46,355 nucleotides of DNA from Croceitalea sp. Its GTDB lineage: Bacteria; Bacteroidota; Bacteroidia; Flavobacteriales; Flavobacteriaceae. The DNA lies in assembly GCA_013001145.1 (NCBI GenBank), contig JABDND010000018.1, positions 1 to 46,355 on the forward strand, in the 5' to 3' direction. Within the stretch, counting starts at the first letter, position 1. Every line of letters starts with the position of its first letter. Under the pieces are notes generated by a model. It was not told where the DNA came from. It saw only the letters and a program-made list of their open reading frames with translations, and did no database searches. Shown here piece by piece: positions 1 to 46,355 of this stretch. The position numbers and the translations under genes were made by a program.

Positions 1-17
1 GTATGCGGTAATGCGTG

Positions 18-152
18 CTAGAAACCGTTATCGATGATTTTTTGCACTTCATCCGATCTGCGGTTTTTAAACGAGAAATTATTGCTCCACAGCGAGTTAT
101 ATCTGCCTACCCCTGGTTCTGAAGGTACCTTTACAAAGTAAAAAGACCCAAA
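18..152 (-). pseudogene. possible C-terminal remnant of an unknown protein
   Basis: Read on the minus strand, this stretch is open for 44 codons and then stops with TAG at 18-20. The translation looks protein-like and ends in SDEVQKIIDNGF. It contains no ATG, and an in-frame TGA (153-155) closes it upstream, exactly at the start of the next plus-strand gene. It could be the decayed 3' end of a gene or a chance open frame. The plus strand of the same stretch is also open for about 35 codons, which weakens the case. I recognise no family. Confidence 0.2.
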
Positions 153-154
153 TC

Positions 155-394
155 ATGAAAGCAGTTTTAACCCTTATAACAGTAATCTTCTTCTCAACAG
201 TAGCAATGGCTCAAAACAATGAAGAGTTGAAAGTTGAGACCATTACAATGTCAGTTGAATTGAACATTGAAGTGAAAGTTGAAAAGGATGTTAAAAATGA
301 TAACCAAGTAGCTAGACTTTATATGTTCAAAAATTCTAGAGTTAAAAAAGCTTTGTCTTTTAAAACTAAAAAGGATAACGCCAAAATGGCTTAA
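155..394 (+). CDS. small exported protein of unknown function
   Basis: This encodes 79 residues. Residues 1-19 form a classical signal peptide (MKAVLTLITV start, cleavage after AMA-Q), so the mature protein of about 60 residues is exported. The mature part is lysine-rich and highly charged, with two parts: an alternating beta-like segment (about residues 24-45) and a basic tail containing the run RLYMFKNSRVKKALSF. My recollection is that short flavobacterial exported proteins share such a tail, but I know no function for them. It stands alone, convergent with the amidohydrolase gene only 9 bases away, and no terminator is visible between them. The ATG is the only sensible start. Confidence 0.65.
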   Translation: MKAVLTLITVIFFSTVAMAQNNEELKVETITMSVELNIEVKVEKDVKNDNQVARLYMFKNSRVKKALSFKTKKDNAKMA

Positions 395-403
395 TAAAAT
401 TAC

Positions 404-1984
404 CTACTGCTTAATACCTGGTTGCAGTATTTTATAATTGTCTTTCTGTTTTTGCTCCTCCACCATTCTTTTTACATCTTTCAATAAAGCCTTTGCATTA
501 AAAACAATGCCATCTTTAATGGTATAACGAATCCCGCCTACACGAACCACCTCGTTGGAATCGGTCAGTTTTATGGCCCCTGTGCCGTACAATACCTTTA
601 AGTTCTGTAACGGGTTCTCTTCAACAATTACAAAATCGGCCAATTTGCCTACGGTCACCGTACCAATTTTATCGGCCATGCCCAATGCTGCGGCACCGTT
701 GAGTGTCGCAGACCTAATAATCTCCAAAGGATGAAACCCTGCTTCACGTAACAATTCCATTTCGCGTACATAGGCAAAACCGTACAATTGAAAAATGAAG
801 CCTGAATCTGAGCCAGTGGTAACTCGCCCACCTCTATTTTTATATTCGTTTACAAAAGTCATCCAAAGCTTATAGTTTTCACGCCAAGCTACTTCTTGCT
901 CGGTGCCCCAGTCATGCCAATATGAACCATGACTTATTTTACTGGGTTGGTAAAACTCCCATAATGAAGGCAAGGTATAGTCTTCATGCCATTCGGCACG
1001 GCGAGCCCTTTGTAAATCTCTACTTGCCTCATAAATATTAAAAGTGGGGTCTAACGTAAAATCCAAGCTGATTAGTTCATTCATCACCTTGTTCCAATGA
1101 TCGCTATATGGTGGGGCGGCCTGCTTCCATAACTTGCCGGCCTCTTCAAATCGGTTTTGTTCATTTTGATAATTATAGTCCAAGGGATAGTCTTGAACTG
1201 TTTTATCAACAAAAAGGGCTTCAGGTAAACCGTACCAGTGCTCCATGCTGGTCAAGCCTGCTCTTGCTGAATGGAGCACATTCCAACGTGCGACATCCAA
1301 TTGTGCATGGTGACATGCTGATCTTAGGCCCAATTTTTTATTTTCATTTAAGGCAGCTTCCATAATTTCGGGTGGAGCCCCAAAGAATTTGATACCATCC
1401 GCACCTCGTGCGGCATTGGCTCGTACCCATTGTCTTGCTTGTTCTGGTGTGCTTATTGGGGCATCATTCAGAGGATTGAAGTCTTTTGTTTTTTGACCAA
1501 AACCGGTATAGGCAAATACTCTAGGTGCGATAATTTCATTTTTTTCGCTTTTGCGTTTTAAATCAAGTGTCCAATCTACACCGCGACCGCTGGGCTCACG
1601 CACGGTCGTGATACCATGGGCCATCCAAAGTTTAAAAACATAATCATAATCGGCCCCTTGAGCTACACCGCCAATATGGCCGTGCATGTCAATAAAGCCC
1701 GGCATTAAGTACATGCCGCTACAGTCCAATTCTTTACCGCCTGCCTTTAATTTTGGCCGTTTCGAATTATCTATGGCAACACCTGGATAGCCGACCACTT
1801 GTACATTGACAATTTTATTGTTTTCAACTACAATATCTATTGGTCCTCTGGGCGGGGCTCCATTACCATTAATTAGCGTAACGCCACGGATGATCAATTG
1901 CGAAAAAGGCCCCTCTTGCATGGGTTCTTGCGATTGCACTATAAAAGTCGAAAAAACGAGCAGGGCAAAGAGTAATTTGTTCAT
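404..1984 (-). CDS. exported amidohydrolase family protein
   Basis: This is a metal-dependent hydrolase of the amidohydrolase superfamily, 526 residues, exported through an N-terminal signal peptide (residues 1-18, ending VQSQ). The signature metal-binding motif HGH lies at residues 101-103 in PGFIDMHGHIGG. Further candidate ligands follow in order: GADGIKFFG (possible carboxylated lysine), SACHHAQ, SMEHWYG and TTGSDSGF, the last aspartate being the usual catalytic one. The C-terminal part (AALGMADKIGTVTVGKLADFVI) is the standard composite beta-sandwich segment. The substrate cannot be read from sequence; members cleave cyclic amides, dipeptides or related bonds. The gene starts 7 bases after the stop of the M14 carboxypeptidase gene, so the two are very probably one transcript and may act together on peptides in the periplasm. 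Confidence 0.88.
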   Translation of the reverse strand: MNKLLFALLVFSTFIVQSQEPMQEGPFSQLIIRGVTLINGNGAPPRGPIDIVVENNKIVNVQVVGYPGVAIDNSKRPKLKAGGKELDCSGMYLMPGFIDMHGHIGGVAQGADYDYVFKLWMAHGITTVREPSGRGVDWTLDLKRKSEKNEIIAPRVFAYTGFGQKTKDFNPLNDAPISTPEQARQWVRANAARGADGIKFFGAPPEIMEAALNENKKLGLRSACHHAQLDVARWNVLHSARAGLTSMEHWYGLPEALFVDKTVQDYPLDYNYQNEQNRFEEAGKLWKQAAPPYSDHWNKVMNELISLDFTLDPTFNIYEASRDLQRARRAEWHEDYTLPSLWEFYQPSKISHGSYWHDWGTEQEVAWRENYKLWMTFVNEYKNRGGRVTTGSDSGFIFQLYGFAYVREMELLREAGFHPLEIIRSATLNGAAALGMADKIGTVTVGKLADFVIVEENPLQNLKVLYGTGAIKLTDSNEVVRVGGIRYTIKDGIVFNAKALLKDVKRMVEEQKQKDNYKILQPGIKQ

Positions 1985-1991
1985 ATTTTAT

Positions 1992-4505
1992 TTATTCAGG
2001 TATTCTTATTTTATCTCCTAAGAAAAGGGCATTCAAAAATAGGCGGTTAGTACCATACCACGACCCTCTAAAATTAGGATTATCAGCAAACATCACAACC
2101 CTACCACTACCCAGCTTACTCACGATAAGAGAGGCTGCGGGTTTTAAAAACTCATCTTTATTTTTTTGGGTGATAAAGCCGTCAATATGGGGGTTGTCTG
2201 CATATTTTGCAACGGTGGCGTATTCATTTTTACTAGGGGCCAACCAAACCGAATTGTTTTTATATACCGGTATTTGAGCGTCTCTGTAACCAAATGCCAA
2301 GGGATGGGTCAAGTCGAGGTCAACCCTAAAAATAGCACCGCCCACACTTTCTTTACCCAAATTTTCCGGGGCGTCCACATATGGCTTTCGAACAACTGTT
2401 TTGGTGGAATCTTTTTCTTCTTTAATGAGGGATTCTTTGACCATTTTTTTGTCGATCACCCATTTAGAGGCCCTTCCTACAGTTATCAACGTATTGCCTG
2501 AATTGACCCATTCTTTTAATTTTTCCTCTTCTTTTTTGGAGAGGTCATAAGCACCGGATACCATGACCAATGTATTATACTTGGTCAAATCTGAACGGCT
2601 GAAACTTCGCATTTGAAGTTTGGTAATTGGCATGTTGACGCGGGTGTCGAGCAGGTGCCATACCTCGCCTGCTTCGTAAGAACTCACACCATTACCTACA
2701 AGCATTGCAGCCTTTGGTTTAGTGATCGGTGAAATGTACCTACTGCCCAAATCAACCCCTTTTATATGGTACCCCGTTTTGACCGAATAAATAGGCACAT
2801 CAAATTTTTGTTGGGCTTTTAAAACGAATTCATATATCTTATCTACCCCCTCTTTTTGAAGACTAACGGGTACCACCAAGGCGCCATAATTGAAACCTTT
2901 GGTGCCCAAATGTGTGTTTGTGGTAAATGGCTTTAATGAAGAAGAAACGACGATTTTATGTTCTTGTAAGAAATTCAAGGCTGCTGTGGCATTATAATCA
3001 TCATAATCTAAAATATAGGCATAATCAGATTTTAGTACTGGCTCAACCTTTATCAGATTTTCGGTGCTCTTAATCTGCTCACCGAGATTAAGGTTTGTCA
3101 CGGGCTTATACTTCATATTATAAAAATTGGCGACCGACCAAGCAGATGCATCATAGTAAACACTATCTTGATATTTGCTGTAGGTCTCAAACATGGTCTG
3201 AACCATTCGATACTGAGGCTGTCTTGACGGCACAACAAATTCATTGCCAGATCTGTAGACATTGATTCTGTGCAATAGTAATTTATCAATAAAAGCCTTC
3301 ACGCGATTTTGATCAAAATCGTCTTTGAAGGTATAGCCCTTTATTTTGCTTTGACCCGCATTGGTAAGCGCACTTTTAAAAAAATCTTGCTGATATTTGC
3401 GTAATATGGCTTTGTTCTCAACGGCTGCCTTCACAGTCGTTATACTTGAGGTGTACTGATTTCTAATGGTGAAAGGAAAGGTGATCTCACCAAATGTGGT
3501 TTTTTGTTTGTGCCCTCTAGAACTGGCTTGTTCAAATAATAGCCCAAGGCCACCCTGTAAATCTGGATACGACGATCCGTAACCAGGGTAAGTTCCATCA
3601 AAAACCTCTTTTGTAAAGTAAAATGATCCTATACTATCCAATGCTTTTGCAAAATACTCACCAAATAAATTGTTGAGGTCAACGTAGTTTTCTTTGGGCA
3701 TAATTGGGTCTAGTGATCCATTGGTCTTCATGGGTTCAAAAAAATAGGAGCTTTGGCTGCCCATTTCATGAAAATCTGTGACCACGTTTGGGTACCAACC
3801 GTGATACCAGTTCAATTTACCCCTACTTTCGGGGTTTATGGCCAATAACCAGTCACGGTTTAAATCAAACCAATAATGATTGGTTCGGCCACGCGGCCAA
3901 TATTCATTGTGTTCGGCATCTTGAGGGTCGGCGACCAATGGATTGCCTTGGTACATATTGGCCCATTGTGTATGCCGGTCTCGACCATCAGGATTAATGG
4001 TCGGATCTATAAAAATTACTCCATTTTTTAAATAGTTCAATATTTCTGGATGTTCTGAAGCTACTAAAGTATAGGCCGTCAAAAGGGCTGCTTCTGAGCT
4101 TGAAGGTTCATTACCGTGCACATTGTATCCCAAATTGACAAAAATGGGCACATCTTCATAATTTGAAACTGAATTGGTGGGATCGGTAAATGCCAAATGT
4201 GCCTGTTTCAAAGCGGGCAAATTTTGAATGTTTTGTGGGGTGCTCACTGTTAAAATGACCAATTTTCTGCCTTCATGGGTCTGGCCATATTCATAAATTG
4301 AAGCCCTGTCGGAAACCTCGGCAAGTTTTGTCAAATAGGCAACTATAAGATCATGGCGTGTGTGGCGTTCGCCGATGCCATAGCCCAAAAATTCTTCGGG
4401 CGAGGGTACATTGCCATCAAATGGATGAAATTTTTTAAAAAAGTAATCTTGGGCAGATAAAGTGGTGCCAAAAAAGAGGACCACAAGAAGTAATTTCTTG
4501 AACAT
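1992..4505 (-). CDS. exported M14 family zinc carboxypeptidase (first paralogue)
   Basis: This is a secreted metallopeptidase of 837 residues with a signal peptide (residues 1-18, LSAQ). The peptidase domain is at the N-terminal half. It has the zinc motif HGNE at about 130-133 (NVHGNEPSSSEAA), the substrate-binding segment DPTINPDGRDR, a FDLNRDW motif, the third zinc-ligand region TDFHEMGS, and the general-base glutamate region LLFEQASSRG. All catalytic elements look intact. The C-terminal half ends in a ThuA/class I amidotransferase-like region (NTLVMVSGAYDLSKKEEEKL). It is followed closely by the amidohydrolase gene. A second gene of the same architecture and size lies at about 38-40.5 kb. 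The family removes C-terminal amino acids from peptides; the exact substrate is unknown. Confidence 0.92.
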   Translation of the reverse strand: MFKKLLLVVLFFGTTLSAQDYFFKKFHPFDGNVPSPEEFLGYGIGERHTRHDLIVAYLTKLAEVSDRASIYEYGQTHEGRKLVILTVSTPQNIQNLPALKQAHLAFTDPTNSVSNYEDVPIFVNLGYNVHGNEPSSSEAALLTAYTLVASEHPEILNYLKNGVIFIDPTINPDGRDRHTQWANMYQGNPLVADPQDAEHNEYWPRGRTNHYWFDLNRDWLLAINPESRGKLNWYHGWYPNVVTDFHEMGSQSSYFFEPMKTNGSLDPIMPKENYVDLNNLFGEYFAKALDSIGSFYFTKEVFDGTYPGYGSSYPDLQGGLGLLFEQASSRGHKQKTTFGEITFPFTIRNQYTSSITTVKAAVENKAILRKYQQDFFKSALTNAGQSKIKGYTFKDDFDQNRVKAFIDKLLLHRINVYRSGNEFVVPSRQPQYRMVQTMFETYSKYQDSVYYDASAWSVANFYNMKYKPVTNLNLGEQIKSTENLIKVEPVLKSDYAYILDYDDYNATAALNFLQEHKIVVSSSLKPFTTNTHLGTKGFNYGALVVPVSLQKEGVDKIYEFVLKAQQKFDVPIYSVKTGYHIKGVDLGSRYISPITKPKAAMLVGNGVSSYEAGEVWHLLDTRVNMPITKLQMRSFSRSDLTKYNTLVMVSGAYDLSKKEEEKLKEWVNSGNTLITVGRASKWVIDKKMVKESLIKEEKDSTKTVVRKPYVDAPENLGKESVGGAIFRVDLDLTHPLAFGYRDAQIPVYKNNSVWLAPSKNEYATVAKYADNPHIDGFITQKNKDEFLKPAASLIVSKLGSGRVVMFADNPNFRGSWYGTNRLFLNALFLGDKIRIPE

Positions 4506-4531
4506 TCGGTTGTGTGCTTTGAGTTAGTTTC

Positions 4532-4539
4532 TAAAGATA
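4532..4539 (-). promoter_or_regulatory. candidate -7 element upstream of the M14 gene
   Basis: On the minus strand this reads TATCTTTA, one base from the flavobacterial -7 consensus TAnnTTTG, and lies 27 bases before the M14 ATG. No TTG sits at the usual distance upstream, so the call is weak. The same octamer occurs upstream of bshC and recQ. Confidence 0.25.
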
Positions 4540-4549
4540 AAAAAACTAA

Positions 4550-5428
4550 TCAATCGACCGAATTGAATTCCTCTACGATTTCTTCAAAAGTGATTTGATA
4601 GTAGGTGCCCTTGCTTTCTGTGTCGCGGGCAATCGTACCTCGTAATTGGCGTGCCAAATTATGAATGAGTTTAAGCCCTAAAGAGTTTGAGGTTTTAGGG
4701 TTCACATCTTCTGGGAAACCAATGCCGTTATCACCCAAATACATCTCGTAAGTATTGGCTCCTTTCTTTGACAGGTTGATGGTTATTTCGCCTGCCACAT
4801 TATCTGGTATGCCGTATTTTAAAGCATTGGTGACTGTTTCGTTTATAATCAAACCCAAGGGAATCACGGTATCGATACTTAACTTAAAATCACCAATGTC
4901 CAATTTGGTGGTAATTTTATTGGCATTGCCCTTAACGGATCGTATCAAATACTCACAAAGCTCTTCAACATAAGGCTTTAGCTCAATTTTTGAAGTGTAA
5001 TCATCCCTTTTGTACAACATCTCATGTACCATGGCCATGGATACTACCCTGTTTTGACTGCTTTTTATGATACTACTGATTTTTTCATCATTAATGGAAC
5101 GCGATTGAAGGCTTAATAAACTCGATACCGTTTGCAGATTATTTTTAACCCGATGATGTACTTCTTTCAAAAGCGTCTCTTTGGCGTTCAATTTTTCTTC
5201 CAAAGCCAAAATGGTCACTTGGTTTGTATTGTGTTTGAGCAAATGCAGACCATTGGCCAAAAATAAAACTGCCAAGAACAATAAAATGGCCGCCAACCCC
5301 AGATTATAGGCCTGTGATAGCGAAAATGCCCCCATGGCCAAGGCAATGAGCATGGCGATGAAATTTAATGTGGCCAACCTTCGATTATTGGAACTTGATG
5401 GTGTTTTATCCTCACTGGCGTTGTTCAT
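4550..5428 (-). CDS. membrane sensor histidine kinase, HisKA_2 (LytS-like H-box) type
   Basis: This encodes 292 residues. Two hydrophobic segments (about residues 20-38 and 44-62) anchor it in the inner membrane with almost no periplasmic loop, so it probably senses the membrane or a cytoplasmic signal. A short coiled coil follows, then the H-box KEVHHRVKNNLQT, which is the HisKA_2 form and not the classical HisKA form. The ATP-binding domain shows an N-box (NETVTNALKYG), a G1 box (GDNGIGFP) and a G2 box (NSLGLKLI). No response regulator gene lies nearby, so this is an orphan kinase. Kinases with this H-box often act on stand-alone receivers, but its partner cannot be inferred. It is upstream of and codirectional with the M14 gene, with a 44-base gap. 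Confidence 0.88.
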   Translation of the reverse strand: MNNASEDKTPSSSNNRRLATLNFIAMLIALAMGAFSLSQAYNLGLAAILLFLAVLFLANGLHLLKHNTNQVTILALEEKLNAKETLLKEVHHRVKNNLQTVSSLLSLQSRSINDEKISSIIKSSQNRVVSMAMVHEMLYKRDDYTSKIELKPYVEELCEYLIRSVKGNANKITTKLDIGDFKLSIDTVIPLGLIINETVTNALKYGIPDNVAGEITINLSKKGANTYEMYLGDNGIGFPEDVNPKTSNSLGLKLIHNLARQLRGTIARDTESKGTYYQITFEEIVEEFNSVD

Positions 5429-5523
5429 CTGGTATTCAGGTTATTGTTCATGAATCAGCTTAGAGCTATCATTTAGATTCGGAGGAGGTTTGGTAATGTA
5501 AATCTAACTATGTTTTATTACAT

Positions 5524-5557
5524 AAAAAAAAACGGCGACCAGTTTATGGTCGCCGTT
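5524..5557 (-). terminator. Rho-independent terminator of secA
   Basis: A perfect 10-bp stem (AACGGCGACC with GGTCGCCGTT) around a 7-base loop is followed, on the minus strand, by a run of nine U. It lies 24 bases past the secA stop codon. Confidence 0.9.
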
Positions 5558-5580
5558 ACTACATATTTTTGCCTTTGGTA

Positions 5581-8500
5581 TTATTCATCAATCAAGACCC
5601 AATCGCCTTTGTCCAATAGGGGTTCGGCTTGCTTGTATTTCACCATTTTGCTTTCACCCGACATCACATTTTTGATTGTGACGCGTTCATTTCGGCCTAT
5701 TTTGGGTCTTTCACGCACTATCGTCTCCGTTTTTTGTGCTCTTTGCCCCTGATTTTGGCCTGCGGCCCGGTTTTGGGCAGCCAACTCATCACTATTTGGA
5801 ATTTCTTCTTTGCTGGTCTTTATGTGCTCTTTAGGTCTTCGGGCTGTTCTTGCCTCTTGTATTTGTGCTGTATTGCCAGATGGCAGTTCTCCTTTGAACA
5901 AGAAAGATATCACCTCTTTATTTACTTTATCAATCATTGCTTTGAACAGCTCAAAAGCTTCAAATTTATAAATGAGCAAAGGATCCTTTTGTTCATGTAC
6001 CGCCAATTGAACCGATTGTTTCAACTCGTCCATTTTACGTAAATGGGTTTTCCATGAATCATCAATAATCGCTAGGGTAATATTTTTTTCAAAGTCATTG
6101 ATCAATTGTTTGCCGTTGCTTTCATAGGCTTCCTTAAGGTTGGTAACTACATTTAGCGATTTGATGCCATCTGTAAAAGGGACCACTATGCGTTCAAATT
6201 TGTTGCCCTCCTTCTCATAGACGTTTTTGATGACAGGCAATGCGGTTGCTGCACTACGCTGCATTTTGTCTTGATAATGCTGGTAGGCAATTTTATACAC
6301 TTGATTGGCAATTTCTTGAAAACCAAGTCCTTTAAACTGCTCTTCAGAGATTGGCGATGTAATGGAAAAATATTTGATCAGCTCAAATTCAAAGTTTTTG
6401 TAATCATCGGCCATTTTATTGGTCTCTGCAATGACTTCACAAGTATCGTAGATCATATTGGCTATATCGACCTTTAGACGTTCTCCTTGAAGGGCATGGC
6501 GACGTCTTTTGTATACGACCTCTCTTTGCGCATTCATCACATCATCATACTCCAATAAACGCTTACGAATACCAAAGTTGTTTTCTTCAACCTTTTTCTG
6601 GGCACGTTCAATAGATTTGGTCATCATGGAGTGTTGAATGACTTCGCCTTCTTCCAAGCCCATACGGTCCATCATCTTGGCTACACGATCAGAACCAAAT
6701 AAACGCATAAGGTTGTCTTCAAGTGAAACATAAAATTGTGAACTACCTGGGTCTCCTTGTCTGCCAGACCTACCTCGCAACTGCCTGTCAACCCTACGTG
6801 AATCATGCCTTTCTGTACCCACAATTGCCAATCCTCCAGCTTTTTTAACCTCATCGGAGAGTTTGATATCGGTACCTCTACCTGCCATGTTGGTGGCGAT
6901 TGTCACAACACCTGCCTGGCCTGCTTCGGCAACCACATCGGCTTCTTTTTTATGCAGCTTGGCATTCAAAACATTGTGTGGAATTTTACGAACACTCAAT
7001 AATTTTGATAATAATTCTGAGATTTCAACTGAAGTTGTACCAATCAATACCGGTCTTCCAGCTTTTGATAACTGCGTTACTTCTTCAATGATTGCATTGT
7101 ATTTTTCACGTTTGGTTTTATAAATCAGATCATGTCTATCATCTCTTGCTATGGGCCTATTGGTAGGTATTTCAACAACATCCAATTTATATATTTCCCA
7201 TAGTTCTCCAGCTTCGGTAACGGCTGTACCCGTCATTCCTGCAAGCTTGTTGTACATTCTAAAGTAATTTTGAAGGGTGATTGTAGCAAAGGTCTGTGTG
7301 AGTGCTTCAATCTTTACGTTTTCTTTGGCTTCAATAGCTTGATGAAGTCCGTCGGAATAACGACGACCGTCCATTATACGACCTGTTTGCTCATCAACAA
7401 TAAGTACTTTATTGTCAATTACCACATATTCAACATCCTTTTCAAAGAGGGTATAGGCCTTTAACAATTGGCTCATGGTATGAATACGCTCGCTTTTTAC
7501 TGCAAATTCTTTGAAAAGCGCTTCTTTCAATTCAGCTTCTTTGGCAATCTCTAAATCTTGACTTTCAATTTTTGCAATTTCACCTCCAATATCGGGCATT
7601 ACAAAAAAGTCTTTATCCATATCGCCCGATATGTAATTGATTCCTTTGTCAGTTAGCTCAATCTGATTGTTTTTTTCTTCAATTGTGAAAAGTAGGTCTT
7701 CGTCAACCTTTGGCATCTCACGATTGTTATCTTGCATATAAAAGTTCTCGGTTTTTTGAAGGAGCTGTTTAACACCCTCTTCACTCAAGAATTTGATCAA
7801 TGCTTTGTTCTTGGGCAGTCCGCGGTGAACGCGAAGCAATAAAAATCCGCCTTCCTTGGTGTCACCTGCAGCTATTAATTTTTTGGCTTCGGCCAAAACG
7901 CCTGTTAAATGTTGTCGTTGTTTTTGTACAATATCAGCCACTTTTGGTTTAAGTTCATTGAACTCGTGTCTGTCTCCCTCTGGTACTGGACCAGAAATGA
8001 TCAAAGGTGTACGGGCATCATCAACTAGAACCGAATCTACCTCATCCACAATGGCGTAATGATGTGGTCTTTGCACCAAATCGCCCGGAGTATGGGCCAT
8101 GTTGTCTCTTAGATAATCAAAACCGAATTCGTTATTGGTTCCATAAGTAATGTCGGCATTGTATGCTGCTCTTCTACCTTCTGAATTCGGTTGATGTTTA
8201 TCAATGCAATCAACGGTAAGCCCGTGAAATTCAAAAATTGGGGCCATCCAAGCGCTGTCACGTTTGGCCAAATAGTCATTAACGGTCACCAGATGTGCTC
8301 CTTTGCCCGAAAGGGCGTTAAGATATAAGGGCAATGTAGCGACCAAGGTCTTACCTTCACCCGTTTGCATCTCGGCAATTTTACCTTGATGAAGCACAAT
8401 ACCACCTATTAATTGAACATCGTAGTGCACCATGTCCCAAGTAACCTCTTTCCCTGCAGCATCCCAAGAGTTTTTCCAAATGGCTTTATCGCCTTCCAAG

Positions 8501-8943
8501 GTTACATAATCGGCCCTGCCCGATAATGAACGGTCAAATTCTGAAGCAGTGACGGTAATGGTTTTATTGTTGGCGAAGCGTTTGGCTGTTTCCTTGACAA
8601 CGGCAAAGGCTTCGGGCAATATTTCGTTTAAGGTATTCTCAGCAATTTTGTATGCCTCTTCTTGTAACCCATCGATTTCCGTATAAATTTCTTCATTGCG
8701 GTCAATATCTGTGGAGTTATCGACTTCTTGCTGCAATAACGCTATTTTGTCATCAATTTCTTTGCAATCTTCTTTGATTTTAGCCTTGAAAATGTTTGTT
8801 TTTTGACGAAGTTCATCATGGCTCAATGATGCAATTTGCTCTTCAAAAGATTTTATTTGATTGACCAAAGGTTGCATCGATTTAACATCTTTCTGCGATT
8901 TATCACCCACAAAAACCTTTAGCACTGAATTTAAGATACTCAT
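5581..8943 (-). CDS. secA: preprotein translocase ATPase SecA
   Basis: This is the SecA motor that drives secreted proteins through SecYEG, 1120 residues. The Walker A motif GEGKT lies at about 195-199 and the DEAD-type box is VDEVDSVLVDDARTPLI. Helicase-like motor 2 signatures include TNMAGRGTDIKL and GTERHDSRRVDRQLRGRSGRQGD split over adjacent segments. The protein is about 220 residues longer than E. coli SecA. Extra sequence is visible as a charged helical insert (about 57-105), a second insert before HYDVQL (about 126-172), and a long segment in the middle of the first motor. The C terminus lacks the cysteine-rich zinc motif of proteobacterial SecA and ends GDWVLIDE. Long, zinc-less SecA proteins are usual in Bacteroidota. 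It is monocistronic, with its own promoter and terminator. Confidence 0.98.
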   Translation of the reverse strand: MSILNSVLKVFVGDKSQKDVKSMQPLVNQIKSFEEQIASLSHDELRQKTNIFKAKIKEDCKEIDDKIALLQQEVDNSTDIDRNEEIYTEIDGLQEEAYKIAENTLNEILPEAFAVVKETAKRFANNKTITVTASEFDRSLSGRADYVTLEGDKAIWKNSWDAAGKEVTWDMVHYDVQLIGGIVLHQGKIAEMQTGEGKTLVATLPLYLNALSGKGAHLVTVNDYLAKRDSAWMAPIFEFHGLTVDCIDKHQPNSEGRRAAYNADITYGTNNEFGFDYLRDNMAHTPGDLVQRPHHYAIVDEVDSVLVDDARTPLIISGPVPEGDRHEFNELKPKVADIVQKQRQHLTGVLAEAKKLIAAGDTKEGGFLLLRVHRGLPKNKALIKFLSEEGVKQLLQKTENFYMQDNNREMPKVDEDLLFTIEEKNNQIELTDKGINYISGDMDKDFFVMPDIGGEIAKIESQDLEIAKEAELKEALFKEFAVKSERIHTMSQLLKAYTLFEKDVEYVVIDNKVLIVDEQTGRIMDGRRYSDGLHQAIEAKENVKIEALTQTFATITLQNYFRMYNKLAGMTGTAVTEAGELWEIYKLDVVEIPTNRPIARDDRHDLIYKTKREKYNAIIEEVTQLSKAGRPVLIGTTSVEISELLSKLLSVRKIPHNVLNAKLHKKEADVVAEAGQAGVVTIATNMAGRGTDIKLSDEVKKAGGLAIVGTERHDSRRVDRQLRGRSGRQGDPGSSQFYVSLEDNLMRLFGSDRVAKMMDRMGLEEGEVIQHSMMTKSIERAQKKVEENNFGIRKRLLEYDDVMNAQREVVYKRRRHALQGERLKVDIANMIYDTCEVIAETNKMADDYKNFEFELIKYFSITSPISEEQFKGLGFQEIANQVYKIAYQHYQDKMQRSAATALPVIKNVYEKEGNKFERIVVPFTDGIKSLNVVTNLKEAYESNGKQLINDFEKNITLAIIDDSWKTHLRKMDELKQSVQLAVHEQKDPLLIYKFEAFELFKAMIDKVNKEVISFLFKGELPSGNTAQIQEARTARRPKEHIKTSKEEIPNSDELAAQNRAAGQNQGQRAQKTETIVRERPKIGRNERVTIKNVMSGESKMVKYKQAEPLLDKGDWVLIDE

Positions 8944-8958
8944 GAAAATAATTTTGAA

Positions 8959-8987
8959 TAAGATAACAAAAGCCGTTCCATAGTCAA
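8959..8987 (-). promoter_or_regulatory. candidate promoter of secA
   Basis: On the minus strand a TTG (8985-8987) is followed after 19 bases by TATCTTA (8959-8965), close to the flavobacterial TTG-N19..23-TAnnTTTG consensus. The start of transcription would be about 8-10 bases before the SecA ATG, giving a very short leader. Confidence 0.45.
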
Positions 8988-9026
8988 GAAAGACCTTGAT
9001 AAGCCTTTTAGGCTGCCAAAATTACA

Positions 9027-9055
9027 TAAAAAAAGCCTCAAATTGAGGCTTTTTT
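9027..9055 (-). terminator. terminator of the DUF2795 gene
   Basis: An inverted repeat (AAAAAGCCTCA / TGAGGCTTTTT) with a 3-base loop is followed on the minus strand by a U run. It lies 22 bases past the DUF2795 stop codon and separates that gene from secA. The plus strand also ends in five T, so it may work both ways. Confidence 0.8.
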
Positions 9056-9076
9056 GTAGGGTTTGTTTGTCTATAA

Positions 9077-9301
9077 TTAATACTCGTCCTCATTCCAGAG
9101 GTAGTCTTCCTCGGTAGGGTAATCGGGCCAAATCTCTTCAATCGATTCATAAATTTCGCCGCCTTCTTCTTCCATGGATTGCAGGTTTTCAACCACCTCT
9201 AGGGGTGCTCCTGTTCTAATGGCGTAATCTATCAATTCGTCTTTGGTGGCTGGCCAAGGCGCATCACTTAAATAAGATGCTAATTCTAAAGTCCAGTACA
9301 T
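9077..9301 (-). CDS. DUF2795 family protein
   Basis: This is a 74-residue acidic cytoplasmic protein with no signal peptide or membrane segment. The N-terminal part (YWTLELASYLSDAPWPATK, then DELIDYAIRTGAP) matches my knowledge of DUF2795, a short helical domain of unknown role. The C-terminal third is very rich in Glu, Asp and Tyr (EEDYLWNEDEY end). In flavobacteria this small gene commonly sits next to secA, as here. It has its own promoter and terminator, so it is a stand-alone unit. The function is unknown. Confidence 0.85.
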   Translation of the reverse strand: MYWTLELASYLSDAPWPATKDELIDYAIRTGAPLEVVENLQSMEEEGGEIYESIEEIWPDYPTEEDYLWNEDEY

Positions 9302-9327
9302 AGTAATGGTTTAATTTTAATTTTTTG

Positions 9328-9357
9328 CAAAAATAATTTTTAAAGCCAAACAGCCAA
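9328..9357 (-). promoter_or_regulatory. promoter of the DUF2795 gene
   Basis: On the minus strand TTG (9355-9357), 19 bases, then a perfect TAnnTTTG element, TATTTTTG (9328-9335). It is 26 bases before the DUF2795 ATG and is one of the best consensus matches in the window. Confidence 0.6.
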
Positions 9358-9424
9358 GTAAAATCTGTTTTATTTCAAAATTATTTTGATTTTCTTACTT
9401 CAAAACGTTCAAAAACGTAAATTA

Positions 9425-9982
9425 TTAGCCCAATTTGCTCGGAATCCACTTGACTTCTGGCGCTTTAAAATCTTTTGACAATTTACGTGCCAATACAAAC
9501 AGGTAATCTGAAAGTCTATTTACATAGGCTAAAACGTTCTCGGGAACAGGTTCATTTTCATGAAGATAGGAAATCATACGTTCGGCTCGACGGCAAACGG
9601 TACGTGCTATATGACAGTATGACACGGTGGAGTGACCACCAGGAAGAATAAAGTGTGTCATGGGGGGCAAAGACTCATTTATTTTGTCAATTTCTGATTC
9701 TAGATAACTAATGTCGTCCAAGGCTATTTTTGGAATTTTTAAACGATTATCTTTTTTGGGCTCAGTGGCCAATATAGCGCCCAATGTGAACAAATGGGCT
9801 TGAATCTTGGATAAGGTTTTTTTGGAGCCTTCATCAATTTCTTGGTCACGAACCAATCCCAACCAAGAATTTAGCTCATCAAGTGTACCATAGCTTTCAA
9901 TGCGTATATGGTGTTTAGGGACTCGGGTACCGGTAAAAAGTGAAGTAGTGCCCTTGTCTCCAGTTCTGGTGTATATCTTCAT
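9425..9982 (-). CDS. PduO-type cob(I)alamin adenosyltransferase
   Basis: This transfers the 5'-deoxyadenosyl group of ATP to cob(I)alamin, making adenosylcobalamin for enzymes such as methylmalonyl-CoA mutase. It has 185 residues, the normal length for the family. The ATP-binding N-terminal motif YTRTGDKG is at about 4-11, with SLFTGTRVPK directly after it. The conserved helix YGTLDELNSWLG and the C-terminal signature RTVCRRAERM and YVNRLSDYLFVLAR are all present. It is cytoplasmic, with no targeting signal. Upstream lie the 44-residue membrane protein and the methyltransferase-like gene, on the same strand. No other cobalamin gene is in the window, which fits salvage of external corrinoid. 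Confidence 0.93.
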   Translation of the reverse strand: MKIYTRTGDKGTTSLFTGTRVPKHHIRIESYGTLDELNSWLGLVRDQEIDEGSKKTLSKIQAHLFTLGAILATEPKKDNRLKIPKIALDDISYLESEIDKINESLPPMTHFILPGGHSTVSYCHIARTVCRRAERMISYLHENEPVPENVLAYVNRLSDYLFVLARKLSKDFKAPEVKWIPSKLG

Positions 9983-10031
9983 TTTTTAATTTCTTGGTAG
10001 GAATATATTGTATCACTGGTTAGTAAAGTCG

Positions 10032-10166
10032 TTAATCTTTGGGCTCCCTTTTACCCTCCATAAACTTTCGTGATTTTCGCTTTCTGTTATTTCGTTTGTT
10101 CATAAATAGTACTACAAAATAAATGATGGCCAATACCCCTAATACTATGTAAATGGTAAGATTCAA
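10032..10166 (-). CDS. short single-pass membrane protein with TTG start
   Basis: This reads as 44 residues from a TTG codon (10164-10166) to TAA. It has a hydrophobic helix at about residues 4-22 (TIYIVLGVLAIIYFVVLFM), then a strongly basic tail (NKRNNRKRKSRKF) and an EGKREPKD end. The positive tail after one helix predicts an N-out, C-in inner-membrane protein. No ATG exists in frame before the helix and a stop lies 7 codons upstream, so TTG is the only plausible start. It fills the gap between the methyltransferase-like gene and the adenosyltransferase gene on the same strand. The function is unknown; small basic membrane peptides of this kind often associate with membrane complexes. Confidence 0.6.
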   Translation of the reverse strand: MNLTIYIVLGVLAIIYFVVLFMNKRNNRKRKSRKFMEGKREPKD

Positions 10167-10197
10167 TCTATTTTTCTTTGATAGTTAAAAATACTCA

Positions 10198-10698
10198 TTA
10201 AATTCTAATGCTAAAATGTTCTTTCACCTGTTCCTTGCGCACAAAAAGAACCCCACAGTGATAAAAATCAATACTTGCGGTAATCATTGGATTTTGACAA
10301 AGCCTTCGCCATTGTTTCAAATATTTAGGGCCGTTGTAAATGCCATCAATCATAATTAGGCTGTCATTGTGTACTTTGTTTGATATCAAGTGTATGTCGG
10401 GCATTAATTGCAAAGCATCTTCAACGTATAGTAAATCAATTGAACAGGTTTCAAAAAGCAGTGAAGGATATCTCATTTTCAGTTCATTTTGTAAGGCCTT
10501 ATTGCCAATAACGTTAATTTTTTGAACCTTAAAATGTGCAATGGATTTGAAAAGAACGTCCTTTACTTTGTCTTTGGAACTTCTGGGTTTTTTATAAAGG
10601 CATTTGGTCAAATAAGAATAGATGAATGGTGAATGAATACCGTGGGCATTGGTTGATTTGAACAAAAACAAAAGGTAGGATTGTAATCTAAAAATCAT
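10198..10698 (-). CDS. shortened SAM-methyltransferase-like protein
   Basis: This encodes 166 residues. The N-terminal segment (LFKSTNAHGIHSPFIYSYLTKCLY) and the C-terminal segment (IDGIYNGPKYLKQW followed by ITASIDFYHCGVLFVRKEQ) resemble those of a Bacteroidota family annotated as class I SAM-dependent methyltransferases of about 230-240 residues. The central part that should carry the SAM-binding glycine motif (E/DxGxGxG) appears to be missing, and only an INVIGNKALQN segment stands in its place. It is therefore probably not an active methyltransferase, unless binding is unconventional. The gene begins 4 bases after the ABC-F stop codon, so it is very likely cotranscribed with it. Confidence 0.7.
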   Translation of the reverse strand: MIFRLQSYLLFLFKSTNAHGIHSPFIYSYLTKCLYKKPRSSKDKVKDVLFKSIAHFKVQKINVIGNKALQNELKMRYPSLLFETCSIDLLYVEDALQLMPDIHLISNKVHNDSLIMIDGIYNGPKYLKQWRRLCQNPMITASIDFYHCGVLFVRKEQVKEHFSIRI

Positions 10699-10702
10699 AG
10701 CA

Positions 10703-12580
10703 TTATCCTTCTGCTATTGATGAAAGTTCAAACCATCGTTCTGTTTTTTGTGCGATTGAATTTTGCAAATCACCCAAGGCAATGGAAAGTTCATTGATTT
10801 GTTCGCCATCAAGGCTAGGATCGGAAAACTTTAATTGTATTTGAGCCTTTTCGTTTTCCAATTTTTCTATTTCACGTTCGAGTTGTTTAAACTCTTTTTG
10901 TTCTAAATAAGATAGCTTTTTAGGCTCTTTTTTATCCTTCCATGATGTTTTTGAACTACTTTCTTTTTGATTGTCTTTGGCCTCTCTTTTTTCTATGGTT
11001 TGGCTACTTTCATAAATTCTATAATCGGAATAATTACCGGGAAAATCTTCGATTTCCCCATCGCCTTTAAAAACAAAGAGATGGTCTACAATCTTATCCA
11101 TAAAATAACGGTCGTGTGAAACTACGATCAAACAGCCCGGAAAATCAAGTAGAAAACTTTCCAATACATTTAGCGTGATAATATCAAGGTCGTTGGTAGG
11201 CTCATCCAATATCAAAAAATTAGGGTTTTGAATTAGAACTGTGCACAAATAAAGCCTTTTACGTTCTCCACCGCTCAACTTCTCTACAAAATCATATTGT
11301 TTTTTACGGTCGAACAAAAACCGCTCCAATAGTTGCTGGGCCGATATTTGCCTTCCTTTTTTAAGAGGTATGAAGTCACCAAATTCACGAATGACGTCGA
11401 TAACCTTCTGTCCTTCTTTAATAGCAATGCCCTTTTGTGTATAATAGCCAAATTTTATTGTCTCGCCCATCACAATTTTACCGGCATCAGCCTTATCGCG
11501 ACCCGTAATAATCTGCAAAAATGTCGATTTTCCGGTTCCATTTTTACCTATTATGCCGATGCGTTCCCCCTTTATAAAGCTATAATTGAATTTGTGCAAT
11601 AGTATCTTTTCCCCAAAAGCTTTTGAAACGTTGTGCAGCTCAACAATTTTGCTTCCCAAGCGCTCCATATTGAGTTCAAGTTGCACTTGATGTTCCAATC
11701 TTCGGCGATTGGCCGAGTCTTTTATTTGGTTGAAATCGGCAATTCGTGATTTTGATTTGGTGGTTCGTGCCTTGGGTTGTCTACGCATCCAATCCAGCTC
11801 CTTTTTAAATAATAATTTGGTTTTGTGCTGCTCAACCGCTTCTCGCTCCAAACGAGCTCCCCTTTTGTCAAGGTAATATGAATAATTGCCCTTGTAACTA
11901 TATAATTGATTGTTCTCCAATTCAATAATTTCATTGCAAACCCGCTCTAAAAAATAGCGATCGTGGGTGACCATAAAAAGGGTAATGTTCTCTTTGCTAA
12001 AAAATTCTTCCAACCACTCTATCATTTCAAGATCTAAGTGATTGGTAGGTTCATCAAGAATCAATAAATCGGGTTTGTTCAATAATGCGATGGCCAGGGC
12101 CAATCTTTTTTTTTGCCCCCCGGAAAGGGTGCTTACCTTGGCTTCGAGGTCGGTGAGATTCAATTTGAAAAGAATCTGTTTATAAAGCGTTTCAAAGTCC
12201 CAAGCATGATGCCTATCCATGGCCTCGAAGGCCTTCTGATAATTATCGGCATCCTCAGGTCTCAAAACAGCATTTTCATACGTGGCAATGACTTTTAATA
12301 CGGCGTTGCCAGAGTCAAAAATAGATTCTTCAACAGTAAGACTGTTGTCAAGATTGGGTTCTTGTTCCAAATATGATAGTTTCAAGCCTTTTCTTTTGGT
12401 TATCTGACCCGTTTCGGGTTCGTCATTGCCTGCTATGATATTTAAAATGGATGTTTTTCCACTACCGTTCTTAGCGACCAATGCAATTTTTTGACCTTGA
12501 TTGATGCCAAAAGAGATTTCTGAAAATAGCACCAATTCACCAAATGATTTAGAAATATTTTCAACGGTAAGCAAATTCAT
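10703..12580 (-). CDS. ABC-F family ATPase (Uup-like)
   Basis: This encodes 625 residues with two ATP-binding cassettes in one chain and no membrane domain, the hallmark of ABC-F proteins, which act at the ribosome. Cassette 1 has Walker A AKNGSGKT (about 36-43), signature LSGGQKKRL and Walker B LLILDEPTNHLD. Cassette 2 has GKNGTGKST, LSGGERKRL and FLILDEPTNDLD. Between them is the charged linker with RRQPKARTTKSKSR. The C-terminal 90 residues are a lysine/glutamate-rich coiled coil, as in Uup, which binds DNA or branched structures as well as ribosomes. It heads a likely unit with the downstream methyltransferase-like gene. It could instead be another ABC-F subtype. Confidence 0.93.
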   Translation of the reverse strand: MNLLTVENISKSFGELVLFSEISFGINQGQKIALVAKNGSGKTSILNIIAGNDEPETGQITKRKGLKLSYLEQEPNLDNSLTVEESIFDSGNAVLKVIATYENAVLRPEDADNYQKAFEAMDRHHAWDFETLYKQILFKLNLTDLEAKVSTLSGGQKKRLALAIALLNKPDLLILDEPTNHLDLEMIEWLEEFFSKENITLFMVTHDRYFLERVCNEIIELENNQLYSYKGNYSYYLDKRGARLEREAVEQHKTKLLFKKELDWMRRQPKARTTKSKSRIADFNQIKDSANRRRLEHQVQLELNMERLGSKIVELHNVSKAFGEKILLHKFNYSFIKGERIGIIGKNGTGKSTFLQIITGRDKADAGKIVMGETIKFGYYTQKGIAIKEGQKVIDVIREFGDFIPLKKGRQISAQQLLERFLFDRKKQYDFVEKLSGGERKRLYLCTVLIQNPNFLILDEPTNDLDIITLNVLESFLLDFPGCLIVVSHDRYFMDKIVDHLFVFKGDGEIEDFPGNYSDYRIYESSQTIEKREAKDNQKESSSKTSWKDKKEPKKLSYLEQKEFKQLEREIEKLENEKAQIQLKFSDPSLDGEQINELSIALGDLQNSIAQKTERWFELSSIAEG

Positions 12581-12607
12581 TCGGCAGTGATTTAAAAAGT
12601 TAGGGTA

Positions 12608-13774
12608 CTAAATCCTTTTGAGTATGAAAATGTATCTCAACATCAAAATGGCAATTAGGAGCAGATTCAGCGGCGACATTACCTGAATACCAAAAATCCA
12701 AAGGATTAGGCTAATGGCAATCAAAAATAAGGCAAACCTCAAGTAGTGCGAAATCCATTCTGCCAGCTTTTTGTTTGAAAAGAGTTTAAAGGCAATTACG
12801 GTATTCAATGGTAAAAGCCATAGAAAATTAAAATTAAGGCGTGTTACTTCATGGTCCGTAGCCAACCATAGCAATGCAATTATAGTACCTGCGATACCCG
12901 AAATGAAGAACAGTGAAAAATCTAGCCATTTGCTACGGCTATCATGCTTATAATCCAAATAAGTAATTGTTGAGACAAAACAAAATAGAAGCAAAAACCA
13001 AAAGAGGGGCGATGTCATAAATATACTTCGGTCTTGGCTTTCAGGATAATTTAATATTGTCCGTTCACGCTTTACCAAAGGTTTGCCATGTATCATGGTA
13101 TTTTCCATTTGGCGCATTGCATAATAGGGCAAAAAAATATGCTCCCTCACTGTAGCTGTACGATCGACAACGGCGCCAAAAGCCAGGTCAATACCAAAAG
13201 CACCCCATGAGTTGGTGTGGATAAATTGGCGAACCAATTCCCTAAATGAATACTGCCTTTCCAAATGGTCGTTATTAATCTTTAAACTAGGGCCAAATTG
13301 CTTTTCCAAAATGTCAATTGTAATGGATGAACAGTTGTTGAACAGGGGGTCATACAAATAATCGCGATTTTCGGGTTTGTAATTCTCTTCAAAAAATTGA
13401 AATAGCTGATTGGTTTCTGCTTGTGAAAGGTCAAATATTTGCTCTTTGACCCATCTTTTTTCAAGCTCATAATCGTAAAGAAAATTTTCAAAGCGCCTTC
13501 GACTCAGGGTGTAAATCAATTTACCTTTTGAAAAATTCCAGTAAAAATTGGGTTTGTCAAAATCAAATGTGCCGTAATTATACACCAAATCAATGCCCAA
13601 AACTGGGTCTTGAACCCTGAATGCCGTATGGCCAAACGCATAATAGAGCACATCGCCAGCTGCACAGGTAATAAGGCTAATTTGTGCCTTCTCTGATAAC
13701 TGGGGTGTTTGACTTATGCCCGTGTTGAAAACGGACAATAAGGCAACAGCGATTATGTAAAGGGCTTTCATCAT
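12608..13774 (-). CDS. DUF4105 domain membrane protein
   Basis: From ATG at 13774 this encodes 388 residues. A longer reading from TTG at 13789 is possible but would overlap the promoter region. A signal peptide (MMKALYIIAVALLSVF) is followed by a periplasmic DUF4105 domain. Its marks are LITCAAGDVLYYAFGHTAFRVQD, split here as CAAGD and FGHTAFRV, and NYGTFDF, DPLFNNCSSITID. The His and Cys in FGHTAFRV and NNCSS look like a papain/NlpC-type catalytic pair, and DUF4105 is related to such cysteine hydrolases as far as I know. The last 140 residues contain about five hydrophobic helices. The substrate is unknown. It is divergent from pssA. Confidence 0.85.
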   Translation of the reverse strand: MMKALYIIAVALLSVFNTGISQTPQLSEKAQISLITCAAGDVLYYAFGHTAFRVQDPVLGIDLVYNYGTFDFDKPNFYWNFSKGKLIYTLSRRRFENFLYDYELEKRWVKEQIFDLSQAETNQLFQFFEENYKPENRDYLYDPLFNNCSSITIDILEKQFGPSLKINNDHLERQYSFRELVRQFIHTNSWGAFGIDLAFGAVVDRTATVREHIFLPYYAMRQMENTMIHGKPLVKRERTILNYPESQDRSIFMTSPLFWFLLLFCFVSTITYLDYKHDSRSKWLDFSLFFISGIAGTIIALLWLATDHEVTRLNFNFLWLLPLNTVIAFKLFSNKKLAEWISHYLRFALFLIAISLILWIFGIQVMSPLNLLLIAILMLRYIFILKRI

Positions 13775-13804
13775 TTGTTCTACGGACAAATATCAGCATA
13801 TTTG
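13775..13804 (+). promoter_or_regulatory. candidate promoter of pssA with palindromic -7 region
   Basis: On the plus strand TTG (13775-13777) is followed after 19 bases by CATATTTG (13797-13804), one base off the TAnnTTTG consensus. The -7 element is one arm of a perfect inverted repeat, CAAATAT-CAGC-ATATTTG (13787-13804). Its other arm reads GATATTTG toward the DUF4105 gene. Expected transcription starts are about 13811 (plus) and 13780 (minus). Confidence 0.45.
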
Positions 13805-13872
13805 CGCACAGCCACCACTTTCTAAAATGAGAAAGCTTAATTTTTATTTTATTTTTACAAAAAGCCAAGCCA

Positions 13873-14595
13873 ATGAAGCAACATATTCCAAATTTCATTA
13901 CCCTGCTAAACGTTTTTTGCGGTTGTATCGCAATTGTCTTTGCCGTTTTGAACCAGCTGGAGTTTACAGCTATTTTTATGTTTTTGGGTATATTTTTCGA
14001 TTTTTTGGATGGATTTGCCGCCCGTTTATTAAATGTAAAAAGTGAACTTGGCGTTCAACTTGATTCTTTGGCAGATATGGTTACTAGTGGTGTAGTGCCC
14101 GGTATAGTTATGTTTCAATTGCTCAATATGTCACAGACCGGAGGTTGGAATTTGGATGTTTTTGGCATGCACACCCAATTGAGCTTGTTGCCTTTGACAG
14201 GTTTCATAATAACTTTGGCGTCGGCCTATAGACTGGCCGGGTTCAATATTGATGAAAACCAAGTAAGCTCTTTTATGGGTCTACCAACACCCGCCAATGC
14301 CATATTAATAGTTTCTTTACCGTTGATTTTAATATACCAAAACAACGATGCATTAAATGGCCTTATCTTAAACCCTTGGTTTTTGATAGGTTTAACTTTG
14401 TTGAGTGCCTATCTCTTAAATGCAAGAATTGAACTATTTGCCTTGAAGTTTGAAAATTGGAGTTTTAAAGACAATGGGACCAAATATCTATTCTTGATAG
14501 GAAGTTTGGTTATGTTATTGACTTTAAGGTTTTTGGCGATACCTATAATTATTATTTTCTATATACTGGCTTCATTAATACAGAAAAGAGTTTAA
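13873..14595 (+). CDS. pssA: CDP-diacylglycerol--serine O-phosphatidyltransferase
   Basis: This integral membrane enzyme joins CDP-diacylglycerol and serine to phosphatidylserine, the precursor of phosphatidylethanolamine. It has 240 residues with about seven to eight hydrophobic helices. The CDP-alcohol phosphatidyltransferase signature is intact: FLDGFAARLL, eight spacer residues, then GVQLDSLADMV, giving the required D-x2-DG-x2-AR-x8-G-x3-D-x3-D. The N-terminal KQHIPNFITLLNVFCG is typical of PssA. It could belong to another CDP-alcohol transferase class, but the length and the SLADMVTSG sequence favour serine. It is followed 72 bases later by the DUF4198 gene on the same strand. No phosphatidylserine decarboxylase gene is in view. 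Confidence 0.92.
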   Translation: MKQHIPNFITLLNVFCGCIAIVFAVLNQLEFTAIFMFLGIFFDFLDGFAARLLNVKSELGVQLDSLADMVTSGVVPGIVMFQLLNMSQTGGWNLDVFGMHTQLSLLPLTGFIITLASAYRLAGFNIDENQVSSFMGLPTPANAILIVSLPLILIYQNNDALNGLILNPWFLIGLTLLSAYLLNARIELFALKFENWSFKDNGTKYLFLIGSLVMLLTLRFLAIPIIIIFYILASLIQKRV

Positions 14596-14667
14596 GATTT
14601 TTAGTGGTCAACCAAAACCCTTTTTTTAATTATTTCGTAGGTAAGATAAATCCAAAAACTACTTCTA

Positions 14668-15477
14668 ATGAAACGACTATTATCCATTTTACTACTGGCA
14701 ATAGCTTATCTATTGTTTTCATCACATGAGCTTTTTTTAAAAACAGATTCATATTTTTTGGAATCAGGTCAAGCCAGTGAGCTGTACCTTTTTAACGGCA
14801 CCTTTGATGTAAGTGAGAACAAAATCACACGAGATAGAATTCAAGATGCTCGAATAATGGGTCCTGAGTATGAACAAGATGTAGTTGATGATGATTATTA
14901 TGATAAGGGTAATAGTACGTTTTTAAGATTTAAGGCCGGTCAAACAGGGACGTATGTTGCCGGTATTTCAACAATACCCAAGATGATTGAATTGGATGCC
15001 GATGCTTTTAACGAATACTTGGATCATGAAGGATTGGAAGATACCATTGAAGAGCGTAAGCAAGATGGTAGTTATGCCAATGGTGCCAAAGAAAAGTATT
15101 CTAAGCACGTCAAATTAGTATTTCAAGTAGGAGATAAGAAAACGGAAGATTATAATAAATTCTATGGTTATCCCATAGAATTTGTCCCACTTCAAAACTT
15201 CTATGAAATGGGGGTGGGCGATTCTTATTCTTTTAAACTTTTGCGTAGTGGTAAACCTTTAAAAAATCATATTGTGCATTACAGCACTTCAATGCCCGGC
15301 AAAGATGCTCATGAAAATGAGAATTCTACAAGAACGGATGAAAATGGTATCATGACCATGATGCCAACACAGGCTGGCAATTGGTATGTGGCCACCATCC
15401 ATATGGAAAAAAGTTCAGAAATGGGTGTGGATTATGAGTCGAATTGGGCTACCCTGACGTTTGGTGTAAAAGATTAA
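14668..15477 (+). CDS. DUF4198 family exported protein
   Basis: This encodes 269 residues with an N-terminal hydrophobic signal ([19 protein letters not shown]). Directly after it is [16 protein letters not shown], the conserved start of the DUF4198 family, which places the conserved His near the mature N terminus. The rest is beta-rich. The C-terminal third, [13 protein letters not shown] followed by [20 protein letters not shown], is a typical second beta-sandwich segment. Some members of this family accompany metal uptake (nickel or cobalt), but nothing here proves a metal role. The stop codon overlaps the lptB stop on the other strand within one TTAA. Confidence 0.82.
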
Positions 15478-16214
15478 AAATCAAGCTTCTTTTTACGAAG
15501 TTCAAAATTTTGACCTAAATAGACCTTTCTCACCATTTCATCTTGTGCCAACTCTTCGGGAATTCCTGCTTTTAAAATTCCGCCTTCGAACATAAGGTAA
15601 GAACGTTCGGTTATGGCCAGTGTTTCTTGCACATTGTGGTCGGTAATGAGTATGCCAATATTCTTGTCTTTCAATTGTGCCACAATACGTTGAATGTCTT
15701 CAACAGCAACTGGGTCTACACCTGCAAAAGGCTCATCCAAGAGTATAAATTTGGGGTCGGTAGCCAAGGCCCTTGCAATCTCCGTTCTTCTTCGCTCACC
15801 ACCTGAAAGAAGATCACCGCGGTTTCTACGAATATGGCCAAGGCCAAACTCGTCTATGAGCGATTCCATTTTCATATGTTGCTCCTTCTTGGAAAGGGTA
15901 GTCGTTTGCAACACGCTCAATATATTTTTTTCAATGCTCAATTTTCGGAAGACTGAGGCTTCTTGTGCTAAATAGCCTATACCATTTTGGGCGCGTTTGT
16001 ACATAGGGAAATTGGTAATTTCCATATCGTCCAAGAATATTTTACCGGCATTTGGGCTGATCAAGCCAACAATCATATAAAATGAGGTGGTCTTTCCGGC
16101 ACCATTGGGCCCCAATAGGCCTACAATTTCACCTTGATTTACCTCAAGTGAAATGCCTTTGACCACTTTGCGGCCACGGTAGGCTTTCATTATGTTTTCG
16201 GCGCGTAATTTCAT
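15474..16214 (-). CDS. lptB: LPS export ABC transporter ATPase LptB
   Basis: This is the ATPase that powers extraction of lipopolysaccharide from the inner membrane by LptFG, 246 residues in a single cassette. Walker A is [16 protein letters not shown], the signature [15 protein letters not shown], Walker [13 protein letters not shown] and the switch [11 protein letters not shown]. The DHNV switch sequence and FAGVDP are typical of LptB as opposed to other ABC ATPases. It is the last gene of a minus-strand run kdsD-tatC-decarboxylase-lptB, so LPS precursor synthesis and LPS export genes are linked. LptF and LptG are not in the window. Confidence 0.95.
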
Positions 16215-16270
16215 TACTTGTTGCCAAAGCTAAACATATTCCCGTTCAACAAATGGCCTTTATGAATTTT

Positions 16271-16621
16271 TTAGTCTTCCAGCTTTTCGAGTTCTTCCCA
16301 ATATTCATAGGCTCTTCTTAGATGGGGCACTACTATGGTTCCCCCAACTAAGGTGGCAATGCCCAAGGTTTCCATTACCTCTTCTTTGGTCGCTCCATTT
16401 TCCTTTGAATGCTCTAAATGATATTTAACGCAATCATCACAGCGCAAAACGGCTGATGCTACCAGCCCTAGCAATTCTTTGGTTTTTACGTCGAGTGCGC
16501 CTGGCGCATAGGCATTGGTGTCCAGGTTGAATATTCGTTTGATGATTTTGTTGTTATCGGCCAACAACTTTTCGTTCATCTTAGAACGATATGTATTGAA
16601 TTCAGTGACTTTATTTGGCAT
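16271..16621 (-). CDS. carboxymuconolactone decarboxylase / AhpD-like protein
   Basis: This encodes a 116-residue cytoplasmic helical protein of the CMD/AhpD family. The redox motif CDDCVKYH (C-x2-C-x3-H) at about residues 56-63 carries the two cysteines and the histidine of AhpD-like disulfide reductases or peroxidases. That favours a redox role over decarboxylation of carboxymuconolactone. The conserved NGATKEEVMETLGIA helix follows. The ATG lies inside the end of tatC, overlapping it by 11 bases in a different frame, so translation is probably coupled. Its link to TatC or LPS is unclear. Confidence 0.85.
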   Translation of the reverse strand: MPNKVTEFNTYRSKMNEKLLADNNKIIKRIFNLDTNAYAPGALDVKTKELLGLVASAVLRCDDCVKYHLEHSKENGATKEEVMETLGIATLVGGTIVVPHLRRAYEYWEELEKLED

Positions 16622-17453
16622 TATTGAGTGCTTTTTTTTCTTTTTTAGCTTGTCGCTTCAACACCAATTTAGATATATAGATACTTACTTGGTACAATAA
16701 TAACACAGGTATGGCCACAACTATTTGACTGGCAACATCAGGTGGTGTGATTACGGCTGACAGTATCAATACGATGACCAAGGCTATCTTGCGATATTTT
16801 TTCAAAATTTCTGGGGTCACCAAACCTACTTTGGTCAAGAAGAAAATAATGATGGGTAACTCAAACATGATGCCGCATGCGATGACCGAAGCTCTCACTG
16901 TGGCAATGAATGAACCTATGTCTATTTCATTAAGTACCTCTTTGCTCACTTGATAGGTGCCTAAAAAATTTATGGATAAAGGAGCGACGACATAATAACC
17001 AAATAAAACACCCATAAAAAAGAGTGCAGAAGCTACCAAGATGAAACCCCTCGAATGTTTTCTTTCATTGGCATGTAATCCAGGACTTATAAAGCGCCAA
17101 AGCTCCCATAAAACATATGGGAAAGCAATGATGAAGCCTGCCCAAATTGAAGTCCAAATATGCGCAGAGAACTGACCTGCCATGGTGCGGTTCTGAATTG
17201 TAAATGGTAGGGCATCGGCACAAAATTCTGAAGTGATGCCAAAAAAGGTTGCGATGTTGCAAAAGAACTTATAGGTGGGAAAATCCATCTTCTTGGGGCC
17301 AAAAATAATGGTATCAAAAATGAAATCTTTCATTACAAAAGCCACACATGCCACCAAGACCACAGCAAACACAGAACGTATTAAATGCCAACGCAATTCT
17401 TCCAGATGGTCCAAAAAGGACATTTCATCAAGATTTTTAGCCGCTTTTGCCAT
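16611..17453 (-). CDS. tatC: twin-arginine translocase subunit TatC
   Basis: This is the membrane receptor that recognises twin-arginine signal peptides and exports folded proteins, 280 residues. The N-terminal signature is MSFLDHLEELRWHLIRS. Then come the conserved FPYVLWELWRFISPGLHANER region, the VVAPLSINFL segment, the FELPIIIFFLTKVG segment, and AVITPPDVASQ near the last helices. Six hydrophobic helices are visible. A roughly 40-residue periplasmic loop with cysteines follows the first helix and is longer than in E. coli. Start and stop overlap the neighbours: its ATG shares a base with the kdsD stop (TAATG), and its end overlaps the decarboxylase gene by 11 bases. TatA/B is not in this window. 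Confidence 0.97.
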   Translation of the reverse strand: MAKAAKNLDEMSFLDHLEELRWHLIRSVFAVVLVACVAFVMKDFIFDTIIFGPKKMDFPTYKFFCNIATFFGITSEFCADALPFTIQNRTMAGQFSAHIWTSIWAGFIIAFPYVLWELWRFISPGLHANERKHSRGFILVASALFFMGVLFGYYVVAPLSINFLGTYQVSKEVLNEIDIGSFIATVRASVIACGIMFELPIIIFFLTKVGLVTPEILKKYRKIALVIVLILSAVITPPDVASQIVVAIPVLLLYQVSIYISKLVLKRQAKKEKKALNNAK

Positions 17454-18418
17454 TACAAAATGCCCTCGTTTATTAAGTTGTGAATGTGAACAACGCCCAG
17501 ATACTCATCTTTGTTCATTACCAAAAGCTGCGAAATTCCCATCTTTTGCATCTGTTCCAAAGCCTTGATGGCCAATACATCGGGAGTGATGGTTTTAGGA
17601 CTTTTCGTCATTATATCCTTTGCGGTCAAACCATTGATGTTGTCATATTTGTTGAGCATTCGTCGAATATCACCATCGGTAACAATTCCAACAACGGACC
17701 CACCTTCCAAAACAGCAGTCACACCAAGCATTTTTGCTGAAATTTCAATGATTACCTCTTTCACATTTGAACTACTGTTCACCTTGGGTATTTGGTTTTG
17801 ACTTACAATGTCTGATACACGCAAATAAAGTTTTTTGCCCAAGGAACCTCCAGGATGGAATTTTGCAAAGTCTGCACTACTAAACCCCCTTATTTCCAAG
17901 AGGCAGATGGCCATGGCGTCACCCATAACCAATTGCGCGGTGGTACTGGTAGTTGGCGCAAGATTATTGGGACAAGCTTCCTTTTCAACAAAGGTACTCA
18001 GCGCAAAATCGGCCTGCTTGGCCAAAATGGAATCCATATTTCCGGTAATTGCAATCAATTTGTTGCCACCTCTTTTAATAAGTGGTACCAACATTTTTAT
18101 TTCTTCGGTATTACCGCTCTTAGAAATGCAGATAACCACATCATTTTTTTGTACCGTGCCCAAATCGCCATGTATGGCATCTGCTGCATGCATAAAAATT
18201 GCGGGGGTGCCCGTTGAATTCAAGGTGGCGGCAATCTTAGCCGCAATAATGGCACTCTTGCCAACTCCAGAGACTACAACTCGGCCATTTGATTTTAAAA
18301 TACAATCGATTGCATTTTCAAATTGGTCGTCTAATTGGGCAATGAGATTTTTGATTGCTTCACTTTCGTTTTCAATCGTACGTTTAGCAATGTCTAGAAT
18401 AGTCTTGTTGACGTTCAA
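17453..18418 (-). CDS. kdsD: KpsF/GutQ family arabinose-5-phosphate isomerase
   Basis: This interconverts ribulose-5-phosphate and arabinose-5-phosphate, the first step to Kdo in LPS core synthesis. It has 321 residues. The SIS sugar-isomerase domain (about 35-190) has VVVSGVGKSA, the catalytic-site segment MHAADAIHGDLG, and ICISKSGNTEE. Two CBS domains follow (about 205-260 and 265-321), the second starting AKDIMTKSPKTITPD and ending VVHIHNLINEGIL. The domain order and length are those of KdsD/KpsF. It is the first gene of the operon with tatC and lptB, overlapping tatC by one base. It is divergent from recQ across 185 bases. Confidence 0.95.
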   Translation of the reverse strand: MNVNKTILDIAKRTIENESEAIKNLIAQLDDQFENAIDCILKSNGRVVVSGVGKSAIIAAKIAATLNSTGTPAIFMHAADAIHGDLGTVQKNDVVICISKSGNTEEIKMLVPLIKRGGNKLIAITGNMDSILAKQADFALSTFVEKEACPNNLAPTTSTTAQLVMGDAMAICLLEIRGFSSADFAKFHPGGSLGKKLYLRVSDIVSQNQIPKVNSSSNVKEVIIEISAKMLGVTAVLEGGSVVGIVTDGDIRRMLNKYDNINGLTAKDIMTKSPKTITPDVLAIKALEQMQKMGISQLLVMNKDEYLGVVHIHNLINEGIL

Positions 18419-18437
18419 CGTATTAATGGAATTTTGG

Positions 18438-18467
18438 TTGTTTTCCTAAAAGAATGTGTTATCTTTA
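18438..18467 (+). promoter_or_regulatory. candidate promoter of recQ
   Basis: TTG (18438-18440), 19 bases, then TATCTTTA (18460-18467), one base off TAnnTTTG, in the 185-base divergent region between kdsD and recQ. It would give recQ a leader of about 130 bases. I see no convincing element for kdsD on the other strand. Confidence 0.35.
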
Positions 18468-18603
18468 AAATAGCAAATTTAAACAAACATAATCGTATTT
18501 GACGATCATTTTTAAAAAAGGCGGCTATCACGAACGCATAATTACAACCATTACTACAACTACCAAATATAGCCCCGAGTTAATGTTTTAATAGTACACC
18601 AAA

Positions 18604-20805
18604 ATGGCTTCGATGGTAACCGATGTGCACGCATCATTAAAAAAACACTTTGGCTTCTCCAAATTTAAGGGCCTTCAAGAAGATGTTATAAAGAACGTAT
18701 TGGCAGCAAATGACACTTTTGTAATTATGCCAACAGGCGGAGGTAAATCCCTCTGCTATCAACTGCCGGCGATTATGCAAGAAGGCACGGCGATTGTTGT
18801 GTCGCCTTTGATTGCGCTTATGAAGAATCAGGTCGATGCCATTCGCGGGGTTAGTGATGATTTTGGCGTGGCCCATGTATTGAATTCGTCACTTACCAAG
18901 ACCGAGGTAAAACAGGTGATGAAAGACATTACCGATGGAGTAACCAAATTGCTATACGTTGCCCCAGAATCACTGACCAAAGAGGAGTATGTAGATTTCT
19001 TGCAAAACGTCAAATTATCTTTTGTGGCTGTCGATGAGGCGCATTGCATTTCTGAATGGGGGCACGATTTTAGGCCAGAATACCGTAATTTGAGAAGTAT
19101 AATCTCACGATTGGGAGATAAAATACCCATTATCGCCCTGACCGCTACCGCCACACCTAAAGTTCAAGAAGATATAATCAAAAATTTGGGCATGAATGAT
19201 GCCAAAGTTTTTAAGGCCTCTTTTAATAGACCCAATTTATTTTACGAGGTTAGACCCAAAACCAAGCAGGTCGATGCCGATATCATACGTTTTGTAAAAC
19301 AGAATCAAGGTAAATCTGGAATTATCTATTGCCTAAGCAGGAAGAGGGTTGAAGAATTGGCCCAAGTGCTTCAAGTTAACGGAATCAGTGCAGTGCCATA
19401 CCATGCAGGTTTTGATGGAAAAACACGATCTAAATATCAAGACATGTTTTTAATGGAAGATGTTGATGTAGTGGTCGCAACCATTGCCTTTGGAATGGGT
19501 ATTGACAAACCCGATGTGCGTTTTGTCATACATCATGACATTCCAAAAAGCATTGAAAGTTACTATCAAGAAACAGGCAGGGCAGGTCGTGATGGCGGTG
19601 AAGGCCATTGTTTGGCTTACTATGCTTATAAAGATGTTGAAAAACTGGAAAAATTCATGTCTGGAAAGCCTGTAGCCGAGCAAGAAGTGGGTAATGCCCT
19701 CTTGCAAGAAATTGTTGCATATGCAGAAACATCCATGTCACGCCGTCAATTTATTCTCCATTATTTTGGTGAAGCGTTTGATGCGGTCAATGGGGAAGGG
19801 GCAAAAATGGACGACAATGCACGTAATCCCAAACCCAAGGTTGAAGCCAAAGACGATGTGGTCAAGCTCTTGACCGTTGTAAAAGGAACCATGGAAAAAT
19901 TCAAGACCAAAGAAGTGGTTAAGACCTTAGTGGGTAAGACCAATGCATTGATAGCATCACACAAGACGGATGAAAAGGACTTTTTTGGAATTGGCGCCGA
20001 CCATGATAGCGCCCATTGGATGGCCCTTACGCGGCAGGTTTTGGTAGCCGGTTTACTAAAAAAGGAAATAGAACAATATGGTGTTCTTCACATTACTGAA
20101 GCGGGTGAACAATTTCTAAAAAGCCCAAAGTCTTTTATGATGACCAAAGACCATGTCTATAGTGAAGCGCAAAATGATGCCATCATCACTGCAGCAAAAT
20201 CTGCAGGAGGTGCTGCCGATGAAAAACTACTTCGTTTATTAAAGGATTTAAGAAAACGAGAGGCAAAAAAATATGATGTTCCACCATTTGTGGTCTTTCA
20301 AGACCCTTCATTGGATGATATGGCTTTAAAATATCCTATTTCCCTTGATGAACTTTTGAACATACACGGAGTGGGAGAAGGGAAGGCAAAAAAATACGGT
20401 AAACCGTTCATTGCCTTGTTAAAAAAGTATGTTGACGAGAATGATATTGTTAGACCAGATGATTTGGTCGTAAAAAGCACGGGAGCCAATTCGGCTTTAA
20501 AGCTCTATATAATTCAGAATGTCGACCGCAAATTACCCTTAGACGATATTGCTTCGGCCAAAGGGCTTGAAATACCCCAACTCATCAAAGAAATGGAGCA
20601 AATAGTTTTTAGTGGCACCAAATTAAATCTTGCCTATTGGGTCGATGAGGTCTTGGATGAGGACCAGCAGGAAGAAATACATGATTACTTTTTGGAAACC
20701 GACTCTGATTCCATTGAAAAGGCGCTAAAAGAATTTGAAGGGGAATATGAAGAGGAAGAACTGCGTTTGTACCGTTTAAAATTTATGAGTGAAGTGGCCA
20801 ATTAA
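18604..20805 (+). CDS. recQ: ATP-dependent DNA helicase RecQ
   Basis: This is a 3'-5' helicase that unwinds recombination and stalled-fork structures, 733 residues. Helicase motifs are in order: the Q-motif FGFSKFKGLQ, Walker A PTGGGKSLCYQLP, DEAH box VDEAHCISEWGHDFRPEY, TATATPKVQ, and motif VI ETGRAGRDGG. The RQC region follows (about 355-530), then an HRDC domain (LLNIHGVGEGKAKKYG), then about 110 further residues rich in Glu/Asp. The zinc-binding tetracysteine of the RQC region is absent: the segment that should carry C-x16-C-x2-C-x2-C reads SMSRRQFILHYFGEAFDAVN with no cysteine. The stop overlaps that of the DUF2752 gene by 4 bases (TTAA). Confidence 0.96.
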   Translation: MASMVTDVHASLKKHFGFSKFKGLQEDVIKNVLAANDTFVIMPTGGGKSLCYQLPAIMQEGTAIVVSPLIALMKNQVDAIRGVSDDFGVAHVLNSSLTKTEVKQVMKDITDGVTKLLYVAPESLTKEEYVDFLQNVKLSFVAVDEAHCISEWGHDFRPEYRNLRSIISRLGDKIPIIALTATATPKVQEDIIKNLGMNDAKVFKASFNRPNLFYEVRPKTKQVDADIIRFVKQNQGKSGIIYCLSRKRVEELAQVLQVNGISAVPYHAGFDGKTRSKYQDMFLMEDVDVVVATIAFGMGIDKPDVRFVIHHDIPKSIESYYQETGRAGRDGGEGHCLAYYAYKDVEKLEKFMSGKPVAEQEVGNALLQEIVAYAETSMSRRQFILHYFGEAFDAVNGEGAKMDDNARNPKPKVEAKDDVVKLLTVVKGTMEKFKTKEVVKTLVGKTNALIASHKTDEKDFFGIGADHDSAHWMALTRQVLVAGLLKKEIEQYGVLHITEAGEQFLKSPKSFMMTKDHVYSEAQNDAIITAAKSAGGAADEKLLRLLKDLRKREAKKYDVPPFVVFQDPSLDDMALKYPISLDELLNIHGVGEGKAKKYGKPFIALLKKYVDENDIVRPDDLVVKSTGANSALKLYIIQNVDRKLPLDDIASAKGLEIPQLIKEMEQIVFSGTKLNLAYWVDEVLDEDQQEEIHDYFLETDSDSIEKALKEFEGEYEEEELRLYRLKFMSEVAN

Positions 20806-21194
20806 GGGGCCAAATAATTAAAAGGTTCACCATTGATATTCCTAAGTATCGTAAATATGGTGATCAGCAATAAAACTGCCCATGGGGCATACCTTTTTTG
20901 TACCAGACTATACTTTTTTATCGCCAATCCCCAAAGGGCTGCTTCGTAGAAAAGCAATAGCATAGCGGGTATGAACAAGGCATTGTGTGAAAAGGCATTA
21001 GCGAACTCAAAGTGCAACAGATCGTGCGCAGCCCTTTGACTACCACAACCCGTGCAATAAATACCCAAATAAGTGTTAATGGGGCACTTGGGAAAAAATA
21101 GCTGTCCGTTTGGATCATTGCCAAAATAAAGGAGTGCCACCGCAAGCAATAACACTCCAATAAAGCTTATCCCTATTTTTTTAGAAATCTCCAC
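20802..21194 (-). CDS. DUF2752 family membrane protein (first copy)
   Basis: This encodes 130 residues with about three hydrophobic helices (near 8-26, 68-88 and 104-122). Between the first and second lies the DUF2752 hallmark: FFPKCPINTYLGIYCTGCGSQRA, with the C-x-G-C-G-x-Q-R-A core in YCTGCGSQRA. The three cysteines near the membrane could bind metal or form disulfides, but no function is established for this family. It is the last gene of a four-gene cluster and overlaps the CD225 gene by 14 bases. A second DUF2752 gene opens the same cluster. The ATG at 21194 is the only start near the helix. Confidence 0.85.
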   Translation of the reverse strand: MEISKKIGISFIGVLLLAVALLYFGNDPNGQLFFPKCPINTYLGIYCTGCGSQRAAHDLLHFEFANAFSHNALFIPAMLLLFYEAALWGLAIKKYSLVQKRYAPWAVLLLITIFTILRNINGEPFNYLAP

Positions 21195-21468
21195 TGCTCA
21201 TGGCACCACCTATTATGGCGAAACCGAAAATTGCAAAATAAATTATCCAAATAAATATGGCAATTGCCGGACCGATCATGGCCCAGGTTTTGGCATTTTT
21301 TGAAGCCCTTTGTGCGGCATCGTATTCGCCACGTTCATAGGCCTCGTTCACTTTTGCGGCATATATGATGCTGGGTATGCCCGTTGCAATGCAACAAAAA
21401 ACGGTGCTTAAAATGGCCCAGACCAAATAATTATCTGGTTTGGGCGGTCGGTTGGTTGTATTTTCCAT
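21181..21468 (-). CDS. CD225/dispanin family small membrane protein
   Basis: This encodes 95 residues. A Pro/Asn-rich N terminus (TTNRPPKPDNYLVW) is followed by an intramembrane helix (about 15-38, LSTVFCCIATGIPSI), a cytoplasmic loop YAAKVNEAYERGEYDAAQ with RASKNAKTWAMIG, and a second helix (about 67-88). This is the CD225 layout also found in eukaryotic IFITM proteins, including the double-cysteine FCC and the A-x2-A-x-x-W pattern before the second helix. In bacteria the family is widespread and of unknown role. It lies between a CCC-motif protein and a DUF2752 protein on the same strand. Confidence 0.85.
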   Translation of the reverse strand: MENTTNRPPKPDNYLVWAILSTVFCCIATGIPSIIYAAKVNEAYERGEYDAAQRASKNAKTWAMIGPAIAIFIWIIYFAIFGFAIIGGAMSSGDF

Positions 21469-21485
21469 ATTTGTCTTTCTGCTGT

Positions 21486-21821
21486 TTATTCTTCAATGCC
21501 AAATTGTTCCATAGCTTCTTGCACTTGTTGCATATATGCATCGATGCCACCCATCTTTTGTATGGAATAAATGGTCCAAATCAAGGTTAGAACACCAAGG
21601 ATCAATCCTACAATGGCTATGACTTTTGCCGTTTTTAACTGACTAAAATTGGTGTATTCCTCAGGATTTTCACTATAGGTTCTTTCATCTTTCTTTAGTA
21701 AAAAGAAAGCGATTCCTGACATCAAAATACCTCCGATTCCTGAGCTAAGACAGCAGCAAAAAAATGAGATAATTCCGAGTACAAGACCAATGGTCACATT
21801 GGGTAGTTTTTTTTGTTCCAT
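21486..21821 (-). CDS. CCC-motif small membrane protein
   Basis: This encodes 111 residues and matches the type named CCC motif membrane protein in Bacteroidota. A hydrophobic helix (about 9-42) contains SFFCCCLSSGIGG, with three consecutive cysteines. A charged loop follows (KKDERTYSENPEEYTNF), then the sequence QLKTAKVIAIVG and a second helix (about 65-88). The topology resembles the neighbouring CD225 protein: two helices with a cysteine-rich first helix and a charged loop. The two may be distant relatives. The function is unknown. It is separated by 17 bases from the CD225 gene and by 10 bases from the upstream DUF2752 gene. Confidence 0.8.
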   Translation of the reverse strand: MEQKKLPNVTIGLVLGIISFFCCCLSSGIGGILMSGIAFFLLKKDERTYSENPEEYTNFSQLKTAKVIAIVGLILGVLTLIWTIYSIQKMGGIDAYMQQVQEAMEQFGIEE

Positions 21822-21831
21822 AAGAGTTTTT

Positions 21832-22146
21832 TTAATAGATAAGTTTAAAAATATAGTTGATCATAATTAAGCTCACGCTGGCTATGCTTAGGGCAATGAT
21901 TATTTGATTGGCATATTTTAGTGACAAGAACTTGTTGAATATCAAAAGCCCAAATAAGGGAATTAAAGTATATATCGCGGGATACATTTTAAATGCGGCC
22001 AAGAATTCGCCTTGAATCAAGAAAATAACAGCACGTTGTAAACCACACCCAGGACATTCAAAACCAAAAAGTTGTTTGTTTAAACAAGGCAACATATAAT
22101 CTGTCAATGCCAAAAAAAAGATGTTCAATGAATAATTCATTACCAT
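21832..22146 (-). CDS. DUF2752 family membrane protein (second copy)
   Basis: This encodes 104 residues. The DUF2752 core FGFECPGCGLQRA is at about residues 27-39, preceded by an LPCLN cysteine, and hydrophobic helices are at about 4-20, 53-70 and 82-100. It shares the CxGCGxQRA core and following helix pattern with the DUF2752 protein at the other end of the cluster, but the rest of the sequence has diverged strongly. So they are old paralogues, not a recent duplication. It is the first gene of the minus-strand cluster DUF2752-CCC-CD225-DUF2752. The function is unknown. Confidence 0.82.
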   Translation of the reverse strand: MVMNYSLNIFFLALTDYMLPCLNKQLFGFECPGCGLQRAVIFLIQGEFLAAFKMYPAIYTLIPLFGLLIFNKFLSLKYANQIIIALSIASVSLIMINYIFKLIY

Positions 22147-22174
22147 TAGAAATTACCAATGCTCAAAATACTAT

Positions 22175-22182
22175 TATTTTTG
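22175..22182 (+). promoter_or_regulatory. candidate -7 element of the Smr-domain gene
   Basis: The plus strand reads TATTTTTG, a perfect TAnnTTTG, 46 bases before the Smr ATG. No TTG is present 17-23 bases upstream, so only the -7 half is supported. Confidence 0.35.
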
Positions 22183-22227
22183 CATATGGCGGTCAACGTC
22201 CACTATTTTTTCAAGCTATTTAAATAA

Positions 22228-22770
22228 ATGAAAAGGTTCAAAATTGGCGATGAAGTTGAAGTGTTGGATGAAGCCATAAAAGGGATTGTTGTCAATTTTC
22301 AAAATGAACTGGTATTGGTAGAGACAGAAGACGGGTTCACTATAGAATACGAATTGTCCCAATTGGTCAAGGTGACAAATCCTTTAAAAGTCACAAACCG
22401 TGAAGTGGCCCAGGTTAAAAAAGAAAAGGAACTGCCCAAAAAAAAGCCCAGTTTTGTGCCCAAGCCCAAAGATCGCAATGCTCCCAAAATGGAAATTGAT
22501 CTTCATATTCATCAATTGACCACAACAACCAGGGGCATGTCCAACTATGAAATGCTCAATTTACAATTGGATACCGCTAAACGCCAATTGGAATTTGCCA
22601 TGCGTAAACGCATTCAAAAGGTAGTTTTTATTCACGGCGTTGGGGCAGGCGTATTAAAGGAAGAACTTGAATATCTATTTAAAAGATATGATAATGTGGA
22701 ATATTATGATGCCGAGTACCAAAAATATGGTTTAGGGGCAACTGAGGTATATATTTTTCAGAATGCTTAA
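22228..22770 (+). CDS. Smr domain DNA-binding protein (MutS2-like C-terminal domain)
   Basis: This encodes 180 residues. The N-terminal part (about 1-55) is a small beta-rich segment (FKIGDEVEVLDEAIKG), followed by a basic linker (PKKKPSFVPKPKDRNAPK). The C-terminal 90 residues are an Smr domain: IDLHIHQL at its start, QLEFAMRKRIQKVVFIHGVG in the middle, and GLGATEVYIF at the end. Smr domains nick DNA or cleave RNA; the LDLH-like and HGxG-like motifs of that domain are present here as DLHIH and HGVGAG. The partner or substrate is unknown. The stop overlaps that of the lipoprotein gene opposite by 4 bases (TTAA). Confidence 0.87.
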   Translation: MKRFKIGDEVEVLDEAIKGIVVNFQNELVLVETEDGFTIEYELSQLVKVTNPLKVTNREVAQVKKEKELPKKKPSFVPKPKDRNAPKMEIDLHIHQLTTTTRGMSNYEMLNLQLDTAKRQLEFAMRKRIQKVVFIHGVGAGVLKEELEYLFKRYDNVEYYDAEYQKYGLGATEVYIFQNA

Positions 22771-23285
22771 TTGGAAATGGCCGTAGTCACCTCTCCGTAT
22801 TCATTAATTGACAAATCAGTGATACGCTCACCTATGCCATTGATCAGTGTAATGTTGCTTAATTCAATGGTGTGGTTATAGGCAGTTGTATCCGCATTGG
22901 CAATGGTCTTGATAATGACCAAGCCATCTTCTGCCTCAATCTCTTCAGTCACCGTTGGTGAAGCGGGAGGTATGTCAGAACAGAAGTATGTACTCGTAAC
23001 GGTATTGGAAAATATTCTATAGGTCAATTGTGCTTGAGAGGGTATGGTACTCTGGGTGGTAATGGTGTCGGCACCAACAACCCCGTTGTTCAACACCCCA
23101 CTGGGCAATTCAAGAATTAATGCTTCATCACCATTGATCTTAAAAAAAATATTCGAGGAGGTCGCTACAGGATCTGTACAAAAATCGATGATCGCACTAT
23201 CAAAATCCAATGTTTCAATTTGTAACTCACCGTCGCTACATGCAAAGGCCAAGAGAATGAGCATAAAAAATAAAACCTTTTTCAT
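22767..23285 (-). CDS. putative lipoprotein of unknown function
   Basis: Starting at the internal ATG (23285) gives 172 residues with a lipoprotein signal, MKKVLFFMLILLAFAC, and the lipidated cysteine at residue 16. A longer frame from 23327 would put 14 extra residues before that signal and is less likely. The mature part is rich in Ser, Thr, Ile and acidic residues, with an all-beta look. It contains four cysteines, including FCTDP and YFCSD. No domain is recognised. It probably sits in the outer membrane or periplasm. It is divergent from the cysteine desulfurase gene. Confidence 0.72.
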   Translation of the reverse strand: MKKVLFFMLILLAFACSDGELQIETLDFDSAIIDFCTDPVATSSNIFFKINGDEALILELPSGVLNNGVVGADTITTQSTIPSQAQLTYRIFSNTVTSTYFCSDIPPASPTVTEEIEAEDGLVIIKTIANADTTAYNHTIELSNITLINGIGERITDLSINEYGEVTTAISN

Positions 23286-23337
23286 GGCTTCAAATTTAGT
23301 GTTAATCAAATTGAATATCCTATTCAAAACACTTCAA

Positions 23338-23372
23338 TTTGGAAGAAATTAACGTATTTATCTCTATTTTTG
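23338..23372 (+). promoter_or_regulatory. candidate promoter of the cysteine desulfurase gene
   Basis: TTTG (23338-23341), 23 bases, then a perfect TAnnTTTG element, TATTTTTG (23365-23372), ending 25 bases before the ATG. The spacing is at the long end of the flavobacterial range. Confidence 0.42.
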
Positions 23373-23397
23373 ACAGTTCATAAATTGACACTAAACT

Positions 23398-24546
23398 ATG
23401 CAAAAGGTCTATTTGGATAATGCGGCGACAACACAAGTTAGGGAGGAGGTAATTTCCAAAATGCAAGAAGCTTTGACCAGTTTTTATGGTAATCCATCTT
23501 CCACACATAGTTTTGGTCGATCGGCCAAAACATCAATTGAAAGTGCTCGTAAAACAATAGCCCAGCAGCTGAATGCACATCCTTCTGAAATCATTTTTAC
23601 TTCGGGCGGTACGGAAGCGGATAATATGATATTGCGCTGTGCTGTTCGCGATTTGGGTGTGCAGACGATAATCACCAGTAAGATTGAGCATCATGCCGTC
23701 TTGCATACGGCGGAAAATCTTGAACAGGAATATGGTGTAAACTTATGTTTTGTACAATTAGATGTTGAAGGGAATCCAGATGTAGGGCATTTAAGAGAAT
23801 TACTTGGCCAAGATGAAACCAAGAAATTGGTTAGTTTAATGCATGTGAACAATGAAATTGGTAATCTTATAGATGTTGACCAAATTGCTGCTCTGTGCAA
23901 AGAGTTTGATGCCTTGTTCCATTCAGATACGGTACAGTCCGTAGGCCATTTTGGTTGGAATCTTGAAAAAACGCCCATTGATTTTTTAACCGCCGCCGCA
24001 CATAAATTTCATGGCCCCAAAGGCATTGGTTTTGCTTATGCAAGAAAGAATTCTGGTTTAAAACCACTAATAGTGGGTGGCTCCCAAGAGCGAGGATTTA
24101 GGGCCGGCACCGAGGCTTTTCATAATATAGTAGGGCTGGAAGAAGCATTTAAAGCGGCATACGAAAACCTTGAAGAAGAAAAGGCATATGTTAGCGATCT
24201 TAAGGCATATTTTGTAAAGCGGATAAAAGAAGAATTACCGGGTGTGGCATTTAATGGTCTATCAGGTTCAATGGAGAAAAGCACCTATACCTTGACCAAT
24301 GTAAGATTACCTTTTGATGCTCAAAAATCATTGATGCTACTTTTTCATCTTGATTTAAAGGGAATTGCTTGCTCCAAAGGAAGTGCCTGTCAGTCTGGGA
24401 GCAATCAGGGGTCGCATGTACTTACCGAAATTTTAGATGCCGAAGAGTTGAAAAAACCTTCGCTTCGATTTTCTTTTTCCAAATTCAACACAAAAAAAGA
24501 GATAGACTACACAATCGGTGTGCTAAAGGAATTCGCGGCCAGCTAA
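23398..24546 (+). CDS. cysteine desulfurase (NifS/IscS family)
   Basis: This is a PLP enzyme that removes sulfur from cysteine for Fe-S clusters or tRNA thiolation, 382 residues. Family marks in order: YLDNAATTQV at the N terminus; FTSGGTEADN; the PLP-lysine region AAAHKFHGPKGIGF, with the Schiff-base lysine in HK; and the catalytic-loop cysteine in GIACSKGSACQSGS, two cysteines in the usual mobile loop. The early YLDNAATT and the ACSKGSAC loop place it with the IscS/NifS group rather than SufS. No iscU, sufBCD or tRNA-thiolation gene is adjacent, so the partner is unknown. Its stop overlaps that of the opposite gene within CTAA (TAA plus, TAG minus). Confidence 0.93.
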   Translation: MQKVYLDNAATTQVREEVISKMQEALTSFYGNPSSTHSFGRSAKTSIESARKTIAQQLNAHPSEIIFTSGGTEADNMILRCAVRDLGVQTIITSKIEHHAVLHTAENLEQEYGVNLCFVQLDVEGNPDVGHLRELLGQDETKKLVSLMHVNNEIGNLIDVDQIAALCKEFDALFHSDTVQSVGHFGWNLEKTPIDFLTAAAHKFHGPKGIGFAYARKNSGLKPLIVGGSQERGFRAGTEAFHNIVGLEEAFKAAYENLEEEKAYVSDLKAYFVKRIKEELPGVAFNGLSGSMEKSTYTLTNVRLPFDAQKSLMLLFHLDLKGIACSKGSACQSGSNQGSHVLTEILDAEELKKPSLRFSFSKFNTKKEIDYTIGVLKEFAAS

Positions 24547-25202
24547 GATTTGCGCTTTTTTCGCTTTTTTTCTTTGTCGTACGGAAATTTTCTAGAGGCC
24601 AATTTCATCATTCGGTCAATAAGTTCGGTAGTATTTTTACCCGTTTTTTTATTGATTTGCTGTTCGTATTTCCAAAGTAACTTTCCTGTATCCCCATCAC
24701 TTATTTTAATGCCTATTCGCCCATAATTGGCATTGCCATTGAAGTAATCCAAAAAATTAAAATCGGTGGGCACACCCTTTGACAATAGAATATTAAGGTC
24801 AAGATTGCCACTAATAATGCCATCAACGTCCAAAATTTTGCAGAGGTCCTTTACAGTGTACACATCAATATTGTCATATTTGATATTGTTTTGAGCTAAA
24901 ATGGCATTGGTGTTATCTGTATTTTGAAAATCAACGTTGAATTTTTTTCGCTTTTTGCGGAGCGAAAAATAAGTCTCCAAAGCATCTTGAACGGCATAGC
25001 CTTCCCGTTCTGCCAATTGCTGCCGTTCATCTTTGGTGAGCATTTGTCTAAGCTCCAATTTGGCAATAAAGGGTATGATGGCAAGTTGTTCGTGATTAAG
25101 GCTCAATTCATCAAAGCGGTTACTTTCATAAATATCCTTCTGGGCCATTAGCAGACCAGTTGAGAACAAGAGTATCAATAAAGTGATTCGTTTATAAAAC
25201 AT
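24543..25202 (-). CDS. exported protein, possible CsgG/GNA1162-like fold
   Basis: This encodes 219 residues with a signal peptide (residues 1-20, LLMAQ). The mature part alternates helices and strands. The segment VKDLCKILDVDGIISGNLDL resembles the repeated A-L-G-V-D-A-V-I-x-G pattern of CsgG/GNA1162/LpoB-like periplasmic domains, which suggests but does not prove that fold. A later GIKISDGDTGKLLWKYEQQ fits the same pattern. The C terminus is very basic (KEKKRKKRKS). It begins 2 bases after the TonB receptor stop codon, so it belongs to the M23-TonB receptor operon. The role is unknown. Confidence 0.65.
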   Translation of the reverse strand: MFYKRITLLILLFSTGLLMAQKDIYESNRFDELSLNHEQLAIIPFIAKLELRQMLTKDERQQLAEREGYAVQDALETYFSLRKKRKKFNVDFQNTDNTNAILAQNNIKYDNIDVYTVKDLCKILDVDGIISGNLDLNILLSKGVPTDFNFLDYFNGNANYGRIGIKISDGDTGKLLWKYEQQINKKTGKNTTELIDRMMKLASRKFPYDKEKKRKKRKS

Positions 25203-25204
25203 AA

Positions 25205-27700
25205 TTAGAATCGCATGCTTAATTTAATATTAAAAACCCGGGAGGTCAAAAAATTGGGAACGGCAAATTGCTGCTGTGTTTCAACGTCTCGAACCCAAGT
25301 GTTCGTAATTGTATTTTGATTATTGAACAAATTAAAAATTTCAAAGCCGGCACTCAATTCTTTAAATTGATATAACCAATGCCCTTTAGCGAATTTTGAC
25401 CCACTGTCTGCAAAAATATAGGAAATTCCTAGATCGGATCGCCTATAATCTCTTAATCTATTCTGAAAATTATAGGGGTCGGCATTACTTGGTGACCCAC
25501 CGGGAACTCCTGTATTGTATACCAAGTTTAGATATAGTTTTAAATTGGGAATAGTGGGCATATAATCTTGAAAAAGTAGACCAAATTTTAATCGTTGATC
25601 GGTAGGTCTTGAAATAAAGCCTCTGTTCCGGCTATTTTCTTCGGTTCTTAAATATCCCAAACTTACCCAAGATTCTGCTCCAGGAACAAACGCTCCGTTC
25701 AACCTAAAATCAAAGCCATAAGCAAAAGCCTTTGCATCGTTGTTGGCAACATAGCGCACCCTTACATCTTCAACGGTATAGGTATTGACCTGACTCAAAT
25801 CTTTATAGTACCCTTCGCTGATTAAAGTAAATGGCCTATTGCCAAAATTGAAGCTGTATTCGTTGCCCAGCACAAAATGAAATGATTTCTGGGCTTTGAC
25901 CTCTGGATTGATAGCACCATCCGCCGCTCTAAGCTCTCTGTAAAAAGGAGGTTGTTGATAGCTGCCAAGGGCAAATCGGAATAGCATATCTTTCTCCCAA
26001 AAGGGTTTAATTGCAAATTGGGCACGTGGGCTTATGATAAATTGGTTGTTTGATTTGATGTTCTCCCCTCGCAATGACCATAACTGAGTACGAAGGCCCA
26101 AGTTGTAATAAACCACATGGTCGCCCCATTGGGTTTGATTATCAAGTTGTATATAAGCCGATATGCGATCTGTTTTTACAAAGTTTGTGGAGCGCACACT
26201 TTCAAAAGGAACCAAATCACCTGTAAAAGGTTCTTCGGGTTGATTGTTGATAAAAGCAGGTTCATTGGGTCTAATAAAAAAGCCGGCTGAATCTATAAAT
26301 TCTGATTCGCGTAATTGGTCTCTAAAGTCTTCATGGGCGTAATTGATCCCCCAGGCAAGTGATTTGGAATCCAATTTTAGCATGCCTTTGTGTGCCAGTG
26401 AAAAAATCAAGGCATCCAATTGGTTTCTTGCCCGGCTATATTGCCCGCCAATTCCCGTGCTATTGATTACCTCACCTAAATCTTCACTACCAAGATCAGC
26501 ATTGACCGCACCGAGCTCATAAGACGCAATAATATCGGAAAACTCTTCTTCAGTAGTATGGTAGAGTGAGGTAGTGATATCAAGTTGGATATTCTCCTTA
26601 TTGTATTCACCTTTTAGCGCACCAAATTCAGTTTGAAACCGATTATTTTCATTGCCTTCATAAAATACCAATAGTGCTCGAGGTTCTGCTATCGTGCCAA
26701 AATTGGTTTGCCTGGTTTGAGGTTCATTTTTATAATCATTGAGGGAAAAATTGCCCAAGAAATTTAGCCTGATCTGATCGGATAGTCGATAGGTGATATA
26801 ACTTTGGGCATCTATAAAACTTGGTCTAACGGTTGTTTGGGTTTGTTGACTATTGGTCAATAAGCTGTTATCGCGATAGCGTAGACCTGTGATGCTGGTA
26901 AAATCGTTGTTTTTTGAGCTGGTTTCTACGGTGGCACTTGCCCCTAATAAACTGGCATCCAACTCCAATGCGAATTTTGAGGGATTTTTATATTGAATGT
27001 CCAATACAGACGATAATTTATCACCGTATTTGGCTTGAAAACCACCCGCAGAAAAATCAAGATCTTCAATCATGGCACTATTTACAAAGCTAAATCCTTC
27101 TTGATTTGCGGAGCGGATTAAAAATGGCCGGTAAACTTCAATACCGTTGACATAAACCAAATTCTCATCAAAATTGCCGCCTCTTACATTGTACTGTGTG
27201 CTCAATTCGTTATTAAAACTAACACCCGGCAATAATTTTAGAATATTTTCCACCCCCGCATTTGCCCCAGGCATGCGCCTGACGGTTTGAGGGTCTATAT
27301 TGGTAATTCCCATTACACTTTTTTTTCCTGAAGGAGAGACTTCTACACCAGCAATCTGAATGGCATCTACGCTCATCACAGGATTGAATTCAAAGGTTTC
27401 ATTGGTCGTGAGTATAATCCCTTCCAATACTACATTTGAATGCCCAATATGTGTAAATGTGATGGTAACAGGTATATCTGCAACTATATCAAGGGTGTAA
27501 AAACCATTGCTATTGGTACTGGTTCCAGAATTTATAGTGCTGATGTTAACATTGGCGATGGGTTGATTATTTTCATTCAAAACAAGGCCGGTAATTGTTG
27601 CCGACTGTGCTAGCATTGAACTGCTGAAAAGTTCAAAAATTAAGAAGAGCAGTAAAAAGGCTTGCCTCAAAACACTATTTTCTAAAGAAGGTCTGTTCAA
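25205..27700 (-). CDS. TonB-dependent outer-membrane receptor
   Basis: This encodes 831 residues. A signal peptide (about 1-33) is followed by a carboxypeptidase-like regulatory domain (about 34-115, ITGLVLNENNQPIANVNIST). Then comes the plug (about 120-250) with GANAGVENILKLLPGVSFNN and QYNVRGGNFDENLVYVNGIE, and finally a 22-strand-type barrel ending in an aromatic C terminus (NIKLSMRF). It imports or binds an unknown ligand using TonB energy. No SusD-like partner is adjacent, so it is not a standard glycan-utilisation pair. Its ATG lies inside the end of the M23 gene (26-base overlap), and the next gene follows after 2 bases, so all three are tightly coupled. Confidence 0.92.
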   Translation of the reverse strand: MNRPSLENSVLRQAFLLLFLIFELFSSSMLAQSATITGLVLNENNQPIANVNISTINSGTSTNSNGFYTLDIVADIPVTITFTHIGHSNVVLEGIILTTNETFEFNPVMSVDAIQIAGVEVSPSGKKSVMGITNIDPQTVRRMPGANAGVENILKLLPGVSFNNELSTQYNVRGGNFDENLVYVNGIEVYRPFLIRSANQEGFSFVNSAMIEDLDFSAGGFQAKYGDKLSSVLDIQYKNPSKFALELDASLLGASATVETSSKNNDFTSITGLRYRDNSLLTNSQQTQTTVRPSFIDAQSYITYRLSDQIRLNFLGNFSLNDYKNEPQTRQTNFGTIAEPRALLVFYEGNENNRFQTEFGALKGEYNKENIQLDITTSLYHTTEEEFSDIIASYELGAVNADLGSEDLGEVINSTGIGGQYSRARNQLDALIFSLAHKGMLKLDSKSLAWGINYAHEDFRDQLRESEFIDSAGFFIRPNEPAFINNQPEEPFTGDLVPFESVRSTNFVKTDRISAYIQLDNQTQWGDHVVYYNLGLRTQLWSLRGENIKSNNQFIISPRAQFAIKPFWEKDMLFRFALGSYQQPPFYRELRAADGAINPEVKAQKSFHFVLGNEYSFNFGNRPFTLISEGYYKDLSQVNTYTVEDVRVRYVANNDAKAFAYGFDFRLNGAFVPGAESWVSLGYLRTEENSRNRGFISRPTDQRLKFGLLFQDYMPTIPNLKLYLNLVYNTGVPGGSPSNADPYNFQNRLRDYRRSDLGISYIFADSGSKFAKGHWLYQFKELSAGFEIFNLFNNQNTITNTWVRDVETQQQFAVPNFLTSRVFNIKLSMRF

Positions 27701-29363
27701 AGGTAGTTGAATTACCTACATTATCTGTAACGACCACCTTAAGCTCACATTGCGTTTTATCGGCAATTTTATCATCAAAATTGTAGGTTAATGTGCTGGT
27801 CTTTGGTTCATACTCCATTAAAATCCACTCTCCGTTGAGCATAGCTTCGTAGGAGTTGATGCCACTTAGGTCATCTGATATTTTTAAGCTCAGGTAACGA
27901 TAATTGCTCAGCCATTGTTTACTCTTAAAGTTTTTTGCGACCACTTTTGGGGCCAAGGTATCTTTGGCAAGGGTATATTTACCTAGACTTCTCGTTCTGG
28001 TGGTAAATGATTTTTCTCGTTTATATGTTCTGCTATAGTCTGGAGTGCCAGTGTCAATTTCTGCTATAAAAAGCTGTTTTCGCTCTTCTTTGGTATATTT
28101 TGACACATCGAAAGTGATGGTATAATTTCTATGTAGGGGCACGGTGTTCTCGTGAATTTGAATGGTGTCTTGTCCTTTTTTCAAATTCAAAAAAATATCG
28201 TTGTAAAAGGTGCTTTCAGGAAAATAAACTTGGGCCGCCCCTAAATCGAAGCTATTCGGCTTATTGGCATGAACAAAAAAATCGGTTTTTATATCTGGCG
28301 CTTCCACTTTTAATGCTTCTCGCCTACCTTGAACGGGTATTTTAACCTTGACAATATTTCCGGCAATATCGGCCATTTCCAATTGCACATTATAGGTCAA
28401 CCCTTCTTGCACAGGTATTTTGCCATCTAAATAAAGCGATTTATAAATTCCTAATTTATTGGAGGGGTCTTTGAAACATTTTTGAATGCGTTGACGGTAT
28501 TTTCCAAAATGGCCATAATCAATGAATGTATTGATATATCGTGTTTCGCCGAATGAAAATGTCTCAAAATTCAACTCGCTGTATACCTTTCCATTTATGG
28601 TTTGTTTTAATGCATACAGGCCATTTTTGTTGGCTGCCATATCTTGTCGGTCAAAACCAATCACGCCAAAGCCTATGGTGCCAATAGCTGTAACCTTATC
28701 GGCCAAAAATGAGCCATCGGCCTGCTTTGTATAATTTAAGGCAACTTTTTGGGCACTTTGGTTTACTTGGGCATTCTTTGAAAGAGGATAGGCATAAAGG
28801 CCAACAAGAGAAGGGCTTGTGGCATCTCTAACTTCATAACCAAAAAGAAGGGGATTTATCGGTTTTTCCGTAACGCTACTTCTAATCTCAAAATGTAAAT
28901 GTGGCCCACTAGATCCTCCGGTATTTCCCGAATATGCGATTACATCTTCCTGATCAACTTGAAGTTCGCCATAATCAGGAAAAACTTCAATTTCATATGA
29001 TCTTTTCTTGTATTGTTGTTTTTTGATGTACGCTTCAATCTTTGGGCTAAATTTTTGCAAATGGGCATAAACCGAGGTAAATCCATTGGGGTGGGCTACA
29101 TAAAGCGCTTTACCATAACCCCATAAAGACACCTTAATTCTCGTAACTGTGCCGTTTCCAATGGCATATACTGGTAATCCTTGTCTACGCTGCGTCTTTA
29201 TGTCAATACCTGAATGAAAATGGTTGGAACGCAATTCACCAAAAGTGCCCGCAAGAACCAATGGAATGTCAAGCGGTGGGCTAAAAACGTCTTTGGGGTA
29301 TTTTTCTTGGGAACACAGTATGGTCAATGAAAAAAACAGCACACCAAATATGTGTAATCGCAT
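27675..29363 (-). CDS. exported M23 family (LytM-type) metallopeptidase
   Basis: From ATG at 29363 this encodes 562 residues with a signal peptide (MRLHIFGVLFFSLTILCSQ); a frame from 29420 would add 19 implausible residues. The peptidase domain is N-terminal (about 30-190). Its zinc motifs are NHFHSGIDIKT (H-x3-D) and GPHLHFEIR (HxH), and a conserved VYAHLQKFS lies between them, so it should be catalytically competent against peptidoglycan cross-links. The C-terminal 370 residues look like several beta-sandwich segments, such as DNVGNSTTFEQ near the end. It is the first gene of an operon with the TonB receptor and the exported protein. Confidence 0.9.
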   Translation of the reverse strand: MRLHIFGVLFFSLTILCSQEKYPKDVFSPPLDIPLVLAGTFGELRSNHFHSGIDIKTQRRQGLPVYAIGNGTVTRIKVSLWGYGKALYVAHPNGFTSVYAHLQKFSPKIEAYIKKQQYKKRSYEIEVFPDYGELQVDQEDVIAYSGNTGGSSGPHLHFEIRSSVTEKPINPLLFGYEVRDATSPSLVGLYAYPLSKNAQVNQSAQKVALNYTKQADGSFLADKVTAIGTIGFGVIGFDRQDMAANKNGLYALKQTINGKVYSELNFETFSFGETRYINTFIDYGHFGKYRQRIQKCFKDPSNKLGIYKSLYLDGKIPVQEGLTYNVQLEMADIAGNIVKVKIPVQGRREALKVEAPDIKTDFFVHANKPNSFDLGAAQVYFPESTFYNDIFLNLKKGQDTIQIHENTVPLHRNYTITFDVSKYTKEERKQLFIAEIDTGTPDYSRTYKREKSFTTRTRSLGKYTLAKDTLAPKVVAKNFKSKQWLSNYRYLSLKISDDLSGINSYEAMLNGEWILMEYEPKTSTLTYNFDDKIADKTQCELKVVVTDNVGNSTTFEQTFFRK

Positions 29364-29479
29364 AGCATTTACAGTATTTGAACACGAAAGTAGGCAATAC
29401 CATTGAAATTGAAAAAACACCTAAAATATTTGTGTGTTTTGAACTTGACACCACTACCTAAGATTAAATGCAAAAACTA

Positions 29480-29510
29480 TTGTTTGAATGCTCAAGGATG
29501 GTTAACTTTG
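29480..29510 (+). promoter_or_regulatory. promoter of the coiled-coil/zapA operon
   Basis: TTG (29480-29482), 20 bases, then a perfect TAnnTTTG, TAACTTTG (29503-29510). It lies 25 bases before the first ATG of the gene pair and is one of the strongest consensus matches here. Confidence 0.6.
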
Positions 29511-29535
29511 TTTAGATACGCATTGCGATTTGCAT

Positions 29536-29826
29536 ATGGGCGAACTTGTTGAAATTGTTGATTCTTTAGAGAACAAGGTGAGCAAACTCTTGCACAAGCT
29601 TGAATTGCTTAGCCAGGCCAACGCTAAATTGAAAGAAGAATTGGATGCTGCCAACAAGAAACAACAAAACAACAAAAACGCTTTAGTTGATTGGGAAGAG
29701 AAATACAACTCATTGAAACTCGCAAACACAATGCTGGGTAGTAGTACAGACAAAACCGAAGCAAAACTCAAGATAAATACGCTCATTCGAGAATTGGACA
29801 GTTGTATTGCCCATTTAGCAGAATAG
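29536..29826 (+). CDS. coiled-coil protein, ZapB-like candidate
   Basis: From the second ATG (29536) this encodes 96 residues; the first ATG, six bases earlier, is equally possible. Almost all of the protein is one predicted coiled coil: LENKVSKLLHKLELLSQANAKL, shown here in shorter pieces (KVSKLLHKLELL, AKLKEELDAAN). It lies 12 bases before zapA. Small coiled-coil proteins placed directly upstream of zapA fit a ZapB-like partner that bridges FtsZ rings, but this is inference from position and fold only. Sequence similarity to proteobacterial ZapB is not obvious. Confidence 0.78.
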   Translation: MGELVEIVDSLENKVSKLLHKLELLSQANAKLKEELDAANKKQQNNKNALVDWEEKYNSLKLANTMLGSSTDKTEAKLKINTLIRELDSCIAHLAE

Positions 29827-29838
29827 CGATAACTAATT

Positions 29839-30135
29839 ATGGAGGAGAAGCTCAAAATCAAGCTTTCTATTGCAGATCGGGTATATCCGTTGACGATAGA
29901 CCCCAAGCAAGAAGAAGGATTGCGAAAGGCGGCCAAGAACATTGACCACTTGGCAAAGAAGTTTGAGCAAAACTATGCGGTTCGCGATAAGCAAGACGTT
30001 CTTGCCATGTGCGCGCTTCAATTTGCCTCTAAGATTGAGCAAAGCGGGATAAATGAATCTGAGAACATTAAAGAAGCGACCGCGCGCCTTCGTGCACTAA
30101 ATCAGCTGGTCCATTCGAAAATGGGATCGGAATAA
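29839..30135 (+). CDS. zapA: cell division protein ZapA
   Basis: This binds FtsZ and bundles its filaments at midcell, 98 residues, the usual size. The N-terminal beta segment (KIKLSIADRVYPLTID) is followed by the helical KQEEGLRKAAKNIDHLAKKF and QDVLAMCALQFASKIEQ, which match ZapA. The C-terminal helix is the usual dimer/tetramer coiled coil. It is cytoplasmic. It follows the coiled-coil gene after 12 bases and precedes a 6S-like RNA gene, a neighbourhood that recalls zapA-ssrS in gammaproteobacteria. Confidence 0.9.
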   Translation: MEEKLKIKLSIADRVYPLTIDPKQEEGLRKAAKNIDHLAKKFEQNYAVRDKQDVLAMCALQFASKIEQSGINESENIKEATARLRALNQLVHSKMGSE

Positions 30136-30149
30136 GTTCTTTAAAATAA

Positions 30150-30156
30150 TATATTG
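30150..30156 (+). promoter_or_regulatory. candidate -7 element of the 6S-like RNA
   Basis: The bases read TATATTG, close to TAnnTTTG but one T short, and end 6 bases before the start of the long closing helix at 30162. This is the distance expected from a -7 element to a transcription start. No TTG lies at the right distance upstream. Confidence 0.3.
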
Positions 30157-30159
30157 TTA

Positions 30160-30331
30160 CTGCCCACATTGGTAATTATTTTTTGACAAACTCAACACTA
30201 TTAAGTTTAAAAAGGGTGAGTTTAGGTTGTTAAAGCAGGCCCTACTTGCATAGGGATCCTTGAGCAGCTTGTTAGCCCTAAACCTGTTATTAGGAGTTTG
30301 TACAAAACTTCGGCCAATGTGGGCTTTTTTT
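30160..30331 (+). ncRNA. ssrS: 6S-like RNA (6S-Flavo candidate)
   Basis: The 213-base gap between zapA and rny holds a long, rod-like structure. An 11-bp perfect closing helix pairs 30162-30172 (GCCCACATTGG) with 30314-30324 (CCAATGTGGGC), followed by seven T, so the 3' arm doubles as a terminator. Inside are an 8-bp helix (30186-30193 with 30294-30301), a large unequal bubble (26 bases on the left, 10 on the right), a 7-bp helix (30220-30226 with 30277-30283), then short helices ending in the hairpin CCCTA-CTTGCA-TAGGG (30240-30255). A rod of about 170 bases with a central asymmetric bubble is the 6S plan that mimics an open promoter. A flavobacterial 6S motif is known in Rfam; I cannot run the model here. 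Confidence 0.75.
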
Positions 30332-30349
30332 ATAACCAAAAATAGCATC

Positions 30350-31921
30350 ATGGACAATACGATAATGATTATAATAGCCGCGGTGGTTGGCTTGGGCATA
30401 GGCTTCGCCATCGCCAAAATGTTGGAAAAGGGAAAAGCCGCCAAAACCATCGCCAATGCCAAAAAGGAAGCTGCGAATATCATCAAAGAAGCGCACAAAG
30501 ATGGAGAGAGTATAAAAAAAGACAAGATTTTTCAGGCCAAGGAAAAGTTTTTGGAGCTCAAGGCCGAACACGAAAAAGTCATCATTAATAAAGACAAAAA
30601 AATAGGCGAAGCAGAAAAACGAATTCGCGACAAAGAATCTCAAATTAGCAGCGAACTAGCAAAGGGCAAACGCTTAAATGAGCAGCTGGAACAACAGATG
30701 CGGGAGGTTGAGCATAAAATTGAGATCTTCAATAAAAAGCAGGCCGAAGTAGACAAATTACACAAAAGCCAAGTTCAGCAGCTAGAGGTTATCTCAGCAC
30801 TCTCGGCTGAAGACGCCAAAAGCCAGTTGATGGAATCACTTAAAGAAACGGCCAAGTCGGACGCCATGGCTTACCTGCAAACTACTCTTGAAGAAGCTAA
30901 GCTAACTGCACAACAAGAAGCCAGAAAAATTGTAATTAATACTATTCAACGTATTGGTACTGAAGAAGCCGTTGAAAATTGTGTCTCTGTTTTTAATCTT
31001 GAATCTGATGATGTAAAAGGAAGAATCATTGGTAGAGAGGGTAGAAATATTAGGGCTATAGAAGCTGCAACCGGAGTTGAAATAATAGTTGATGATACAC
31101 CCGAAGCCATCATCCTTTCCTGTTTTGATTCTGTTCGAAGAGAGGTAGCACGCCTGTCACTGCACCGCTTGGTGACCGATGGTAGAATACACCCGGCACG
31201 AATTGAAGAGGTTGTTCGAAAGACCGAAAAGCAAATCAACGAAGAGATTGTAGAAATTGGTAAACGTACCGTAATAGATCTGGGTATACATGGTTTGCAC
31301 CCCGAGTTGATCAAGGCTGTGGGCAGAATGAAATACCGCTCATCTTATGGACAAAATTTATTGCAACACTCCCGTGAGGTGGCTAAATTATGTGGTGTTA
31401 TGGCCGCTGAATTGGGCTTAAACCCTAAAATTGCCAAACGAGCCGGACTTTTACATGATATAGGTAAAGTACCCAATACCGAGGTTGAAGTTGAAACCCC
31501 ACATGCTATTTTAGGGATGCAATGGGCGCAAAAATACGGTGAGAAAAAAGACGTTTGCAACGCAATAGGGGCACATCACGATGAAATAGAAATGACCACC
31601 CTTATTTCACCTATTGTACAGGTTTGCGATGCTATCAGCGGGGCAAGGCCCGGTGCGAGAAGACAGGTGCTGGATTCTTACATACAACGCTTAAAAGACT
31701 TGGAAGATGTTGCTTTTGGTTTTTCAGGTGTTCAAAAGGCCTATGCTATACAGGCAGGTCGTGAACTTCGTGTAATTGTGGAAAGTGAAAAAGTCAGCGA
31801 TGACAAAGCTGCGGAACTTTCATTTGAGATATCACAGAAAATTCAGACCGACATGACTTATCCCGGTCAAGTCAAAGTAACGGTCATTCGTGAAACAAGA
31901 TCCGTGAATGTGGCCAAATAA
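30350..31921 (+). CDS. rny: ribonuclease Y
   Basis: This is a membrane-anchored endoribonuclease that starts mRNA decay, 523 residues from ATG at 30350. The longer frame from 30260 would run through the 6S-like RNA and add 30 residues without sense. A single N-terminal transmembrane helix (about 4-22, [17 protein letters not shown]) is followed by a long charged coiled coil (about 30-180). Then comes a KH domain with [19 protein letters not shown] (two runs) and [13 protein letters not shown]. The HD domain (about 330-430) has the metal motif [10 protein letters not shown]. The length and order match RNase Y. It lies 19 bases after the 6S-like RNA terminator. Confidence 0.96.
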
Positions 31922-31965
31922 GGCCCTTGACAACGAGACCATTGGTATATTTTTGATTATGATAA

Positions 31966-32388
31966 TTAAGAAGGGGATGGGCCATAAAATGTCGCTTCAT
32001 CTACCATAAGTGTCGTTAGTTCAACGGTATGGCTATCCAAATCGGTGATATATACCGAATGTAGATAATGATGGTCGCTGAAGGAATACGAAATGCCCAA
32101 CGCTTTGAATTTTTCAATGGCTTTTTGAAAATCATCATTGTCCACATTGAACGCAAAGTGATCAATGGAAGGTATTGATCTTGATTCCACTTCTCTTTCA
32201 TTTTTATGACTCATTGGAAATAATGCAATACCCGACTTGTTAGCCATCATAAAAATGGGGTAATCGCCCCAAGCTTTTAGTTTATATTTCTTAAGGCCCA
32301 AAACACGTTCGTACCAAGCAACTGCCTTATCCATGTCAGCGACATGTATGGCTACGTGGTCCAAAAAATTAATTTTAAAATCATTCAT
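31966..32388 (-). CDS. VOC superfamily (glyoxalase-like) protein
   Basis: From the internal ATG at 32388 this encodes 140 residues; a frame from 32439 would add 17 unlikely residues. The vicinal-oxygen-chelate fold is supported by NFLDHVAIHVADMDKAVAWYERVLGL, shown here as LDHVAIHVADM and AWYERVLGL, by IDHFAFNV in the second half-repeat, and by VYITDLDSHTVELTTL near the end. The usual metal ligands (His in LDHVAI, His in SIDHFAF, Glu in VELTTL) are in place. The substrate cannot be read from sequence. It is convergent with rny, with a 44-base gap and no clear terminator. Confidence 0.85.
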   Translation of the reverse strand: MNDFKINFLDHVAIHVADMDKAVAWYERVLGLKKYKLKAWGDYPIFMMANKSGIALFPMSHKNEREVESRSIPSIDHFAFNVDNDDFQKAIEKFKALGISYSFSDHHYLHSVYITDLDSHTVELTTLMVDEATFYGPSPS

Positions 32389-32507
32389 GTCGATATGGTT
32401 TTTAAGGGAACCAATAATCACCGGAACCATCAAATACAAACTTTAATTTATAGAAAATGTAGATACATATGAAATTATATAGCTAACACAAAATTTAGTA
32501 GAAACAG

Positions 32508-33284
32508 TTAGGGGTTATCTGAATTTGGAGTTTCGCTCTTTTTCTTGGCTTTTTTATACAAGGGAAGAAAGTAGGAAATACTATAATTAAAACCAACACC
32601 CCAATTACTTTCATCCGTAACCTTGTTAAACCCAGGTATCCATAAATTTCTGAAATTTTCGGGCTCTTTGTTGCTGACCAGATGTGCCATTCTTATACTT
32701 GCTCCTAAATAAATATTGGAAAAAAGCTCAGCTTTTAGCCCAACGACCAACTCTAACCAAGAGGCGTTAAGACTTTTGAACTCCATTGGGGTGTCACTGC
32801 CTAAAACAAAACCATCAGGACTGTACAATCGATTGCTGTCAAAATATTTGAAACTATTGAGGGTTTGGCTAAATGAGCTAAAGGCATATCGTCCACCTAC
32901 AGTAATGGCATTGTTCATGCCAAACCAATTTTGATATGTATTCTGTTCTATGCCCAACTTTATATAACTGCCCGATGCCGTATAATCGTACAACACAGAT
33001 TGTCCCACATCTTCTTGCTGTGTTTTCTCTTCATTACCCAATTCTGCAGCTATATATAATTTTTCAGTCAAACGATAATCGCCTACAAGTTCAAAACCTC
33101 TATAATCGTCATCCAAAATTGTAAAAACGGGTCTACTTAAATCAATACCTACCCTAAGGCCATATTCCTGTTTATATTGAACTGTATCTGTTGGCTGAAG
33201 ATCAATGGTCTCGGTTTGGGCGTTGCCCATGAACAATGTCGCCAAAAATAACAGATTAATGAAATATTTTAACATGGATGGCAT
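32508..33284 (-). CDS. DUF6048 family outer-membrane beta-barrel protein
   Basis: This encodes 258 residues with an N-terminal signal peptide (about 1-22, MGNAQ). A start at the ATG three codons later is equally plausible. The rest is strand-rich with alternating patterns typical of an outer-membrane barrel (YGLRVGIDLSRPVF, ITVGGRYAFSSF, VGFNYSISYFLPLY), ending in a basic tail KKAKKKSETPNSDNP. It matches my knowledge of DUF6048, a flavobacterial family often found with DUF6452, the upstream gene here. The two overlap by 29 bases (33256-33284), so they are translationally coupled. The function is unknown. Confidence 0.8.
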   Translation of the reverse strand: MPSMLKYFINLLFLATLFMGNAQTETIDLQPTDTVQYKQEYGLRVGIDLSRPVFTILDDDYRGFELVGDYRLTEKLYIAAELGNEEKTQQEDVGQSVLYDYTASGSYIKLGIEQNTYQNWFGMNNAITVGGRYAFSSFSQTLNSFKYFDSNRLYSPDGFVLGSDTPMEFKSLNASWLELVVGLKAELFSNIYLGASIRMAHLVSNKEPENFRNLWIPGFNKVTDESNWGVGFNYSISYFLPLYKKAKKKSETPNSDNP

Positions 33285-33768
33285 TTGAATTTTCTATATC
33301 GGATTTTAAAATCGTTATTCTTTTTATCCAATCCGAAGTAAAAACCTGTCGAACGGTATCAAGCTCATTAAAATTGGCCACATAACCGCAGGCCCTTGAA
33401 ATGTATTTTTCATTTACAGTATAATTGAAGGTCAGCGTATCAATATTGCCAGTTTCCAATTGGGTATCACTATCGGTAGCCGAGTTATTGATGAATGCGA
33501 ATGAAGTACTTTCAACTGTCAAACGTAAGGGCATGCCAATACTATCAAGTGCACTGCTTCGATCAGTGAACGTATTGAGAATAGTGTCTTGCTGTACTTC
33601 TTTAATTCTAAGGCTTGGCACTACCTTTTCAACCAAGGTATCGTTGATGTCGTAAAAGCCTAAGACCAATAACGGAGTGTCGCCCTCCACGCAGATGTCG
33701 TCCTTTTCGCAAGAAGAGAACCATATAAAAGCGACTATAACAAGCAAGAAGGGGAGTAGGCGCTTCAT
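33256..33768 (-). CDS. DUF6452 family lipoprotein
   Basis: This encodes 170 residues with a lipoprotein signal MKRLLPFLLVIVAFIWFSSC, the lipidated cysteine at residue 20. The mature protein is beta-rich, with TPLLVLGFYDINDTLVEKV near the start (two short runs TPLLVLGFYD and NDTLVEKVVP) and FNYTVNEKYISRACGYVANF near the end. This is the DUF6452 pattern. It lies 24 bases downstream of rlmD on the same strand and overlaps the DUF6048 gene. A lipoprotein plus barrel pair suggests a joint outer-membrane complex, which is inference. Confidence 0.82.
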   Translation of the reverse strand: MKRLLPFLLVIVAFIWFSSCEKDDICVEGDTPLLVLGFYDINDTLVEKVVPSLRIKEVQQDTILNTFTDRSSALDSIGMPLRLTVESTSFAFINNSATDSDTQLETGNIDTLTFNYTVNEKYISRACGYVANFNELDTVRQVFTSDWIKRITILKSDIENSNAIHVKIFH

Positions 33769-33792
33769 TTAATTTTAGGAGCTTTGATAAGA

Positions 33793-35205
33793 TTAATTTC
33801 TTTTATTCAAAAGTACGACATTTTCTACGTGATGGGTTTGCGGAAACATGTCGACTGGTTGCACTTTTACCACTTTGTACAACTCATCCAATAAAGCAAG
33901 ATCACGGGCTTGGGTCGCACTATTGCAGCTCACGTAAACAATGCGATCTGGCGCAATACGGCATAATTGCTCTACCACCATTTTATGCATACCATCCCTT
34001 GGGGGGTCAGTAATGATTACATCGGGCTTGCCATGTTTTGAAATAAAATCATCATCGAAAACATTTTTCATATCACCCACGAAAAACTCAACATTTTCAA
34101 CCTTATTAAGATTTGCATTTGACTTGGCATCTTCAATAGCTTCTGGAACGGATTCAATTCCAATAACTTTTTTCGCTTTTTTGGCAATAAATTGTGCTAT
34201 GGTGCCCGTACCGGTATATAAGTCGTAAACTAATTCATTGCCACTCAATTGTGCAAAATCCCGGGTCACTTTATAGAGCTCCACGGCCTGTGCCGAGTTG
34301 GTTTGATAAAATGATTTTGCATTGATTTTAAATCGCAATCCTTCCATTTCTTCAAAAATATGGTCTCGACCTGCGTAGCATATTACATTTTGGTCATAAA
34401 TGGTATCGTTTTGCTTTTGATTGACAACATATTGCAAAGAGGTAATTTCCGGAAATTGCTGATTGATATATTCCAATAACAAGTTTCGTTTTGGCTCATT
34501 ATCTTCGTAGAATTGAACCACTACCATGATCTCACCAGTTGAAGATGTTCTAATGATCATGGTTCGCAACAATCCACTTTGTTGTCTTGGATTAAAAAAC
34601 TCCATTCCATTGTCAATGGCAAAGTCTTTTACTGCTAACCTAATAGCATTGGAGGGATCCTCTTGCAAATGACATTTGTTAATGTCCAGTATTTTGTCCC
34701 ACATACCCGGAATGTGAAAGCCCAAAGCATTTTTATCTTCAATTTTGTTTTCAGAATTTATTTCTTCCAATGTGAGCCAACGACTATTGGAGAAAGAAAA
34801 CTCCATCTTGTTACGGTAAAAATATTGTTTTTCGGAACCCAAAATGGGTGAAATTTGGGGCAAGTCGAGGTGACCTATCCTTTTAAGGTTGTTGGCGACT
34901 TCACTTTGCTTGAAGGCCAATTGGTGTTCATAGGCCATGTTTTGCCATTTACAGCCACCACAAGTACCAAAATGTTCACATTCGGGTTCTGCTCTTTTGG
35001 GTGATAGTTTATGAAATGCTGTTGCTATGCCTTCAAAATAAGCTTTGCGTTTTTTGGTCGTTTTTACATCAACCACATCACCAGGTACGGCATTACTAAT
35101 AAAAATAACACGGCCGTCCGGTGCTTTTGCGATGGTTTTGCCCTTTGCTCCGGCATCAATGACCTCTAGGTGTTCAAAAACCTGCTGTTTACTTTTTTTT
35201 CGCAT
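33793..35205 (-). CDS. rlmD: 23S rRNA (uracil(1939)-C5)-methyltransferase RlmD
   Basis: This makes m5U1939 in 23S rRNA using SAM, 470 residues. The N-terminal TRAM domain (about 10-70, FEHLEVIDAGAKGKTIAKAPDG) is followed by the Fe-S cysteines CEHFGTCGGCKW (C-x6-C-x2-C) and a fourth in INKCHLQ. The SAM region reads LVYDLYTGTGTIAQFIAKKAK (two runs) and VIGIESVPEAIEDAK. The catalytic cysteine lies in VYVSCNSATQARD. All elements are intact. The genes after it (DUF6452, DUF6048) are on the same strand, possibly one transcript. It is divergent from rocD across 146 bases. Confidence 0.92.
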   Translation of the reverse strand: MRKKSKQQVFEHLEVIDAGAKGKTIAKAPDGRVIFISNAVPGDVVDVKTTKKRKAYFEGIATAFHKLSPKRAEPECEHFGTCGGCKWQNMAYEHQLAFKQSEVANNLKRIGHLDLPQISPILGSEKQYFYRNKMEFSFSNSRWLTLEEINSENKIEDKNALGFHIPGMWDKILDINKCHLQEDPSNAIRLAVKDFAIDNGMEFFNPRQQSGLLRTMIIRTSSTGEIMVVVQFYEDNEPKRNLLLEYINQQFPEITSLQYVVNQKQNDTIYDQNVICYAGRDHIFEEMEGLRFKINAKSFYQTNSAQAVELYKVTRDFAQLSGNELVYDLYTGTGTIAQFIAKKAKKVIGIESVPEAIEDAKSNANLNKVENVEFFVGDMKNVFDDDFISKHGKPDVIITDPPRDGMHKMVVEQLCRIAPDRIVYVSCNSATQARDLALLDELYKVVKVQPVDMFPQTHHVENVVLLNKRN

Positions 35206-35245
35206 TGCGCAAATGTAATGCCTTTTAAGAATTTGTTCTCGTCAA

Positions 35246-35279
35246 TTGACAGGCTTCCTTTCAATATTTTGTATTTTTG
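35246..35279 (+). promoter_or_regulatory. promoter of rocD
   Basis: TTG (35246-35248), 23 bases, then a perfect TAnnTTTG element, TATTTTTG (35272-35279). It would start transcription about 65 bases before the rocD ATG. Confidence 0.5.
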
Positions 35280-35351
35280 CCCCACTGCAAGTAAGGATGA
35301 TTTCTCTCCTAAAGAAGGAATTGCAAAAGTCTTACATTAAAAATTATAATT

Positions 35352-36629
35352 ATGGCAGTAATCGATACCCTTACTTCACAGGATTCCATTGCATTGGAAA
35401 ATCAATATGGCGCACAAAATTATCATCCATTGCCCGTGGTTTTAAGCCGAGGGGAAGGTGTTTATGTTTGGGATGTGGAAGGCAAAAAATATTACGATTT
35501 TTTATCAGCTTATTCTGCGGTTAACCAAGGACACTGCCACCCAAAAATCATTTCAGCCTTAAAAGATCAAGCAGAGAAGTTGACCCTCACATCGAGGGCT
35601 TTTTATAACGATATGTTGGGCAAATATGAAAAATTTGCAACCGAGTTTTTTGGCTTTGACAAATTATTGCCAATGAACACTGGAGCCGAAGCCGTAGAAA
35701 CCGCCATAAAACTAGCACGTAAGTGGGGATACGAGAAAAAGGGCATACCGGCAAACCAAGCCAAGATCATTGTTTGCCAAAACAATTTCCATGGGCGAAC
35801 AGTTACCATAATTTCAGCCTCAAATGATCCTGTGGCCACCGAAAATTTTGGTCCGTTCACCCCTGGGATGGTCTCCATACGATATAATGATATCAATGCG
35901 TTGACCGAGGCTTTGAAAGATGAGCATGTTGCGGCATTTTTGGTGGAGCCCATACAAGGTGAAGCTGGCGTATATGTACCTGATGATAATTATATTAAAG
36001 AGGCATATGCATTGTGCAAATCAAAGAACGTACTTTTTATAGCTGATGAAGTGCAGACCGGTATCGCCAGAACAGGAAGGTTGCTCGCTACCTGTGGCAA
36101 TTGTTCTTGCGAAGACAAAAATTGCTCTCGCACACCCGATGTCAAACCAGATGTATTGATTTTAGGGAAAGCCATTTCAGGAGGTGTATTTCCTGTATCG
36201 GCCGTATTGGCAAATGATGATATCATGGAAGTGATAAGACCTGGTAACCATGGTTCTACCTTTGGGGGCAATCCTATAGCCTGTGCGGTGGCTATGGCAG
36301 CCCTTAAGGTTGTTAAAGAGGAGCATTTGGCCCAAAATGCCTTTGAATTAGGTAATTTGTTTAGGTCTGAAATGCAAAAATTGATAAAAGAAACCAACCT
36401 GGTCCGATTGGTTAGGGGCAAAGGACTTTTAAACGCCATTGTTATCAATGATACCGAAGATAGTTCCACTGCTTGGAACATATGTATGGCACTTAAAGAG
36501 AATGGCCTTTTGGCGAAGCCCACTCATGGCAATATTATCCGATTTGCCCCGCCGCTGGTCATGACCAAAGAACAATTATTGGAATGCGTTTCAATTATAA
36601 GAAAGACTTTATTGGAATTCAAAAATTAA
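35352..36629 (+). CDS. rocD: ornithine--oxo-acid aminotransferase RocD
   Basis: This moves the delta-amino group of ornithine to 2-oxoglutarate, giving glutamate semialdehyde, so it links arginine breakdown to proline and glutamate. It has 425 residues, class III aminotransferase. Marks include [43 protein letters not shown] and the PLP-lysine region [16 protein letters not shown]. An unusual insert precedes that lysine: four cysteines at residues 248, 251, 253 and 258 ([11 protein letters not shown]), in place of the short loop of Bacillus RocD. It has its own promoter and a bidirectional terminator, and no arginase gene is nearby. Confidence 0.95.
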
Positions 36630-36653
36630 AAAATCCCCGAAAGGGGATTTTTT
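36629..36653. terminator. bidirectional terminator between rocD and the next gene
   Basis: A stem AAATCCCC-GAAA-GGGGATTT (36631-36650) has a GNRA tetraloop and is flanked by an A run on the left and a T run on the right, so it should stop transcripts from both sides. It separates rocD (plus) from the carboxypeptidase-like-domain gene (minus). Confidence 0.88.
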
Positions 36654-36661
36654 GGCAATAA

Positions 36662-37945
36662 CTATTTTCTTGCTGCACCGTTCTTATCGGACCGCTTAAG
36701 CTGACGCTGAATTTTCTTGATCGCCGATTCAATGGACTTTTCCGGTTCTATGATGTTATATTCCCCCCAAAAATCAGGGTCTGAAAAGCCAACGGCAGCA
36801 TCACTTAAAATAATTGACCTTTTGATTTTATCTCTTGATTTTAATGTGGCACCTTCTGTAGTTTTTTTCCAATCAGTTACGGCCATCTCGGCAGTTAGGC
36901 TGTATACCGAATTAAATAATTTATCCTTCCAATCTACTTTGAACTCCAATAATACATTACTGTAGCTGTAATACCATTTTCCATTTTTGCTGCGATAATC
37001 GACCCTGTAGGCTACTTCGGTAGGCCAAACATCAACGTTTGCCGGTTTTTTGCGAACAAAAAGGCGTGCCGCCAGCCATTTGTCCGTTATGTTCAATTCA
37101 TAGACCGCACTGGTCAAAGTTTTATCTTCTACATCAATGTACAATTTACCTTTATACAGGGGGTCACGTAAACTGGGCATTTGTTCAAAATCTATTATAT
37201 ATATTAATTTGTCGTCAATATATGTGGAGCGGTCATATCTGAATATATACTGATCAATGGAGGCACCTCCGAAAATATATTCGGGATACTTCATAATATC
37301 TACATAAAGAGTATTGAAAGGCCCGCCCTGCAATTTCAAGGCAACGGTATCCAATTTTTCGTAATCTGTACTTTTTCGAGCTTTGTATAATTCCATGGCA
37401 TCCTGTCTTGATGACGCGTAGGGAGCCTTATGAATGGTTACTACGGCTTCAGACAAAGAAACATTTCTTCTTCTTTTTTTTATGGTTTCGCGATAGAAGG
37501 CCGTCATCAACGTAGGATCACTCAAGTAATTTTCACCTTTTTTGCTTAATACCTGCATTACCAATGACTTTGCATCTTTAGGAGCTTTAATGTTGACCTC
37601 GGCCAATTGCGTTACCGATAGATCGAGTTCAATTTTATTATCTTCTGTACTTAATTGACTTAAGGGCAAAGATTTAGTTGCATGGCCCAAAAATGAGAAG
37701 TTCACCACCCCGTCGCTCATGTCTAAAGGTACTTTTAACAAAAACTCTCCTTCTGTGTTGGATATGGTGCTGATGTTGGTGCCCTTTATTTCAATTGAAG
37801 CGAATACCAAGGCCTTATTGGTGTTATTTTCTACGACAATCCCTTTAAATTGTCTGAAATCGCCTTGATCTCCTTGGAAACCTAGTGCGACTTGGGTAAA
37901 ACCAAAAATATAGAAAGCGAGTATTAAAATTTTTAATTTATGCAT
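36662..37945 (-). CDS. exported carboxypeptidase-like regulatory domain protein
   Basis: From ATG at 37945 this encodes 427 residues with a signal peptide (MHKLKILILAFYIFGF); the frame from 37984 would add 13 residues before it. The first domain (about 35-120) is a carboxypeptidase D regulatory-like beta-sandwich (FKGIVVENNTNKALVFASIE, then NTEGEFLLKVP), a module common at the N terminus of Bacteroidota outer-membrane proteins. The remaining 300 residues are rich in beta strands and aromatic residues (WYYSYSNVLLEF, YRVDYRSKNGKW) and end in a basic tail. It resembles the N-terminal parts of DUF5686-like proteins but lacks the long barrel. It is probably periplasmic or outer-membrane attached. 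The function is unknown. Confidence 0.82.
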   Translation of the reverse strand: MHKLKILILAFYIFGFTQVALGFQGDQGDFRQFKGIVVENNTNKALVFASIEIKGTNISTISNTEGEFLLKVPLDMSDGVVNFSFLGHATKSLPLSQLSTEDNKIELDLSVTQLAEVNIKAPKDAKSLVMQVLSKKGENYLSDPTLMTAFYRETIKKRRRNVSLSEAVVTIHKAPYASSRQDAMELYKARKSTDYEKLDTVALKLQGGPFNTLYVDIMKYPEYIFGGASIDQYIFRYDRSTYIDDKLIYIIDFEQMPSLRDPLYKGKLYIDVEDKTLTSAVYELNITDKWLAARLFVRKKPANVDVWPTEVAYRVDYRSKNGKWYYSYSNVLLEFKVDWKDKLFNSVYSLTAEMAVTDWKKTTEGATLKSRDKIKRSIILSDAAVGFSDPDFWGEYNIIEPEKSIESAIKKIQRQLKRSDKNGAARK

Positions 37946-38079
37946 TACTAAATCTATAATGTTTAAAATCAATGTGTTAAACACACCGTAGCCTTATCAT
38001 CTAAGGTAAGGAATTTTGTTTGGATCATCTGTTAAACAAAACTTATAAAGCTGGCTGGCAAATAATTAAAGCGGCGCTA

Positions 38080-40542
38080 TCAATTAACCATAAAAAGGGC
38101 ATTGGCGAAGAATAATTTGCCATTTTCCCAAAAGCCCCTAAAAAGTGGATTGTCGACCATATAAATCACATGACCACGACGATAGTCTTCGACCCCAAAA
38201 ATTAAAGTATTTTTAATTTTCTTTTGGGCTTCACTACCTGCAAAGCCTGAAACAGGGGTGGTCTGGTCTTTTAAGAAGGCAACATTGCCAGAGTCGAGAA
38301 AATCATAAGTATCAGTACCCAATTTTAAACTGTAATAATTTTCATCATACCCATAAGCCAGGGGATGTGTAGAATCTACATGAACTTTAAATATGGCGCC
38401 CGTAATTTCATCTTTCATACGTTCTCGCTGAGCATCATCAAATGCTGATAGTTCTGCATTGGGGTCTTCCCCTTCATTTTTCTTGGTCGTTATTGAAAAT
38501 CCAGTATCTCCGTCAATACCATTTATGGCCCCTCCCATAACAATTAGTTTGCCGCCATTTGCAACCCATTCTTTAAGTTTTTCCAAACGACTGTCATTTA
38601 TAAAACTGGAATACCGGCCACTTGGCAAAACAAGAATGTCGTAGGCGTCAAAATCGACCCTATCAGCATATTCAGAATCAACAACGGTGATGGGGTACTC
38701 CAATTGCTGTTCAAAAAAATGCCAGATTTCGCCAAATCGTAAGGTAGAAGTAGGCTCACCGGATAAAACGGCAATATTTGGTTTCTGTATTAATTGAACA
38801 TACGATGAACCAAAATCTTTTCCTTTATCAACAAATCCAGAATTAGTTGGATGTAAATGGATTGATGTATGCTTCTTTAAAATGTCTTCCAGCGAGTCAA
38901 GGAAATCTTTATGATGCTCATTGTCGGCCTTTGTGATAATTAGACTACCGCTGTCAAAATGCTTCCCATCGATTGAAAAGGGTTTGTATGCGTTTCGCAC
39001 CTTTATTCCCTTATTCAATAAAGCAGCCAAAAAGCGGGCATCGTCCATACTTTCCCATTTAGCAATGTACGCATAGGTTGACGGATTTAAAACGGAAATT
39101 GCCAAGGATTTTGATGTATTATTATCGGTGGCTTGTTGAGGTACTAAGGTCGTGGAGGCCACAGCATCGAGACCATAAGCATAGGGAAGGGACCAAGCTG
39201 TGATGTCATAGGTAAGGGAATCACTTAATTTGGCATTGGGTTCAAATAAGACTTTAACCATGGTTCCTTTGGTTTGGTCTGTTGATACGACCAATGTATT
39301 TTCATCGGTGGTTAATGTGCCACTTTTACCGGTTTTATAATTAATGCCTTTGACAGTTCCTTTAGAGGCTCGACCAAACTTGATTTCATGACTGTTTAAA
39401 AGCCTTTTGAGGGCATTGAGGTTACCAGCCTTGCCATTGAGCACATAACTCTTATACTTAAAATTTCTTTTTTGAAAGAATTTTTTGAATTCACTATTGA
39501 GTTTGTCAGCATTATTGGTCGCCATCTCAACGGTTGAGAGGCCGGTTGTAAGGTGATGTGCTATGCGATCTTTTAAAGTCAGAGTGTCACCATCTTCAGT
39601 GGTAATGGCAAGCCCAGCTCGGCCACTTCCACCTTGTTCATAGGTCATGCCTATAGAACCGTTATAGGTAGGGTACGTATCACCATAACTTGGATAGAAC
39701 AAGTCATATACCTCTTTTGTAAAATAGAACCAGCCATTGGCATCAAAATATCTTGCATGATTTTTACCTATTTTAGTTTGAAAATCACGCTGAAAATCGG
39801 TGATTACTTCGTGGTATGGCTCGGCAGCAGGGGCAAAATAATAAGGGTTATTGACGCCTTGCTCATGAAAATCAACGTGTACGTGAGGTAGCCATTGATT
39901 AAAATACTTTATGCGCTGTTGGCTTTCTACTTGCGTCAACCAGGCCCAATCCCGATTTAGATCGAACATATAGTGATTGGAACGGCCACTCCACCATCCT
40001 TCGTGGTGTTCTTTACTGTTGGGATCTATTTGGTAAGGTGTATTTTTATATTGATTGTACCAATTACTATAACGATCACGACCATCAGGGTTTATACATG
40101 GGTCCATAATGATTAATGTGTTGTCCAAATAGGAAGATTTGCTGGTCAACAACTCGTAAATAGTTTGCATTGAGGCCTCTGTACTCACACTTTCATTACC
40201 GTGCACATTGTAACTAAGCCAAACAATGGCAGTTTTGGCTGTTCCTAAGCCTTGTGTCGCCTTTAAATGCTCCTCCCTAATTGCTTCTATATTTTGAATG
40301 TTCGCCGCTGATGAAACATAGGCCAATAATAACGGACGGCGTTCATTGGTCTGGCCATACTCAAATAATTTGACCTGGTCAGAGAAGTTTTGGGCAATGT
40401 ATTGATAGTAGTCGACTACTTCATGGTGTCTTGTAAATTGCGTCCCTAAGTCATATCCTAAAAATTCGGAGGGTGATTTTATGTCTTGAGCTTGGGAAAA
40501 GCTAATGAAAAACATGAAGCTTACTAGTAAAAATCGAATCAT
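38080..40542 (-). CDS. exported M14 family zinc carboxypeptidase (second paralogue)
   Basis: From ATG at 40542 this encodes 820 residues with a signal peptide (MIRFLLVSFMFFISFSQAQ). The longer frame from 40599 would begin inside the promoter. The peptidase motifs are intact: NVHGNESVSTEA (HGNE at about 114-117), DPCINPDGRDR, FDLNRDWAW, VDFHEQGVNNPYYFAP and the glutamate region MTYEQGGSGRAG. The C-terminal half includes a ThuA/amidotransferase-like part (DILVLPSGRYSSF) and ends FFANALFMVN. It shares architecture and many motifs with the M14 protein at about 2.0-4.5 kb (for example PSPEEFLGY versus SPSEFLGY, and EYGQT), so the two are paralogues. They may differ in substrate. It has its own promoter. 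Confidence 0.92.
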   Translation of the reverse strand: MIRFLLVSFMFFISFSQAQDIKSPSEFLGYDLGTQFTRHHEVVDYYQYIAQNFSDQVKLFEYGQTNERRPLLLAYVSSAANIQNIEAIREEHLKATQGLGTAKTAIVWLSYNVHGNESVSTEASMQTIYELLTSKSSYLDNTLIIMDPCINPDGRDRYSNWYNQYKNTPYQIDPNSKEHHEGWWSGRSNHYMFDLNRDWAWLTQVESQQRIKYFNQWLPHVHVDFHEQGVNNPYYFAPAAEPYHEVITDFQRDFQTKIGKNHARYFDANGWFYFTKEVYDLFYPSYGDTYPTYNGSIGMTYEQGGSGRAGLAITTEDGDTLTLKDRIAHHLTTGLSTVEMATNNADKLNSEFKKFFQKRNFKYKSYVLNGKAGNLNALKRLLNSHEIKFGRASKGTVKGINYKTGKSGTLTTDENTLVVSTDQTKGTMVKVLFEPNAKLSDSLTYDITAWSLPYAYGLDAVASTTLVPQQATDNNTSKSLAISVLNPSTYAYIAKWESMDDARFLAALLNKGIKVRNAYKPFSIDGKHFDSGSLIITKADNEHHKDFLDSLEDILKKHTSIHLHPTNSGFVDKGKDFGSSYVQLIQKPNIAVLSGEPTSTLRFGEIWHFFEQQLEYPITVVDSEYADRVDFDAYDILVLPSGRYSSFINDSRLEKLKEWVANGGKLIVMGGAINGIDGDTGFSITTKKNEGEDPNAELSAFDDAQRERMKDEITGAIFKVHVDSTHPLAYGYDENYYSLKLGTDTYDFLDSGNVAFLKDQTTPVSGFAGSEAQKKIKNTLIFGVEDYRRGHVIYMVDNPLFRGFWENGKLFFANALFMVN

Positions 40543-40566
40543 AAAATGGTATTTTGAGCCTATAAT

Positions 40567-40599
40567 CAAAGCTAATAATAAATTTAAGGCTATTGGCAA
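40567..40599 (-). promoter_or_regulatory. promoter of the second M14 gene
   Basis: On the minus strand TTG (40597-40599), 22 bases, then a perfect TAnnTTTG, TAGCTTTG (40567-40574). Transcription should start about 18 bases before the ATG at 40542. This argues against the longer reading frame from 40599. Confidence 0.6.
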
Positions 40600-40636
40600 T
40601 TAACGTATTTTTAGCAAGCGTAATATTTAAGAAGTT

Positions 40637-40644
40637 TATCTTTA
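40637..40644 (+). promoter_or_regulatory. candidate -7 element of bshC
   Basis: The plus strand reads TATCTTTA, one base off TAnnTTTG, 19 bases before the bshC ATG. No TTG is found at the usual distance upstream. Confidence 0.3.
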
Positions 40645-40663
40645 ACAACATTTTTACTATTTG

Positions 40664-42265
40664 ATGGACATCGACTGTATTCCTTTTCAACAAACTGGTT
40701 ATTTTTCAAAACTCATATGTGATTATTTGGACCAGAAAAAGGCTTTGTCACCCTTTTACAATCATTTTCCATCGTTGGACAACTTTAAACTGCAGTTGGA
40801 AGAGAAGGAAACCAATTATGACCATGATCAAAGAAATGTTCTTGTAAAGGCTCTGGTAGGCCAATATGCGGAAATTAGCCCTTCAGCTCTCACCAAGACC
40901 AATATTAAAAAATTATCTTCAAAGAAAACCTTCACTATAGTTACCGGACATCAATTAAACTTATTTACAGGGCCACTTTATTTTTTGTACAAGATTATTT
41001 CTACAATCAACTTGGCCAGTGAGCTTAAAACGAAATATGCAGATTATGAGTTTGTGCCTGTTTATTGGATGGCAACGGAAGATCATGACTTTGATGAAAT
41101 CAACTATTTCAACTTTAGAGGGCAAAAAGTACAATGGAACCTCAAAGCAAATGGAGGTGTAGGTAGATTGTCAACCGAAAGCTTGAAAGAGGTTCAGGAA
41201 GTAATTGCCACCCATTTTGGTGAATCGGAGAATGCACAGAAATTGACAGCGCTTTTTAAAAAATCATATTTAGAGAATGATACCTTGGCCAAAGCAACAC
41301 GTTATTTGGCCAATGAGTTGTTTGGAAAATATGGATTGGTCGTAGTGGATGGTGATGCTATTGAGCTCAAGAGATTATTTGTTCCTTATATTGAAAAGGA
41401 CATCTTCGAACAAATTCCATTCAAAAAAGTCAATGAATCGGTTGAACAATTAAAGAGTATTTCAACAGATTATAATATTCAAGTCAATCCTCGTGAAATC
41501 AATCATTTTTACTTAACGGATAACCTTCGTGAGCGTTTGATATATAAGAATGAGATATATCACGTTCTTGATACCGATATCTCTTTTACTCCTGATGAAT
41601 TGCGAAAGGAGCTGAATGACCATCCTGAAAGATTTTCACCCAATGTAATTACGAGGCCACTATATCAAGAGGTGATTTTGCCCAATCTTTGCTATATAGG
41701 AGGCGGTGGTGAATTGGCCTACTGGCTTGAACTAAAGGCTTCTTTTGATTCGCTCAATATTGCTTTTCCTATGCTCTTGCTACGTAATTCAGTATTATTG
41801 ATGACTGGGAAACAGCGTAAGAAAGTAAAAAAGTTAGGCCTGTCTGTTTATGATTTATTCATGAAGCAATCTTCTTTGATAAATAAAAAAATCAGGCAAA
41901 TTTCAAATATAGATATTGATTTTTCACCACAAAAAAAGCATTTAGAGGAACAGTTTGCAGAATTATACGAACTGGCCGAGCAAACCGATAAGTCATTTCT
42001 GGGTGCTGTAAAAGCCCAAGAAACCAAACAGAAAAATGGACTGGATGCTTTGGAAAAGCGGCTTCTAAAGGCCCAAAAAAGAAAATTGAAAGATGAAGTA
42101 ACCCGTATCGCTGATATCCAAAATGAATTATTTCCGAATCATTCACTACAAGAACGACTACTCAATTTTTCTGAATTGTATTTGGAGTATGGAGACCAGC
42201 TCATTCCAATGCTCAAAGAGGCACTAGATCCACTAAAAGGTGAATTCCATATTCTAAGGGACTAA
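40664..42265 (+). CDS. bshC: bacillithiol biosynthesis cysteine-adding enzyme BshC
   Basis: This probably adds cysteine to glucosaminyl-malate in the last step of bacillithiol synthesis, giving the low-molecular-weight thiol used instead of glutathione. It has 533 residues from ATG at 40664; a TTG one codon earlier is an unneeded alternative. Recognisable stretches are VTGHQLNLFTGPLYFLYKII, WMATEDHDFDEINYF (the conserved glutamate/histidine/aspartate group) and GGGGELAYWLELK. The last 130 residues form a charged coiled coil (KAQETKQKNGLDALEKRL). No bshA or bshB is adjacent, so the pathway is scattered in this genome. The end overlaps the PNPOx gene by 12 bases. Confidence 0.92.
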   Translation: MDIDCIPFQQTGYFSKLICDYLDQKKALSPFYNHFPSLDNFKLQLEEKETNYDHDQRNVLVKALVGQYAEISPSALTKTNIKKLSSKKTFTIVTGHQLNLFTGPLYFLYKIISTINLASELKTKYADYEFVPVYWMATEDHDFDEINYFNFRGQKVQWNLKANGGVGRLSTESLKEVQEVIATHFGESENAQKLTALFKKSYLENDTLAKATRYLANELFGKYGLVVVDGDAIELKRLFVPYIEKDIFEQIPFKKVNESVEQLKSISTDYNIQVNPREINHFYLTDNLRERLIYKNEIYHVLDTDISFTPDELRKELNDHPERFSPNVITRPLYQEVILPNLCYIGGGGELAYWLELKASFDSLNIAFPMLLLRNSVLLMTGKQRKKVKKLGLSVYDLFMKQSSLINKKIRQISNIDIDFSPQKKHLEEQFAELYELAEQTDKSFLGAVKAQETKQKNGLDALEKRLLKAQKRKLKDEVTRIADIQNELFPNHSLQERLLNFSELYLEYGDQLIPMLKEALDPLKGEFHILRD

Positions 42266-42796
42266 ATACTTTCCTTTCCAAGATAGATTTTCCTTCTCAA
42301 ATAAGACCCTTACATGGTTTGGCCGCTGTAAACGCAAATATTCTATTTGTACAGGTGCAATATGGACAACGCAGAAATAATTTTCTTCATTTAGATAATC
42401 AATCTCATCTGGACTATTAATAAAACTGCCAGGGGCATGATGGGTGGTATAGTCTTTTCTTGAGTTGGGTTGAATTCCGGTCCACAAAGACTGAATTACC
42501 TTAGGGTCGGTTTCCAATATAGCTTTACCCTGAACTCTTAATTGAAGCAATTTCTTGGGATGGTAAAAAAGTGCACTTACCTCATCATTATTTTTAATGT
42601 CCTTGATTTTTACGGAACGTAAATCGGTATAAAATGTAAGTAACGTATCATCTTGCACTTTTCTCAATACGACGGTTCTAAGTCGAGGAACTTCATTATT
42701 GGTGGTAGCAAGGGTAAAATATCTAAAGGGGTGTCCTTTTTTTGAGCAACCGTTAATCAATTCATTCTTAAGCTGTTCTAAAACTATTTTCGACAT
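42254..42796 (-). CDS. pyridoxamine 5'-phosphate oxidase family protein
   Basis: This encodes a 180-residue cytoplasmic protein with the FMN-binding split-barrel fold. Marks are RYFTLATTNNEVPRLRTVVL, with the substrate/FMN-region LRTVVLR, and the strands TLLTFYTDLRSVKIKDIKNN and VSALFYHPKKLLQLRVQGKA. The C-terminal RLQRPNHVRVLFEKENLSW ends much like pyridoxamine-phosphate oxidases. The family includes PdxH and FMN-dependent relatives with other substrates. Because the usual PdxH C-terminal WSxQxS element is not seen here, I do not assign pdxH. It overlaps bshC by 12 bases, tail to tail. Confidence 0.82.
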   Translation of the reverse strand: MSKIVLEQLKNELINGCSKKGHPFRYFTLATTNNEVPRLRTVVLRKVQDDTLLTFYTDLRSVKIKDIKNNDEVSALFYHPKKLLQLRVQGKAILETDPKVIQSLWTGIQPNSRKDYTTHHAPGSFINSPDEIDYLNEENYFCVVHIAPVQIEYLRLQRPNHVRVLFEKENLSWKGKYLVP

Positions 42797-42949
42797 AAAT
42801 TCAATTTTTTCAAAAATAATTAGAATAAATGGTAGGGTTTATGACTTTTGAATTGTTTAGTATACAAATTGCTATGAAAAAGGATTTTATGCCTTTTTGA
42901 AATACATTTTAATTAATTCATGTGTTTAGGTTGGTTTTGATTTTTAATG

Positions 42950-42986
42950 AAAAGCCCCGGAGTGGTTCCCGGGGCTTTTGTTTTTT
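42950..42986 (+). terminator. terminator hairpin facing plus
   Basis: A perfect 11-bp stem (AAAAGCCCCGG / CCGGGGCTTTT) with an 8-base loop is followed by GTTTTTT on the plus strand. No plus-strand gene ends just upstream, so it may serve as a barrier to readthrough from bshC or as a second stop for the large minus-strand gene. Confidence 0.65.
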
Positions 42987-43021
42987 AAAAAAGAAAGGGC
43001 TGTCAATTTTGACAGCCCTTT
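42987..43021 (-). terminator. terminator of the giant T9SS-protein gene
   Basis: A 13-bp stem (AAAGGGCTGTCAA / TTGACAGCCCTTT) with a 2-base loop is followed, on the minus strand, by TTTCTTTTTT-like U-rich sequence. It begins 22 bases past the stop codon at 43043. With the neighbouring hairpin it forms a tandem pair. Confidence 0.85.
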
Positions 43022-43042
43022 GCTATTTCATCGTATTTAGAA

Positions 43043-46000
43043 TTATTTAATAATTATCTGAGAGGTATCAGACCAATCGTCACCAATTACTTTCAATATG
43101 TAAGTACCGGTTTCTACATTTGGCAATTGATAATCAATGACATCTCTTCCACGGTAGGTGTTAAATTTCTGGAAAGACGATACCATTCTACCGCTCATAT
43201 CATAAAGGCCAACAGAAATGCTTTCTGTTTGGGCTCCAATCATAACCGCTCTGGCTTTTATTGAATTGGTATCAATATCAGATTCAACTGAACCGTTTAT
43301 AGTATTGATTTCAATAGTTAGAAGACCACCGCTTACGGAAGGGTTAGGAACAGCATCAGCAATCTGATTAAATGCTGAAGGTCTTGTTCCATCAGGTAAA
43401 CAACCACCATCACGTGAAAGTACAAATACATCTTGTCCGGTACATCCATCTGGTCTTGTCCATGTAACTTTGTATTCTCCAAAGTCATCAACCTCAAGAG
43501 TACGCCCCTCGGTTACATGAATTCTGTTTGGATCTACAGTGTTACTACCATCTTGGAAGACTACCTCACCATTGGCAAATTCCCATGTAAATGTCCATCC
43601 AGTGAAGTCATCACTGATAAACTGTCTCAATAGATTGATATCACGGAATACCCAGAAATATAATTGGTCTCCCAAACATGCCGTATCATTATCTCTTACG
43701 TCATAGAATCCTGGTGGATCACGTGGCAAAATCTTATTGGCCAAATCAGCTCCACAAGTATCAATTAAACGTATTCCTGCATCTACCGTTGGATTATCTC
43801 CAATGACATTAATACAATCTGTAACCCCATCTGAGTTTACATCAGAATCGAATGTGTCGTCAGCAGCATCTTTGGTGGTAAATTCAAAACCAGCGGGTAA
43901 ACTAAACTCTAGATAGTATGGCCCACTTCCAGGACAAACTTCAAAGTTATAGAAACCACCTGCGTCTGTTACCGTACTTTCAACAAATGTACCGCCAGTG
44001 TTGGTCGAACCTGGACCACATTCGTATAAAGAAACAGTTATACCGGGCACGCCAGCTTCACCATCTTGTACACCATTACGATTAACGTCATCGAAAACAA
44101 AATCTCCAATGGATAGTTTTGTATCAACGGTCAGGTTCAATGTCTGGTCTGCGGCACAGTCCTCTCCCTCAATGGTCAAGGATGTAGAGCCGTCGGCACC
44201 GTCATAGGTCACCCCGTTGACGCTCCAAGTATAAGACTCGTCCGAACAGATTGTCACGTCCGTTACCACTGGAGCGGGCTCCGGTGTCACGGTCACAGTG
44301 GCCATGGCAGTTTCTTCACAACCATTAGCATCGGTTACGGTCACTGAATATGTAGTTGTTTCCTGTGGATTTACTACAATCGTTGTGCCTTCATCGCCGT
44401 TACTCCAGTTGTATTCTACCGCTGTTGCGGAGGTCGCAGTTAATGTAGCCATCTCATCGGAGCAAACGGTAACGTCTGAAACACTTACTTCAGGTTTAGG
44501 ATTCACGGTTACAACCACTTCATCCATAGCAGTACAACTACTGTTTTCCGAAGATGTGACTGTCACTGTATAGGTTGTTGTAGCGCTTGGCCTAACCACA
44601 ATACTTGGGCCTGTTGCACCATTACTCCATACATAGCCTTCTGGGGCAACATCTCCAGTTGCTGTTGCGGTTAAAGTGACAAGATCACCTGCACAAACCA
44701 TGACATCGTCGCCTGCATTTACTTCAGGTTGTGGTGTTACTGTGACAGTAGCTGTTGCCTCTTTGAAACAACCATTGGCATCTCTAACAGTGACCGTATA
44801 ATCGGTTGTAACCTGCGGAGTTACTGTTAAGGTAGAGGTCTGGGCAGCAAAACCTGTCCAAAAATATGCCTCAGCTGTGTCTGATAAAGCTTCTAAAATA
44901 AACGATTCTCCTGCACAAATGGTTCCACCTTCCAAAGTTACCTCGGGCAGTGGGTTTATGGTCGCCGTAGCGGTTGCCATTTCTTCACATCCATTGGCAT
45001 CGGTCACGGTCACTGTATAGTCGCCTGATTCGGTAACTACGATGGACTCGGTTGTTTCGCCGTTGCTCCACAGGAAGCTCACCGCTGTTGCGGATGTAGC
45101 CGTCAATGTTGCAGTTTCATTGGCACAAACTGTCACGTCCGGTACACTTACCTCTGGCAGTGGGTTTATGGTCGCCGTAGCGGTGGCCATGCTCTCACAT
45201 CCATTGGCATCGGTCACGGTCACTGTATAGTCACCTGATTCGGTTACTACGATGGACTCGGTTGTTTCGCCGTTGCTCCACAGGAAGCTCACCGCTGTTG
45301 CGGATGTAGCCGTCAATGTTGCAGTTTCATTGGCACAAACTGTCACGTCCGGCACACTTACCTCGGGCAGTGGGTTTACTGTGACTTCAATACTTGCTTC
45401 TGCAAAGCACTCAAATTGTGAAGTGTCCGTTACGATAACGCTATACATTGTAGTTACTTCCGGCGTAACAGTCAATTCTGCATTGGTTTCACCATCCAAA
45501 ATTTCACCATTAGCCTTCCATTGGAATTGATCTCCTCCAGATGCGGTTAATGTTACTGTTTCACCTAAACATATTGGGTCTACTGGAGTAACTACCGGTG
45601 TAATATCACACGGAAGGAAAACACCTGCATCTAAAGTCGTATTGTTCTCACCGGGAGCGAGGTCCGTACAAGGTGTACGTCCATCGGCACCGGCATCTGA
45701 ATCTGTTGCATCGTCACCACCTTGATTGGCAGGTGAACGCTCATATCCCGTTGGCAATACGAACTCCACGATATAGTCCACATTGGGGTCTAGATCGGCA
45801 AAGCCGTAGTTACCGTTTCCATCTGTAGTGGTCGTATCTAATTGGTTGCCATCGCAATCCAAAAGGTTCACGACAACGCCTTCAACACCAGCTTCACCGT
45901 CATCTTGTATGCCGTTCTGATTTTCATCAAGGAACACGGTATCGCCCAAAGAGGCCCTTGGCAAGAATATACCTGCATCAAGAGTTGGGTTGTTCTCACC

Positions 46001-46355
46001 GGGAGCGAGGTCCGTACAAGGAGTACGTCCGTCGGCACCGGCATCTGAATCTGTTGCATCGTCACCACTCGCATCGACAGGAGAGAACACGAATCCTCCA
46101 TCAGGGAGTACGAACTCCACGATATAGTCCACATTGGGGTCTAGATCGGCAAAGCCGTAGTTACCGTTTCCATCTGTAGTGGTCGTATCTAATTGGTTGC
46201 CATCGCAATCCAAAAGGTTCACGACAACACCTTCAACACCAGCTTCACCGTCATCTTGTATGCCGTTCTGATTTTCATCAAGGAACACGGTATCGCCCAA
46301 AGAGGCCCTTGGCAAGAATATACCTGCATCAAGAGTTGGGTTGTTCTCACCGGGA
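43043..46355 (-). CDS. giant T9SS-secreted SdrD-B/Ig-like repeat protein (partial, 5' end missing)
   Basis: The frame is open to the window edge, so this is the C-terminal part only (at least 1104 residues). Order from the N side: SdrD-B-like repeats (marks SLGDTVFLDENQNGIQDDGE and GNGNYGFADLDPNVDYIVEF) at about 46355-45615; six to seven Ig-like/PKD-like domains with a conserved CANETATL or CAGE cysteine, about 45614-44120; another SdrD-B-like domain (SIGDFVFDDVNRNGVQDGEA); a cysteine-rich domain at 43750-43400; and a type A T9SS sorting domain (ADAVPNPSVSGG, ending TYILKVIGDDWSDTSQIIIK). It is predicted to be exported by Sec, then T9SS, to the cell surface as an adhesin or scaffold. Several repeats are nearly identical in DNA. 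Confidence 0.93.
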   Translation of the reverse strand, partial: PGENNPTLDAGIFLPRASLGDTVFLDENQNGIQDDGEAGVEGVVVNLLDCDGNQLDTTTTDGNGNYGFADLDPNVDYIVEFVLPDGGFVFSPVDASGDDATDSDAGADGRTPCTDLAPGENNPTLDAGIFLPRASLGDTVFLDENQNGIQDDGEAGVEGVVVNLLDCDGNQLDTTTTDGNGNYGFADLDPNVDYIVEFVLPTGYERSPANQGGDDATDSDAGADGRTPCTDLAPGENNTTLDAGVFLPCDITPVVTPVDPICLGETVTLTASGGDQFQWKANGEILDGETNAELTVTPEVTTMYSVIVTDTSQFECFAEASIEVTVNPLPEVSVPDVTVCANETATLTATSATAVSFLWSNGETTESIVVTESGDYTVTVTDANGCESMATATATINPLPEVSVPDVTVCANETATLTATSATAVSFLWSNGETTESIVVTESGDYTVTVTDANGCEEMATATATINPLPEVTLEGGTICAGESFILEALSDTAEAYFWTGFAAQTSTLTVTPQVTTDYTVTVRDANGCFKEATATVTVTPQPEVNAGDDVMVCAGDLVTLTATATGDVAPEGYVWSNGATGPSIVVRPSATTTYTVTVTSSENSSCTAMDEVVVTVNPKPEVSVSDVTVCSDEMATLTATSATAVEYNWSNGDEGTTIVVNPQETTTYSVTVTDANGCEETAMATVTVTPEPAPVVTDVTICSDESYTWSVNGVTYDGADGSTSLTIEGEDCAADQTLNLTVDTKLSIGDFVFDDVNRNGVQDGEAGVPGITVSLYECGPGSTNTGGTFVESTVTDAGGFYNFEVCPGSGPYYLEFSLPAGFEFTTKDAADDTFDSDVNSDGVTDCINVIGDNPTVDAGIRLIDTCGADLANKILPRDPPGFYDVRDNDTACLGDQLYFWVFRDINLLRQFISDDFTGWTFTWEFANGEVVFQDGSNTVDPNRIHVTEGRTLEVDDFGEYKVTWTRPDGCTGQDVFVLSRDGGCLPDGTRPSAFNQIADAVPNPSVSGGLLTIEINTINGSVESDIDTNSIKARAVMIGAQTESISVGLYDMSGRMVSSFQKFNTYRGRDVIDYQLPNVETGTYILKVIGDDWSDTSQIIIK
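44950..45369 (-). repeat. tandem 210-bp Ig-like domain repeat (two near-identical units)
   Basis: Units 44950-45159 and 45160-45369 are each 210 bases (70 codons) and differ at about nine positions by eye. Both encode the block starting VSVPDVTVCANETATL. The neighbouring Ig-like domains in the same protein are far more diverged, so this pair is a recent duplication or has been kept alike by gene conversion. Confidence 0.85.
45615..46355 (-). repeat. tandem ~350-bp SdrD-B-like repeats
   Basis: A 348-base unit (45615-45962) and a 351-base unit (45963-46313) are followed by the start of a third at the window edge (46314-46355). The first 60-70 residues of each unit are almost identical in DNA; they differ mainly in the segment LPTGYERSPANQGG versus LPDGGFVFSPVDASG. 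The series continues beyond the window. Confidence 0.88.

Follow-up and report, generated by a model that had tools for sequence, protein, structure and literature searches.

The RNA that lies between zapA and rny in the flavobacterium Croceitalea sp. is very probably the 6S RNA of this organism, a member of a known family, and the order zapA-6S-rny occurs not only in Bacteroidota but also in Desulfobacterota (which we take to be the GTDB name for Thermodesulfobacteriota), in Acidobacteriota, in a few Nitrospirota loci and in a rokubacterium. 6S RNAs restrain transcription globally; in E. coli and B. subtilis it is established that they attach to the housekeeping holoenzyme and serve as templates for product RNAs. 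It is proposed here, with a probability put at roughly 0.45, that Bacteroidota, Desulfobacterota, Acidobacteriota and their relatives inherited zapA-6S-rny as an old unit, of which the proteobacterial zapA-ssrS-ygfA would be a derivative, and that many Bacteroidota 6S RNAs have no sigma-A promoter of their own and would be made from the zapBA transcript under boxA/Nus antitermination. What is new is the boxA-like motif after the zapA stop codon and its tie to open zapA-rny gaps, together with the -7 box pattern. In the literature consulted, mostly titles and abstract openings, no description was met of zapA-6S-rny across phyla or of a boxA before 6S RNA, and the place of 6S RNA beside zapA was discussed only for Proteobacteria.

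The window, that is, the whole stretch of 46,355 nucleotides that was analysed, carries on its + strand the gene order zapB-like gene, zapA, 6S RNA and rny, with a gap of 214 nt between zapA and rny. A zapB homologue is present in 89 of 89 loci of the family. The features are the following.

29503 to 29510, + strand: -7 box TAnnTTTG (TAACTTTG), presumed promoter of the zapB-zapA operon
29536 to 29826, + strand: zapB-like coiled-coil gene (PF06005, 20.6 bits, under the cut-off of 31.5)
29839 to 30135, + strand: zapA (PF05164, 68.2 bits, E 8e-19)
30136 to 30146, + strand: boxA-like motif GTTCTTTAAAA, exact GYTCTTTAANA, immediately 3' of the zapA stop codon
30161 to 30331, + strand: 6S RNA (6S-Flavo), entire rod with terminator; Rfam core at 30190-30299
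30162 to 30172, + strand: closing helix P1, 5' strand; partner 30314-30324
30181 to 30193, + strand: helix P2, 5' strand; partner within 30294-30307
30194 to 30212, + strand: central bubble, 5' strand, unpaired in the tested structure; expected template of product RNAs by likeness to known 6S RNAs
30213 to 30279, + strand: apical arm, P3 to P6
30213-30217/30275-30279, + strand: helix P3
30224-30228/30266-30270, + strand: helix P4
30233-30235/30259-30261, + strand: helix P5
30240-30243/30252-30255, + strand: helix P6
30280 to 30293, + strand: central bubble, 3' strand; UAAACCUG at 30279-30286 is like the -7 box TAnnTTTG, a putative role by likeness to known 6S RNAs
30314 to 30331, + strand: terminator, made of the P1 3' strand (30314-30324) and the U tract (30325-30331)
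30350 to 31921, + strand: rny, encoding RNase Y (PF12072, HD and KH; RNase_Y_N E 2e-33)

An earlier note on this DNA had claimed a structured RNA of the 6S plan between zapA and rny, and such an RNA is indeed there: its flanks are identified by PF05164 and RNase_Y_N, and the stretch 30160-30331 folds with a minimum free energy of -59.9 kcal/mol (z -5.04), none of 200 shuffles being equally good. When the whole window was searched with Rfam, the sole match at gathering threshold was RF01685 (6S-Flavo, published by Weinberg et al. 2010, PMC2864571), with 102.5 bits at 30190-30299 against a cut-off of 85, so in sequence and structure the RNA belongs to this family. Under permissive settings the general 6S model RF00013 spans 30158-30329 from its first to its last position with 28.8 bits (E 9e-4), which is below its cut-off of 46.4, and the RNA is therefore filed under RF01685 and not under RF00013. 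Of the two covariance models that the earlier note had named, the 6S-Flavo model thus stood, whereas the general model, although matched end to end, stayed under its cut-off. The same rod is matched end to end (30168-30330) by RF01693, the Bacteroidales-1 RNA, whose Rfam description reads "6S-Bacteroidales RNA suggested", but with 26.2 bits against a cut-off of 60. The likeness to 6S/SsrS RNA (RF00013) extends to the rod, the central bubble, the closing stem and the place after zapA as in beta- and gammaproteobacteria; unlike there, the next gene is rny and not ygfA, and a boxA-like motif stands in front.

For the comparison of structures, 89 loci of the family were collected (19, 30 and 40 from three sets), and an automatic procedure cut 86 of them down to the stretch that runs from the 5' closing strand through the U tract, failing at L294, L320 and L326. 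Sixty-nine of the 86 were aligned, 17 having been removed by eye as near-duplicates or for long apical insertions; the alignment was made by sequence and not fitted to the structure, which was taken from one row and the Rfam consensus. In these 69 relatives the 41-pair structure has 97.7% of its cells paired, and 30 of the 41 pairs show double changes. Doubly changed cells number 254 against a shuffle mean of 59.9, and none of 500 shuffles attains any of five measures, with the caveat that related rows can beat shuffles without structure; when partners are slid by 1-3 columns, pairing falls to 32-50%. Helix by helix, P1 is 99.1% paired with nine of 11 pairs doubly changed, P2 95.9% with five of 13, and P3 to P6 96.1-99.4% each with 16 of 17 pairs taken together. 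Unconstrained RNAalifold returns nearly the same structure, P2 being recovered in part only. An alternative helix, GUUUAGG/CCUAAAC, a possible form of the collapsed bubble, was rejected, with 73.3% of cells paired and no clear excess of double changes.

The structural mark of the 6S class is a rod, preserved by compensatory changes, in which a closing stem, a central bubble with unequal sides and an apical arm follow one another, and all of these were found. The class is further marked by polymerase binding, by product RNAs and by an abundant stable transcript of about 170-190 nt. The 6S plan of the earlier note is upheld by RF01685 over its cut-off, by the full-length, sub-threshold RF00013 match and by covariation: compensatory changes occur in the closing and central helices across the aligned rods of the 69 relatives, and the 11-bp closing helix that was said to double as the terminator runs straight into the T tract. 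The central bubble is asymmetric, as had been described, but its covariation-supported sides are about 19 nt (30194-30212) and 14 nt (30280-30293) and not 26 and 10, and the single apical hairpin has to be given up for an arm of four short helices of 5, 5, 3 and 4 bp. A link between RNase Y and the 6S RNA, suggested in the same note, has their adjacency as its sole basis.

The structure supported here goes beyond the Rfam model of 6S-Flavo, which has 108 positions and 17 pairs, stops within P2 and omits the closing helix, and an extended covariance model of 166 positions, R1, was made from the 69-row alignment. R1 gives 167.6 bits at 30161-30329 of the window, a high score because the window helped to build the model, and it recognises loci outside the family as well. 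The - strand also scores with R1 (30157-30325, 35.7 bits), which is expected since the rod is nearly symmetric.

The 3' bubble strand carries a UAAAC[CU]UG-like sequence, with TAnnC[CU]UG in 49 of the 69 rows; four or five of the six fixed bases of TAnnTTTG are present in 67, and the fifth position of the -7-like box is C and not T in 66. This resemblance is in the position expected of a sequence that mimics the non-template strand, and both the mimicry and the possible start of the product RNA are to be taken as leads only. 6S RNA has been detected in Bacteroides thetaiotaomicron, for which product RNAs are also reported (PMC7366714), and it is among the detected RNAs of Flavobacterium psychrophilum (PMC9723704).

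Within the family, sampled with one genome per genus, RF01685 was found in 118 of 120 genomes, in 110 of them over the cut-off, and the zapA-rny gap of family loci with its 6S RNA is nearly identical to that of a Flavobacterium locus (L094), which is why the family is taken to be Flavobacteriaceae. Across the phylum it was found in 22 of 198 genomes, ten over the cut-off, and homologues of zapB, zapA and rny stand at 21 of these 22 loci; the exception, L022, is a 6S RNA by R1 (58.6 bits). The rny gene was found in 159 of the 198 genomes. An RNase Y match at E 1e-30 is absent in the other 39, and 16 of the 20 listed among these are from families f11 and f22. In the stretches upstream of rny from 60 further genomes, cmscan gave RF00013 matches in ten, with E values no higher than 0.5 and a single score over the cut-off, all directly upstream of rny by their coordinates. 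The corresponding stretches of 20 class-mates of the window gave no 6S match with Rfam models, and R1 matches three of the 20 weakly (L023, 27.7 bits; L025, 22.8 bits; L026, 19.3 bits). From RF01685 alone most Bacteroidota would look to be without 6S RNA, but the RF00013 matches in zapA-rny gaps and the R1 matches show RF01685 to be narrow; R1 itself, under strict filters, found only 24 of the 198 genomes, and the others may or may not have a 6S RNA. Matches to miRNA and other unrelated Rfam families in L042 and L037 were ascribed to composition. Four Bacteroidota genomes, of the window's class but of other orders, have a 6S RNA away from zapA-rny, with R1 scores of 58.6 (L022), 47.8 (L439), 46.4 (L440) and 42.7 bits (L441); the zapA-rny gap is estimated at less than about 190 nt in the L022 genome and is 73 nt in that of L439 (L037).

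The positions of promoter-like sequences bear on how the RNA is made. In Flavobacterium psychrophilum, sigma-A promoters are marked by TAnnTTTG, the -7 box, which spans -12 to -5 (PMC9723704). On the + strand of the window from 27.97 to 31.94 kb, TAnnTTTG occurs once, as TAACTTTG just before zapB, and 86 of 89 family loci have such a box 15-27 nt ahead of the zapB start that a profile predicts. None of the 87 anchorable family loci has it between the zapA stop codon and the 6S start; none of 49 loci has it in the stretch from the 6S terminator to rny, a weak result since only 1.3 are expected by chance. Scans for general sigma-70 promoters and short-hairpin terminators were set aside, as they do not suit Bacteroidota promoters and turned up two weak + strand hexamer pairs, both away from the 6S start; a composite -33/-7 pattern in which the spacer has 19 nt was likewise dropped, occurring in chance numbers with no site near zapB or 6S. 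A GTTAC-type pentamer is conserved just before the 6S start in most family loci (30156-30160 in the window); it may belong to the start region or be a site of processing. Among the four relocated 6S copies, only one has a clear -7 box of its own: L440, without a boxA, has TATATTTG at -13, L441 has a loose TTTCTTTG at -17, and a G[TC]TC motif directly in front is lacking in all four. Cotranscription with zapBA when the 6S RNA stands behind zapA, and an own promoter when it is relocated, fits these observations, with one clear case.

The boxA consensus GYTCTTTAANA was derived for gammaproteobacteria (PMC5725501) and not for this phylum, and GTTCTTTAAAA at 30136-30146 agrees with it exactly. After zapA the consensus is exact in 36 of the 89 family loci, has one mismatch in 28 more and is worse in 25, and a boxA-like G[TC]TC[TA]T lies within 15 nt of the zapA stop codon in 81, leaving eight loci without it. 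The motif goes with the gap: among loci that are Bacteroidota by name or class-mates of the window and in which zapA was detected (L029 and L030, with gaps of more than 400 nt, set aside), it occurs within 60 nt after the zapA stop codon in 35 of the 39 whose gap measures 190-400 nt, as against none of the 21 whose gap is shorter. When 38 of these open-gap loci were shuffled by a first-order Markov procedure, 1.6 occurrences were to be expected; the 39 are not independent, since at least 22 are Flavobacteriaceae, and not every open gap need hold a 6S RNA. The four open-gap loci without the motif are L020, L021, L103 and L195, of which the first three have a 6S RNA by R1 despite this. A looser form of the motif is found in nine of 29 loci of other Bacteroidota classes; outside the phylum none of 54 zapA-6S-rny loci has it. 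In 40 of the 89 family loci the 6S RNA itself contains, 60-90 nt after the zapA stop codon, a further string that agrees with boxA at 10 of 11 positions, for example ATTCTTTAAAAA in the 5' bubble strand; the window and the Flavobacterium rows inspected have no such string.

In rRNA and suhB leaders boxA, a site for NusB/NusE, likewise stands before an untranslated structured RNA (PMC5725501), whereas here it follows a coding gene, precedes a 6S RNA and is in a different phylum from that of the consensus; that boxA survey, by its own account, leaves non-coding RNAs aside. The incomplete genome of the organism gave no 16S gene for a comparison of leader boxA sequences; 16S leaders of relatives have, by eye, a GTTC[A/T]TT-type motif in several and a diverged GTTC[A/G]TAGACATATTG in others. 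Judged from sequence, there appears to be an even chance that the 6S RNA comes chiefly from the zapB-zapA transcript, with the help of boxA.

The main rival to this half of the proposal is that the 6S RNA has a non-consensus promoter of its own, GTTCTTTA being a DNA promoter element and not boxA and GTTAC or a TAnnTT-like sequence being the -7 region, a serious if doubtful possibility. It owes its standing to the near-constant spacing of motif and 6S RNA in the family (22-27 nt in 77 of 81 loci) and to the motif not being rare in the genome, where GYTCTTTAANA is not enriched, occurring 40 times and its reversed control 36 times. The conserved GTTAC directly upstream of the 6S RNA would suit it too, as would TATATTGT at 30150-30157, which fits the motif SM5, TAnnTTGY, reported for Flavobacterium psychrophilum (PMC9723704). 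However, TATATTGT is not conserved, the motif outside the family lies 1-38 nt after the zapA stop codon at a visibly variable distance from the RNA, and it agrees with the published boxA consensus (PMC5725501) and resembles the 16S leader motifs of some relatives.

The order of the genes carries the other half of the proposal. zapA-ssrS-ygfA is described for beta- and gammaproteobacteria (PMC7641849). An RNase Y motif scan of GTDB contigs returned 119 stretches, of which 80 were used; 60 of these were not titled Bacteroidota, and, ten Firmicutes being left out, 49 genomes were searched whole with RF00013. Matches were obtained in 34 of the 49, and 30 loci were examined. In seven of the 30, rny is beside the 6S RNA, in six of them together with zapA (four Desulfobacterota, one rokubacterium and one acidobacterium), the seventh being a Nitrospirota locus with rny alone. 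The remaining 23 have neither gene adjoining; they are 17 Firmicutes, two Armatimonadota, one spirochaete, one myxococcote (in a record titled Deltaproteobacteria), one phycisphaera and one other with the 6S RNA at the contig start.

In larger samples RF00013 was found in 37 of 59 Desulfobacterota, 43 of 60 Acidobacteriota and 39 of 41 Nitrospirota genomes, and neighbours on the same strand were counted in 1.5-kb flanks of the best-scoring 29 newly returned loci of each phylum. The counts, which because of this choice of loci are not rates for the phyla, are zapA in 25 and rny in 29 of 29 for Desulfobacterota; zapA in 26, rny in 20 and both in 20 of 29 for Acidobacteriota; and zapA in 19, rny in six and both in three of 29 for Nitrospirota. 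The same-strand zapA is upstream of the 6S RNA. The surmise of the earlier note that the place after zapA is common to distant phyla thus holds, the shared neighbourhood extending past the gammaproteobacteria. Moreover, in eight of the 29 Desulfobacterota loci (L332, L335, L336, L339, L346, L349, L350 and L355; the 6S RNA of L339 is at 407-587 of its contig) a 5-formyltetrahydrofolate cyclo-ligase gene lies between the 6S RNA and rny, and PF01812 was confirmed in both of the cyclo-ligase genes tested. These orders join zapA-ssrS-ygfA with zapA-6S-rny.

Common descent suggests itself as the simple reading of the shared order. That zapA and 6S RNA came together by chance or by horizontal transfer is improbable: it could appeal to the 23 of 30 loci of the mixed sample without either gene and to the four Bacteroidota genomes with the 6S RNA elsewhere, but chance adjacency is not credible with an upstream, same-strand zapA so frequent among the best-scoring loci of three phyla, in genomes of 1.5-9 Mb. 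Most improbable of all is that the rod is only a large terminator or attenuator between zapA and rny without action in trans on RNA polymerase, for the U tract of the closing helix and the weak lack of TAnnTTTG before rny, which would agree with it, are opposed by the conserved bubble sequence, by matches to three 6S families and by the product RNAs reported for the Bacteroides 6S RNA (PMC7366714).

On the proposed reading, that of an inherited unit with boxA-aided cotranscription, the single consensus promoter before zapB would, from the promoter positions, drive a zapB-zapA-6S transcript. The boxA-like element after the zapA stop codon would allow a Nus complex to carry the polymerase across the untranslated RNA; it may also, as rRNA leaders suggest by analogy, tether the 5' end close to the polymerase and so help the closing helix to form. 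In E. coli the 16S leader-trailer helix is essential and changes of boxA cost only 2- to 3-fold (PMC10250234). The closing helix and the U tract would then end most transcription, and read-through past them would make rny. As in the 6S family, the central bubble of the rod would imitate a melted promoter, and the RNA would bind the housekeeping RNA polymerase and block it as cells slow, to be released once the polymerase has used the bubble as template for a short product RNA.

If this is true, the levels of 6S RNA and RNase Y are coupled to the cell-division operon and to the Nus machinery that also serves rRNA. Were boxA to work before the 6S RNA, Nus-dependent antitermination would cover one more global stable RNA, and the production of an untranslated RNA inside an operon would have an explanation. 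The same order in four phyla besides Bacteroidota, with the cyclo-ligase intermediates, suggests common descent, and synteny may serve as an orthology test for 6S families whose sequences align poorly.
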